Assembly: GCA_026545225.1 (NCBI GenBank) | Contig: CM048845.1 | Span: 18,445,001-18,509,000 of the forward strand | From: Cornus controversa | Lineage: Eukaryota > Streptophyta > Magnoliopsida > Cornales > Cornaceae | Length of the DNA: 64,000 bases | Direction: 5' to 3' | Part shown: positions 1 through 64,000 of the stretch, piece by piece | Position numbering within the stretch: position 1 is the first letter of the stretch | Layout of the letters: each line of letters opens with the position of its first letter | Translations under genes and position numbers: made by a program | Notes under the pieces: generated by a model | The model's database searches: none | What the model was told of the DNA's origin: nothing | The model's input: the letters and a program-made list of their open reading frames with translations, nothing else

Positions 1-372
1 TTTATTGTTAAATCTTTAGTAAGCAATAGATTGATTTCTTGATTGCTACTCTAACTTTGGGAATTAATAAATGAATATTAGAAACTTCATAGATTTAATG
101 GTGGTGGAATCCAAAACCTTAGTTATTTTTTTTATTTGATTTCAATAGTGTTATTTTATTTTCATGTTAGTTTAATTTCTCTCAAATCAACAAAACTTGT
201 GTTTAAACTAGATTAGTTTTAAATTAATTTGAATTTGTATTAGTTTTCTTCTCAAAGTATTCCCTTGGGTTCGACCTCGTTCTTGCCGACCTATACTTTA
301 ATAGATTCGTACACTTGCGAGTTATTTAACAATTTTAAAACAACATCAAGTTTTTGGCGCCGTTGCCGGGGA
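1..372 (+). mobile_element. Gypsy-type LTR end and primer-binding site
   Basis: An 18-base site at 355-372 (TGGCGCCGTTGCCGGGGA) matches the complement of the 3' end of plant tRNA-Asp, the primer site commonly seen in Athila-like Ty3/Gypsy elements. The bases just before it (about 346-348, ending in CA) fit an LTR end, so roughly 1-348 is read as the 3' part of an LTR. Downstream (373-1070) is T-rich DNA without recognisable gag or pol, so the element is either non-autonomous or cut off. The call rests on the primer site and its position; the LTR start lies outside the window. Confidence 0.6.
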
Positions 373-1400
373 TTGCAAACAAGAAAACTAATCCAATTTC
401 GATTGATTTAATTCTTCTACTAGTTATAATTTAGTTTTTTTTTCTTTCTTTGGTTTTATTATTATCAAAAAGAAAAAAAATCTTTCCAATTTTAATTATT
501 TGTACTAGGTTTTTTTTTTTTTTTTAAAAAAAAAAAACTTTTTCTTTATTATTATAGTTTAGTTTTAGTTATTTTATTTTTATTATTATTTTTCTTAGTT
601 TAGTTTTAGTTTTATTTTATTGTTATTGTTTTACTTGATACTTCTTGAATTCTATAGGTGGTATTGTTGAAAATTGCCTTTTTCGCATGTTCTTGGGCAC
701 TACTTTGGAATCCAAGTAAGTACATTTTTTTTTTCTTTTCGTTTATTTATATTTTTATTTTTTTAGATTAGGAAAACATAGATCTTTGTTTTAGGTTGAT
801 GATTTTTGCATGAGAAATGTAGGATAGAATAACTTTGAAATAGCCTTAAGGTCACACTTTCTTCAAGTTTATTTTTTTATTTTATTTTATTTTTTTTCTC
901 TCTATTTAAAAAAAAAAAAAAGAAAGATTAGCATTGTTGCAACTCTTGAGGAATGAATCAATGTATGTGTTTGGACTTTGTGAATGATGTATGGACCATT
1001 TGAAATGTTTAGTATCCTATAAAGAATGCATGAGTATTGAGGAATGAGGAGTTGGCATGAAATTGGCCTTTTGTAAAACTATAGGATTCTACAGAAAAAA
1101 AATTTCGATTGTGCGAAACCTATGTGTCGTATGATCGAAAATCTCGATTGTGCGAAATCAAGGTTTTGCACATGCGAAAAATTACGAAGTGTAGAGTGGC
1201 CAAAAGTCCCAAGAGTTAAGGTTTTCCTTCGATAGTACTTCGCATAATCGAAAATTTTGATCATGCGAAAATGCAATTTTGATTGTGCAAAATGTACATT
1301 TTGATTGTGCGAAAATGGTGACTCACAACTAGTGTTGTGCAAGTGTGGCCATGTGTGGGCCTTATAGTTAGTGATTGATGTTGAGTCATATGTAAAGACA
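373..1400. other. Gene-free T-rich stretch with short 'TGTGCGAAA' repeats
   Basis: No coding sequence is supported. From about 1090 to 1320 a degenerate motif of the form GATTGTGCGAAA, or its complement TTCGCATAATC, recurs about eight times at 20-35-base spacing on both strands. The open frame across this stretch only reflects that repetition. It is probably internal or untranslated sequence of the flanking Gypsy remnant. Confidence 0.4.
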
Positions 1401-1664
1401 CGTATGGATGTAATTAAGTCTCCGCGTTGATTTAAAGGTTGAGGTAATTGGGTCTGGGCTCAGAGACTGAGTCTCCGATCACCCGAGACAAATGTTTGAT
1501 AAGCACCGTTCACCCCCATTTTCCTTGCTCTTAACCAGGTGTCGAAAATCAGGGTGTGATAACTTGGTATCAGAGCATGATATCAAAGAGTAATTGTGGT
1601 TAGAGTGTGGTTGATTAGCTTAATCACCCTCGGTTTCTAAGAGATAAAAATCAGGGCGTGACAC
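1401..1664 (+). mobile_element. Second Gypsy LTR-end remnant with tRNA-Met-type primer site
   Basis: At 1565-1576 lies TGGTATCAGAGC, the initiator-tRNA-Met-type primer site, preceded by a GGGTGTGATA end typical of Gypsy LTRs (usual form GTGACA). A second similar end (CAGGGCGTGACA) occurs at about 1652-1662, suggesting a partial duplication or two overlapping remnants. The remnant stops abruptly against the minus-strand Copia integrase fragment at about 1665. No gag or pol follows. Confidence 0.45.
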
Positions 1665-1964
1665 TAGTGGACAAGAGAAGAGAACGAGCTATCTCAACAA
1701 TATGTGGATGTTTCGTTTCAGCAACCCCATTCTGTTGAGCAGTGTCAATACAAGAGGATTGGTGCACAGTACCATCAGAGCAAAATAACTTTTAAAAGAT
1801 GTAGAAGTATACTCCCTACCCAAATCACAACGAAAATACTTGCTAATTGTAAAATGTTGAGTTCTAACAAGTGACCAAAAAGTAGTATAAATGTTTATAA
1901 ATTCATAACGATGTTTAATTAGATAAACCCACAAATATCGAGTGTAATCATTAATGAAAGAGAC
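1665..1964 (-). pseudogene. Copia integrase core, 3' part (older element)
   Basis: Read on the minus strand, 1964 to about 1689 encodes integrase core sequence: FINDYTRYLWVYL, then a block like the usual R-D-G-EY motif (here FRCDLGREYTS) and NRMG in place of the common QQNG. It is the continuation of the integrase fragment at 7008 onward; the two were separated by insertion of the plus-strand Copia element. The element has no RT or RNase H: sequence changes to Gypsy-like remnant at about 1664. It is defective and non-functional. Confidence 0.7.
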
Positions 1965-2262
1965 CGTGGAAATCTAAGCCTTAATGCCATGAAATTAGTT
2001 ATCAGAATATTCTATTTTAGTCAAGTTTTATATTTAGAATAAGATGAGATTTGGTTTCCTGTAACTAATCTCTTAGCTGTAATAGAGATTTAGTTTCCTA
2101 TTTTTTTGGTAGAGAATTGTTCTCGCTGATTGATTGTTGTAATCAAGGGTTAATGAGTCTGATACTTTTTTGGTCTCTTAGCCTATAAAGCTATTGTACA
2201 ACATTCTATTTGGATCATCAGAGTATAAAATAAAGAAATAGTGTTTAGACCAATATTCGACA
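1965..2262 (+). repeat. 5' LTR of the plus-strand Copia element
   Basis: It aligns along its length with 6740-7007 with scattered substitutions. The first base is C where the 3' LTR has T, so the canonical TG start has mutated. It ends in CA directly before the primer site. It is about 30 bases longer than the 3' LTR because a segment near 2218-2247 is missing from the other copy. The many differences suggest an old insertion. Confidence 0.88.
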
Positions 2263-2273
2263 TGGTATCAGAG
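2263..2273 (+). other. tRNA-Met primer-binding site
   Basis: TGGTATCAGAG directly follows the LTR end and is complementary to the 3' end of plant initiator tRNA-Met, the usual primer for minus-strand synthesis in plant Copia elements. Confidence 0.85.
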
Positions 2274-2399
2274 TGTGATCTGAACTATCAAAATTTGTTA
2301 TAACAAAGGACGGCATGACCATGACCAGTGGATTCGAAAGCTCTAGTTCAAAGGTCACATCTAATCCATGAGCTGTCATCATCAGCATCCTAGGCGAAC

Positions 2400-3360
2400 C
2401 TGAAGGCTTAATTCTCCCAATCACATGACATAAACTCAATGGCCAAAATTTCATCCAATGGTCTCAATCCGTTATGCTATTCATTTGTGGAAAAGGAAAG
2501 AAGGATTATCTCACCGGTGCAGCCACTCCACCACAGCCAGGTGATCCAAAATTTAAAGCCTGGAAATTAGAAAGTAGCATAGTTATGTCATAGCTAATTA
2601 ATTCTATGACAAATGAGACTGGAGAAAATTTTATGTATTACAAGTCTACTAAAGAGATATAGAACACAACAAAGGAAACCTACTCCAACAAAGACAACAC
2701 ATCAAAAGTCTTTAAAATCGAGGGTATTCTTCATGATCTAAGGCAAGGTGAACTCTTTGTGACAAAATATTTTAATTTTTTAAATAAACAGTGGCAATAA
2801 CTTGACATCTATGAAGAATTGGAATGGAAGTGCCCTGAGGATAGCCAACAATATAAGAAAGTGGTTGAAAAAAATAGATCTATAAGTTCTTACTCGGTCT
2901 CAATAAGAACCTTGATGAGGTATGAGGGAGAATTCTTAGCACAAAGCCATTACCTAGCATCCGAGAAACCTTTTCTGAGGTGCAGAGAGAAGAAAGCAGG
3001 AGAAGGTGATGATGGGACCATAAAATGCCACTCCAACGTTAGAAAGCTCTGTTCTTATTGTCCGAGGAAACCAGTCCAACTACACCGACAATCAATAACA
3101 ATGAAAAAGTAGACCTTGGTGTGAACACTATCAAAAATCGGGACACACAAAGGAGACTTGCTGAAAAATCCATGGAAAGCCAGCCAATTGGAAGCCATCA
3201 TGCCCTCCACAAGACAAAGAAAGTCGTGGAAATCTTGCCATTGCAGCCTAAAATCCAGCTCCATCTAAACCAAACCCATTCAGCAAAAAACAAATGGAAC
3301 TTTTGAAAGACATGTTCCAACAGTCTCAACAAATGGCTACTGCCACACCTATTGCTAGTG
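2400..3360 (+). pseudogene. Copia gag (broken)
   Basis: Translated fragments across several frames match Copia gag: a segment around 2490-2640 with the LTGAA and DPKFKAW patterns, a region at 2690-2990 typical of the UBN2-type gag domain, and at about 3106-3180 a zinc-knuckle-like stretch with C-x2-H-Y, GHTKETC and a following HGKPANWKP. Stop codons at several sites (for example after VMS near 2590 and near 2660) break the frame. The product would have been the capsid/nucleocapsid protein; no functional protein is possible now. Confidence 0.7.
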
Positions 3361-3409
3361 GTTGATTAGCACAAAAAGGTAATTTTCTAAATGCCTTGAG
3401 TGTGAAATG

Positions 3410-4490
3410 AGAGAAATAAAGTTCGTGGATTGTAGACTCAAGTGCTTCAAATCATATGATTAGGGCTATATTCCATAATTATTACCTGTTTCATGAAAAT
3501 TTTACTGTTCAAATTGTTGATGGGTCTCTCTCAAAGGTGGTTGGTACAGGTTTTGTCATCAAAGGATCTAACCCTTGATTCAATTCTCTTGGTTCCCAAC
3601 CTAGATTGCAATTTACTATCAATAAGTAAGTTTACAAGAGATCATAACAGTGTTACTAAATTTTTCCCAAATATGTGTGAATTCAGGAGTTGGATTCGGG
3701 GAAGATGATTGGCAATGCTAGGATATGTGTGAGGCTCTATTTTCTCAAAATTGATGATCCTGAAAGACAATCCCTGAAGAATAATTGTGTAGCTTTGTCC
3801 TCTACTAGTAATAAAGATAGTGTAGTCATATTGTGGCACTATTGTTTAGGCCACCCAAATTTTATGTACCTTGAAAAACTATTTTCCTCATTATTCAACA
3901 AAAGTTTAAAGATTTTTTAGTGTGAAGTTTGTCAACTTTCCAAACACATTCGTAGTACATATCCTAACTAACCATAGAAACTATCTCACCCATTTTCAAT
4001 GATACACAGTGGCATTTGGGGGCCATCTAGAATCAATAACATTACTGGCTCAAGGTAGTTTGTAACATTCATTAATGATCATACCAGAATTATATGGTTG
4101 TTCCCCATGAAAGAAAAATCAAAAGTTGGCCACATTTTTCAGAATTTCAACAATATGGTGCAGACCCAATTTCAAGCCAAAATACAAGTTTTCAAGACAG
4201 ACAATGGGAGAGAATACTACCACTCAATTCTTGGTTCATATCTATTGATTCAAGGCATAATACATCAAAGCTTATGTATAGATACGCCCTAGTAGAATGG
4301 AGTAGCTAAGAGAAAAAATCATCATATAATGGAAGTTGTTAGATCTCTTACTATCAACTAACGTTCCAAAGCATTTTTGGGAAGAAGTCGTTCTTACCGC
4401 AACATACCTTATCAACAGAATGCCCTCTCTAGTTATTAAATTCAAACCTCCATGTCAAGCACTTCTAGCTACATATCCTAGCATCTGAAT
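3410..4490 (+). pseudogene. Copia protease and integrase (broken)
   Basis: The protease is recognised by WIVDSSASNHM near 3430, where the usual active-site DSGAS has Gly replaced by Ser. The GAG-pre-integrase block follows at about 3830-3950 with LGHPNFMYLEKLF and CEVCQLSKH. The integrase core lies at about 4070-4480 with FINDHTR, KTDNGREY and a later RKNHHIMEVVRS-like stretch. Several in-frame stops and a shift near 4290 disable it. Confidence 0.78.
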
Positions 4491-4999
4491 TATCTCTACC
4501 ATTCCTTTTAAATTTTTTTGGTTTACCACCTTTATTCACATAAACCAACACCACCGGAGCAAATTGGACCCCAAATCCATCAGATGCGTTTTCCTTGGGT
4601 ACTCACCAAATCAAAAAGGGTACAAGTGCTACTCACCTGTGACAAAGAAATTCTACAACTCAATGGATGTAACATTTTTTGAGAATTAGCCTTTCTATCC
4701 CAAAATAGCTATTTAATGGGAGAATCCAATCATACGTGAATACCAATTTTGGGAGAGTGACACATTCGAGCCATCCAAGCCACCTCAACCATTACAATTT
4801 CCTAAATCAGTCAATACCGAGCCACGAAATACTTCTCAACATCACACCTAACCAACTTCTCCACGTCCAACTTCTCCTCATTGTTCAGATGCCACACAAA
4901 GAAGAATGAATAAGGAATTTGTTATTGTCTATTCAAGGAAACAAAAAACTCAAAGGGATTTAGAGCATTATACACCTCCTAGGCAAAGTTAGGAATCTA

Positions 5000-6732
5000 A
5001 ACCGAGTCCAAAGACACTTGAGATGCACCCAGGTAAAACTATTACTGAATCTGATCCTATTGAGCCTTATAATGATCTTGATCAACCAATCGCTTTGAGA
5101 AAAGGTGTGAGATTGTGTACTCAGCACCCTATCTCTAACTTTATATCTTATGAAGGATTGTCACCTATGTTTCGAACGTTTGCTACTACTACGACCAATA
5201 TACAAGTTCTCAACAATATACAAGAAGCTCTCAACCAACCTAAGTGGAAGGTTGTTATCATGGAAGAAATCTAAGCTCTTGAGAAAAATAGAACATGTGA
5301 AATTTCAGAGTAACCAAAAGGGAAGAGTCCGGTTGGATGCAAGAGGATCTTTTTCATCAAACACAACACAGATGGGAATGTGGACAGATTCAAGGCCAAA
5401 CTTGTTGCAAAAGGGTTTACTCAGTCCTATGGGATTGACTACGAAGAAACATTTGCTCCAATAGTCAAACTCAATTCAGTCCGAGTATTGCTATTATTGG
5501 CAGTGATCCTAAATTGGCCACTTCACCAACTAGACATCAAGAATGCATTCCTAAATGGTGACTTAAAGGAATAGGTCTATATGGAGATTCCTTCAGGCTT
5601 TGAATATCAAGAAAATGCCAACAAAGTCTGCAAACTCTGAAAGTCCTTATATAGTCTTAAGTAATCTCCTCGTGCGTGGTTCGGCGGATCTACAAAGGCA
5701 GTCAAGAAGTATTCATAATGTTAGTCAAACCATACTATGTTTGTTAAACAGTCTCCATAAGGGAAAAAAGTCATCCTGATTGTGTATGTAGATGATATCA
5801 TCCTCACTGGAGACTATAAGGAGGAGTTGAACAACTTGAAGAATCTTCTTGCCAAAGAATTTGAAATCAAATATTTAAGCTATCTCAAATACTTCCTTGG
5901 TGTGGAAGTGGCTCACTCAAAGAAAGGTATTTCAGTCTCCTAGCGAAAGTATGTCTTATACTTGTTAAAAGAAATAAGTATGTTTGATTGCAAACCTATT
6001 GATACTCCTATGGATCCAATAGCAAAAATGGAAGGGAGCACTCCTGTTGACAAGGGTAGATATCAACGCCTGGCCGGGAAGCTCATTTATCTCTCTCACA
6101 CCAGACTGGATATTGGATTTTTTATCAACATAATGAGCTAGTTCATGAATAACCTAACTAAGGATCATTTAGGGGCAGTATATCGAATACTACACTACCT
6201 AAAGAGGAATCCTGGTAACGGGTTATATTTCAAGAAGACGAAGAACAGAGACATTGAAGTATTTTTTGATGCTGATTGGGCTGGATCAGTAATGGATCAA
6301 AGATCAACTACAGGATACTGTACTTATAGGTGGGCGAATGTAATCACTTGACGAAGTAAGAAACAATCAGTTGTTGCAAGAAGCAGTGTAGAGGCCAAAT
6401 TTAGAGCTATGTTTCACGGCATATGTGAAGGGACGTGGTTGAGAATGTTACTTGGCAAGTTAAAAGTTCAAGCCGAAAAATCTATGAAGATATTCTGTGA
6501 CAATAAAGAAACCATAAGCATTGCAAAGAATCTTGTTCATCATGATAAGACTAAGCATGTGGAGATTGAACGACATTTCATCAAAGAGAAAGTGGAGATG
6601 GGAATCATCAAGCTAGTGTACACGCCCATTGGTCTCCAAGCAGCAAATATCCTTGCAAAAGCTCTTTCACATACTAATTTTGAGAAACTGAGATCCAAGT
6701 TGGGCATGATTGACATATACAACCCAGCTTAA
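5000..6732 (+). pseudogene. Copia reverse transcriptase and RNase H (broken)
   Basis: The RT is clear from [15 protein letters not shown] and DYEETFAPI (near 5382-5460), [14 protein letters not shown] (near 5525-5570) and the catalytic YVDD at 5785-5796. The connection and RNase H regions follow: RYQRLAGKLIYLSHTR near 6060, DADWAGS near 6270, STTGY near 6305, and the C-terminal DNKETISIAKNLVHHDKTKH block near 6500-6560. The final frame stops at 6732, overlapping the polypurine tract. At least six premature stops (for example at 5572, 5638 and 6350) are present. Confidence 0.88.
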
Positions 6733-6739
6733 GGGGGAG

Positions 6740-7007
6740 TGTGGAAATCCAAGCCTTAATACCAGGGAATTAGTTGTCAGAATATTCTATTTTAGTCAAG
6801 TTTTATATTTAGAATAAGATGAGATTTGGTTTCCTGTAACTAATCTCTTAGTTGTAATAGAGATTTAGTTTCCTATTTTTTTGGTAGAGAATTATTCTCT
6901 CTGATTGATTGTTGTACTCAAGGGTTAATGGGTCTGATTCTGTTTTGGTCTCTTAGCCTATAAAGCTATTGTACAACATTGTATTTGGATTAGACCAATA
7001 TTCCACA
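6740..7007 (+). repeat. 3' LTR of the plus-strand Copia element
   Basis: It starts TGTGGAAATC right after the polypurine tract and ends CCACA. Compared with the 5' LTR it lacks about 30 bases near its end and has scattered substitutions. Confidence 0.88.
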
Positions 7008-7724
7008 GAAACATAATATCTCGACCCCCTTTTGTTGTGACAGAGGCAGGGCCCCACACATCAGAATGAATCAATCAAACGATGCTACAAAATAAGAAAC
7101 ACTTCAATTAAAAAGTAGGGCAAAAAATTTAGCCAGTTTACAACCACTATAAGCAGAAATATCATGAGATTGCAGCATACCCAAAGATCCTCTAGAAACC
7201 AAATATTTTAAACGAGGGGTCGAAACATGCCCAAGTTTAGAATACCTTAAGTAAAAACTAAAAAAAGAGGAATCTAAATGAAAGGAAGATAAATCAACAC
7301 TTGAAGCAGCTACATCTGGAACTCACAGCTCATCCAAAACATATCAGCTCCCCTACCTACGGCATGTCCCAATCAACTTTTGAGATTGGGGATCCTGCAC
7401 ATGACAAGAAGTGGAAGAAAAGTGAATAGAATAACCAGAATTTCATAATTGACCTACTAAAATGAGATTCATTCCAAGGTTAGGAATGTAGTAGACATTA
7501 GAAAGTGATAAATGAGGTGTACGAATAGAACTAACTCCTGTTAAAGGCATGGGGGTGTCATTAGCAGTCATGATAGACGCAGGTGAAGTAAAGTGACATA
7601 TAGATATAAAGGATAATGAATCAGGTGACATGTGATGAAAGGCACCAGAGTCTAAAACCCACAAAGGTGTAGACATACCTAAAGAGTTAAGAGATGATAG
7701 ACCTATTGAAGATAGAGTGGACAT
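7008..7724 (-). pseudogene. Copia protease / GAG-pre-integrase / integrase 5' part (older element)
   Basis: On the minus strand, 7724-7443 encodes a protease segment with PLWVLDSGAFHHM (active-site D-S-G), followed by the LSNVYYIPNLGMNL block common in Copia polyproteins. Further downstream (about 7080-7008) the frame reads SDVWGPA and TKGG, the start of the integrase core, which resumes at 1964. The protein is interrupted by frameshifts and by the 5-kb insertion. Confidence 0.72.
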
Positions 7725-8760
7725 GGCATATGGTTGTGGCTGTGTGGCAAGGAACTGCTGAAACTATTCTGCAAGAGCGACCATGTTGGGATCCAAAGAA
7801 GATGCAACTTCGGGTACAAATACTGCAGTGGTGGGTTGTGGATACCTATAAATTCATTGTTGGGACTGCCCTCACGAACGCCACTGCGATTGAGGTGAGG
7901 GCTACCTCCACTGTTGCTGAGGTGGGGGTTGCCGCCACTACTATTGTGGTGATTGTGCTTTATTAAACAATTTAGGACATTGGGCATTCTAATGACCTTT
8001 CTGCTTACTAAAACTATATTCATCGAAACCAACCTTTGAAGAAAGCCTCGTCTGATTGCTCAAAGATGACTTAGTAGGGACAGCTAAAACAGATTGACTA
8101 GGCACTAGGAGAGGGCCCCTTCCTGCCTAATTCTTGAGTCGTGTCTCTTCAGCCAAAACTTCACTTACAACTGCATCAACAGGGGGATGGGGATTACGAT
8201 GCAGAATATTTCCCCGAAGTCCTTCAAAATCATTATGTAGGGCCATCAAAAACTGAACAAGACATTGTTCCTCTCTACGAGCAAGGTAGTCAACATGGTA
8301 CTGGAGAGATGTTGACTTTGTGAGAGCCAATTGGTCCAAAAGATTAGACATGGTGGAGTAAAACTCCTGAATAATCATATCCTTTTACTGCACTACTCAG
8401 ATATTGGTTTTCAACTGGTACTATTTGGCAAAGTTGAATTGTGTGTACAATCTTGCCAAATGATCCCAAACTTGTTTTGTTATTTCATATTTTGCCAATT
8501 GCGTACCAATGGAGTGCACAACAATATTATTAATCCAAATAATAATTTTTAAGTTGTTTGCTTCCCGACTATCCAACAAATTTGCATATTCTTCAGCTTT
8601 AGGATCTACGGGTTTACTCACCACACCTTCGATATAACCCTACATTTTTTTTCCTTTCAAAAAATTCCTCATTACATAACTCTAATACGAGTAATTGTTG
8701 TCATTCAATCATACACTAATTGATTGTAGATAATCATCTCTTTCACCAGCCATTGCGAAA
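7703..8760 (-). pseudogene. Copia gag (older element, broken)
   Basis: Minus-strand fragments at 8624-8421 (NLKIIIWINNIVVHSIGTQLAKYEITKQVWDHL split over the line), 8378-8127 (EFYSTMSNLLDQLAL, QCLVQFLMALHNDFEGLRG) and 8032-7703 (His/Asn/Ser-rich spacer with a decayed zinc-knuckle region) follow the order of a UBN2-type Copia gag. Frameshifts separate the fragments. A start codon region lies near 8750, just inside the primer site at 8964-8975. Confidence 0.7.
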
Positions 8761-8975
8761 AAAAATAGATAAACAAACACCAATAGATTTCCAAAAAAAA
8801 TAATCTAAGAACAAGATGTTGATCAAAACAAAATGAGAAGAAATACCAAAGAAGCAAACCAGTTCAATACCAGACGGAAGCGATACTAGAACTAGATCGA
8901 TGCCAAAATGGGATGTGCGGTTCTTCCATGTTATTATCAATCAAAGGACTCATTTAGATCATTGCTCGGATACCA

Positions 8976-9246
8976 TGTGAGAATTGCAAAGAGATAGAAG
9001 AAAAGATAAAAAAAAAAGGGGCTAGAGTTTCTATTAGTAAAGATAATAAAAGAATACACGTAAAGGGGTTGATATAGCTAAACAAGAAAGTGTGAAAAGA
9101 CTATTCTACCCTCATAGCTAAAAATACAATGAAAATAACAATATAATATCTAATAAAAAAATGAAATCTAACTGAAACATAATATAGTATTGATTGGTTG
9201 GTCATATTGTGATCTGGAATAGACTTTGCCAGGCGAAAATGTGTGA
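8976..9246 (-). repeat. LTR region of the older minus-strand Copia element
   Basis: On the minus strand an LTR-like end TCTCACA abuts a primer-binding site TGGTATCCGAGC (8975-8964), close to the tRNA-Met-type consensus. The LTR therefore extends rightward from 8976. Its outer end is unclear because most of it (about 9012-9246) is repeated directly at 9652-9888. Confidence 0.5.
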
Positions 9247-9888
9247 GCAGACCCACTTCGGACCTTCAACCGTAGCGACATCACCTCTAGCCGAGCCGCC
9301 ACCCAACTCCATCTCCACTATGCTTCACCACCTACGCCATCAACACTCACCATTGAAACCATTGCTGAGAAGACCCAGCTCCGGCCAAACCACTAGCCAC
9401 TACTATCCCAATGTCGGAGCTGTCATTGAAATCGAGACCCGCTAACTTCAGTTGCAATATTTTTGAGGGTATAATTATCCTTTTAAGATTAAATTTTGAT
9501 GATATTAGCAATAACTGTTAGTTTGATTGACAAAAGGGGGTATTTGTTACCAATGTGCAAACTAGAGGGGGTAAGTGTTATATTCCAAAACACAGGGGAG
9601 GTAAGTGTTATAAAACCAAACTAGAAGGGAGGTAAGTGTAATTATCCCTAAAAAAAAGGGGGCTAGGGTTTCTATTAGTAAAGATAATAAAAGAATACAC
9701 TTAAAGGGGTTGATATAACTAAACAAGAAAGTGTGAAAAGACTATTCTACCCTCATAGCTAAAAAAACAATGAAAATAACAATATAATATCTAATAAAAA
9801 AATGAAATCTAACTGAAACATAATATAGTATTGATTGGTTGGTCATATTGTGATCTGGAATAGACTTTGCCAGGCGAAAATGTGTGAG
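9012..9888. repeat. 237-bp direct repeat pair around a 405-bp spacer
   Basis: The sequence at about 9012-9246 recurs at about 9652-9888 with few differences; both copies end GCGAAAATGTGTGAG. The spacer 9247-9651 is GC-richer at its left half and ends in GGGGGTAAGTGTTATA-type repeats and AATTATCCC, resembling the end of a MULE-type MITE. The last ~60 bases of the repeat also resemble 47565-47640 upstream of the second IRX10-like gene. No gene is seen. Confidence 0.65.
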
Positions 9889-11221
9889 TTGCGAGGTGCA
9901 GAAGTGGTTGTGAAAGTTAGATTTAAAACCTTTAGCGAGGGTGATTAGGTTTACTCATTTTTTGTTTAATCTTTTAGATTATCCAATTTCAAGTCCAATT
10001 AAAATTCTAAGCAATCCCACAAAGTAAGTAAATAAAATAAAGTACAGTAAAGTAAAGAATGCACAAATATATGTGGAAAATCTAGATCGAAAAAAACCAC
10101 AGGTAAGGCTTTGTAGCCCCGAAGAAGCAATTCCACTTTCATCGAAGCAAAGTACAATAGACTCTATCCCAGACTCACACCCACTCTACTCTGACAAAAA
10201 CTTTAATATGGAACACCTCAGGCTTATTATTGCCACTACCTTATCCAACTGCTGCAGATTTTCGGCTAATGTCAAAATCCTCTCAGAAAGGTAACTGGAA
10301 GAACATAACACTCCACAAGTATTATGTTTCCTTCATAGCTTGATCTTCTTCTCCTTCCTCACCAACGAAACAGTTGTCGAAGAAACCAATCTAGTAACTT
10401 GATCACGAAGAAATCTTCAATGCAGTCTTCGAACAGTTGATCAAGCAAATAGAGACACCTTAAATCACTCAATGAATATGTGTGTGCTCTCAAAAATATA
10501 AACAAAGAATTTGAAGAAAATATCATTTTCTAGAAAAATATCTCAATGTTTTCTCTCTTTAGAATATGAATTTCTTATCTTTTGAAAGCGTAATTGAGAA
10601 AGAAACCATGTGAGATTTTTATAGAGATTAAAAACCCTAATTTTTCTTAGAAAATAATTTAAAAACCAATAGGAAACAAGTCCCCACGTTTTAGGAAAGT
10701 TCTGGGTCAAATTCGGGTCAAAATTGGACAAATTTGGTAGACCAGATAAGTTGGACAAGTCTAGGCTTCACTTGGACAGATCATGTCATATAGCGAACTC
10801 AATCTGAGTTGCTGAGACCCTTTGGACCAGTCCAGCCTTAACTTGGACCGGTCCAACCTTGATATTTTCACTAAGTTGCTCAAAAGCCCCTCTTTTCAAG
10901 GTCGAATCCTCTCAGTTTGAAATATATGTGTTCTCACCACTTTTCCTGGGCTACGTGACTCTTATATGTGATCAACGATGTCCTCATACATTTGGAATCA
11001 TCTTAAAACTTCAATCGATCGAATCCTTATTCAGATCATTAACGACTTTTTCTAAAGATTCTAGTTTCATTATTTGACGAACACTTGCATGGTTGGTGTA
11101 GAACTTCATGCTCACTCTAAGACTTCAATTACATGATCAATGATAAAAATATAACTCAAAGAATACAACTCAATCATATTTAATTTTGACACCGAAGATT
11201 GCCAATTACAAAAATATACAT
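9889..11221. other. Gene-free stretch, probably inserted sequence
   Basis: No coding exon is supported. The segment is absent from the paralogous region upstream of the second IRX10-like gene, where sequence resembling 9812-9880 is followed almost directly by sequence resembling 11222 onward. It contains a short repeated 'TTGGACCRGTCCA' palindrome-like motif near 10823-10857. It is probably a decayed transposable element of unknown class. Confidence 0.35.
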
Positions 11222-11559
11222 CACAATATGAACTTGTCGAAACTAGCTCAAAAAATGCATTAGCCTCTCCATTCGACCTTTTGACAGTCTAGATGGTCTT
11301 CATAGTCATGGGCAACCCTTCCTATATATCTTTCTCTCTTACACACACACATATATATAGAGAGAGATTTTGAAGATCGGCAGAGCTTTGGTTGACATTG
11401 ATTACGAGAACAATTGTACTATTATCGAGGTCGAAGTTGTATACTATTATGAAGGTTGTGTATATATATATATGTGTGTGTGTATGTATATAGAGAACAA
11501 AAAGAGAATTGACAAAGTTACTTATACAAGTCTATATGAGAGTGGGATGGTGTGACGAT

Positions 11560-11850
11560 ATGGTTGTTCCATTGTAAACTAGATTTTATGAGTTCAAAAT
11601 GAAAAACATCTCCGCATGTAAAAGTAAGACTATTTACATCTGACCCTCTTGAGAGCCCATAGTGACAAAAGTCTTATATGTTGTGCTAGCTTTTTAGAAG
11701 GTGAGCATTGACGCAATGGTAAGTTGCTCTACTATGACCTAAAAGTCACAAATTCAAAATAGGTCACTTCCTCTTCACATGCAAAGGTAACGTACGCAAG
11801 ACCCTCCTCGAACTCTTGAATGATGGGATTATTGTGCACTTGATTGACCC
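11560..11850 (+). mobile_element. SINE-like tRNA-derived copies (two, partial)
   Basis: At 11703-11850 a segment begins with GACGCAATGGTAAGTTG, resembling a Pol III A box, and has a B-box-like CACAAATTCAAAAT about 35 bases on, followed by CTCTTCACATGCAAAGGTAA. This pattern is typical of a common plant tRNA-derived SINE. A second, related partial copy lies just upstream at about 11560-11690. Equivalent sequences sit at about 47970-48200, so they predate the segmental duplication. Confidence 0.5.
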
Positions 11851-11954
11851 GTTTATGTATACAAGTATATATATACAAATATATAGACAAGGGGCATTTT
11901 TTAAAGAACTTTTACTAGGAAAAAAAAAAGAAATGCCTCTACAGTAGCCAAAAT

Positions 11955-12433
11955 GACCACATTTTTGTTGATTTGTAAAGCATTTGTGTTGATTTGTAAA
12001 GCAGTTGTTAAATGCTAAATTGGTTTTGCTAAAGTTACCCAACTAAAGAAACTTAATAAAAAAATATTTAAAAATTCTTATCCATTTGCCAAAAGCAATG
12101 TTCCTCTTCAAAGTACCGCAATATATAATTCTCTAAATATATTTTTGTGTTTCCATCACTTAAACTTCAACAACTTTTACTATAAATTGAACTTTTTTGA
12201 TGAAATCATTTCTGTTAGAAAGATAATTATGAGAGCTTCAATTTGAGTGCCACTTAGATTATGTTACAACTTATTTTTTTATAAATAAATTTATTTAAAA
12301 TCAACACATTTACTTCATAAATAAATAACATATTTTTCTATTTCAGTTACTCCAATTCTATTTTTAACTAAATTAATTCATCTCTCTAAAACTCAATTTA
12401 AAATTTTAAATATATTTTAGAAATAATATATAA

Positions 12434-12465
<32 letters not shown>

Positions 12466-13887
12466 GTATGTATGTATATATATATATATGTATGTATGTA
12501 TATCAATTTGAGTACTACTTAGACTATGTTATGACTTAATTTTTTTTAAATAAATTTATTTAAAATCAACACATTTACTTCATAAATAAACAACATATTT
12601 TCCTATTTCAGCAACTCCAATTCTATTTTTAACTAAATTAATTCATCTCTCTAAAACTCAATTTAAAATTTTAAATGTATTTTAGAAATAATATATGTAT
12701 ATATATAAATATATATACATATATATAATATATGTATATATTATAAAGAGTTATATTTTATTACTTTTCTTTTCTTTTCTTTTTAAAGAGTTATAATATT
12801 ATTATAACCTTAATAAAAAAATATTATAACTCTTTACAATACTAAAATACCGTAACTCTTCCCAACACAAAAGAAAAGTAATATAATAATATTTTAACTT
12901 TTTCAAAGAGAAAAGAAAAATAATAAAATAATATTATAAAAAATATTTTTTTATATATTTTCATTTTTATAAATTTTCACTCTAATCCTAAGTGTGTTAA
13001 ATCAATATAAATTCTAAAATCTATAAATATTTATTTAAGGAAAAAGATGTTAGCACTCTCATTTTTCTACGTTTGCACTCCCATCTTAAATTAAATGACA
13101 TTTCTAACTTTAACTTTAGAAGTGAATAATTATGTTTTTCAAATTATACAACTGCCCTTTCTGATATTCTCTCCATGTTTCCAATCTTTAATGTTTTCAG
13201 TATAATTTAATAGGATAAAAAAAAATTACTCCAAAAATAGTTATCTATTTCTATTTAGGCAGGACCCAAAAAAAAATTGTTGAAAAAATTATCTCTTTTG
13301 ACAAGACCAAAAAAGAAAAGTATAAAAAAAATTATTATTTTTATTGAATAAATTATCTTTTTTGACAGGAACCGAAAAAAAGGACCAAAAAAACAATTAT
13401 CTCTATAAGACCCAAAAAAAAAATCTATGCTGAATAAATTCTCTTTTGACATAACAAAAAAAAAATACCCATAAAAAAAGTTATCTATGTCGAATAAATT
13501 ATCTCCTTTGACAGGATGGGGAAAAAAAAATTGGCATGCAGAAAAAAAAAGGACCCAAAATAAGTTATCTTAGTTGAATAAATTATCTCTTTTGATAGCA
13601 CCGGAAAAGAAGTATGGGACAAAAAAATAAAAAAAAATTATCTCTGTTGAATAAATTATCACTTAATTTTGACATGATCCAAAAAAAAAAAAAAAACAGA
13701 GTACTCATTATCTCTTTTGACAAGACCAATAAAAAAAAGTTATCCCAGTCGAATAAATTATCTCTTTTTACAAGATAAAAAAAAGTTATCCTAGTCGAAT
13801 AAATTATCTCTTTTTACAAGATAAAAAAAAGTTCTATTTTGGCCAGAATTAAAAAAAAAAAAAAAAAAAGTACTAAACGAAGTAAAA
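11955..13887 (+). repeat. Left arm of the giant inverted repeat
   Basis: It is about 1.9 kb and pairs with 18550-20850. It contains two reversed copies of a ~150-base unit (about 12285-12430 and 12535-12690, each including CATTTACTTCATAAATAAA and AATTCATCTCTCTAAAACTC), a ~200-base AATATTATAA-rich unit at 12760-13045, and the repeat array at 13250-13885. Confidence 0.78.
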
Positions 13888-13890
13888 GAG
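13250..13890 (-). repeat. Degenerate ~60-70-bp array, left arm
   Basis: The core GAATAAATTATCTCTTTTGACA recurs about nine times (for example near 13428, 13490, 13572, 13650, 13750 and 13796), separated by poly-A runs and GGACCC or AGACC blocks. The mirror array lies at 18550-19170. The phase and homopolymer content make apparent reading frames here meaningless. Confidence 0.7.
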
Positions 13891-14027
13891 GTAGAGTTTA
13901 TAGTATAAAGAGTAGTTATGATATTATAAAATAAGGAATGATGCATTAATGAGTTTTGGGACATTCTTGTCATTTTCTTTAAAAGAAAAAGATAAGTGGA
14001 GTGCAATTGTCTTCCTTATTTAAACTC

Positions 14028-14089
<62 letters not shown>

Positions 14090-14090
<1 letters not shown>

Positions 14091-14436
14091 TTTAAAATAT
14101 ATTTGGAAATTTAAATTGAATTATAGAATAAATGAGTTAACTTTGTTGGGAATAGAATTGGAGTTGTTGAAATAGGAAAATATGTTGTTTATTTATGAAG
14201 TAAATTTGTTAATTTTAAATAAATTTATTTTAATAAAAAAATAAGTCAGAACATAGTTTAAGTGGTACTCAAATTGAAGCTCTCGAAATTCTCTTTCTAA
14301 CATAAATGGTTTATTAAAAATTTCAACTTGTAGTAAAAGTTGTTGAAGTTTAAGTGAAGAAAATACAAAAATATGTAGAATTATATATACCCAAGTAAAG
14401 AAATTAATAAAAAAATATTATAACTCTTCCCAAGAC
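14090..14436 (+). repeat. Forward copy of the foldback end unit
   Basis: TTGGAGTTGTTGAAATAGG, GTTTATTTATGAAGTAAAT and the following stretch through TAAAAAAATATTATAACTC match the right terminal region at 20450-20770 in the same orientation. A complete end unit therefore exists inside the large element, next to the left arm, suggesting a smaller foldback element at about 11950-14436 or an internal duplication. Confidence 0.6.
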
Positions 14437-14440
14437 TAAA

Positions 14441-14655
14441 GCCCTATTTGGATTGACTTTCGAAAAGCGGCGTTCAACTTTTCAAGTTCAAAAGTTGTTT
14501 TGAAGAGTGTTTGGATAAGTAAGGCTGAAGAGGTTCGGAGTCCAAAAAGAGCGTTTAAAGGAAGCTGGTGGATACCAACTTCCTCATTTAGCTTCTGCTT
14601 CTCTTTTTTTTTTCTACGTAAAAATTGAAGAAAAAGTTCAGCCAAACAGGACCTA
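14441..14655. mobile_element. MITE with GCCCTATTTGG-type inverted ends
   Basis: The left end GCCCTATTTGGATTG and right end GCCAAACAGGACC are inverted versions of each other with mismatches, and both are flanked by CTAA. Size and termini fit PIF/Harbinger- or hAT-like MITEs. A related pair of ends (about 14657 and 16947, CCAAATAGGGCC) may mark a second, larger element that contains the next MITE. Confidence 0.45.
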
Positions 14656-14846
14656 AGCCTATTTAGATTGGCTTTTCAAACGCTACTTTTGGTTTTTTGG
14701 GTCAAGAAGCTATTTAAAATAGTGTTTTGCTAGTTTTTATAAAAGAGCTTCGGTTCTTAGAAGAGCGCTTTGGAAGAAGCTGGACTCCAGCTTCTTAAAA
14801 CGCTCTTCTTTTTGAAGACACAGGAAGCCGTTTATGTTTTAATAAA

Positions 14847-15418
14847 GGGTAAAATGCTCTAACTACCCCCAGGTTTCGGTTTAATACCCACGGAGAATAC
14901 TAGTGCATTTGACTGAGGTCAAACTCCCCCAGGTTTGAAAAACTATGCCTTGACACCCCAAATGTTAGTTGACCATTAAGTCAACTAACTTGAAAAGTTA
15001 AAATACCAAAACTACCCCTTCTATTTAAATGTACAATTTATCCTCAAACTACCCCTTCAGTTAACACGTCAAATCAGTTCATATATTTTATGTTAGTTTG
15101 TCAAATTAGAGTATATATATATATATGTATATATATATTGTATACATACTGTATAGTAATAGTATATATATTGTATAGTAACAATATATATATATAGTAT
15201 ATATATAGTAACAGTATATATATATATAGTATATATATAGTAATAGTATATATTAGTATGCATATATAAAAGTATATAACAGTATATATATATAGTAACA
15301 GTATATATATAGTATATATACAATATAACAATTTACACTTTACCAATATATAATTATATACCCAGCAACTTATAGAAATATATATATATACACTTAATAT
15401 ATATATACTTACTATTAT

Positions 15419-15461
<43 letters not shown>

Positions 15462-15470
15462 TTACTATTA

Positions 15471-15502
<32 letters not shown>

Positions 15503-16079
15503 TTATATATACTGTATATATATACCGTTACTGTATACACACACACATATATATATATACACTTACTGTTATCTCTCACACACACACACACACATATATA
15601 TATATACGGTATATATATACTGTTATATACTGTTAGTATATATATAATATATATATATACTGTTATATATATATATATATACTTTTATATATGCATACTA
15701 TATATATACTGTTATATTTATGTACTTTTATATATGCATACTATATATATACTGTTATATATGTATACTATATATATATATATATACACATACTATATAT
15801 ACTGTATATATACTGTGTATATATATATACACACATACTTCTATATTTGACGTACGTGTACAAACCTTTAACTGATTTGAGGATAAAATTGTATATTTAA
15901 ATAGAAAGGGTAGTTTTGATATTTTAACTTTTCAAGTTAGTTGACTTAACGGTCAACTAACATTTGGGGTGTCAGGGCATAGTTTTCCAAACTTGGGGGA
16001 GTTTGACCTCAGTCAAAGGCACTAGTATTCTCCGTGGGTATTAAACCGAAACCTGGGGGGTAGTTAGAGCATTTTACCC
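14847..16079. mobile_element. MULE-type MITE with perfect 9-bp target duplication
   Basis: The element begins GGGTAAAATGCTCTAACTA and ends with its inverse at 16079. The inverted ends extend about 240 bases with few mismatches. It is flanked by identical TTTAATAAA at 14838-14846 and 16080-16088; a 9-bp duplication is the hallmark of Mutator-like elements. The centre (about 15105-15845) is almost pure TA, CA and GT microsatellite, itself roughly palindromic. There is no coding content; frames read through it are artefacts. Confidence 0.85.
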
Positions 16080-16088
16080 TTTAATAAA

Positions 16089-17655
16089 ACTTTCAAAATA
16101 CCAAGCGTACCCCTTTTGTTTAGGGCATGAAAAAAATTAAATTACAACCTATGCCATTATTAAAATTGTTTCCCTTCTAAACCCTAGCGTAACTTGATTT
16201 TTGGACAAATCAAATGACAAGTTTTACATTGTATCATTGTCTCTAGCAAATTATCCTCTTTCGTTTTCATCATATCCGGTAAGTAAAATAATTTACTGCT
16301 GAGTTGGAATGGTGGGATACATGCATATCCATTTTGTTTCTTCGAACAATCATTTATTAATCAACAAACAGGTTTTACCTACAGATCAATGTTCTTTTCT
16401 TTTTCTTTTTTTCCCTTTTGATTTTTTATGATTGTATTAAAGCTTTGAAGGATTAAAATCAATAGTGATTGCTTGATGCCAACAACCACAACTTTGAATC
16501 CCTTTGAAATGAGTACAATTACCGGTCAAAACCTCTAAATGGTTGACAATTTCTGCTCTCTAATAATAATAATAAATAAATAAAAAGCAATTGCTCAATC
16601 AATCCAAAATTAACTAATATCTCAACTCTTCAATGGAATGTTAAATTTGGTTATATTAATTTATTTTTTGCATGTGTTAGTAATTGGTTATAAAAAATAG
16701 GTTAAATGCTTTATGTTACCAAACAGTTAAAAAAATATATTTCATTTAAGGACAAAATAGGTATTTTAGTACTAGAAATGCTTCAGCAAATATTTTGCCA
16801 AACTGACAAAAAAACTCTTCTGACATTAAAAGCTCTTCAAGAATACAGTTCCAAACACTCACCCATAAGTCAAATAGAAGTGATAGCTTCTGCTTCTCTT
16901 TTTCCTCAGTATAAAAGTAGAAGCAAAAGCTATGCCAAATAGGGCCTAAGTAGCACAACTCTTCCCAACACAAAAGAATAGTAATATAATAATATTATAA
17001 CTCATTCAAAGAGAAAAGAAAAGTAATAAAATAATATTATAAAAAATATTTTTATATATATTTTCACATTTATAAATCTCCACTTTAATCCTAAGTGTGT
17101 TAAATCAATATAAATTCTAAAATTTATAAATATTTATTTAACCTCTCTTTATATATATGTGTGCGTGTGTGTGTGTATATATATATATATATCTATATAT
17201 TTGAAACTTTAAATTGAGTTTTAGAAAGATGAATTACCTTCTATAAGTTTAAACCAGTTATAATATGTGATTGGTGAACCAGTTATATATTATTATATAT
17301 TATTCTATTTTGTCAAAATTTGATTAATTACTCAAGTGTCTAAAAAATTAATCAGATTAATTAATAAGTTTAAACCATTTAATTCAAACATGTAGTTTTA
17401 TGAGATTAAGTTGTTCTTTAGTGTCCCAATATATATAGTATAACATATAACATTTATATATATATATATATATATATATTGCAGTTATAAGTAATATAAG
17501 TTAGACCATTTTCTTCTATTTATCAAATTCTGATTAATTAGTCAAGCATCTAAAAACTCTATTAGATTAATTGATAAGTTTAAACTATTTATTTTGAACA
17601 TCTAGTTTTATGATATTAAGTTGTTCTTTAGTGTCCCGAGATATATCGTATAACA
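16089..17655. other. Gene-free centre of the foldback element
   Basis: No gene is seen. At 16955-17215 a forward copy of the internal unit seen at 12840-13045 (CTCTTCCCAACACAAAAG, AATCCTAAGTGTGTTAAATC) is present. At 17240-17650 a ~190-base segment (GATTAATTA, AAGTTTAAACCATTTA, AGTTGTTCTTTAGTGTCCC) occurs twice, about 225 bases apart. Confidence 0.5.
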
Positions 17656-17665
17656 TATTAGTTAA

Positions 17666-18464
17666 TGCCAAAATGCAGTAAACCTCTGTGCTATTTTTGG
17701 GTGCAAATAACCCCTAAACTTTCAAATAGTTGCAAAATATCCCCTTTTGGACAAAATATACTTTTCTATGATCATTTTACCATTTACATGTTTATAAAAA
17801 ATAAAATAAAATTAGAGAAAAGAGAGTTTTTTTATATTAATTTTTTTTACCTTAATAAAAAAAGAGAAGTTTTTTCCTGAAAAAATTTCTAAAATTTTTT
17901 TTGAAAAAAAACTAAAAATAAAGAGAGGGAATTATTTCTGAAAACTATTTTTTTTTTCAAAAATTATTTTCAGAACTTTTTTGTTTCTAGAAAACAATTC
18001 TAGAAAACCAAAAAAAAAATCGAAAACATGTTTTCAGGAAAAAAGAACTAAAAATACAGAGAGGGAATTGTTTATGAAAACTAAAAAATTTCTGATTTTT
18101 TTCCATTAGAAAGAGAGGGAATTTCAAAAAACAAAAAAATTTCAAAAATAATTTTTGAAAAAAACAATAGTTTTTGGAAACAATTCCTTCTTTATTTTTA
18201 TTTTTAGTTTTTTTTTCAAAAATTATTTCCAAAAAAAGCTCATCTTTTTTTTTTTATTAAGGTAACAAAAATTTAATATAAAAAAACCCTCTTTTCTCTA
18301 TTTTTATTTTATTTTTGATAAACATATAAAAGGTAAAATGGTCATAGAAAAATATATTTTGTCCAAACTATTTAAAAGTTAAGGGGGTTATTTGCACTCG
18401 AAAATAGTTCAGGGGGTATTTTGCACCTCTTTGAAAACACAGGGGGGTTTACTGCACTTTGACC
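17666..18464. mobile_element. MULE-type MITE with 10-bp target duplication
   Basis: The left end TGCCAAAATGCAGTAAACC and right end GGTTTACTGCACTTTGACC are inverted repeats with a few mismatches, and similarity continues inward (CAAATAACCCC versus GGGGGTTATTTGCA). Identical TATTAGTTAA flanks lie at 17656-17665 and 18465-18474. The interior is an A/T-rich near-palindrome with GAGAGGGAATT repeats and no gene. Confidence 0.82.
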
Positions 18465-18549
18465 TATTAGTTAAAGTAATATAAGTTATAGCCGTCCTTT
18501 ATTTTTTGTCAATAATACTTCAACATTAATATATATTAGATTGTTAATA

Positions 18550-19752
18550 TATATTAGATTTTTACTTCGTTTAGTACTTTTTTTTATTATTTAATTCTAG
18601 CCAAAATAGAACCTTTTTTTTATCCTGTAAAAAGAGATAATTTATTCGACTGGAATAACTTTTTTTTATTAGTCTTGTCAAAAAGAGATAATGAGTACTT
18701 TTTTTTTTTGGGTCATGTCAAAATTAAGAGATAATTTATTCAACAAATATAATTTTTTTTTTTTTTTTTGCGTACCATACTTCTTTTCCGGTGCTATCAA
18801 AAGAGATAATTTATTCAATTGAGATTACTTTTTTTTCCTACATGTCAATTTTTTTTCCCAGTCCTGTCAAATGAGATAATTTATTCGACATAGATAACTT
18901 TTTTATGGGTACTTTTTTTTTGTTATGTCAAAAGAGAATTTATTCAGCAGAGATAATATTCTTTCGGAGTCTTTTTTTTTTTTTGGGTCTTATAGAGATA
19001 ATTGTTTTTTTGGTCCTTTTTTTTTGTTCCTATCAAAAAAGATAATTTATTCAATAAAAATAATAATTTTTTTTATACTTTTCTTTTTTGGTCTTGTCAA
19101 AAGAAATAAAATTTTCAACATAGGTAACTTTTTTTTGGGTCCTGTCAAATAAAAAGAGATAACTATTTTTTGAGTAATTTTTTTTATCCTGTTAAAAGAT
19201 ATCAAAAATATTAAAGATTAAAAATATGTTGGGAATATCAGAAATGGTAGTTGTGTAATTTGAAAAACAATAATCATTTACTTGTGAAGTTAAGGTTAGA
19301 AATGTCATTTAATTTAAGATGGGAGTGCAAACGTAAAAAATGAGAGTGCTAACATCATTTCCCTTAAATAAATTTTTATAGATTTTAGAATTTATATTGA
19401 TTTAACACACTTAGGATTAAAGTGAAAATTTATAAAAATGAAAATATATATAAAAATATTTTTTATAATATTTTTTTATTTTATTTCTTTTCTCTTTGAA
19501 AAAGTAAAAATATTATTATAGTACTTTTCTTTTGTGTTGGGAAGAGTTACAACACTTTAGTATTGGAAAGAGTTATAATATTTTTTTTATTAAGTTTATA
19601 ATAATATTATAACTCTTTAAAAAGAAAAGAAAAGTAATAAAATAATATTATAAATAATTTTTTTATATTATACTTTTATAAAATTTCACTTTAATTCTAA
19701 GTATGTTAAATCTATATAAATTCTAAAATTTATAAATATTTATTTAAATTCT

Positions 19753-19809
<57 letters not shown>

Positions 19810-20336
19810 CATATATGATTTCTAAAATATATTTAAAATTTTAAATTGAATTTTAGAGAGATGAATTAACTTAGTTAAAAATAGAATTGGAGTTGCTGAA
19901 ATCGAAAAATATGTTGTTTATTTATGAAGTAAGTGTGTTGATTTTAAATAAATTTATTTTAAAATAATATTATAACTCTTTAAAAAGAAAAGAAAAGAAA
20001 TAAAATAATATTATAAATGATTTTTTTATATTTTACTTTTATAAATTTTCACTTTAATCCTAAGTATGTTAAATCTATATAAATTCTAAAATTTATAAAT
20101 ATTTATTTAAACTCTTTTTATCTCTCTAAGTATTTATATATATACATATATTATTTCTAAAATATATTTAAAAATTTAAATTGAGTTTTAAAGAGATGAA
20201 TTAATTTAGTTAAAACTAGAATTGGAGTTGTTCAAATAGGAAAATATGTTGTTTATTTATGAAGTAAATGTGTTGATTTTAAATAAATTTAGTTAAAAAA
20301 AATTAGGTCGTAACATAGTCTAAGTAGTACTCAAAT

Positions 20337-20407
<71 letters not shown>

Positions 20408-20850
20408 CATATATTATTTCTAAAATATATTAAAAATTTAAATTGAGTTTTAGAGAGAGAAATAAATTTAGTTAAAAATAGAGTTGGAGTTGTTGAAATA
20501 GGAAAATATATTGTTTATTTATGAAGTAAATTTGTTGATTTTAAATAAATTTATTTATAAAAAAGTAAGTTGTAACATAATTTAAGTGGTACTCAAATTG
20601 AAGCTATCATAATTGTCTTTTTAATAGAAATGATTTCATCAAAAAATTCAATTTATAGTCAAAATTGTTAAAGTTTAAGTGAAGGAAATACAAAAATATA
20701 TTTAGAGAATTACACATTGCACTACTTTAGTGTTGGAAGGAATTATAATATTTTTTTATTAAATTTCTATATTTGGCTAACTTTAGCAAAAATAATTTAA
20801 CATTTAACAAATGTTTTACAAATCAACAAAAACAAAGCCATTTCAACTAC
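18550..20850 (-). repeat. Right arm of the giant inverted repeat
   Basis: It pairs with 11955-13887. Outward from the centre it contains the repeat array (18550-19170), the AATATTATAA unit reversed (19365-19560), then three forward units (about 19570-19960, 19965-20335 and 20405-20600), each including GAATTGGAGTTG and TTTATTTATGAAGTAA. The arm is longer than the left one because of the extra unit copies and (TA)n/(GT)n runs such as 20340-20406. Confidence 0.78.
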
Positions 20851-21009
20851 CGCAGACAGCAGAGGATCCAGGATAGAGTGTTTTAGGAATTTCGCATCTC
20901 TAATAAGTGGTGTGATTTGCAAAAAAAGAAAAAATAAGTGGTGTGATATGCACGCTCAAATTGTAACGGTTAGATAACAGTAGGTCCTTCTTTATAAGAA
21001 TTTAAATAC

Positions 21010-21612
21010 GTAATAAATAACTTGTATGCCCAAATTAACAGCATGAATGCAAGAAGAGTTTACCAGAAAAGTAACGGAAAATATAGTGTTGGTGTATTAT
21101 TGTGTATATATATATATATATATGAATAAAATAGGCGCATATAGACTAGAGGTTTAACAGCCTTGGCTTTGAGTTTGCGCCTACTGGGTTTTGAGTTTTA
21201 GCCTACTAGAAAGCTCGTCTCAGATTCCCACAGTCCATTTCTCTCCGTATGCAAAGTTACACAAATTATATTTTAGCATCAAACAGCTTGACAACCATAC
21301 CCAAACCTCCTCATCCTTTTTCTCCTCCTCCCTGTCTCTTCAAGCAGTTTCACACCTCTCTCTCTATATACATACACACATATACCCTGAAATGCGCTAA
21401 AATTCATATGTAGGCTCAAAGCCCAATCTGTAAGAAAGTTGTACCAACTACCATCCCCAATGACGTGCCAACTATCGCCTTCCAATTAAAGTATAATCTC
21501 CTTGTGTCTTGGTACACACACTTGGAAACTGTTCTTGGTTTTCTTTAGGTTATCTGGTACTGTTTCTCTGTTACATTATATTTGCTTTGTTGAAAGGATA
21601 TATATAGAGAGA
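21010..21612 (+). promoter_or_regulatory. Promoter/leader of IRX10-like copy A
   Basis: Sequence matches 48320-49022 upstream of copy B. A TATA-like element in B (TTATATAG, 48479-48486) reads GCATATAG here (21137-21144). Pyrimidine-rich leader sequence (CCACAGTCCATTTCTCTCC near 21227; CTCTCTCTATATAC near 21357) precedes the ATG at 21613. The foldback element ends about 730 bases upstream of the ATG, so any regulatory DNA farther out is displaced. TATA assignment is inferred from position and conservation only. Confidence 0.4.
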
Positions 21613-21955
21613 ATGAGGATTTGGAGTTGGTTTTTTGTTGTGCTTCTTTTTTCTGCTCATGTATTGAGGATTGGTGCTGTGGAGCTCGCTCGTGGTCAAC
21701 AAACTGAACGAATTTCAGGTTTGATACCTGTTGAAATATATTAGTATATTTTACCTTTAGTTTTTCGTTTACATGTTAATTTTTATTTTCTCTACTTTCT
21801 TATTTGGTTGAATTTTATTTTGATTTCTTATACGCTAACTGTTTTTTGAATTTCATTTGGGGTTTATTAATTTAAGCGATTATGGATTTGGAATTATTGC
21901 CTTTTATTTATTTTTTCATCTTGGGTATTGATTGGGTACCTTTTGTATTTACTTT

Positions 21956-21997
<42 letters not shown>

Positions 21998-24900
21998 CCT
22001 TTGATATATTTGTGATGATTGCATCTTGGGGTTTTGTTTAGTAGGGCCTTTTAAGGTTTATGGTGAAAATGGGAGTTAAATTGGACAATTGCACTGGCAA
22101 GTGTTGATATTTTGAAGTCCTAACATCCAAATAAAAGTCCCTTTTAGAATTCAATTAACACACTGTCTGATCTAAATTGAGGGACAATTTGATCCATACA
22201 AACTTGTAATATTGGTGCATAAGCATGATCTGGAGGAGTTGTTGAAGTTTTGCTTTGGGGAAGTTGGAACTAATAATAAGGTTAGTGGTTTGATTGCTTA
22301 GCATCTGGAGTCATGGCAATAGAAGAGTGAGACATTTTTTTTTTCTGGAAGAGTGAGTAATAGATATTTATAACCAATTCTTGTCTGTTCATTCAAAATT
22401 TGGTCTAGTAGAATAGCAATTTCTTTAATTTTGTTCAATTTGAACAATGAAATGACTAAATTACCCTTACTTCAAAATGTGAAATGACAAAAAGGGTATT
22501 TTTGGGTTTTAAAAAAAGTGTGACGTCATCAATTTGCAATAGGGGACAATTTGCTTCGAATTTTTGAAATTATAAGGATTTATATGAACATACCAAATAG
22601 GTAAATAGCAGGGGTGAGTGGGGGAGTTTTTTTGCACTTTACCCTTGCTAAAATTACTAAAACCAATTTTAGTTCTTGAGGATCCCACCATAGCCTGATG
22701 ATGGTAGATTGTCTCCAGTGCCTTTCCACTATACCATGTGTGTTTGCTTATGTCGTGAGCCCTCAGTGTCAGGATTCCTAATGGGCAAAGTTTTTGTACA
22801 TTATTGTATACATAATTTGAGTTAACCAATCCATTGTAGGTGCTATGAAGGTGTTGAAAGTGGATCAAGCAATACTTATGGTTAGTTGTTAGATGGTTTC
22901 AGTTGGGTTGGTTTAATGACAAATGACTCAAATCTGAACTGGATCCAGGGCCCTGAATATTAGTCTCATGTATTACCTTTCCTGAGCCTTAATTCAATAT
23001 TTTAGATCTATCTTTTTCCAAATCTAGCTTCAGTCTTGTACTAGCATGGGTTGTGATATATAGATTTGGTTAATTGCATGATTATTTCAGTTGTTCCCAA
23101 CATAATATATTATACATGATAGTATTTAGATTTGTATTATGATGGACATGGTTAAATGTGAGGTATACCCAACAGAGTGGCGTTTGGGAGGGCTTGAGGA
23201 AGAGTAAAATAACAAAAGAGAGGTTCAAAGGATATGACAGATTTAGAAGCCTGGTGATCTATGCCATTATGAAGTTAAATGCAAAAGTCAGGAGCTTCAT
23301 TTAAGAGTGAGAAATTTCACCTTTTCCCAATGAGGATTAATGAGCTTTATATATGATAGTTGTAGGTTTGTGACTTTGTGGCAATGGGATGTCGGCTCAA
23401 AGCCAAACAGAATACTTATGGAGCACAGACTGTTGGTCCTCATCCCTAGTTTCTGCTGAGCTGGATTTTAATGATGATCATAGTGTTGTTGTTCGTGCTC
23501 AGGTGATAGTTAACATAGGATATGAATAATGGAAAACCTTTGTTTCCCCTAGGTTGAACTTTGAGTTCAGTATTCTAATATATTGTGAGCATAGTTCTCC
23601 ATATTGACCGAGTCGCAGTCATAACGGATTCAGCCGAGTCCAAGTCCGATACTCACCAATATATCCAAGTTCCTAAGGAATCGACCGATCAGCACATATG
23701 ATCTGCATGGTCGAGAAATTTTCACAACTGCTATAACTGATTCCGTTACATTATGTCCGATTCGGTTCCAAGTCTGTTACACTGCGTCCGAGTTGGTGGC
23801 CGCCTCTGCGTCTTCGAACCATGATTGTGAACCCAAACATGGTTTAGTAGTAGTTGGGCCATGTCAGTTGCCACTTGGAGGAGTCGTGGTAGCTGTTGAA
23901 AAGCTAGCAGCAAGGTTTGGTCCTTTTCCATTAATAAACCTATTCAAGCTAGCAGCAAGCTAGCTCATTTACTCCACATTTTATTTTCTTTGAACTAATG
24001 AAACATTGAACCTCTACCTCATATCATTTGGGAAACCTTTAATTAGTCTGATCCTGATTTTGATTGACCATGGTAATAGCCCTTGTTACTACAGTAAGAC
24101 ATAACATGCACTCGTGTTGATATCACATGACTTGGATTTAGTAATTGAAATGGTGAAAAGAACCATGTAAATGGCCTCATATTGGAATGCAGGTGTTTTG
24201 TTTTCCCTAAAATTTGATAATTTGTTTTTTTTTATATATTATTTTTCAGTTCAATTCAATACATATAATCACAACTTGAACTATTGGCATCTTGTTGTAT
24301 TAAAACTCGTACTAATTTTGATTTTTTTTCGAAGTATAGTTAGACTTTAGTTGCTGTCACATAATCATATTCTTACATTCTTTTTTGCTACTTTACAGTT
24401 TTTTGTCAAAAGATTTTAATCAAAGATTATATTATTGTGGATTATAATCAAGGATTATGTTTACACTAAAACCATAATCATGATTTATTCATCCAAATAT
24501 CATTTGCCACAGTCTTCCACCAATTTATGCCTCTATTGGGTCGTAGATCTGATGGAGGTTGGCAATATTCTGAGATGTTAGTTACCCAATGTGTCAGCTA
24601 ATCTATGTGAAGCATCTTTTCTAGTGAGCTGTGAACTTAGCCTAATGTCAGTATGGGGTTGAGCTATAGGCTTGGATAAAGTGTAAGGGGAGATTGAGTC
24701 ATACACCTTCACCTTAGGTTTGGTTAACTGAGATTGCTAGACTTGCCCTCTAAATATAGACATGGTTGAGGACAATTATGATGAAAGTGTGGAACGACTG
24801 TAATAGAACAACTCGAGGACTCCAAATTGAATTTCTTACTTTGTGTTTTGTATGTAAACTAGATGGTACATGCTAGTAACACTGAGAGTCAGAATGAAGG

Positions 24901-27528
24901 ATTAGAAAATATTGATCATTTAAACCTGAAAATGTCTGGTTATTGACTTATTGGTATGTTAGAGAGGTAGCTTCAATTGAGAATAACTTGAGAGCAAGTA
25001 CGTTGAAATTGGTTGTGAGCAATATAGACTTGTAATAAAGGAGTGATGTGGTTTAACCTGAAGGTGGCATGGAAAGAATGGAAAGAATGAAAGATCATCA
25101 TGATGTTGTCTAAGGTCATTCATGGGACATGATGAACTTGGAAGAGGATATAACTAGATGGAGTAGATTAGAAAAATTATGATTTTGTTGTGGCCAAATA
25201 ATTGGTATAGAACTTTGTTGAGTTGATTAAATAGCATTTGCGCTGTTCATTAGCTTGTACTTTCATGGTTGCTATAATTTATTTATTTATTTGTATGAAT
25301 TTTGAGTTGCGTGGATACTCTATTTAATGAATTTTTTTCTATAAAGTAATTTATAGTTGCCTAAAATGAAGCCATTACCATTGTAGCAGAGTGATTAACT
25401 ATTGGCATGACATCTAAAGGCAAAGACTAGACAGTGTTCCAACGCGCTCTGCTATTTTTATATATGTCACTTTTTTTTTTTTTTGTTATTTTCTTGGGGA
25501 ATAGAAAATGCTACCAAGGCTTTACTTTCATGACTGTTTCAGAAGAAATTACTCCTAAGTTACTATATCTTTTGCAAGACTTTCTTTTAGCATGTTGCTT
25601 TGAGAAATTTTACAGATATATAATGTTATTTGGACATGCTTGTTGAATTTTTTCTCCCCACTTTTTTGGCATGTTTCGATTATTCCTTTTTTTATTTTTA
25701 TTTTTGAATATAATTAGAAACTGTCAACCTTCTACTTACTGCCATGTTCAATGTTTGAGGGATTTAATCGTGCTTGAGTTTAACCAATTTACGTAGTGCT
25801 GGTGATGTCTTGGAAGACGATCCAGTGGGAAGGTTGAGAGTTTTTGTTTATGAGCTTCCAAGCAAATACAACAGGAAGATTCTGCAGAAGGATCCCAGAT
25901 GCCTCACCCACAGGTTTGCTGCGGAGATCTATATGCATCGGTTCCTCTTATCTAGCCCCGTTCGAACCCTCAATCCTGAGGAAGCTGATTGGTTCTATAC
26001 CCCTGTATACACCACTTGTGACCTGATGCCAAAAGGCCTTCCTAGAACCTTCAAATCGCCCCGAATGATGAGAAGTGCAATACAGCTTATATCTTCTAAC
26101 TGGCCTTATTGGAATAGAACAGAAGGGGCCGATCACTTTTTCATCGTGCCGCATGATTTTGGACCATGCTTTCACTATCTAGTAAGAAGTTGCATTCTCT
26201 TACATTTTCTTCCCCATATTTTCTTTGGGCACTTAACTTATTGTCGCTTCACATCAGATTGTCTGGTTCCACTCCTCCAGAATGTGTCTGAATATGAATC
26301 TGTGTCATTGCCGGTGAATTTTCTTCCTATTTTTTTATTTATTTATGTTCAATTGTCCTCTTCCTATCCAATATTGCAGGAAGAAAAAGCTATTGAAAGA
26401 GGGATTCTTCCATTACTCCAGCGTGCTACCTTGGTTCCAACTTTTGGACAACGGAATCATGTTTGCTTAAAGGAGGGCTCAATCACGATTCCTCCATATG
26501 CTCCTCCACAGAAAATGCAAGCCCATTTGATTCCTCCAAACATTCCTCGTTCCATCTTTGTTTACTTCCGCGGTTTGTTTTATGATGTGGGAAACGACCC
26601 GGAAGGTGGTTATTATGCCAGGTATATCTCATTCAGCCTACATCTTAACAAGGGTATTTAAGTTTACAACTTTACAAGTAGAATGAGAACTTTATTTACT
26701 TCTTTTCTTCTTAGGTCCTTCAAGTAAAATCGAAAACAGAAATAAACATATCATAAAAATTAGTCATTTAACTGTTGCTGATAAGAAATGCTATGTTTTT
26801 TTCTCAAAAGCTGTGAAAAATGAGAAGAGAACAAATAATAATGAAATGAAACAAATAAAAATCTCTTCATATGCCTTGTATAGTAGGCTAGATTTAATTT
26901 ATACGGTTTGCTTAGTGACCCTTCACATGACAAAATAAGCTAAGAGAGATTTAAATCTAACATTGTCTTTGAATTTCACAGAGGAGCAAGAGCTGCAGTG
27001 TGGGAGAACTTCAAGGATAATCCACTTTTTGACATCTCCACGGATCGCCCGACAACTTATTATGAAGACATGCAACGAGCTGTTTTTTGTTTGTGCCCAC
27101 TTGGATGGGCCCCATGGAGTCCAAGATTGGTTGAGGCAGTGATATTTGGGTGCATCCCTGTTATCATAGCAGATGACATTGTTTTACCATTTGTTGATGC
27201 AATCCCATGGGAAGAAATTGGGCTATTTGTAGCAGAGAAAGATGTTCCAAATTTAGACACCATTCTCACATCAATTCCACCAGAAGTAACATTGAGGAAG
27301 CAGAGATTGCTTGCTAACCCTTCAATGAAGCAGGCAATGTTATTCCCACAACCTGCTCAACCAGGGGATGCCTTCCATCAAATTTTGAATGGACTTGCAC
27401 GAAAGTTGCCGCACGACAGGAGTGTTTTCTTGAAGCAAGGTGAGAAGATCTTAAACTGGACAGCAGGCCCAGTAGGTGACCTGAAACCTTTTTTTTTTTA
27501 TGAAATTGTTGTAGTATCATGTTGTTGA
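21613..27528 (+). pseudogene. IRX10L: IRX10-like xylan xylosyltransferase, copy A (probably decaying)
   Basis: The family (GT47, exostosin-like) builds the beta-1,4-xylan backbone in the Golgi. Exons by comparison with copy B: 21613-21718, 25793-26181, 26380-26621 and 26982-27528. Exon 1 gives MRIWSWFF, a hydrophobic membrane/signal stretch and ELARGQQTERIS; later exons carry RVFVYELPSKYN, FIVPHDFG and FCLCPLGWAPWSPRLVEA. Three faults stand out. The exon-2 acceptor is AC instead of AG, and nearby AGs would shift frame or meet a stop. Exon 2 ends CTA, not CAG, at the donor. The last Trp and stop are deleted, giving a 12-residue foreign tail. Substitutions occur at positions constant in the family (THRFAAE, MPKGLPRT, LVPTFG). 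The body of exons 2-4 is otherwise open, so decay is recent; a novel functional isoform cannot be excluded. Confidence 0.8.
22427..22650. mobile_element. Insertion in intron 1 of copy A, MITE-like
   Basis: Copy B runs directly from AATTTCTTTAATCTTATT to ATTAAAACCAATTTTAG (about 49770-49820), whereas copy A has about 220 extra bases. The insert ends TTTTTTTGCACTTTACCC, similar to the termini of MULE-type MITEs in this window. A matching opposite end was not resolved. Confidence 0.4.
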
Positions 27529-28936
27529 TGCTGATGGCATATTTTGCATTTCTCCCCTTAATCTTGCCTATAAATCTTTGTTGCTCGAATCAAGGTGCCA
27601 AATTTTCATGTAAATTTTCATTTTCCAAAATGTTGTATTAGATTATAGGTTTCTTTTAGCAACTGCAGGGTTGTGGGCAACATGTATTAGTTTGATTCAA
27701 TTTTGAGTTTGATGTCAAAAGTTCTTGATGATTGTTTTTGTGGCACCTGGCTGTAAAGATGTGAGGCAATTTTTGAAACAAAATGACTGGTCTCTTACTA
27801 ATTTGTTTGGTTTTACTACATGTAGAGTACCATGTTCCTGTGCCTGATGAAATCTATACTTTTGGCCATTACTAGTTCAAGGTTTTTGTGGGGTCTTGGT
27901 AAATAGATTGTGATTAATTATTCTTAATGTTATTCTGCAAAGTGAAGTTGATCATGCTCAGTTCTTATCCTCATATCCATTTGATTAACTTGACTGCTAA
28001 TCTACCAATGGGCATTAGTCCAGATGGTATGATCTCTCCTTCTCAAAGGAGAGGTTGAATATTCAATCCCTGTTAGGAGCAATATTGTGTGTGTGTGAAT
28101 TTGTTTGAACTTGTGGGGGAAAAAAAAAACTGACTGTCAATCTGAACTACTCGCTTGAACATTATGAAGGTTAAGATCAATCTGGAAGTTTTTTTTTGGG
28201 TAAATGCATCTTAGACTGAATTGGGTGCAGGTGCTCCTCCCAAAACCTGTTATATATAATTTAATCATCCACTTTAAGATCTAAAAACAACTATTCTATG
28301 ATATTTTGCTAGATTGCTTTGGAATAAAATTTGGAAAATAAATGAAAAATTAAGAGAGTCATGGTAGGAATCAGGATGAAAAAATTCATATTTCAGTTGA
28401 TCAATTGATTATTGGCTTGAATTGAATTTAAGTTTCGGTTATGGTAGTCAATAGAATTTATGGTAGTAAAAGTACTAGGCGGGGGAGGAGATTGTCCTAG
28501 TTCAGTAGTTTGTTGCAGAACAAGCACTGTAGCAGCAGTAGTGGGTCTTTATAGCTTATAGTGTGGACCCAAGAGAAAAAAGAAGAAAGAAGAAATACAA
28601 TGCTCGAAGTCTTTAACTTAAAGAAAGAAAAGATGACAAGAAATGACATGTTTTACTAGATCAATGATTTTTTGTGTATACATTGTGTGTACTTGGTCTG
28701 CACCCCTTATTGCTCTTTAGTGAATTGCTTTTATCGATATAAAATGATCAATGAACTAAAAGGTGTTAAATTAATTTGTCCACTTGCATTTGCGTAGTAA
28801 ATTGTGTCTGTCATGTACATTCTCCCATTTCCTTTCAAATGTATAATAAATGTTTGACGCTCATTTTCTCTTTAAAATGGCATCTAAAAATACTGTATTC
28901 AATCTAAATCTTGTAATAATTTTTTAAAAATTGCAG
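27529..28936. other. 3' flank of copy A and adjoining gene-free DNA
   Basis: From 27529 to about 28310 it parallels 54690-55456. A short segment at 28011-28095 (TCCAGATGGTATGATC ... GGTTGAATATTCAATCCC) looks weakly SINE-like and is present in both copies. From 28311 to 28936 no gene or repeat is recognised. Confidence 0.4.
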
Positions 28937-31293
28937 ATATCTCCACGTCAGGGTCTCCTAAGAGTACATGAATTCACTCTGGCTGAGATAGAACATTTTG
29001 TGGATCCTGATGACAAGTCTCACCCAAAATGAGATGGCACACTATGCTGCAGACTGTTGGGATGCAGAGATTGAATGCTCTCATGGCTGGATTGAATGTG
29101 TTGGTATTGCTGATAGATCTGCATATGACTTGCGTGCTCACACGGTGAGAGTTCAGTTAGATTTCAAAGGAGAAGAATTTGGAAATTTATAGACCTTTGA
29201 GAACTAAAGGCCTTTTTAGTTTGTTTTCAGAGTACTGAAAAAATTGACAACAGTTCAAAATTGCATTTGGTTATCAATGTTTTTGAAAATTGTTTTTCTC
29301 CTAGTTGGTTAAAAATCATTTACTAAAAACTGAGTTAAAAAAAATTGCCCAAATTCATAGAACCGTGTTTTTCAAAAACTGTTGTTTTTAGAAACTATTT
29401 TCTAAGAACTGAAACAAAAAAAAAGAAACTGAAACAAACAAGCCCTAAATGTTTCAGTTCTATTGATTATGAACTTATGATAGATATGTGGTGGATAAAT
29501 ATAATAATGCCATAGCAATTTCTCTCGCAAAGAACCATATATTTTCATTTGATGATAAAAATTGATAAATTAAAGGAGACAATATCATTTTATACTCTGT
29601 TACAGGATAAAAGTGGCGTACGCCTTGTAGCAGATGAAAAATTTGCAGAGCCTAGAGGAGTGAAGGTTTCTTTTTATCTCTCTCTCTCATGTTGAATAGT
29701 TTTGTCAAGCTTTTACAACTGTTTATTATACTTCTTCAGAAACTTGTTATAAATCCAGTGAAGAAGAAGTTGGGCAAAAAGTTTAAGGGTAATCAAAAGA
29801 TGGTGGTTGAAGCATTATAGGTAAATTATCACTTATTTTCTTTTTAGGTTTAGTGATTTGCTTGAAAATTTTCCCTTAAATTCTTTGCTTGTATCTCATG
29901 TGAGTCCTGTATGGCATAAAAGTTTGTATCCTTGGATATGGGGGGACTCTAGAAGCGCAGACATATTGAAAGTAGTCTTCAGATAATCACCTGTGCTTCA
30001 TTTCCTGTTCCTATGCAGGCTTTGGGGGAAAAAGAAACTATGGAAATGAAAGCCACTTTGGAAACCAAGGGAGAGACAGAGTTCCATGTTTGCACTCTCG
30101 GGAAAGCCGTCGGTATAAATAAGAATATGATGACGATTTCTAAGGAAAAAAAGAAGGAACATCAGAGGGTCTTCACACCATCAGTGATCGAACCATCTTT
30201 TGGTATTGGAAGGATAATCTACTGTCTCTTCAAGCATTCCTTCTACATGAGGTCTAGTAAAGGCGGCAATGAACAATTGAATGTTTTCCGTTTCCCTCCA
30301 CTTGTGGCGCCTACCAAATGCACTGTATTCCCATCCATACAAAATCAATAGTACAAGGAAGTTGCCAAACAAATTACCAAATCATTGACTGGCACTGGGA
30401 TCTCATATAAGATTGACATAACAGGTATGCACCTAAAAGAATATCGAGCATGTTGACAACATTTTTTACGTTATTATATCATGTTTGTTTGTTATTGTTT
30501 CTTGTATATTTTTTCATGCATTTAGGTTAACAAATAAAGAGACCACTTCTTTATACTTCGATTTTTATTTAATCCTTTTGGGTGTTCGGGGTGTTGGGAC
30601 ACAGATTGAACCTCTCTTTTGTCTAGAACAGTGGAGAACATGTTTTATTGGGTTTAAGACTGGGTTGAAATAACCTAATCAAGCATGAGATTTTTTTGTG
30701 TGTTGTTTTAAGTTTGTGAGTATCAAACTTCATTATTCGGACCCAAAACCATGCACTTCAGCTTATGTTGTTATTTCTAAAACATGCAATAGTTCTTTTA
30801 TTAATAGACCTTATAAACTACTTATCAAATCATGGTAAATGTTCAGAAAGGGAATCTAAACAAAATAAAAACAGTTAAATAGTAATCAGGTTACAATTTA
30901 TCCCTCTTTGAGCGACGAATGCCTGTTGGGGTTCTTAAAGGATATGGGTGAAGATCGAGGTATACAACACACACACACACACACACACAAATCGTTTGTG
31001 AGGGATGTGATGGCACTTTTATTGCTAAAATTCCTTTTGTCTGCCTCCTCACTCTTGCCAATTCTATCTCTTCTCTCTATTTCTTATATTAAGTAATTGC
31101 ACTGATTTTTTTTTTTAGAAAGACAAAAGTATGTCATGCTACCTTGTTCATTATGTTTTGTTTTTGTTTTAAGTTTTAACTCTTTTATTTTTTGTGTCGA
31201 TGGAAATATAACAATTTGTGGACAAAACATTGGTTAGTGTTATGCTGTGGCCCAGATTTTGTCTCAGCCCGGGTCGCGTTGCGACCCGGTTTT

Positions 31294-31749
31294 GACCCCA
31301 AAATGGGCTTTGTTTCGGACCATGTTTAGGATTGTCTTGTTGGCCGGTATATAAGGGCATCTTGGGTTTGGAGTGAGATTAAAGAGAGAAAACGCAGAAA
31401 GAGAAAGAGAGCGAGAGCGAGAGCTAATGTTTGGGGTTGAAACTTGACCCCAAAATGGGCTTTGTTTCGGACCCTGTTTAGGATTATCTTGTAGCCCGGT
31501 ATATAAGGGCATCTTGGGTTTGGAGTGAGATTAAAGAGAGAAAACGCAGAAAGAGAAAGAGAGAGAGAGCGAGAGCTAATGTTTGGGGTTGAAACTTGAC
31601 CCCAAAATGGGCTTTGTTTTGGACCCTGTTTAGGATTGTCTTGTAGCCCGGTATATAAGGGCATCTTGGGTTTGGAGTGAGATTAAAGAGAGAAAACGCA
31701 GAAAGAGAAAGAGAGAGAGAGCGAGAGCTAATGTTTGGGGTTGAAACTT
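31294..31749 (+). repeat. 152-bp tandem repeat x3 containing the LTR promoter
   Basis: Three copies start at 31294, 31446 and 31598, each opening GACCCCAAAATGGGCTTTG and containing CCGGTATATAAGGGC, a (GA)n run and TTTGGGGTTGAAACTTG. They differ by only a few substitutions and a short change in the GA run. Reading frames across the array on the minus strand simply repeat and are not genes. Confidence 0.93.
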
Positions 31750-31913
31750 GTAATCTTTTGATTTTTCCATTGTGAAAACTTTCACCTGATTTTCGTTGTG
31801 AACGTAGGCACATTGCCGAACCATGTAACTTGTGTTCTGTGTGGTGCTTACACACACACCCCTTTCCCCCTCAACTCCTTGTGTGTTACTGTCTATTATT
31901 TTTCACTGCGCAC

Positions 31914-32047
31914 TTTTTTTTTTCCTAATTGGTACTCACACACCCACCCCTAAAGAATTGTTTGCACCTAAGAGAATTTGATCCTTAGACCTAAGGCTTG
32001 CAAGACACTAGGCCAAGTTCTTTATCCACTTGAGCCAACCCCTTGGG
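31914..32047 (-). mobile_element. SINE with flanking target duplication
   Basis: On the minus strand it begins CCCAAGGGGTTGGCTCAAGTGG, in which TGGCTCAAGTGG fits a Pol III A box, and has a B-box-like GGATCAAATTC about 45 bases later. It ends in a 10-A tail (31923-31914 on the plus strand as T). Flanks at 31893-31913 and 32048-32066 share CTAT-TTTTCACTGC(G/A)CAC, a ~19-base duplication. Confidence 0.72.
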
Positions 32048-32819
32048 CTATTTTTCACTGCACACTTAGTTCTTGCCTTCTCAACTTCTCATTTAATCGA
32101 CATAATTCCCTTAAAGAAAGTGATGCTGTTACCAAGACCAATTTATCCATGAAGAATAAACATTCTACCATTCTGTTTGAATCTGACCTATTATCCCACC
32201 ATGCACTTGGCACAATTGAACTTAAGGCTGTAAAGTTTGCTTTTACGCTTACCTCAGTTTCATTGCGACAGATTGTTCCAGCCCTAGGACTTGGCTATCC
32301 ATCCTAATATAACCTTGCTTCTGCCCCTGGTGTGGTTTATGTTCCTTTTTTTAGGGTTGGGTTGGGAGGGTGAGGTTGTACTAGTGGTCTATGGATTCAA
32401 GTCTATTACTACATGCATGAATGTTCAGTTTAATAACTTGTGCTGCTCAGATGAGACTTGGTTAATACTTTGGTCAAAAGAAATGCAAACTACACCACCA
32501 AGTTTTATTTCCCAGAGGAGATTAAGGGTTTGACCAACACTTAAAGACAAAGTAAGTAGTTGTACCGTACCTAAAAACAAAAGCAAGGAAGAAAAAATTT
32601 AAAAATTCAAACCATGACCGAACTCCCATTCTGTTATGAATTAACCCAACATATTGGTTAGTTTTATATTAATATTGAACATTAATAAAACAACGTATAT
32701 TTTAATTAAGTAGAACTAAATACTGATTATATGGAATGTAACTTTTGTAAAACTAGAAATACAAGTAGGGAAGTTATTAAAATTGATGGTTTAGGAGGTA
32801 CCAAAAAACAAACATTTTC

Positions 32820-33365
32820 GTTACCTAGGTTTATTTTGGACAAAGAGAGGGAAACTGGAGATGATATTAATCATTGAATTAAAGCAGGGTGGGTGAAATG
32901 GAGGAGTGCTTCTGGCATCTTGTGTATACCTCAAAAATTGAAAGGTAAATTTTAAAAACAGCTATTAGACCAATTATACTTTATGGGACAAAATGGATGT
33001 GTGCAAGGAAAAAAAAACTCAACTCATCCGTTAAATGGTTAAAGTAACTCCAATTAGAGATAAAATGATAGAGAATCGATTGAGATGGTTTTGCTAGCGA
33101 TGACCAATAGTTGCACTCGTTAGGACGACCAATAATTGCACTGGTTAGGAAAAACAACATGCTTCTTATTGAGGGCAATGCTAGGGGTAGGGGAAGGGGA
33201 AGGGGAAGACTAAAACTAACATGGTTTGAAATAGTTAAGAAAGGTATGATAGCTTGTGGTTTGACTGAGGTTATGGCCTTAAATAGCGCAAAATGACTAA
33301 AAAGGATTCATGTATCCGATTCCAAATAATTGGGAAAAAAGCTTTGTTGAGTTGAGTTGAGTATT
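32820..33365 (+). mobile_element. RTE-clade LINE, 5'-truncated 3' end
   Basis: Fragments in shifting frames resemble the C-terminus of plant RTE reverse transcriptases: KRETGDDINH and GWVKWRSASGILC near 32838-32925, MIENRLRWF near 33068, RGRGRGRLKLTW near 33186-33225, and the terminal HVSDSK-LGKK end near 33308-33345. It ends in a GTTGA/GTTGAG simple-sequence tail (about 33343-33362), usual for this clade. It is dead and lacks the endonuclease. Confidence 0.65.
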
Positions 33366-33384
33366 TTATGATCGCACATGCTGA

Positions 33385-34110
33385 CTGTTATCGCCTTGAT
33401 GACGATGCAGTGACATGGGATGTTCAGTTTGGCAAACCAATCTAGGATTGGGAATTGGAAGAGGTCGTATCCTTCTTTGATTTGATTTATCGGCAGCCAA
33501 CGAATAGGAGGGCGATGATGTGTGGTGCTGGGTGGGAGCCAGGCATGGTGGTTTTTCAGTTAGATCTTATTACCACGCACTTCAGAGAGGTCATATTTCC
33601 ATGGAAAGCGGTGTAGATCTTATTACCAAGGTGACATTTTTTTGGGTGAACAATGGCGTTGGGGAGGATCTTGATTCTTGACCATGGACAATTTGAAGAA
33701 GCGGCGTCAAATTGTGATTAATTGGTGTTGCATGTGCAAAAGGGATGAGGAGCCTGGGAGTCATCTTTTATTAATTGGTGTTGTCAGCATCTACTACGGA
33801 AACTCTTACGAGTCTTGGAGGGGACGTACAATGGGTAGACAAGCTCGAGACACTTGGAGGGTCGGTCCGCTATGTTTTTGGTGTGGTTTGTGGAGGGAAA
33901 GAAGTAGGAGAATCTTTTGATGGTGTGGAAGTATTGATATGGGTGCTGAAACACTTTTTTTGGGGTCAAGGGCGTATATGTAGATTTGTAGAGAATTTTG
34001 TTCATTTTTTCGATAGCTTGAGGGTATAGTGATGTTTTCTTTCTCAGGTGCACTCCCTTTGAGCGTCTTTTGATGAAATCTTACTTTATCAACAACAACA
34101 ATAATAATAT
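33385..34110 (+). mobile_element. L1-type LINE, 5'-truncated 3' end
   Basis: NLKKRRQIVINWCCMCKRDEE near 33690-33750 matches the zinc-binding RT-associated region (zf-RVT) of plant L1 LINEs, followed by SHLLL and a CxxVxxxW-like region with frameshifts. The end TTTGAGCGTCTTTTGATG near 34058-34075 and the A/T-rich tail with CAA and AATA repeats are typical of plant L1 3' ends. Non-functional. Confidence 0.68.
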
Positions 34111-35210
34111 AGAGATTCAAACCTGGGTGGGTCCCATGTAGTTATAACAGGATTTGGTTTATATTGACCAACCACTTCTTGGTCTCAAGACTTGAAACTA
34201 TCATAACACAGCCTTTTTATTTCAGTTGGATTGCTGGGCCTGTCCTTATTTGACTGCAGTTTCTGCATGCATAAGAAAAGCTGAAATAATTTGTATCTCA
34301 GTACATATATGCATGAATACTTTGGGTAGGAATGCTAATTGAACCATTTAGACAGGAAACAGCCATGCCTGCCCTGAAATGGAGAGGTTTCTGGAGGTCT
34401 TTGCGGAGTTTAGGCTGCTTTCAGACCAAGTATTGAAATCCAAAGTACATTTGGGGTAGGGTAGGCAAAAGGATAAACACCCTGCTCACCCCACCCCAAT
34501 TGCATCAGCTACAAAAGTGCAAGGAACCATGTATATGGGCAGCAAGGCACTGGTTCTTTGTCCCAAATAGATGATGATTAGAAGGTGAAACCTCAAGGCT
34601 TCTATAATGGAGCTCCCTGCACGTCTTTCTACTTGTCCACATAGACAGTCAAAACCATGGGGCATCAGCGGGATTGGGGTCAAAAGTTTTAAATGCATTC
34701 TGCAGTTTCAAGGTTTGAAATATTAAAAAAATACCCCCCTACCCTCAAATAGGAGGAGAGGGGTTCTAGCCCCATTGTGGGCAATGTGTGTGAGTACTTA
34801 CCTGATAAATATATATATATACACACACACAAGTAGTGGGGAATTATTATTATTTTTTTTACTATATTTTTTTAAATCCCGCCCTGCCCTGTGCTGTGGT
34901 CAGGAAACGGCTGCCCCATGCCAAGGCTGTCCTATTGCCATCCCCATTTCTTGGTGGATGGATGCTTAAATTTTTCGCATGAGTAAACTTTGATTGGCAG
35001 GCGCCAATCATCGCATCATCATGGTCTGCAGTATGCTCAGTGCTGTTGTCCTTCAAGTTTTTGGACTAGGTAACTTAACTCAATTGTCTTTTGGCCAGAG
35101 ACAGTAGTGTTTGTCATCATGTTTTGTACATCAATGCCATTGATGATTTGATGAATTGTTTAGCTAATTAGTTAGATACAACTGTTTATCTCTGCATTTA
35201 TGTATTGCAG
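34111..35210. other. Rest of the pseudogene's last intron
   Basis: No gene is seen. A (TA)n(CA)n tract lies at 34809-34831. Short ORFs here have no recognisable similarity. The 3' splice acceptor TATTGCAG ends at 35210. Confidence 0.4.
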
Positions 35211-36040
35211 GTACATCAATAGGGAAGAGATATGCAAGAACAGATGAACTTGGAGTTTCCCTTGCCATTACAGTGGATTCAACATCCTCGGTGACAATCC
35301 GGGAGAGGAACAGCAAACAACAAATTCATATTAGTGTAGAGGAGGTGGAATCTGTAGTTAAGGAGGTGACTGATGGTCTGAGCACTTGGGGTGATATGCA
35401 GTGGAAATTCCCGACTCATTCATATGTGTCTGCCGATGATTGAACTTGATAGGTAATACTCAGCTTATTATCAGCACAGAAGGTATTTGATATTGTCAAA
35501 TTGGCTTTGTTATACATCAATAACTTAAAAATGTTTTATCAGCAAGACCAAGTGAATGTGAAATATTATGACATTTCTTTGGTTGTTAAGACTGACACGT
35601 CTTATTTCTCATACAATACAAAATGCTGGCTCCTTTGAGATTCAATATCCAAGTATTTTGCAGCACATATACAGAATTTAGTGTCTTACACTCTGGCTCT
35701 CGGCCTTGCATATCAGATTCATTTTTTTCTAATAAATAAAGGACTTTCACCATGGAATTATGGGTGGAAAATGGCTTTTAACGTGTTTGACATGATTGAA
35801 TGCACTGGAAGATGCATTTTTAATGTAGTTGGAACAGATAGTCTACTTGTCTTTTGTTCTTGAGTCGATTACCTACTTGAAAGAACCTCAGGCAGGCAAC
35901 AAGCCTTGTTGATGGTTTTACATTTTGGTGACCTGCTTGCTCTTGTTCACCCAACCTTGCTCGTGCAGCTGATTATGTTCGATACTGATGTAGGGTTTTG
36001 AGCTAGAGAAAATTCTAACTAAACTATCTTGGTCCAGGTG

Positions 36041-36172
36041 GTCATTTTCATAAAATTGTCTGTATTGGTGATTGAGCTTTGTGAAGTCATTTTCATAAAA
36101 TTGTTGTGATGATGATTGAGCTTTGTGGTCTCATTTTTATGAAATTGTTGGTTGTTGGTGATTGAGCTTTTC
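36041..36172 (+). repeat. ~44-bp tandem repeat x3
   Basis: Copies begin at 36041, 36086 and 36129; each has TCATTTTYATRAAATTGT followed by GATTGAGCTTT. Confidence 0.85.
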
Positions 36173-36929
36173 TGGACATGATGCAGTCTTGCTCCCGTCC
36201 AAGCTTGCCCATCAGAATTCATTTCTTGATATGAAAAATAGGGCAATGGGATCGGTTGGGGACTCGGGGTGAAATAGGTTCACTTAGTACAGTTAGTATC
36301 TACAATTCTTTGAAGACTGAAGGAACAAAATTGTGTTAAAAGAGTATTTATCTCATGGTCTTGCCTCTCTTTGCTTGTGATATAAGGAGATTTGTATCTA
36401 TATATATATTGGATTGATGCATGCCCTTCACCTGCAGACCTAGTTACAATAGGTGTGCCCAGAAGTGAGTTACTAGCAAAGTCTCCCAAAAGTTTGTTAC
36501 CAGCTAAAAGTAGCTTACTGTGGGTAATCAATCCAATTGCTGTCTGAAACACCATTCTCGCACACAAGCTTCTATTAGGCATAACTTAACATAGGCTAAT
36601 TTTTGGTCATGCAAAGAAATATACTCTACTCTAGTTCAGGTTACAATTGTTGTAAGAGAGATGATTCCTTAGCTGAAACCGTTGGATGAAATACTAAACC
36701 GTGGGTCTTGACCACCAAGGTGCATCTGAGGGTGGTCTTCAGACCCTCAGTTAAGCATTTTGGCTGATGGCAATACTCTTTCCGATTGTGTGAAATGGAT
36801 TAAAGATAGATAGTGGAGATCTGAATTTCAACGGTAGTTTCTTCCATCTGTTAAACAATCAAGTAGATATACATATATATATGTATATGCAGATTGTGTA
36901 TATTGGTGTATTTTGGAAGCTGTAAATTT

Positions 36930-37125
36930 ATATATATGTATACACAGATGGTGTATTTTGAAAGATGTAAACAAGCTCACGAGTCGAGCTCTAGCAAACT
37001 ATATGTATATACAGATGGTGTATTTTGAAAGATGTAAACGAGCTCACGAGTCGAGCTCTAGCAAACTATATGTATATACAGATGGTGTATTTTGAAAGAT
37101 GTAAACGAGCTCACGAGCTGAGCTC
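36930..37125 (+). repeat. 67-bp tandem repeat x3
   Basis: ACAGATGGTGTATTTTG recurs at 36944, 37011 and 37078, exactly 67 bases apart, each followed by GAGCTCACGAG and CTAGCAAACTATATG. The last copy diverges after GAGCTCACGAGC. A further half copy (GGTGTATTTTGGAAGC) precedes at 36905. Open frames here follow the repeat. Confidence 0.92.
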
Positions 37126-38141
37126 GAGTTTGCTCAAACTAGTTATCAATTTTGAAAATGATTTGAAAACTAATTAAGATGATTTTTTTTTTTTTTGTGA
37201 AATTAAGTTGTCAAGTAGAATCCATTGAAGTGATCCATTGCTCTGTACATTCTATTACATGGAATATTTATTGGAAACAATATAACTATATGGGATATTT
37301 ATTGGAAACAATGGCCCTGTTTGGTATGTACTTGGTTTTGATGTTTTGTTTTTGGACTGACACTGTTCATACTATTGGAGTCCAAAACATGTTCTGTGCC
37401 GGGCCACCAATTCTGTTTTGTCTTAAAACGTTTGAGAAATACTGGCCCAAAATTGAAACACCAATTTGGTGTTTTGCTTGATTCTGATACTGTAGCATCA
37501 AATGGAACCCTAACACAGCTCCAGAATTCTCTCTGTCCTCTATCATGTTCTCTCTTTGGCGATTGAAGGTGATTTCAGTGCCTCTCCCCAATTTCACGAA
37601 CAACATCAAAGTTTGAAGCTCCTCTTTGCATTTTTTCGAGTTCAAAACCCTACCACAACTCGCGCATCACGATTCACTGCCTTTCTCCAATTTCGTGAAG
37701 AACATCAAGGATATACTGTGAGTTCTCTTTTCTAAATTTTTTTCTTAATGTATAACTAAAATATTACCTTACCATGATTTTGTCTTGTTAAATCAAAATG
37801 AAACTAGCTATTTGCAACCGATGAATGAAATAGTAATATATATAGTGGGAGAAAATGATTTTCATGTGTGTTAGGTGACAGATATATTACCCCCATTTTA
37901 CAACCTTTCATCGATTATCATAACTTCAGTGGGTGACAGTGATGAGAACTGATTTTTACATGGCTAGGTCACAATGTACCCCATGTTAATTACTTTTAAT
38001 CATTATATATACTTCTATGACTAATGTTGAGGGATTGAAAAATCATTTTTAGAATAATGTTGGATCTCACGGACAGTTCCTGTAAATTGGATTTACAGAT
38101 TTCTTCAATCGTGTCTTTAATTATTTATTTGCCTTTTTCAG

Positions 38142-38489
38142 ATTATTAGGGAATGTTTCATTGGTCACTGGTGGTGCCACTGGCATTGTTGTCCGTCTAT
38201 TCCATAGGCACGGTGCAAAAGTTTGTGTTGTTGACATCCAAGACGAACTTGGTCAGCATTTATGCGAATCCCTTGATGGCAACCTAAATACATGTTTTTT
38301 CCGCTGTGATGTCACCATAGAGGACGACGTTCGCGGTGCAGTTGACTACACAGTTGATAAATTTGGTACACTGAGGAGGAGAGGACTGATGATGCCTTGG
38401 AAGGTTTCCATGCTTTTGTTGGCAATAATGTTCTTCATGTGAGGTTTCAAGACAAAGTTGCTGAGTACTTGTTGGTTGTGAAATTATAG
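38142..38489 (+). pseudogene. ABA2-like short-chain dehydrogenase, internally deleted
   Basis: The start LLGN-VSLVTGGATGI and RLFHRHGAKVCVVDIQDELG matches the NAD-binding N-terminus of xanthoxin dehydrogenase (ABA2/SDR110C-type) proteins, which convert xanthoxin to abscisic aldehyde. The usual GESI after GATGI is missing. After VDKFGTL the next codons, in another frame, read EERTDDALEGFHAFVGNN, a segment that normally lies well over 100 residues further on. The catalytic Ser and YxxxK lie in the lost part, so the locus is dead. A CAG acceptor precedes the fragment (38139-38141), suggesting it was an internal exon. Confidence 0.8.
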
Positions 38490-39098
38490 TTCTTTATTTT
38501 TGTTGCTGACCTGCAAATATTAGAAGGCTTGCAATTGGTGTACTTGGTCAGTTATATATAGAACCTGAATTTGAATCTTTGTGGAAATTTAATGGTACAT
38601 TTGGAGTTGTTTTTGAAGTGGATGAACATTGTTATTGTATTGATGATCTTATTCCAGCAACTGAATCAGTGAGAAATGGTTGTTTTTCTTGCTTCTTGTG
38701 GTTTTAAAGTTCATGACAAGTAATGCATAAATTGGCTCACAGACATCACATGAAAATAGGATGATAAAGTGCAAGAACTGAAGATTTTGGGATTCACTGA
38801 GTCAGTCCATCAGTCTATTATTTCTCTCTATTTTTCTTTGATTTTTAAGGTGAAGTTGGACTACAAAACCAAAGGGACCTTTTTCCTAAGGTTATAATTT
38901 CCCATTCCTGAATTTTTCTGAAGGTGGGATTTAATTTTGAAACTCTGGTAAGATTGCTTAGAAAATTTCAAGTAAATCTATGAAGGATTCGGTATTTATC
39001 ATTGTACACAAATTCCATTGTCCTGTTTGTACACAAACAAATATTAAATATTCAACTAAAAAGCAAAGTAACCATGTGTGAAGTTTGAACTCCCTAAG

Positions 39099-39365
39099 GG
39101 GGTGTTTGGTTTGTGTTTTGTGTTGGGTGTTTATGTTGCAGGCCCGCTACAGTAACTAAATATAGGCCCAAAACGTGTTTGGTGAGATTTGTTTTATTGT
39201 GCACAGTAGTATAACATTTCAAAAAAAAGGCCCCAAATACAAAACAGCCTTGGGCTGTTTTTGGTGTTTTAAGCACTGTAGTGGGTGAAGTGGTCCAACA
39301 CGTATACTGTAGCGGAGGCCACAAAAGCCCAAAATTCGCAACAGGTATATTGGGCAAAATTAGAG
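39099..39365. mobile_element. MITE-like sequence with GTTTGGTTTGTG end
   Basis: GGGGGTGTTTGGTTTGTGTTTTG opens a stretch with CGCTACAGTAACTAAAT and later CACTGTAGTGGGTGAAG and TACTGTAGCGG motifs, typical of hAT- or Harbinger-like non-autonomous elements. Its partner end is not certain. Confidence 0.35.
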
Positions 39366-39730
39366 TATTTTTGGCCGATCCTAGTCTCTCCTTTGTGATG
39401 GCGATTGTGGCGATTCGGTACTGAAACCCTAGAGTTTGTTCATGTTGAAGGAGCAGAACTCACACCAAGTAACGATTCTGAAACCCAGTCGTCGATCCAT
39501 TCTCTCTCCTTTGTGGTGGCGATTCGCAACTCTGAAACTCTAGTTTGTTCATTTTGAAGAAGCACAACTCGATCCAAGTACATGAAGTAACGATTCTGAA
39601 ACCCCAACGATTCCGAAACCCCAGTCGTCGATCGATTTTCTCTCCTCTATGAAGGTGAAACCCTAGTTTGTTTCGTGTTGAAGGAGCAAAGATTTTGGAT
39701 CCAGATCTTGGAAATACACCATAAAATTAT
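39366..39730. repeat. Imperfect ~120-135-bp repeat x3
   Basis: TCTCTCCTTTGTGRTGGCGATT occurs near 39388 and 39507 and a weaker form near 39641. Each is followed by CTGAAAC(C)CTAG...GTTTGTTCATGTTGAAGGAGCA-like sequence. There is no coding support. Confidence 0.55.
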
Positions 39731-40007
39731 TGTAAGGCCCCAATCTGTTCTCTCTCCTTCTTTACTTAATCTTAAGTGGGATATATAAATGTGGGTGTCA
39801 ATATAGGACTTGAGAAGAAGTTTGACAAGTCAACCTATGCCAACATGGCAGTCACGTCACAAGTGAAAGAGGCCTATGTCCTGAGAGCTCGAGCACCACT
39901 AATCGAACTTCTAGGCCCATCCTACGAGCGCAATGGCCCAAGCCCACTGCTCAAGAATCACCATCTAAAGCCTTCGAAACCCCACAGCCCCAATGCTACA
40001 GTTCAAT

Positions 40008-40742
40008 ACCTCGAGAGCTATCTCTCGAGCACCGTCAACAAAGCCTCGAGATCTATCCCTCGAGCACAAACAACAAAGCATCGAGAGCCATCTCCCTAGC
40101 ACTGTCAACAAAGCCTCGAGATCTATCCCTCGAGCACAGTCACTAAAGCCTCGAGAGCCGTCTCTCAAGCACTGACAATAAAGCCTCGAGAGCCGTCTCT
40201 CGAGCACTGACAATAAAGCCTCGAGATCTATCGCCCGAGCACAGTCACTAAAGCCTCGAGAGCCATCTCTCGAGCACTGTCAACAAAGCCTCGAGGTCTA
40301 TCTCTCGAGCACAGTCACTAAAGCCTCGAGAGCCATCTCTTGAGCACTGTTAACCAAGCCTCGAGGTCTATCCCTCGAGCACAGTCATTAAAGCCTCGAG
40401 AGCCATCTCTCGAGCACTGTTAACAAAGCCTCGAGACTCATCTCTCGAGTGTAGACAACAAAGCCTTGAGAGCCCTCTCTCGAGCACCGTCTACAAAGCC
40501 TCGAGGTCTGACTCTCGAGCACAGTCGCTAAACCCTCGAGAGGCATCTCTCGAGGACTGTCAACAAAGCCTCGAGACCTATCCCTCGAGTGCAGACAACA
40601 AAGCCTCGAGAGCCATCTCTCGAGCACTATCAACAAAGTCTCGAGAGCCACCTCTCGAACACTGTCAATAAAGCCTCAAGGTCTGTCTCTCGAGCACAGT
40701 CACTAAAGCTTCAAGGTCTGCCTTTCGAGCACAGTCACTCTT
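40008..40742 (+). repeat. 35-bp minisatellite, 21 units
   Basis: Units of the form GCCTCGAGAGCCATCTCTCG + AGCACTGTCAACAAA recur without any length change from 40043 to 40742 (20 x 35), with one more unit at 40008. Two variants tend to alternate: one with GAGAGCCATCT and CACTGTCAACAAA, the other with GAGGTCTATCC and CACAGTCACTAAA. Because 35 is not a multiple of three, all frames are open in part; the predicted Ser/Arg/Pro-rich peptides are probably not made. Confidence 0.93.
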
Positions 40743-41120
40743 TACAAGAGAGCCAGTCCTCGAGCACGAACAACAAAGCCTCCGGGCCTGGCCCTCGGGC
40801 ATCACTCACAAACACTAAGTGTACAAAAGCATTCTCACAAACAAACCCTACAGTGCAGCAAGGATGGGGATTGGCAAGTCCCACCCCCTTTCGTAGCCAC
40901 GTAACAGGGTCCAAGCGGGATATCAAAAGGGTTTTGGATTGGAGGATGAACAATAGAGAAAGCCCAACTAAATCAAAGGGGCCTAGTTAGTGGAACAGTG
41001 AGCGATGTTTTGCCATAATAGAGACTCTTACCATCACCATTAATGCTCTGGCAAAGAGTAATTAATACAGCCAACTACCACCGCTAAAGGTTGCCTGAAG
41101 GCATTCAATGCAAAAGAGAG

Positions 41121-41236
41121 GAGGTGACACCTTAGGTGTTTAGGTTACTCATGACCTAAGTACCTCTGACTCAGAAAGGAGGTGATACCTTAGGTGTTTA
41201 GGTTACTCATGACCTAAGTACCTCCGACTCAGAAAC
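41121..41236 (+). repeat. 58-bp tandem duplication
   Basis: GAGGTGACACCTTAGGTGTT at 41121 recurs at 41179 as GAGGTGATACCTTAGGTGTT, with near identity over 58 bases each. Confidence 0.92.
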
Positions 41237-41434
41237 AGGTGACTCGGAACTAATAACTTTCTATAAATAGAGAACTCTGTGATAATGGCAAGGTAGGTCC
41301 TACCCTCACTATCTTCTCCATTAACTAGCTCTAATTGTTTCCCCTCTGGTCTGAATACTCTCTGGCTCCTTCATAGTTGTGTTGACTACCCCATTTATTA
41401 TATAAGTTACTATCATCGATAACGAACCCCTACA

Positions 41435-44400
41435 ATAGATTATCAGCAACGAGACGTTAATGATGAATGCTTTATATATATTCGAGACTTTTAAGTTGAT
41501 CATAACTAATGTGATTAGAATAAATGTGAGTCCTTAATCTGTCTTCTTCTTGTATATGGGTATGTAATATGATATTACAATATCATAGTTACATTAGATG
41601 TATATATGCCAATGTTGTGTATTATCGTATAGTAGGTATAAAGGTTTGCATTTGTTTTCAATTTATCTACATGCTGGTATATACTTGTTGTTAATTGATT
41701 TGTATGCCTATATTGAACGCTCACTTCTGTGTTCTTGACAGCTTACTTTTGATATTAATTTTTAAAAAATTTGTCAAGTATCTAGTTACAGTTGGGAATG
41801 AGCTGGTGCAACAATAAGCTTCTGGAACTCTTTTTAAAAATATATGTATATCGGCGTTCCAAACTTGTCCTAATTCTGATGCAGGATGGGTTGGGTTCGG
41901 AAATCTTTTTTTATTTGTGGGACGGATGGAGGTGAGTTTGAGAAGAGAGTCTAGAATTTTTATACATAAATATTTTATGATAAAGATGTGTTGACATGAC
42001 AATCCTTTAAAATGTATAGGAAACCGATACCACAAAGACAAAGGAAGAAAGTAACATTTCATATATAGAATCACAGTGACTCAACAAACATTATTTTGTG
42101 ATAAATTATTGTAGTACCCGTGGCTATAATAGGATTGTAATCAATAAGGCTATGAGTAACAATAACCAATAATCAAGTGTACATTATCAGTCAAAGACAC
42201 AACAAAGAACAAGAAATATCTATTATGCATGCAGTTATATGTACATGGAAGCACAGAATAATTACGTTGACTCCTCACCTCCTCCCATGCCTAGTACTTA
42301 TTTGGTAGAACCTTCTTATATAGTCCCTTTTCTATATATATATGATGATTAGACTAATCAATAAATTGATGAACATTGATTCTCTTTGTACTTATACTTT
42401 ATATCTTATGTTCAAGATTTTTCACTCACGTGTTGATGAGTATTTACTATTTAGTAAGTGTCAGTTACTTCTCTGAAATTAAAATGTTGTTTTAAATTAT
42501 GGATGATTTGTCATACAAGTGTTAGCATCCGATACTCTTTGAGACTCTCCCACAGAGATTATTCCTTCATAGAATTGTGAATATTTCCTGGGTTGTAAAA
42601 AGGCTAACAAGTACACACGTCATTGTAATTATTCATTACACAAGCTAATTACACCAAATTTGCTTAATGGGTAAATGATAGTTTTATAGTTGAAAATAGT
42701 GATATTGTACTTAATGGTATTATATTTATGTATATTGAGTCTTCAGGGAAGTATAGGACCTTCTATTTAACAATGTTTATGCTATTTCTCTCATGGTATT
42801 ATACTTTACATATATTGGGTCTTCAGAGATAGGATCTTCTATTTAACAATTTTTATGCAATTTTTCTCATTTACGACTCTTTTGAACTTGATGTAATAGT
42901 TATTTTGCATGATTTTAATCAAAAGAGATGGATCTTGATGATATACAATCAGATCTCAATGTCTTGAGAAAGTTATACAGTCTTTTACAAAATGATGGGC
43001 ATGGTTTGCAAAATGCAGGCTCAATAAATGTAAGTTTTCTTAACATTTAGACCATCTTTTCTACATATACTACTTCAATTGTCTATGAAAGTGAGCTACA
43101 CATATACACAAGTATAACATTTGTGCAATATATTTGAGATCTTCTATTAAAGTAAATAGCAAAGTAAAACTGAATTGTTAGCTAGGTAAGATGATTCAAA
43201 TTTTAAATCTGATGTGAATCCCTTTGAGGGTTGTTGTTGTTCACATGAGGAGCATGCCTGCCTTTCTTAAATACATGAGCATTTTGAAATTTCATCATTT
43301 TTGCCTATTCTTTTGAAAAGGGGGGAAAAGGAGACTTTCCTTTAATACCTTGTTGTATGCTCTAGGGTTTTAGACATGTAAGGCCTATGAGAAAACTAGT
43401 GAAGTGTTCATCAGCATTAGCTTGATGTTTGTGGCTTCAACCCAATATGTGCCAGACACAGTCATTATAGTGATATTGGTGCTTCTAGAACAAGCTGGGA
43501 TTTGAAAATTTTTGTTCTTCATCACTCTTATAGTGTATTCTATCAACAGTTATTTTTAGTTAATATTTAGAAATTTAGAAGGTAACCTTTTGGCCCTTTC
43601 TTTTTATATGACAAAATAAAAAGTTTTTGAGATGCTGAGCTACCTCAAAATTTATTCCCTTTTTCTTCTTCATGTGTTGATAGGATTGAATTTCTGATTA
43701 TCAGAAACTATATGTAAATTTTTGGCAGTTGTTCCCTGAAATTCTACTCAACTTGCACATAAAAATTGTTAATTAGCTTGGAGACAACTCTCTCTCTGAC
43801 ATACACATATACATGTTGTGTGGAAAACTATGGCCAATCCATTTCCTGGTACAAATTCGGTTACTCCCATAATGCAGACTAAAGAGAGGTTAGTTAGAAG
43901 GAGTGAGCTGAGACAAGTTGATGAGTTTGTTCTGGGCAAAAATGATTCGTTGAGCCAGGCTGGTGAATTTGTTCTGGGCACTTGGTTTCTAAAATTGAAA
44001 TTAGTTTGTATTCAGCTTTAATGGTGGTTCATGTATCTTTACTTTGCAGAAATATCGACTTGCCAAGTATATGCCACCAATTCGATCTTTTAGAAATATC
44101 GACTTGCCTAGTATATGTTAACATCAAGATGCAAAACAAAGTTCATAATCCTTCCAGGCTTGTGCACTTGGACCAGCCAAGATGCAGCACAATACCACAC
44201 CCCAGAGCATTCCACCATGAGCCATGGGATATGAAAGTTTATTATTGTATTAATATTTGATGAATTTGGATGTCAAATATTTTTTTTTGAATTTGAATAC
44301 TATGAATGAAGCTTTGGGTGGTTATTGGAAGAAGCATTTCTGCATGTGTGCTTATTGGTGGAATTGTACAATGATTTTTTTTCTTGAAAATGGTTTTTCT

Positions 44401-44890
44401 TCAGCTTTGTATCAGTATTTTTTTTTGGTTGTTTTCCTGGTTGAGATTTGAAGTCAACTTTTGTATTTTAATGGAAAGTAACTTTAATAAAATTAAAAAA
44501 AATGTTTTGAATACATTCTTTTGGTTATTTTGTTATCTATGTTTTGTATCGTCTTGGTTTCAAGTAGTAGGCTGAGCCCAGAATATCTAAAACCATAATT
44601 AATTGAGCAGCCAATTATACTATACATGGAACCATAATTATGAATCAAAAATTGCTTACCACCATTAGAGACAGGTTTTCAAATTGTCAAAACTCATAAT
44701 ATTTTCCTGTGGCGTTTACACTTGTAGGTATAAAAGAAAAAAGGTTGAGTTTTAATAGATTGATAAGAAACACTAGTAGACAATATTGAACTTCCTTACC
44801 AGCATTATATACTATATTGTTAGTTTATGTCATCAATTTTATATCATCAAAGGCTTACAAACAATTATATGACATCTATCTTCTGGATGT
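41435..44890. other. Mostly gene-free stretch
   Basis: One possible exon at 42929-43029 starts MDLDDIQSDLNVLRKLYSLL and ends at a GTAAG donor; it has plausible codon use but I do not recognise the family and no partner exons are clear. Around 43900-43980 the phrase GA(A/T)TTTGTTCTGGGCA occurs twice. Nothing else is supported. Confidence 0.3.
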
Positions 44891-45120
44891 ACTATCTGGC
44901 CTCCACGAGATCTATCCCACAATGAAAAATGCAAAAAAATGTTATGTGCACAAATTTTGCAGAAGATACACTATCTGACCTCCACGAGATCTATCCCACA
45001 ATGAAAAATGCAAAAAATTATTATGTGTACAAATTTTGCAGAAGATACACTATCTGGCCTCCATGAGATCTATCCCACAATGAAAAATGCAAAAAAATAT
45101 TATGTTTACAAATTTTGCCA
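44891..45120 (+). repeat. 79-bp tandem repeat x3
   Basis: ACTATCTGRCCTCCAYGAGA starts units at 44891, 44970 and 45049. Each contains CCCACAATGAAAAATGCAAA and ends ACAAATTTTGC. Confidence 0.92.
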
Positions 45121-45199
45121 ATCAACTACTAAAATTATGTCTATTATATAAATAATTAATTATAAAAATAAAATTTTAAAATGAAATAACAAATTAGAA

Positions 45200-46275
45200 A
45201 CAGTTAGTACCAAACATGCTTTTTGTTTTTGAATTTTATATTTTTGGCAGCAGTTGGAGTTACCAAACATGTTTTCAGTGTTTTATTCTCAAAATTTTTG
45301 ACGTTACCAAACGTGTTTTGCATGTTTCTGCTTCAATAATTCCTACAACGAAATTTCGTCACCAAACATACTTTCACTTTCAATTCAAAACATCATTCAA
45401 CAAAAACACTGTTTCTGTTTTATCTAAAAACAAAACACATACCAAACGGGCCCTAATTCACTGGGCATTCATGTTTGAAAATCATTATTCAAATAATCTT
45501 GTTACAATTTTCACAAGGATAAAATAAAATAGAACAAAAAAAGGACTAATAATACTAATATTTTGAATATCATATTAAAAATATGATAAATTACACTGAT
45601 CTTTTCTGATGAAAAAATTACACACGGATAAAGCATTTGAGGTGAAAGTACCTCTCTCCCCCTAAGGTTTGACATATGTGGTCAATGACACCATTGACGT
45701 TTTCTTTTGTTAGAATCGTCAATCAAATTTTTGAAAATAATCATTTTGCTCTTTCCTTCAATGATATTTTATATTAAATATTAAAATATTGAGGGTAAAA
45801 ATGATATTTTGCGCAAATTAATGCCCGTTAGAGGTTTAACGTCTACAGGAAAGGTTAGAGTAATAATGGCCGAATGTTCCACTCATGTGTTAACTTAATG
45901 CCCGTCAAAGGTTTAGACAAGTATTGTTAAAAATATATATATATAATTTATTTAAATATAATTGTGTCTAAATATTGGCAAATAACATTAATTTATTTTT
46001 ATAATAATTTTAATTATATATAATAATAATAATATTTTAAAACCAAACACTCAAACAGATTCATGCCAAACATGTTTATTAATTTTGCTCTAATTTTTTT
46101 GCCAACAGTTGGACTTACCAAACATGTTTTTGCATGTTTCTGTTTTAAAAAATTTAAAACAGATTTTCCTTACCAAACATGTTTTTAATTCCGTTAAAAA
46201 CACACTCATAACAAAACACTTATTACAGAAACAAAACACCAAAAACAAAACGCATGCCAAACAGACCCATAATAA
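45200..46275. mobile_element. MITE debris with CCAAACATG / CCAAACGGGCCC ends
   Basis: ACCAAACATGTTTT-type sequence recurs (45206, 45263, 45308, 45361, 46068, 46118, 46173), and two stretches end ACACATACCAAACGGGCCC (45435-45453) and GCATGCCAAACAGACCC (46252-46268), the mirror of the GTTTGGTATG-type end at 37311. At least two related MITE copies are present at 45200-45453 and 46065-46268. Superfamily is unresolved. Confidence 0.45.
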
Positions 46276-47255
46276 CGAATTCGAAATTGTATCCAAGCGT
46301 CATCCATTGGTTGTATACTTGATTCATAACTAGAAATTTTCTCTGATCATTTGCTAATCGGAGCTAAAACTCTGCAAATTAAAAATGCCAAGATAGGAAT
46401 AATACTTGATATTATTTATGCCCAAAAACATATTATATTAGTCAAGCATAAACAAATTCTGATTTTGGTTTCTTTTAAGTGAAATTCTAATATCGCTAGC
46501 AAGAAAGAAGGAACCTCAGTTGTAGTTGAACTTTGTACAATCACTTCAACCCAGAACACTGTAAAGTCTTATAGAGAATAATACCCAAATATAATATGAA
46601 ATTGAGAGAGAATGAATTTGAAAATTTTCACAAAATCAACATGGTTCACCTTTCACATTTACAACGTGAGAGGCGTCCATTCAGAAACAACTATGTCTTT
46701 TGTAGAAAGACATCTTTAAAATTTAAAACAATAATGTACATAAACTCTTAAAAGCAAAGTTATGTCTTTTCTGGGAAGACATCTTTTAAAATTTAAATAA
46801 CAACTATATATAATCTTTCAAAAATAATTTGAAAATATATTATATATTTCTAACATATTTCCTCTATTTTTAAATAATTTTTTTTTCACAATAAAGATGA
46901 GTATAAATGAAAGTACCTTTTGGATTTGAACCTTCGTTTAGTGTAAACAAGCCAAAGCTTTGTCAAATTAGAATGGTAAACATATCTTGAACTATAGACT
47001 CTTAACGATAAGTCGAAAATCAAAGTTTTGAATTGCATTTTTAAGTAGAATTGACTGGTAATTTTGCCTTTTGTGGTATTATTTGATGAGATTTGAATTT
47101 GAGATTAGTTCAAGTTTGATTTCATTCCATTTTTAGCAATCTTGTATCTTTAAGAATCTTGTAATAGAATAGCCAATTTGAATCTGTCATTGTTGTGATC
47201 AGATGTGGTAGAGGACTAAGGCCTATGTGAGGATTGATATGTGCATGGTTGAGAT

Positions 47256-47297
<42 letters not shown>

Positions 47298-47564
47298 GAG
47301 GGGAAAGGGAGAGGAGTTGTGGAATCGGGTTGAAGACCCTTTCAACTCAATCGATTGATAAATTTGTATGTGTTTCATGTGTTTGTAGCATGCATTTATC
47401 TATGAAAGTTATGAAAAAAATAAGAATAAGAACTTAATAAATAAAATATAAGATAACTACAAAAAAATAAGCTAAATCCAAGTACGATTCTATCACTAAC
47501 AATTTTTTTGAAAATAATTAGTTGGTAGCACTGAAAAACACAAAAACAGAGGATTAAACAATAA
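46276..47564. other. Gene-free stretch
   Basis: AT-rich with a (GA)n microsatellite at about 47260-47292. A ~55-base motif (GTCTTTT.T.G.AAGACATCTTT followed by AAAATTTAAA) occurs twice at 46690-46810. No gene was seen. Confidence 0.4.
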
Positions 47565-48319
47565 AATTTGACTGAAACATAATATAGTATTGATTGGTTG
47601 GTTTGATTGCAATTGGGAATGGACCAGGTAAGATCGAAATCATCGAAACTAGCTCAAAAAATGCATCAATCTCTTTATTCAGCCTTCCATAGTCCAAATG
47701 ATCTCCGTAGTCATGAGTAACCCGTCCTCTCTCTCTCTCACACACACACATATAGAGAGAGATTATGATGAATTGTTTGTCAAATTGGTGGTGCTTTGGC
47801 TAACATTGATTACGAGAACAATTGTATTGTCATAGAGGTTGAAGTTGTATGTTGTTATGAAGGTTGTGTATATACATACATACATACATGTGTGTGTATT
47901 TATATATGTAGAGAAGAAAGAGAGAAGACAATTGGTGAGGTTATATATTATAAGTCTATACTAGGAGGGGAAGGTTGTTCTATTGTTACCCAAGAGGTTG
48001 CTAGTTCAAAACGAAAAACAGTTTCACATATGACTCTCCCAGCCACAAATACAAAAGCCTTATAGCATTGACGCAATGGTAAGTTGTTCTATTGTGACAT
48101 AAATGTAACAAATTCGAAATAGGTCGTTATCTCTTCACATGTCAAGGTTACATAAATATGACCCTTCTCATACTCCTGTCGGACACTTGATTGACCCTTT
48201 TATGTATACAATACATATATACAAATACATGACAAGGGACATTTTAGGAATTTTGCGTCTCAAATAAATGGTGTGATATGCACACTCAAATTGCAACGGT
48301 TAGATAAAAATAGGACCTT

Positions 48320-49022
48320 CTTTGTAAGAATTTGAATACGGAGTAAATAACTTGTATGCACAAAATGCAGGACAGGCTATGAATACTAGAAGAGTTTACC
48401 AGAATAGGAAAGGAAAATATAAAGTATTGGTGTATTATTGTGTTTATATATATATATATATATATGAATAAAATAGGCTTATATAGACTAGAGGTTGATC
48501 AGCTGAGTTTTAGCCTACTGGGTTTTGAGATGGACATGTTATCAAACTAGAAAGCTCCTCTCAGATTCCCACAGTCCATTTCTCTCCGTATACAAAGTTG
48601 TTAAACAAATTATATTTTAGCATCAAACAACTTGACAACCATACCCAAACCTCCCCCTCCTGCTTCTCCTCCCTGTTTCTTCAAGCAATTCCACCTCTCT
48701 CTCTCTCTATATATAATATATACACACACATTATACACACATATATCCTGAATTGCGCTAAAATTCATATGTAGGCTCAAAGCCCAATTTGTAAGAAAGT
48801 TATACCAACTACTTTCCCCAATGACGTGCCAACTATCTCCTTCCAATTAAAGTATAATCCTTGTGCCTCTTCTTCTCTTGGAACACACCCTTGAAAACTC
48901 TTCTGGGTTTTCTTTAGGTTCTCTGGTATTGTTTCTCTGTAACCTTAGATTTGCTCTGGTACTGTTTCTCTGTAACCTTAGATTTGCTTTGTTGAAAGAA
49001 TATAGGAAGAGAGAAAAAAAAA
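48320..49022 (+). promoter_or_regulatory. Promoter/leader of IRX10-like copy B
   Basis: A TATA-like TTATATAG (48479-48486) follows a (TA)n run and lies about 540 bases before the ATG at 49023. The leader is pyrimidine-rich with CT runs (48693-48708) and a 39-base tandem duplication of CTCTGGTA(T/C)TGTTTCTCTG near 48918-48986 not present in copy A. Assignment is from position and conservation. Confidence 0.4.
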
Positions 49023-52000
49023 ATGAGGATTTGGAGTTGGTTTTTTGTTATGCTTTTTTTTTCTGCTCCTGTATTGAGGATTGGTGCTGTGGAGCTCGCT
49101 CGTGGTCAACAAACTGAACGAATTTCAGGTTTGATACCTTTAGTTTTTCATTTATATATTAATTTTTATTTTCTCTACTTTCTTATTTGGTTAAATTTTA
49201 TTTTGATTTCTTTTGCGCCAACTTTTTTTGAATTTCATTTGGGATTTATTAATTTTTAAGCGATTATGGATTTGGGATTGTTTCTTCTTTTTTTTCATCT
49301 TGGGTATTGATTGGGTACCTTTTGTATTTACTTTGCTTTTTTTAAACCTGTGATATATGTTTGATGATTGCATCTTGTGGTTTTGCTTAGTAGGGCCTTT
49401 TAAGGTTTGATTTGGTTCTGAATATGTTGAGACTTAGGTGATTATTGGGGAATCTATGGTGAAAATGGGAGTTGAATTGGACAATTGCACTGGCAAGTGT
49501 TGATCTTTTGAAGTCCCTTCTAGAATTCAATTAGCATTCTGTCTGGTCTAAATTTAGGGACAATTTGATCCATACAAACTTGTAATGTTGGTGCATAATT
49601 TTGGGGAAGTTGGAACTAATAATAAGATTAGTGGTTTAATTGCTTATCATCTAGAGTCATGGCAATAGATGAGTGAGACATTTTAATTTTTTCGGGAATT
49701 GGAAGAGTGAGACATTGATATTTATAACCAATTTTTTTGTTCATTCAAAAATTCGATCTAGCAGAATATCAATTTCTTTAATCTTATTTCTTGCATCATT
49801 ATTAAAATTATTAAAACCAATTTTAGTTCTTCAGGATCCCACCATAGCCTGATGATGGTAGATTGTCTCCAGTGCCTTTCCACATGGGTGTGTTTGCTTA
49901 TGTCAGGAGCCCTCAGTGTCAAGCTTCCTAACGGGCAAAGCTCTTCATGCTCAAACCAGTGTTTTTGTATATTATTGTATACATAATTTGAGTTAACCAA
50001 TCCATCGGAGGTGCTATTAAGTTGTTGAAAGTGGATCATGCAATACTTATGGTTAGTTGCTAGATGGTTTCAGTTGGGTTGGTTTAATATCAAATGACTC
50101 AAATCTGAACTGGATCCAGGGCGCTGAATATTAGTCTCATGTATTACCTTTCTTGAGCCTTAATTCAAAACTTTTAGATCTATCTTTTTCCAAATCTAGC
50201 TTCAGTCTTGTACTAGCATGGGTTAGATATATATTTGGTTAATTGCATGATTATTTCAGTTGTTCCCTACATAATATATGATACATGAGAATATATAGAT
50301 TTGTATTATGATGGACATGGTTAAATGTGAGGTATACCAAACAAAGTGGTGGCTGGGAGGAGGTGCTTTGGCTTGAGGAAGAGTAAAACAACAAAAGAGA
50401 GGTTTGAAGGGTATGACAGATTTAGAAGGCTGGGGCTGTATGCCATTATGAAGTTGAATCCAAAAGTCAGGAGCTTCATTTAAGAGCGAGAAATTTCACC
50501 TTTTCCCAATGAGGATTAATGAGCTTTATATCCAATAGTTGTGGTTTGTGGCAATGGGTTGTTGGGTCAAAGCCAATCAAAATACTTATGAAGCACAGAC
50601 TGTAGGTCCGCATCCCTTGTTTTTGCCGAGTTGGGTTTTAATGACGATCATAGTGTTGTTGTTCGTGTTCAGGTGGTAGTTAGCTTAGGATAGGAATAAT
50701 GGATAACCTTTGTTTCCCCTAGGTTGAACTGCGAGTTCATTGTTCTAATCTATTGTGAGCATAGTTCTCCATATCGACAGAGTCGCAGTCATAACGGATT
50801 CAGCCAAGTCTGAGTCCGGTACTCACCAATATATCGGTGAGAATCGGAATCCCTCGACTGAGTCTCATCCAAGTTCCTAAGGAATCAACTGATCAGCACA
50901 TATGATGATCTGCATGGTCGAGAAAATTTCATGACTGCAATAAACAATTCCGTTATGTTATGCCCGATTCGGTTCCAAGTCTGTTACACTGTGTCCGAGT
51001 CAATGGCCGCCTCTGCGTCTTTGAACCATGATTGTGAGCCCAAGCATGGCTTAGTAGTAGTTTGGCCATGTCAGTTGCCACTTGAAGGAGTTGTTGTGGT
51101 AGCTGTTGAAAAGCTAGCAGCAAGGTTTGGTCCTTTTCCATTAATAAACCTATTCAAGCTAGCAGCAAGCTAGCTCATATACTCTACATTTTATTTTCAT
51201 TGAACTAATTAAACATTGAACCTCTACCTCATTTCATTTGGGAATCCTTTAATTAGTTTAATCCTGATTTTGATTGACCTTGGTAACACAGTTTGTTATT
51301 ACAGTAAGACGTAACATGCACTCATGTTGATATCACATGACTTGGATTTAGTAATTGAAATGGTGAAACCAACCATGTAACCTCATATCAGAATGCAGGT
51401 GTTTTATTTTCCCTAAAATTTGATAATTTGTTTATTTATATTTATTTTTTCAGTTCAATTCAGAGACAGATAATCATGACTTGAACTATTGGCATCTTGT
51501 TGTATTAAAAACTCGGACTAATTTTGATTCTTTTCAAAATTATGGTGAAAAATTTTGCGGCCTTGTGGTTATTAAAAACTCATACTAATTGTGATTTTTT
51601 TTCGAAGTATAGTTAGACTTTAGATGCTGTCACATAATCATATTCTTACATTCTTTTTTGCCACTATACAGTTTTTTGTCAAAAGATTTTAATCAAATAT
51701 TATAATTATTGTAAATCATAATCAAGGATTCTGTTTACACTAAAACCATAATCATGATTTACTCATCCAAATATCATTTGCCAGAGTCTTCCATCAACTT
51801 ATCCCTCTATTGGATCGAGATCTGATGGAGGTTGTCAATATTCTGAGCTTTTAGTTACCCAATGTGTCAGCTAATCTACATGAAACATCTTTTTGGTGTG
51901 GGCTGTGAACTTAGCCTAATGTCAGTATGGGCTTAAGCTATAGGCTTTGATAAAGTGTAAGGGGAGATTGAGTCATACATCTTCACCTTAGGTTTGGGTT

Positions 52001-54685
52001 AACTAAGATTGCCAGCCTTGCCCCTTAATATAGACATGGTTGAGGACAATTATGATGCAAGTGTGGAACAACTGTATTAGAAAAACTTGAGGACTGAAAA
52101 TTGAATTTCTTACTGTGCTTTTGTTTGTAAACTAGATGGTACATGTTAGTAACACTGAGAGAGTCACAATCAGGGATTAGAAAATATTGATAATTTAAAC
52201 GTGAAAATGCCTGGTTATTGACTTGATGGTATATTAGAGAGGTAGCTTCAAGTGAGAATAACTTGAGAGCAAGTACGTTGAAATTGGTTGTGAGCAATAT
52301 AGACTTGTAATAAAGGAGTGATTTGGTTTAACCTGAAGGTGGTATGGAAAGAATTGAAAGATCTTCATGATGTTGTCTAAGGTCATTCATGGGACATGAT
52401 GAACTTGGAAGAGGATATAACTACATGGAGTAGATTAGAAAAAAAAAATATGATTTTGTTGTGGCCAATACTTGGGATAGATCTTTGTTGAGTTGATTAA
52501 ATAGCGTTTGTGCTGTTCATTAGCCGGTACTTTAATGGTTGCTATAACTTTTATTTTTATTTATTTGTATGAATTTTGACTTGCGTGGATACCACTATTT
52601 AATAAATTATTTTCTAGAAAGTAATTTATAGTTGCCTAAAATGAAACCATTACCACTGTAGAACAGTGGTTGATTGTTGCATGATATCTAAAAGTAAAGA
52701 CTAAGACAGTGTGCTCCAATGCTCTCTGCTATTTTTAATTAAAGACACTTTTTTTTTTAATTTTCTTGTGGACTAGAAAATGCTATCAAGGCTTTACTTT
52801 TTCATGACTGTTTCAGAAGAAATTACTCGCTAAGTTATTATATCTTTTGCAACACTGGCTTTCCTCTACCATGTTGCTTTGAGAAATTTTACAGATATAT
52901 AATGTTATTTGGACATGCTTGTTGATTTTTTTCTTCCCACTTTTTTGGCATGTTTCGATTATTCCTTTTTTATTTTCATTTTTTGAATATAATTAGAAAC
53001 TGTCAACGTTCTACTTACTGCCATGTTCAATGTTTGAGGTATTTAATTGTGATTGAATTTAACCAATATAGGTAGTGCTGGTGATGTCTTGGAAGACGAT
53101 CCAGTGGGAAGATTGAGAGTTTTTGTTTATGAGCTTCCAAGCAAATACAACAAGAAGATTCTGCAGAAGGATCCCAGATGCCTCACCCACATGTTTGCTG
53201 CGGAGATCTATATGCATCGGTTCCTCTTATCTAGCCCCGTTCGAACCCTCAATCCTGAGGAAGCTGATTGGTTTTATACCCCTGTATACACCACTTGTGA
53301 CCTGACACCAAATGGCCTTCCTTTACCCTTCAAATCACCACGAATGATGAGAAGTGCAATACAGCTTATATCTTCTAACTGGCCTTATTGGAATAGAACA
53401 GAAGGGGCTGATCACTTTTTCATCGTGCCGCATGATTTTGGACCATGCTTTCACTATCAGGTAAGAAGTTACATTCTCATACATTTGTTCCCCATATGTT
53501 CTTTGGACACGTAACTTTTTGTGTCTTCACACAAGTCGGTCTGGCTACACTCCTCTTGAATGTATCTGAATATGAATCTGTATCATTGCAGGTGAATTTT
53601 CTTCCTAATTTTTTTTAACTATATTCAATTTTCCACTTACTATCCAATATTGCAGGAAGAAAAAGCTATTGAAAGAGGGATTCTTCCATTACTCCAGCGT
53701 GCTACCTTGGTTCAAACTTTTGGACAACGGAATCATGTTTGCTTAAAGGAGGGTTCAATCACAATTCCTCCATATGCTCCTCCACAGAAAATGCAAGCCC
53801 ATTTAATTCCTCCAAACATTCCTCGTTCCATCTTTGTTTACTTCCGCGGTTTATTTTATGATGTGGGAAACGATCCGGAAGGTGGTTATTATGCAAGGTA
53901 TATCTCATTCAGCCTACATCTTAACAAGGGTATTTGAGTTTACAACTGTACAAGTGGAAATAGACATATTATACAAATTAGTCATTCAACTGTTGCTGAT
54001 AAGAAATGCTAGGTTTTTCTCAAAAGCTGTGAAAATTGAGAAGAGAACTAATAATAATGAAGTGAAACAAATAAAAATATCTTCAGATGCCTTGTATAGT
54101 AGGCTAGACCCTTCACATGACAAAAGAAGCTAAGAGAGATTTAAATCTAACATTGTCTTTGAATTTCACAGAGGAGCAAGAGCTGCAGTGTGGGAGAACT
54201 TCAAGGACAATCCACTTTTTGACATCTCCACAGATCACCCAACAACTTATTATGAAGACATGCAACGAGCTGTTTTTTGTTTGTGCCCGCTTGGATGGGC
54301 CCCATGGAGTCCAAGATTGGTTGAGGCAGTGATATTTGGGTGCATCCCTGTTATCATAGCAGATGACATTGTTTTACCATTTGCTGATGCAATCCCATGG
54401 GAAGAAATCGGGGTATTTGTAGCCGAGAAAGATGTTCCAAACTTAGACACCATTCTCACATCAATGCCACCAGAAGTAATATTGAGGAAGCAAAGATTGC
54501 TTGCTAACCCTTCAATGAAGCAGGCAATGTTATTCCCACAACCTGCTCAATCAGGGGATGCCTTCCATCAAATTTTGAATGGACTTGCACGAAAGTTGCC
54601 GCACGACAGGAGCGTTTTCTTGAACCGAGGTGAGAAGATCTTAAACTGGACAGCAGGCCCAGTAGGTGACCTGAAACCTTGGTAG
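49023..54685 (+). CDS. IRX10L: IRX10-like xylan beta-1,4-xylosyltransferase, copy B
   Basis: Four exons: 49023-49128, 53072-53460, 53656-53897 and 54172-54685, all with GT-AG borders (intron 1 ends ATATAG), total 1251 bases and 416 residues, close to the Arabidopsis IRX10-L length. The N-terminus MRIWSWFFVMLFF is a hydrophobic signal/anchor for the Golgi lumen. Family motifs are intact: RVFVYELPSKYNKKI, THMFAAEIYMHRFLL, NPEEADWFYTPVYTTCDL, TPNGLPLPFKSPRMM, FIVPHDFG, SIFVYFRGLFYDVGNDP, FCLCPLGWAPWSPRLVEAV, GCIPVIIADDIVLPF and the C-terminal NWTAGPVGDLKPW. GT47 proteins of this clade extend the xylan backbone, working with IRX9 and IRX14 types. Intron 1 (3.9 kb) is long and shared with copy A. 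Whether it is IRX10 or IRX10-L by orthology cannot be settled here. Confidence 0.93.
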
Positions 54686-55464
54686 ATGTTATAGTATCAT
54701 TTTTTTTTTGTTGATGAAATTGTTGTAGTATCATGTTGCTGATACTGATGGCATATTTTGCATTTCTCCCCCTTAATCTTGTTTATAAATCTTTGTTGCT
54801 CAAATCAAGGTGTCAAATTTCATGTAAATTTACATTTTGCCAAAATGTTGTATTAGATTATAGGTTTCTTTTAGCAAGTGGGCAGCATCTATTAGTTTGA
54901 TGTCAAAGTTATTGATGATTGTTTTTGTGGCACCTGGCTGGAAAGATGTGATGCAATTGTTGAAACAAAATGACTGGTCTTTTACAAAAATTTTTGTTTG
55001 GCCATTACTAGTTCAAGGTGGTTGTGGGTTCTTGGTAAATCCATTGTGATTGATTATTCTTAATTGGTTATGCTGTAAAGTGAATTCGATCATGCTCGGT
55101 TTTTATCCAAATAATCATTTGATTAATTTGACTACCACAATAAGCATTAGTCCAGATGGTATGATCTTTCCTCTTCAAAGGAGAGGTTGAGTGTTTGAGC
55201 TTTATTAAGAGTAATATTGTGGGTATGTGTTCGTTTGGTTGAACTTGCGGGGAAAAAGAAAAAAAAAAGCAACTTTACTTCCAATCTGAACAGTACATTT
55301 GAGCATTATGAAAGTAAAGATCAAATTAGAAGTTTTTTGGTTTTTTTTTTTTTTGGGGTAAATTCATCTTAGACTGAATTGGGTGTAGGTGCTCGTACCA
55401 AAACCTATTATATATGATTTAATCATCCACTTTAAGATCTAAAAACAACTATTGCATGAGCAAT

Positions 55465-56095
55465 TAGGGGCGCAACTCCGATAGGTTGGGAAATCTTTAA
55501 CACTAACTCAATTCAAGCTCAACCCATCATTAATTTTTTAAGCTCAGGTTGAAATTGGACTTGCAACTTGGGCTAAAATTTCGGGTTGACTTCAAATTTT
55601 CAATTCCGATTATAATTTGAGTTGATGTAATAACGACCGAATAATTTTTTCACAACTAAAATAATTGAAGTTATTAGCACAACATAATAACAAACGGATC
55701 TAAAGCTAATACCCATAGACAAAAAACCAAAAACTAATAGTTGCAATCTTGTAAATCCTAAATTAGTACTAACCAAGTGAACCCACTAAATAACCAATCA
55801 TATGCAACCAACACAAATATATATACATATATATATATAATATATTATATTATATAATATATTATATATATATATGTATATATATTTGTGTTGGTGGGGG
55901 GTTTTGTAATTCGGGAAGGGCTCGTGTTGGGCTTCGGGTTGCACGACACAGTAACCTTAGCCCAGCCCGAAATTAAATCAGATTCTTACTTTTCAATCCA
56001 AGTCTGACCGAATTGCAATTTACACAGCCCAAGTTCAAAAAATTTTGGGTTGGGCTCAGGTTGGTCCATTTAGGCCCACCCAAGTTGCAGCCCTA
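55465..56095. mobile_element. hAT-type MITE with 8-bp target duplication
   Basis: Ends TAGGGGCGCAACTC and AGTTGCAGCCCTA are inverted repeats, flanked by identical TGAGCAAT (55457-55464 and 56096-56103). An 8-bp duplication and a TAGGG-type terminus fit the hAT superfamily. The interior has a TA-rich perfect-looking hairpin at about 55810-55893 (ACACAAATATATATACATAT and its inverse) and GGGCTCGGGTT-like repeats, no transposase. Confidence 0.87.
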
Positions 56096-56103
56096 TGAGC
56101 AAT

Positions 56104-58601
56104 AGGTCACAAATGATGTGATAAATTGGAAGGATTTAAAAAAAACCATTGTGACAAAATCTTGTTACTTCAGAATGCATATTAGTCCTCCAGTAACAAG
56201 ATTATGCATTCTGCAATTCTATGAGCAACTTAGTTTGCATATCTCATTGTATTTCACAATTATGGGATCTATCCCCATAAATTCCAACCTTGTTTATTCA
56301 AGATAAGCCTACAATATTCCCAAGTCCCAAATTGATATCTCCACATAACAAAAGTAGACATAATTTTGGTACAAAATATTGAACAAGAACTTTAATGTCT
56401 CATGTTCTATGTAAATTATAAAATATAGAAATGAAGCCAAAAAATAAAAATAAAATAAAGAGTTTATACCTGCAACTCTTGGGCATTTCATTAGAGAGTG
56501 AGAGGTTTCATAAACAACAATCTATTTAACAGAACAGAACAGAACATGATACTATCAACAAGATCTAAATGGAACAGTACATACTAATAGAAGATTACAT
56601 ATGAATTTGAAGCATTAAAGAGACTGCAACTATCAGCATATCATACTAAGCACACACAAAAAAGGAGGCTTTGTCTATTTCCATGAATCCTAAAATTGAT
56701 TTTACAAATCGGCTTTAACTTCCTAACCGATAACTTGATTCGAAATACTCATAAATTTCTCTCCAAATGCTATGCAAAATGAAGCTTCTGAACACATTGG
56801 GTTTTCCAGCACTGTGATATGATATGTCTTATTGAAGTTGGAAAAAAAAGTACTATGGAGATGGATCATGTAAGCATATATATATATATATTACATTTCT
56901 TTGAAAATCATCAGTCTTTTTGTGGTGCAGATAATAGGGCTGGGGTTTATTACCATGAATGTGGATGGTAGTTGGCTTCAATATGAAATAGTATTTCGCC
57001 AAATTTAACTGTATAACTAGTACTATCTAAAAAAACAGAAAAAAAAGGAGATTTACAATGTGAGTACAGTTGAGAGATTTCATAAAAATGATAACTTCGT
57101 AAAGAACAAAGATTCATATAAATAAAATAGGATATATGCAAGTAGAAGTCATGGAACAACAACAATTCAAAGAGAATAGTACATTAAGAGCCATAATATT
57201 CATGGAACACAACAAGGGTAAACTATAAAAATGACAAAAACATCAGAATTAATCTGCATAACTTATGATTCCTTCCATATAATACATTAAGAGCCAAAAA
57301 TATCCCATAATTTGATGTGAATGATCCGTATATACTAGAAGGTCAATAATATCAATTTGGAGAACGAGTAAATTACTTAAGTTTGACAAACCATAATGCA
57401 GGAATATGAATGGCTTTTGCAGCAGTTGACTTTAACTGTTAGAAAATCTCAAGAATGATTAGCATTTCAAAAAGCTTAGAAAGCACTTGTTCAGATATAG
57501 AAAATGATTTATGCAGTAAAAATATCAGCCCATACAACAGTATGCAGCCATTAAGAAAATCAATACCTCATGTATCGCAAGTTACATGATAATTCATGAG
57601 TCATGACTCATTGCTCGCAGAGTAGTGGTTCGAGTCAATAACCAAGAAGTGCCTTATCATTCAAGCTCAAGCATTCACCTGATGCAATATGATATGTAAA
57701 ATCTGATGAGCACAATACTTTGGTTTGGCAGATGTTTTCCTACTAAAAACACTTTTAACCTTCTCTTAAGAGCTTATAGAGTTAAAGTAATTATTCTCCT
57801 CTTCTTTCTTTTTTTCTAAGTTGAGTTTGAAACTTAATTTTTTGTTTTCTTTCACAAAAACCGATATATCTTTATCTACAAATTCCCAAATTATTCGAAT
57901 TGTTTTCAAGTATTTCTCCAGGAGTATACTGTCCAGTGGATATGATGTTGTAATGACTCAAGGTTATTGGTAGGTCGAACATTGAAGGTTAATTTTACAT
58001 GCTTTTATATTTTAGTATTTTAGTGCATGAAACATTAGGTGAGTATTTGAAACTTGTAAGTTGCAGATCTCGGTACCAACATATCCTTTAGACTAGTTGA
58101 ATCATAGAAAAACAGGGTAAAGTGTAGAAGGTTCATTTGTCAATCTTGGGATGGAAATAAATTCCATTTCTTTTATATTACATCATTATTATCTCTATGG
58201 TCATTATCATCTATTGCATATACTGATCAACACCCGTCTTTGTCTATTTGAGCCATACTGCAATTTTCTTGAACATTAGTGCAACCTATTTGTATTTCTA
58301 TATATTTCTAATGATGTCAAGATAAATTTATGAATAAGAATATGACATAATGGAAATCATAAAAGATACAATGCAAACAAAATGACAAACATCATAGCAT
58401 CAATTTGGAGCAACAATAGAAGCTTGAAGTTCAAAGAAGCACATTACTAGAAACACAAAGATCAGTTATCACAAAAGCCAATTCTATTTTTTTAGCAAAG
58501 CACATTACTAGAATCACAAAGCACAGTTATAACAAAAGCCAATTCTAGCAATAGAATTCTGCGCTTAGAGTATCTATTTTTGTTCAAAACAATTAACATT
58601 A
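56104..58601. other. Gene-free stretch downstream of the PMD gene
   Basis: No coding exon or clear repeat was found, except a ~50-base direct repeat (GCACATTACTAGAA.CACAAAG.(T)CAGTTAT..CAAAAGCCAATTCTA) at 58438-58487 and 58499-58547. The 3' untranslated region of the PMD gene probably lies just left of 58602. Confidence 0.45.
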
Positions 58602-60806
58602 CTATCTACTGCATTGTGATGGATTTTCACAGTGTTTCAGAAACCTGTGGCCTATTTTTTCTGCTTTTAGTCGAGCAACCACTTTTTCGAGCTTGCTAAT
58701 TCTAGCTTCGATTTCCAATCCCGGTATCTCGGGTCTATGATTAGTATTGCTTTCTCCTAGATTGCTGTTGATGGTTACCATATTATAAACTGATGTTGCA
58801 GCTAGATTGCTGTTAATGCTTACCATATTACTAACCGGAGTCCTCACTCTTATTTCAATTGCATCTTCTGTCATCATCTGTGTTCTACTTTGACTTGCAT
58901 CATCTGCAATTGTTGCTGATCCTTCCATCACATGTTCTCTTTCCACAATCTTTTTTGCAGGTTTAACCACTGACTTCATTATTTGAATAGTTCTACTATC
59001 AGCAGTCGAAGATGATGGACTTTGCAATTGAAATCCAGTTGAAGGCTTGTCACCTCTACGCTTTATATTTCTCAACATCTCCGATAATGGTTGTCTATCC
59101 TCATCACTGGAATCGCTTGATTCAGCCAAAATGCATCTGGAAGGAAAACCAGGAGGAACAGCAGTATCTGTTCTTTCCAAACAATTTAAATCTCTCATCT
59201 TTTTCTTTTCAACAACATGCTTAATTGCTTCTTGCCGACCAAACTTTGTATTCCACCACTCAAAATATCGAGCAGTAACACCCAGCTGATCACAATGTCG
59301 TGGTGAAACATATAATCTCTCATCTCTAATCGGCCTCTTGTAATTACTCCAAGCAATTTCAGGACTTGCATTGGAACGAGCAACTGGACCTGGAAGATCT
59401 TGATCCAACCCAAACTGCATTGCAACTCGATGTGGGAGGTACTGCTCTATAAACCCTAGTCCAACCAGCTCACACACCCTCAAGCATAATGCAAGTGACT
59501 CTACTTTCTCATCCATCCCTTGTTGAATCAATAACCACTCTCCTTTCTCATCATAAAAGTCATGAGACAACCGCCATAGAAAACTTTCTCCAGCAGAATC
59601 TATTGTCAACCTCATATTATCAATGTTCACTTTCTTCGCTTTGTCCCATCGAGACAGTCTTGGCGCACCATAGATGATGGAACTGGCTGCTTTTGGCCGC
59701 AATGTAAGAAATCTCTCCCATGCCCAAATCTGAACAAATTGTAATGGGGCCCAAAGTGCTAAAGCAACAACATTTTCACATATACTAGTTTCTAATTTGT
59801 TTGGAGGAACAATAGTCTCTTTCAACAAACTCAAGTCTCTGTAAATTCTTGCCAGAACAGCCGGTGCAAGCGCGATTTTGGTACCTCTAGCTAGATGAAT
59901 AGCAATGGGAAAAACATATGTTCCTATAGTGTTAAATGATGGTGTTGGAAAGACAAACCTGGACAACCAAAAGGCAAGAAGCATAATTTTGATACCTCTT
60001 GTAAGAGTTTTTATAAAATATGTGAGCTAGCATAATCATTATATTTTGGTTTGCAAAAAACCATATTGGTTGGAATGTCTATTGAGCTAGATGAATAGCA
60101 ATGAAAAAACATTTGTTCATATAGTGTTAAATGATTATGTTTGAAAGACAAACCTGGACAACCAAAAGGCAAGGAATGCTTCATGCTCTATCTCACTTCC
60201 ACTGGTCATGAATTTAGCCAACCACGCATGTTGGCTGGCCTTGTTAGCTTTGCTCCTGATTATTTCGGTCCGGGCTTGGAGTAGTTTCTCTTTGGTTTCC
60301 TCCAGTTCTGTTGATTCAACAGGGTTTGAAACAGAGTCACCAAGAACAGAGTAACCTCCCAAAATCATTATATCTTCCAGAGTGATGGTTGTTTCTCCCC
60401 AAGGAAACACAAATGTGTTGGTCTCAGAACACCATCTCTCTGCAAATCCAAAGACCAAGTTGTCAATTTTTCTGATTGTGTAGGTTGAATTCATGATGGG
60501 GTTGTGAATTCCTGCTTTCTTCCACACGGATAGGTGCAAAGAATGCATGCGTTTGACCCATGTTTTCCATTTCTTTGTTGGCTGTCTCCAACCATTGAAG
60601 GCCACTTTCAGTGGTGGTTTCTTCGAATCAGAATTGGGGGTTAGAGAGGAAAGAGATGGTGAAGGAAGATCAAAGACTGGCCCATCAATGGATGTGACAG
60701 AGGGTTTGAGAAAATGGGCAATTCTGAGAGTTGGGTCTCCTCCTTTGGGTGAAACCATGAGCTCTTCTCTCTCTTCCATGATGGTCTCCTCTGCTGGTTC
60801 TGCCAT
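58602..60806 (-). CDS. Plant mobile domain (PMD) protein
   Basis: Proposed exons on the minus strand: 60806-60154 and 59958-58602 (2010 bases, 669 residues). The ATG at 60806 (MAEPAEETIMEEREELM) is chosen as the first Met of the frame. The PMD/aminotransferase-like domain (about residues 60-430) shows KKWKTWVKRM, LVFGFAERWC, FVFPWGETTITLEDIMILGG, EAFLAFWLSRFVFP, PIAIHLARGTKIALAPAVLARIYRDL and LWAPLQFVQIWAWERF. The C-terminal part is Ser-rich with two NMV(S/T)INSNL repeats (near residues 590-615) and a coiled coil (ARISKLEKVVARLKAEK). PMD proteins such as MAIN and MAIL1 act in the nucleus in transposon silencing and genome stability; related domains also ride in transposons. A full protein needs removal of the 195-bp segment; otherwise the first part stops 18 bases past the donor. 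Confidence 0.85.
59959..60153 (-). other. Putative 195-bp intron made by tandem duplication
   Basis: The sequence around both ends is the same: TTGCCTTTTGGTTGTCCAG|GTTTGTCTTTC occurs at about 60172-60143 and again at 59978-59949 (minus strand), 195 bases apart. Splicing from the first CAG|GT to the second CAG|G restores the family's SRFVFP reading. The donor GTTTGT is weak, the acceptor TTTTGGTTGTCCAG is good. Homology extends about 25 bases upstream and 70 bases downstream of each junction. See the findings. Confidence 0.72.
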
Positions 60807-61540
60807 GGATGAGATCAAGAGCATTTGAGAAATGAACTCTGAGATTTGTAACAGTTTGTGGTACAATATAACATGTAATGCTTGAAAGGTTTCAGCTAGA
60901 GAGAGAGAGAGATGAAAAATGGGAAGTGGAGTTCAGAAGTCTGTGGATCTTTTGATGTTTTTGTTTGTGTTGGTAATCATTAGGGTTTGACAACTACACA
61001 ATTTTAGATACTTTCTGTATAAATGCTTTCAAGAGAACAAACATATTTTTCAACTACTCTTTCCCAGAATTTCAAAAGTACAGAGGCACATGCACACACA
61101 GAAAAAGTATGACTAATTAGTAATTATAATTGAAGGTATGATATGACTAATTGGATAAAGAGCTCGATAAATTATTATATAATTCTGGTCATATGTGACT
61201 TGCTGAATGCTGACCAATTAAATTAGAAATCTTGTTAATTTTTTTTTATTTTTATTTTTGGTAAAGGTAACGTGTGATTTTACCGTTATGCCATCTATTA
61301 TATATTTAAATATATTGAAATTTTTTGAAGTAAAAAGACTAAAATACCCTCTCTTTTGCAAGTGACATAAACCAATATGTAAGTGTATCCCTAGAGTTAA
61401 ACTCGGAGGATGACGTCAAAATACGATCCTCTAGTCTAACCCATCAAACTCTCTCTCTCTCTCTCTCAGACCATTCTCTCTCTAAACTTCTCTCTCCTAT
61501 TCTTAATTTGTTTGATTAATCCAGAATACGATTCCTTTAT
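60807..61540. promoter_or_regulatory. Upstream region of the PMD gene
   Basis: This is the only candidate promoter region for the minus-strand PMD gene. It has a (GA)n/CT tract at 60899-60912 in the likely leader. A second CT run lies at 61450-61468. No unambiguous TATA box was assigned. Confidence 0.35.
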
Positions 61541-61712
61541 GGGTAATGCTACTCAGACAAAATACTTAGACATAATTCGTAGACAGAAACATTTACATCT
61601 ATTGGATGCATGTGGTGAGTGTATGTGGTAGGGTTTACCACATGCATCCAATGAATATAAATGTTTCTGCCTACGAATTCTGCCTAAGTATTCTACCTGA
61701 GTAGTATTACCC
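61541..61712. mobile_element. Near-perfect palindromic MULE-type MITE
   Basis: It begins GGGTAATGCTACTCAGACA and ends with the inverse ending AGTAGTATTACCC. The halves pair almost throughout, meeting near GGTAGGGTTTACC. The flanks TTCCTTTAT (61532-61540) and TTCCTCTAT (61713-61721) are a 9-bp duplication with one change, as in Mutator-like elements. Confidence 0.85.
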
Positions 61713-61721
61713 TTCCTCTAT

Positions 61722-62003
61722 AGATACGATCTAAGGTTGTACTAGAATAAGATTCGCTACAGATACAATCCGACGTTGTATCAGTATACAATTCCTTTAC
61801 AGATACAATCTAACAATGCGGAAGCGACAGACGACAACAATGCCTTTGCGGGGCAAGTGCAACACTCGAGTGCGGCATTGCTCAACTCTTACGCCAGAAT
61901 GGGGTTTCCATACTCTGCTTGGGAAGTGAAAACTCTGCTCATCCAAGCTCTGGTCTTTGAAGAGGCACAACGCTTCTCTGAGGCCAATGAGGCATGTAAT
62001 TAA
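61722..62003 (+). other. Unidentified coding-like fragment
   Basis: An open frame from about 61776 to 62003 ends SYARMGFPYSAWEVKTLLIQ and ALVFEEAQRFSEANEACN. Its left part comes from a ~45-base repeat (ACAGATACAATC at 61759 and 61800, with a weaker copy at 61720) that the MITE interrupts. I do not recognise a family. It may be an exon fragment of a decayed gene. Confidence 0.3.
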
Positions 62004-62306
62004 AGCTTGGAAGCCTCTGTAAATGCCTTTTTGTAGGTCACTTTTGTGATGGTATGGTGTGACCTTAGTTTACAAAAAGATTATTGATTAACGTGTTGGG
62101 TTTGATACGTCGCATATGTTTGAACATGTGATTAACAAAAAAATGGAAAAAAAAAAAGGTAAATGCCTGAGAGGGAGACTAGACTATTGTTATGTTTCCA
62201 TAAATTTTCTGTTCCGAGTGAAAACAAAATGACCCACTTGATAATGTGATACAACATCCCCTTTTAAATACTGCATTGTGGTGATGATGAATTTAGTTAT
62301 AATTTT
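62004..62306. other. Gene-free stretch
   Basis: No gene or repeat was recognised between the coding-like fragment and the tandem array. Confidence 0.4.
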
Positions 62307-62620
62307 ATTTATTAAAAGTACAAATGAGTTTTTTTTAGTTTCATTACACTATTTTTTTATTTTTAAATTAAAAAAATAGAATTACCCAAGTAAACTATTT
62401 TTCTTTTTTATTTATTAAAAGTACAAATGAGTTTTTTTTTTGTTTCATTACACTATTTTTTTTATTTTTAAATTAAAAAAATAGAATTATCCAATCAAAA
62501 TTCTTTCCTTCTTATTTATTAAAAGTACAAAGGGGTTTTTTTAGTTTTAGTACACTATTTTTTTATTTTTAAATTAAAAAAATAGAATTACCAAACCATT
62601 TTTCAAGCAAAACCCTTTCT
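62307..62620 (+). repeat. 103-104-bp tandem repeat x3
   Basis: ATTTATTAAAAGTACAAA opens units at 62307, 62410 and 62514. Each contains TACACTATTTTTTTATTTTT and AAAAAAATAGAATTA. Confidence 0.92.
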
Positions 62621-62680
62621 TTTTTATTTCTAAATTTAAAAAAGCAAAACTCTTTCCTGAAATACTCCCTAAGTTTTCAT

Positions 62681-62740
62681 GCATGAGTTGGTCAGTCTCA
62701 CACATAAAGCATGAGTTGGTCAGTCTCACACATAAAGCAT
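62681..62740 (+). repeat. 30-bp tandem duplication
   Basis: GCATGAGTTGGTCAGTCTCA followed by CACATAAA occurs twice in a row, starting near 62681 and 62709, with almost perfect identity. Confidence 0.9.
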
Positions 62741-63244
62741 AAGGAATACTTACATTTGATAACATACAAGGACAAAATAAGAAGAATAATAAATGCCGAA
62801 AGAAAATTCTAACGGAGATAATAAATAATAATAAATACTGAACAATACAACTTGAAAATCCTGTAATTCAAGGACCTTTTAACCAAAAATAATAAAGATA
62901 AAATACTTTAGAACAACATCCCAAAATAGTCCACATCCTAGGCATAATTTAGAAAAGAATTAAGTCCCTACACTGAAGTCTGGTAAGGACAGATGGCTGC
63001 CACGCTGTACAAACTCTAACCTCGAGGTGGAAACGGCCTAAAACCTGAAATATCAACAAAGTGGGTTAGACCCACGAGCAAGTTCTCTCTACTACCATCC
63101 AACAGAGAACTGATAAACAGCCCTCTCAATGAGGACAATGCTATTGCATATATATATATATATAAAATTTTCTCATTTCATCTCCTGTCCCAAAAAATAG
63201 AATAACTCCACGCGCTATTCCAACCCATCCGTTATCACAATAAA

Positions 63245-63460
63245 TGTAAAACATGTTTTCTAAGTTCAAACTAGAGGCAATCCTAATATGCCTGAACATA
63301 TATTAAGTAATCACCTTATTGGGTATTAGGCAATCCTCATATGCCTTCATCCATATTTACAAATACTTTATTAGGTATTAGGCAATCCTAACATGCCCCA
63401 CATATGTATTACAAATACCTTATTAGGTATTAGGCAATCCTCACATGCCTCCCCATATTA
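63245..63460 (+). repeat. ~52-bp tandem repeat x4
   Basis: AGGCAATCCT starts at 63275, 63328, 63380 and 63432 (spacing 53, 52 and 52). Each is followed by (A/C)ATATGCC-like sequence and preceded by CTTTATTAGGTATT in three copies. Confidence 0.88.
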
Positions 63461-64000
63461 TCTTTTATTTTAAAAAAACAACGCACTTGAAAGCATGATT
63501 GATAATATATAATTAAAAACACACCAATAACCGCAAGAATAAATTAACAAAATAATATAACCAAAACAGAACTGTTCTTTTACTCTATTCACAACACCAT
63601 TCACTTTGTAAACACTATTACCATCCAAAGCAATAAATAAATTAACAAAACATATATATTCAACTGCATAAATATATGATTGCCAAAAGAACTAAAAAAA
63701 TATATACAAAGAATCCAAATCTTACAAACCTACTTTGTTTGTGCTACCTATACAACTAGCGTAACTAACTCTAGCTTGAACCTATGATTCCATGCATATT
63801 CTGGCCTAAAAAGATTAATGTGATTTTTTGGGAATTTTCTAGCATTTGTCAGTATTTTAAAATATTTTTTCTATTTTTTTACATTTTAAAATATAAAAAA
63901 AATACTTTTATTTACTAGATTGGGCTAAAACTGGGCCCAGAGGTTGGGCTCGACGAGTGGGACCGGACCATCATTTTTCTGGCTCCGGCCGACCACCGGA
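63461..64000. other. Gene-free right end of the window
   Basis: AT-rich until about 63910, then GC-rich (GGGCTAAAACTGGGCCCAG, GACCGGACC, GGCTCCGGCCGACCACCGG). The abrupt shift may mark the start of another repeat or exon beyond the window; nothing can be identified. Confidence 0.3.

Follow-up and report, generated by a model that had tools for sequence, protein, structure and literature searches.

The locus raises the question of how an intron may be born, and whether in this instance it could have come from a duplicated piece of the exon that it now interrupts. Within the window, by which we mean the whole 64,000-nucleotide stretch of Cornus controversa DNA that was analysed, a plant mobile domain (PMD, PF10536) gene lies on the minus strand at 60824-58602, and a sequence-only reading had proposed that tandem duplication of exonic sequence created an intron within it. 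We consider it likely, from the sequence comparisons set out below, that a spliceosomal intron was gained in this otherwise uninterrupted gene via tandem duplication of an AGGT-containing exon segment and entry of a repeat fragment.

The PMD gene and its candidate intron

The PF10536 profile is matched by two open reading frames, one at 60135-60866 (profile positions 1-123, E 7.7e-43) and the other at 58602-59984 (positions 113-347, E 1.7e-65), and both frames pass the curated cut-off of 34.9 bits, the higher score being 221.9 and the lower 147.4 bits. The gene can be divided as follows.

60154..60824, minus strand: exon 1, beginning at the frame's first ATG (60824) and ending at the base preceding the donor; open frame
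59959..60153, minus strand: predicted intron, 195 nt, GT...AG, phase 2 (AG/G); it restores a 675-aa frame, is bounded by the best-scoring frame-restoring pair of sites, and is absent in 8 of 8 loci
58602..59958, minus strand: exon 2, from the acceptor to the stop codon; open frame

The 223 codons upstream of the candidate intron are all open. When the 195 nt are removed the joined exons form a single, uninterrupted frame of 675 aa, with PF10536 matched on both sides of the predicted intron, in agreement with the earlier claim that splicing between the two copies restores the protein. It had also been claimed that a reading without splicing meets stops, and the unspliced frame does so no more than seven codons past the donor. 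The donor (first intron base 60153) comes from copy 1 of the duplicated segment and the acceptor (last intron base 59959) from copy 2. At seven of nine positions the donor, CAG/GTTTGT, agrees with the consensus CAG/GTAAGT. In rough scoring tables, which were approximate so that scores are to be read as consistency and not as proof, the donor ranked joint first among the 107 GT sites of the gene, sharing that rank with its copy at 59958; the acceptor was joint second among 175 AG sites, level with its copy at 60154. There are 6023 GT...AG pairs 60-900 nt apart, 293 of which give one open frame, and the pair 60153/59959 has the top summed score of these 293. We infer that the intron 60153-59959 is spliced.

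It is conceivable that no splicing takes place and that translation starts at the ATG of 59984 and yields the downstream piece only, of 460 aa; the frame exists, and its ATG starts 26 nt ahead of exon 2. Such a product would, however, have its PMD domain cut, with profile positions 113-347 remaining, and the codons upstream of the intron are open as well, so that we regard this reading as highly improbable.

Other repeats were seen in and near the gene. A smaller in-frame tandem duplication lies near the C-terminus at 58757-58835 (34-nt copies 45 nt apart, 88% identity) and is seen as well in three aligned relatives on C8. About 0.7 kb upstream of the ATG, at 61541-61712, an inverted repeat whose arms measure 76 nt (61541-61616 and 61637-61712, 87% complementary) and a 20-nt spacer looks like a MITE, and further upstream an A+T-rich tandem repeat (62303-62595) has three copies 101-105 nt apart.

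The tandem duplication and the 85-bp insert

Independent repeat detection recovered direct repeats at 59910-59978/60105-60173 (69 nt, 93% identity, spacing 195) and at 59889-59913/60085-60109 (25 nt, 92%, spacing 196), confirming the observation that an exon segment is duplicated 195 bases apart on the minus strand. The repeat carries on beyond these blocks: AGAGGTATCAAAAT (59999-59986) and AGAGGTACCAAAAT (59888-59875) are identical at 13 of 14 positions, bearing out the match previously noted between these two pieces. The duplicated region thus consists of the following parts.

60085..60173, minus strand: copy 1, first part, source of the donor; repeated in copy 2 at 93% and 92% identity
60000..60084, minus strand: dispersed-repeat fragment of 85 bp within copy 1, bringing stops and A+T; 25 other genomic matches, with one fixed end and the other ends varying in nine copies
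59979..59999, minus strand: copy 1, last part, 21 nt; matched at 59999-59986 versus 59888-59875 (13/14) and present in the C3 copy too
59868..59978, minus strand: copy 2, 111 nt, which provides the pyrimidine-rich acceptor and is the copy that codes; shown by the repeats and aligning with the single copy of eight loci

Copy 2 has a unit of 111 nt, as has a relative of the gene on C3, and copy 1 of the window gene, which is one base shorter, has 110 nt; the original duplication had been put at about 111 bp and in frame, and the C3 relative has exactly this length. An in-frame TAA is found in copy 1 of both the window gene and the C3 gene. The ends of the intron are tandem copies of AGGT-containing exon sequence, the arrangement that characterises intron gain by tandem duplication, and both splice sites lie outside the 85-bp insert and are not transposon-derived.

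The sequence-only reading had the duplication enlarged by about 84 bp of unrelated DNA carrying stops (60000-60083). DNA has indeed been added, but it amounts to 85 bp (60084-60000), and it belongs to a dispersed repeat. A 136-bp query gave 27 genomic matches, comprising the window gene, the C3 gene and 25 places elsewhere; 20 of these 25 were aligned, nine of them with longer flanks (up to ~5 kb on the side to which the repeat extends). The family has one near-constant end (TTCTTACA or near it), at which the insert ends too, and in the nine copies the opposite ends vary, with matched lengths from ~110 to ~580 nt. This fixed end and varying length resemble truncated retrotransposons, but no direct repeats longer than 7 nt flanked the repeat at any of the nine copies examined. 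The first bases of the insert, together with AGCT of the exon, match the family farther along, which indicates that ~70 nt of the family are missing within the insert. Because the insert is repeat-derived, the present intron is composite and not the product of duplication alone. A+T content is 71% in the predicted intron versus 58% in the exons, and the insert contains CTTAC (60005-60001), which we take to be a branch-like motif; we infer that the insert aids splicing through this motif and the added A+T.

Duplication and insert might both have been produced at once, by a faulty double-strand-break repair that made the duplication and filled in the repeat fragment together. No locus was seen with the duplication but without the insert, the insert shows no flanking target-site duplication, and the AGCT that the insert shares with the exon stands at an edge past which the repeat family continues, all of which would suit a single event. 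Against this, the insert lies inside copy 1 and not at the junction of the copies, and a unit of exactly 111 nt is left when it is set aside; a duplication that preceded the insert accounts for this most simply. We therefore think a single repair event rather unlikely, and take duplication before insertion as the probable order.

Relatives, sister copy and coding constraint

A 501-bp query against the 772-Mb genome returned 36 matches. Besides the gene itself, these comprised a full-length match on C3 (94%), partial matches at eight more PMD loci (C8 has seven; the eighth is on C1, ~13 kb away from the gene) and, for the remainder, the repeat family. In 8 of 8 PMD loci examined in this genome the segment occurs once and without the insert, the two halves of the query overlapping by 85-92 nt in the target, so that the expectation that relatives are continuous at this site holds for these paralogous loci; the junction reads AGGT in seven of the eight and AAGT in one. 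The prediction that other PMD genes have no intron here also agrees with a genome profile search (143 matches listed; 117 of 1004 candidates scored), in which the reading of intactness covers the best seven matches, all on C8, each running without a stop from profile position 1 to 346 or 347. As to the surroundings of these loci, a broken second PMD copy (L015, G000:C1:18516500-18522500), two of whose three matched pieces contain a stop, lies ~13 kb from the gene and just beyond the window, and a cluster of PMD copies on C8 (L010-L014, G000:C8, 6.64-6.92 Mb) holds uninterrupted ones among its best-scoring members and at least one that is broken. Of the C8 relatives, A6790 is broken and A6921 terminates prematurely.

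The C3 copy carries the duplication, the insert and both splice sites, with an intron of 196 nt, an insert of 85 and a unit of 111. The change is therefore older than the split of the window and C3 copies, and its presence in two copies makes an assembly error unlikely. The C3 match starts inside exon 1, the sequence beyond being from elsewhere than the PMD gene, and its stops and frameshifts mark the copy as decayed. In a nine-copy gene tree, built without the C1 relative, the window and C3 copies are sisters (support 100), which places the intron gain on their common stem; seven of the eight single-copy loci are included in this tree, on two branches. A tree of the 91-nt duplicate copies allowed all three placements (AU p 0.664, 0.496 and 0.184), and dating or rooting the duplication in this way was set aside, as 91 nt are too short and the three topologies are indistinct.

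The weak resolution of the copy tree leaves some room for the opposite polarity, in which an old intron was lost from other PMD genes, or in which the repeats of an old duplication recombined elsewhere and so excised it precisely. Such exchange between direct repeats is able to leave an exact single copy behind. An old intron does not, however, explain why the intron ends copy the flanking exon, and intron and duplication alike are absent from eight loci, seven of them placed in the tree on two branches. On these grounds the old-intron reading was set aside; we hold either form of this history to be very improbable.

In a branch-wise codon model (661 codons, 7 copies), dN/dS on the stem of window and C3, which covers time before the duplication too, was 0.48 and below 1 (2dlnL 6.1), with a background of 0.42; it was 0.65 for C3 and 0.85 for the broken C8 copy. 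On the window terminal branch it was 1.49, with no difference from 1 (2dlnL 0.29), so that a recent loss of function is possible there. Assigned exon changes since the split number 11 replacement and 3 silent in the window copy, as expected without constraint, and 27 replacement (four of them stops) and 9 silent in C3, with a further 16 changes unassignable. Recent purifying selection on the window copy was thus not argued from dN/dS alone, given only 14 assigned changes (11:3) and a ratio not different from 1.

The rates of exon and intron are a second line of evidence. Since the split, 14 of 1686 compared exon positions have changed in the window copy, as opposed to 5 of 195 intron positions (Fisher p 0.039), so that its exons evolve at about a third of the intron rate, whereas in C3 the rates are alike (36/1686 versus 5/195, p 0.61). 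The difference in exon changes between the copies, 14 versus 36, is itself marked (p 0.0026), although silent changes are fewer on the window branch too (3 versus 9 in C3). The interaction between copies in the exon/intron contrast is not significant (p 0.26), and the contrast is gone (p 0.26) when every unassigned change, 16 in exons and one in the intron, is put on the window branch. Inspection of the alignment columns for changes before the split, in the 91 nt, gave ~4-5 in the intronic copy (~5%) and ~2 in the exonic copy, with no clear asymmetry. In simulations at 5% neutral divergence, 1.8% of unconstrained frames of this length stayed free of stops, a share that rose to 35% at 1.2% divergence; when 0.10 indels per substitution were assumed as well, the frame was open in 0 of 4000 (5%) and 2.8% (1.2%).

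These results bear on whether the duplication and insert simply broke the gene, leaving an unspliced pseudogene. The clear decay of the C3 copy, the lack of an excess of silent changes on the window terminal branch and the state of A6790 and A6921 would all be in keeping with such a fate. Yet the entire 675-aa spliced frame is intact and has good splice sites, the stem ratio is 0.48, it is in the window copy alone that exons have changed more slowly than the intron, and an unconstrained frame rarely stays open at 5% divergence; we judge a pseudogene unlikely. Taken together, the constraint tests speak for a gene that went on coding, through spliced RNA, once the intron had arisen, and the intron-birth interpretation of the sequence-only reading is supported by the comparisons made here.

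Proposed route and comparison with known intron gains

In the intron-gain reading that we prefer, an ancestral exon with the proto-splice site AGGT would have undergone an in-frame 111-nt tandem duplication. The AGGT of copy 1 would have become the donor and that of copy 2 the acceptor, so that the spliced protein would equal the unduplicated one. The 85-bp dispersed-repeat fragment would then have entered copy 1, which would also have drifted, acquiring the TAA now in window and C3 copies and losing one base in the window copy; insert and drift together would leave spliced RNA as the only source of full-length protein. A tentative extension of this scheme, which we put forward as possible and not as the favoured account, is a two-stage ratchet. 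Here the in-frame duplication would at first have been tolerated, since spliced and unspliced RNA both gave readable protein, and the repeat fragment, with its stops, A+T and branch-like motif, would then have made splicing obligatory and fixed the intron. If this is true, the birth of the intron was a matter of exon duplication and mobile DNA cooperating, and not of one or the other alone.

A single genome here preserves the site without the intron, the source that was duplicated, the fragment added to it and a sister copy in decay, so that age, order and constraint can be estimated. Among the matches listed in a search of open-access literature (titles and abstract openings), no report of intron birth in a PMD gene was found. 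The PMD case is a clean new instance of a known route of intron gain, with a repeat-derived core, and not a new kind.

The earlier reading had related the locus to the known proposal that duplication of an AGGT-containing exon can create an intron, and rightly so: the introduction of PMC4974935 credits this established proposal to Rogers 1989, and a table in PMC3443670 lists 188 events for the mechanism, in species that include Arabidopsis and Oryza. The sources of gained introns are seldom identified, according to the same introduction (PMC4974935). As described in PMC4974935, the ATP2A1 case, experimentally reproduced by Hellsten et al. 2011, is like the present one in that an AGGT exon segment was duplicated, with the donor in copy 1, the acceptor in copy 2 and the protein unchanged; it differs in that the PMD intron also has an 85-bp dispersed-repeat fragment, and its splicing is predicted from sequence. 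The intron gain in potato RdRp (PMC4974935) likewise concerns a plant gene in which a recent tandem duplication created an intron, but there the duplicated stretch spanned an intron-exon boundary that already existed, whose signals were reused, whereas both PMD sites come from exon. Transposon insertion into AGGT, as treated in PMC3443670, shares with the PMD case the repeat DNA within the new intron, but here the splice sites stem from the duplication and not from a target-site duplication. Finally, as with the Introners described in PMC9860276, mobile DNA contributes to intron gain at this locus; an Introner reading was nonetheless set aside because the splice sites lie outside the repeat, which, unlike an Introner, makes up only the core of one intron here.
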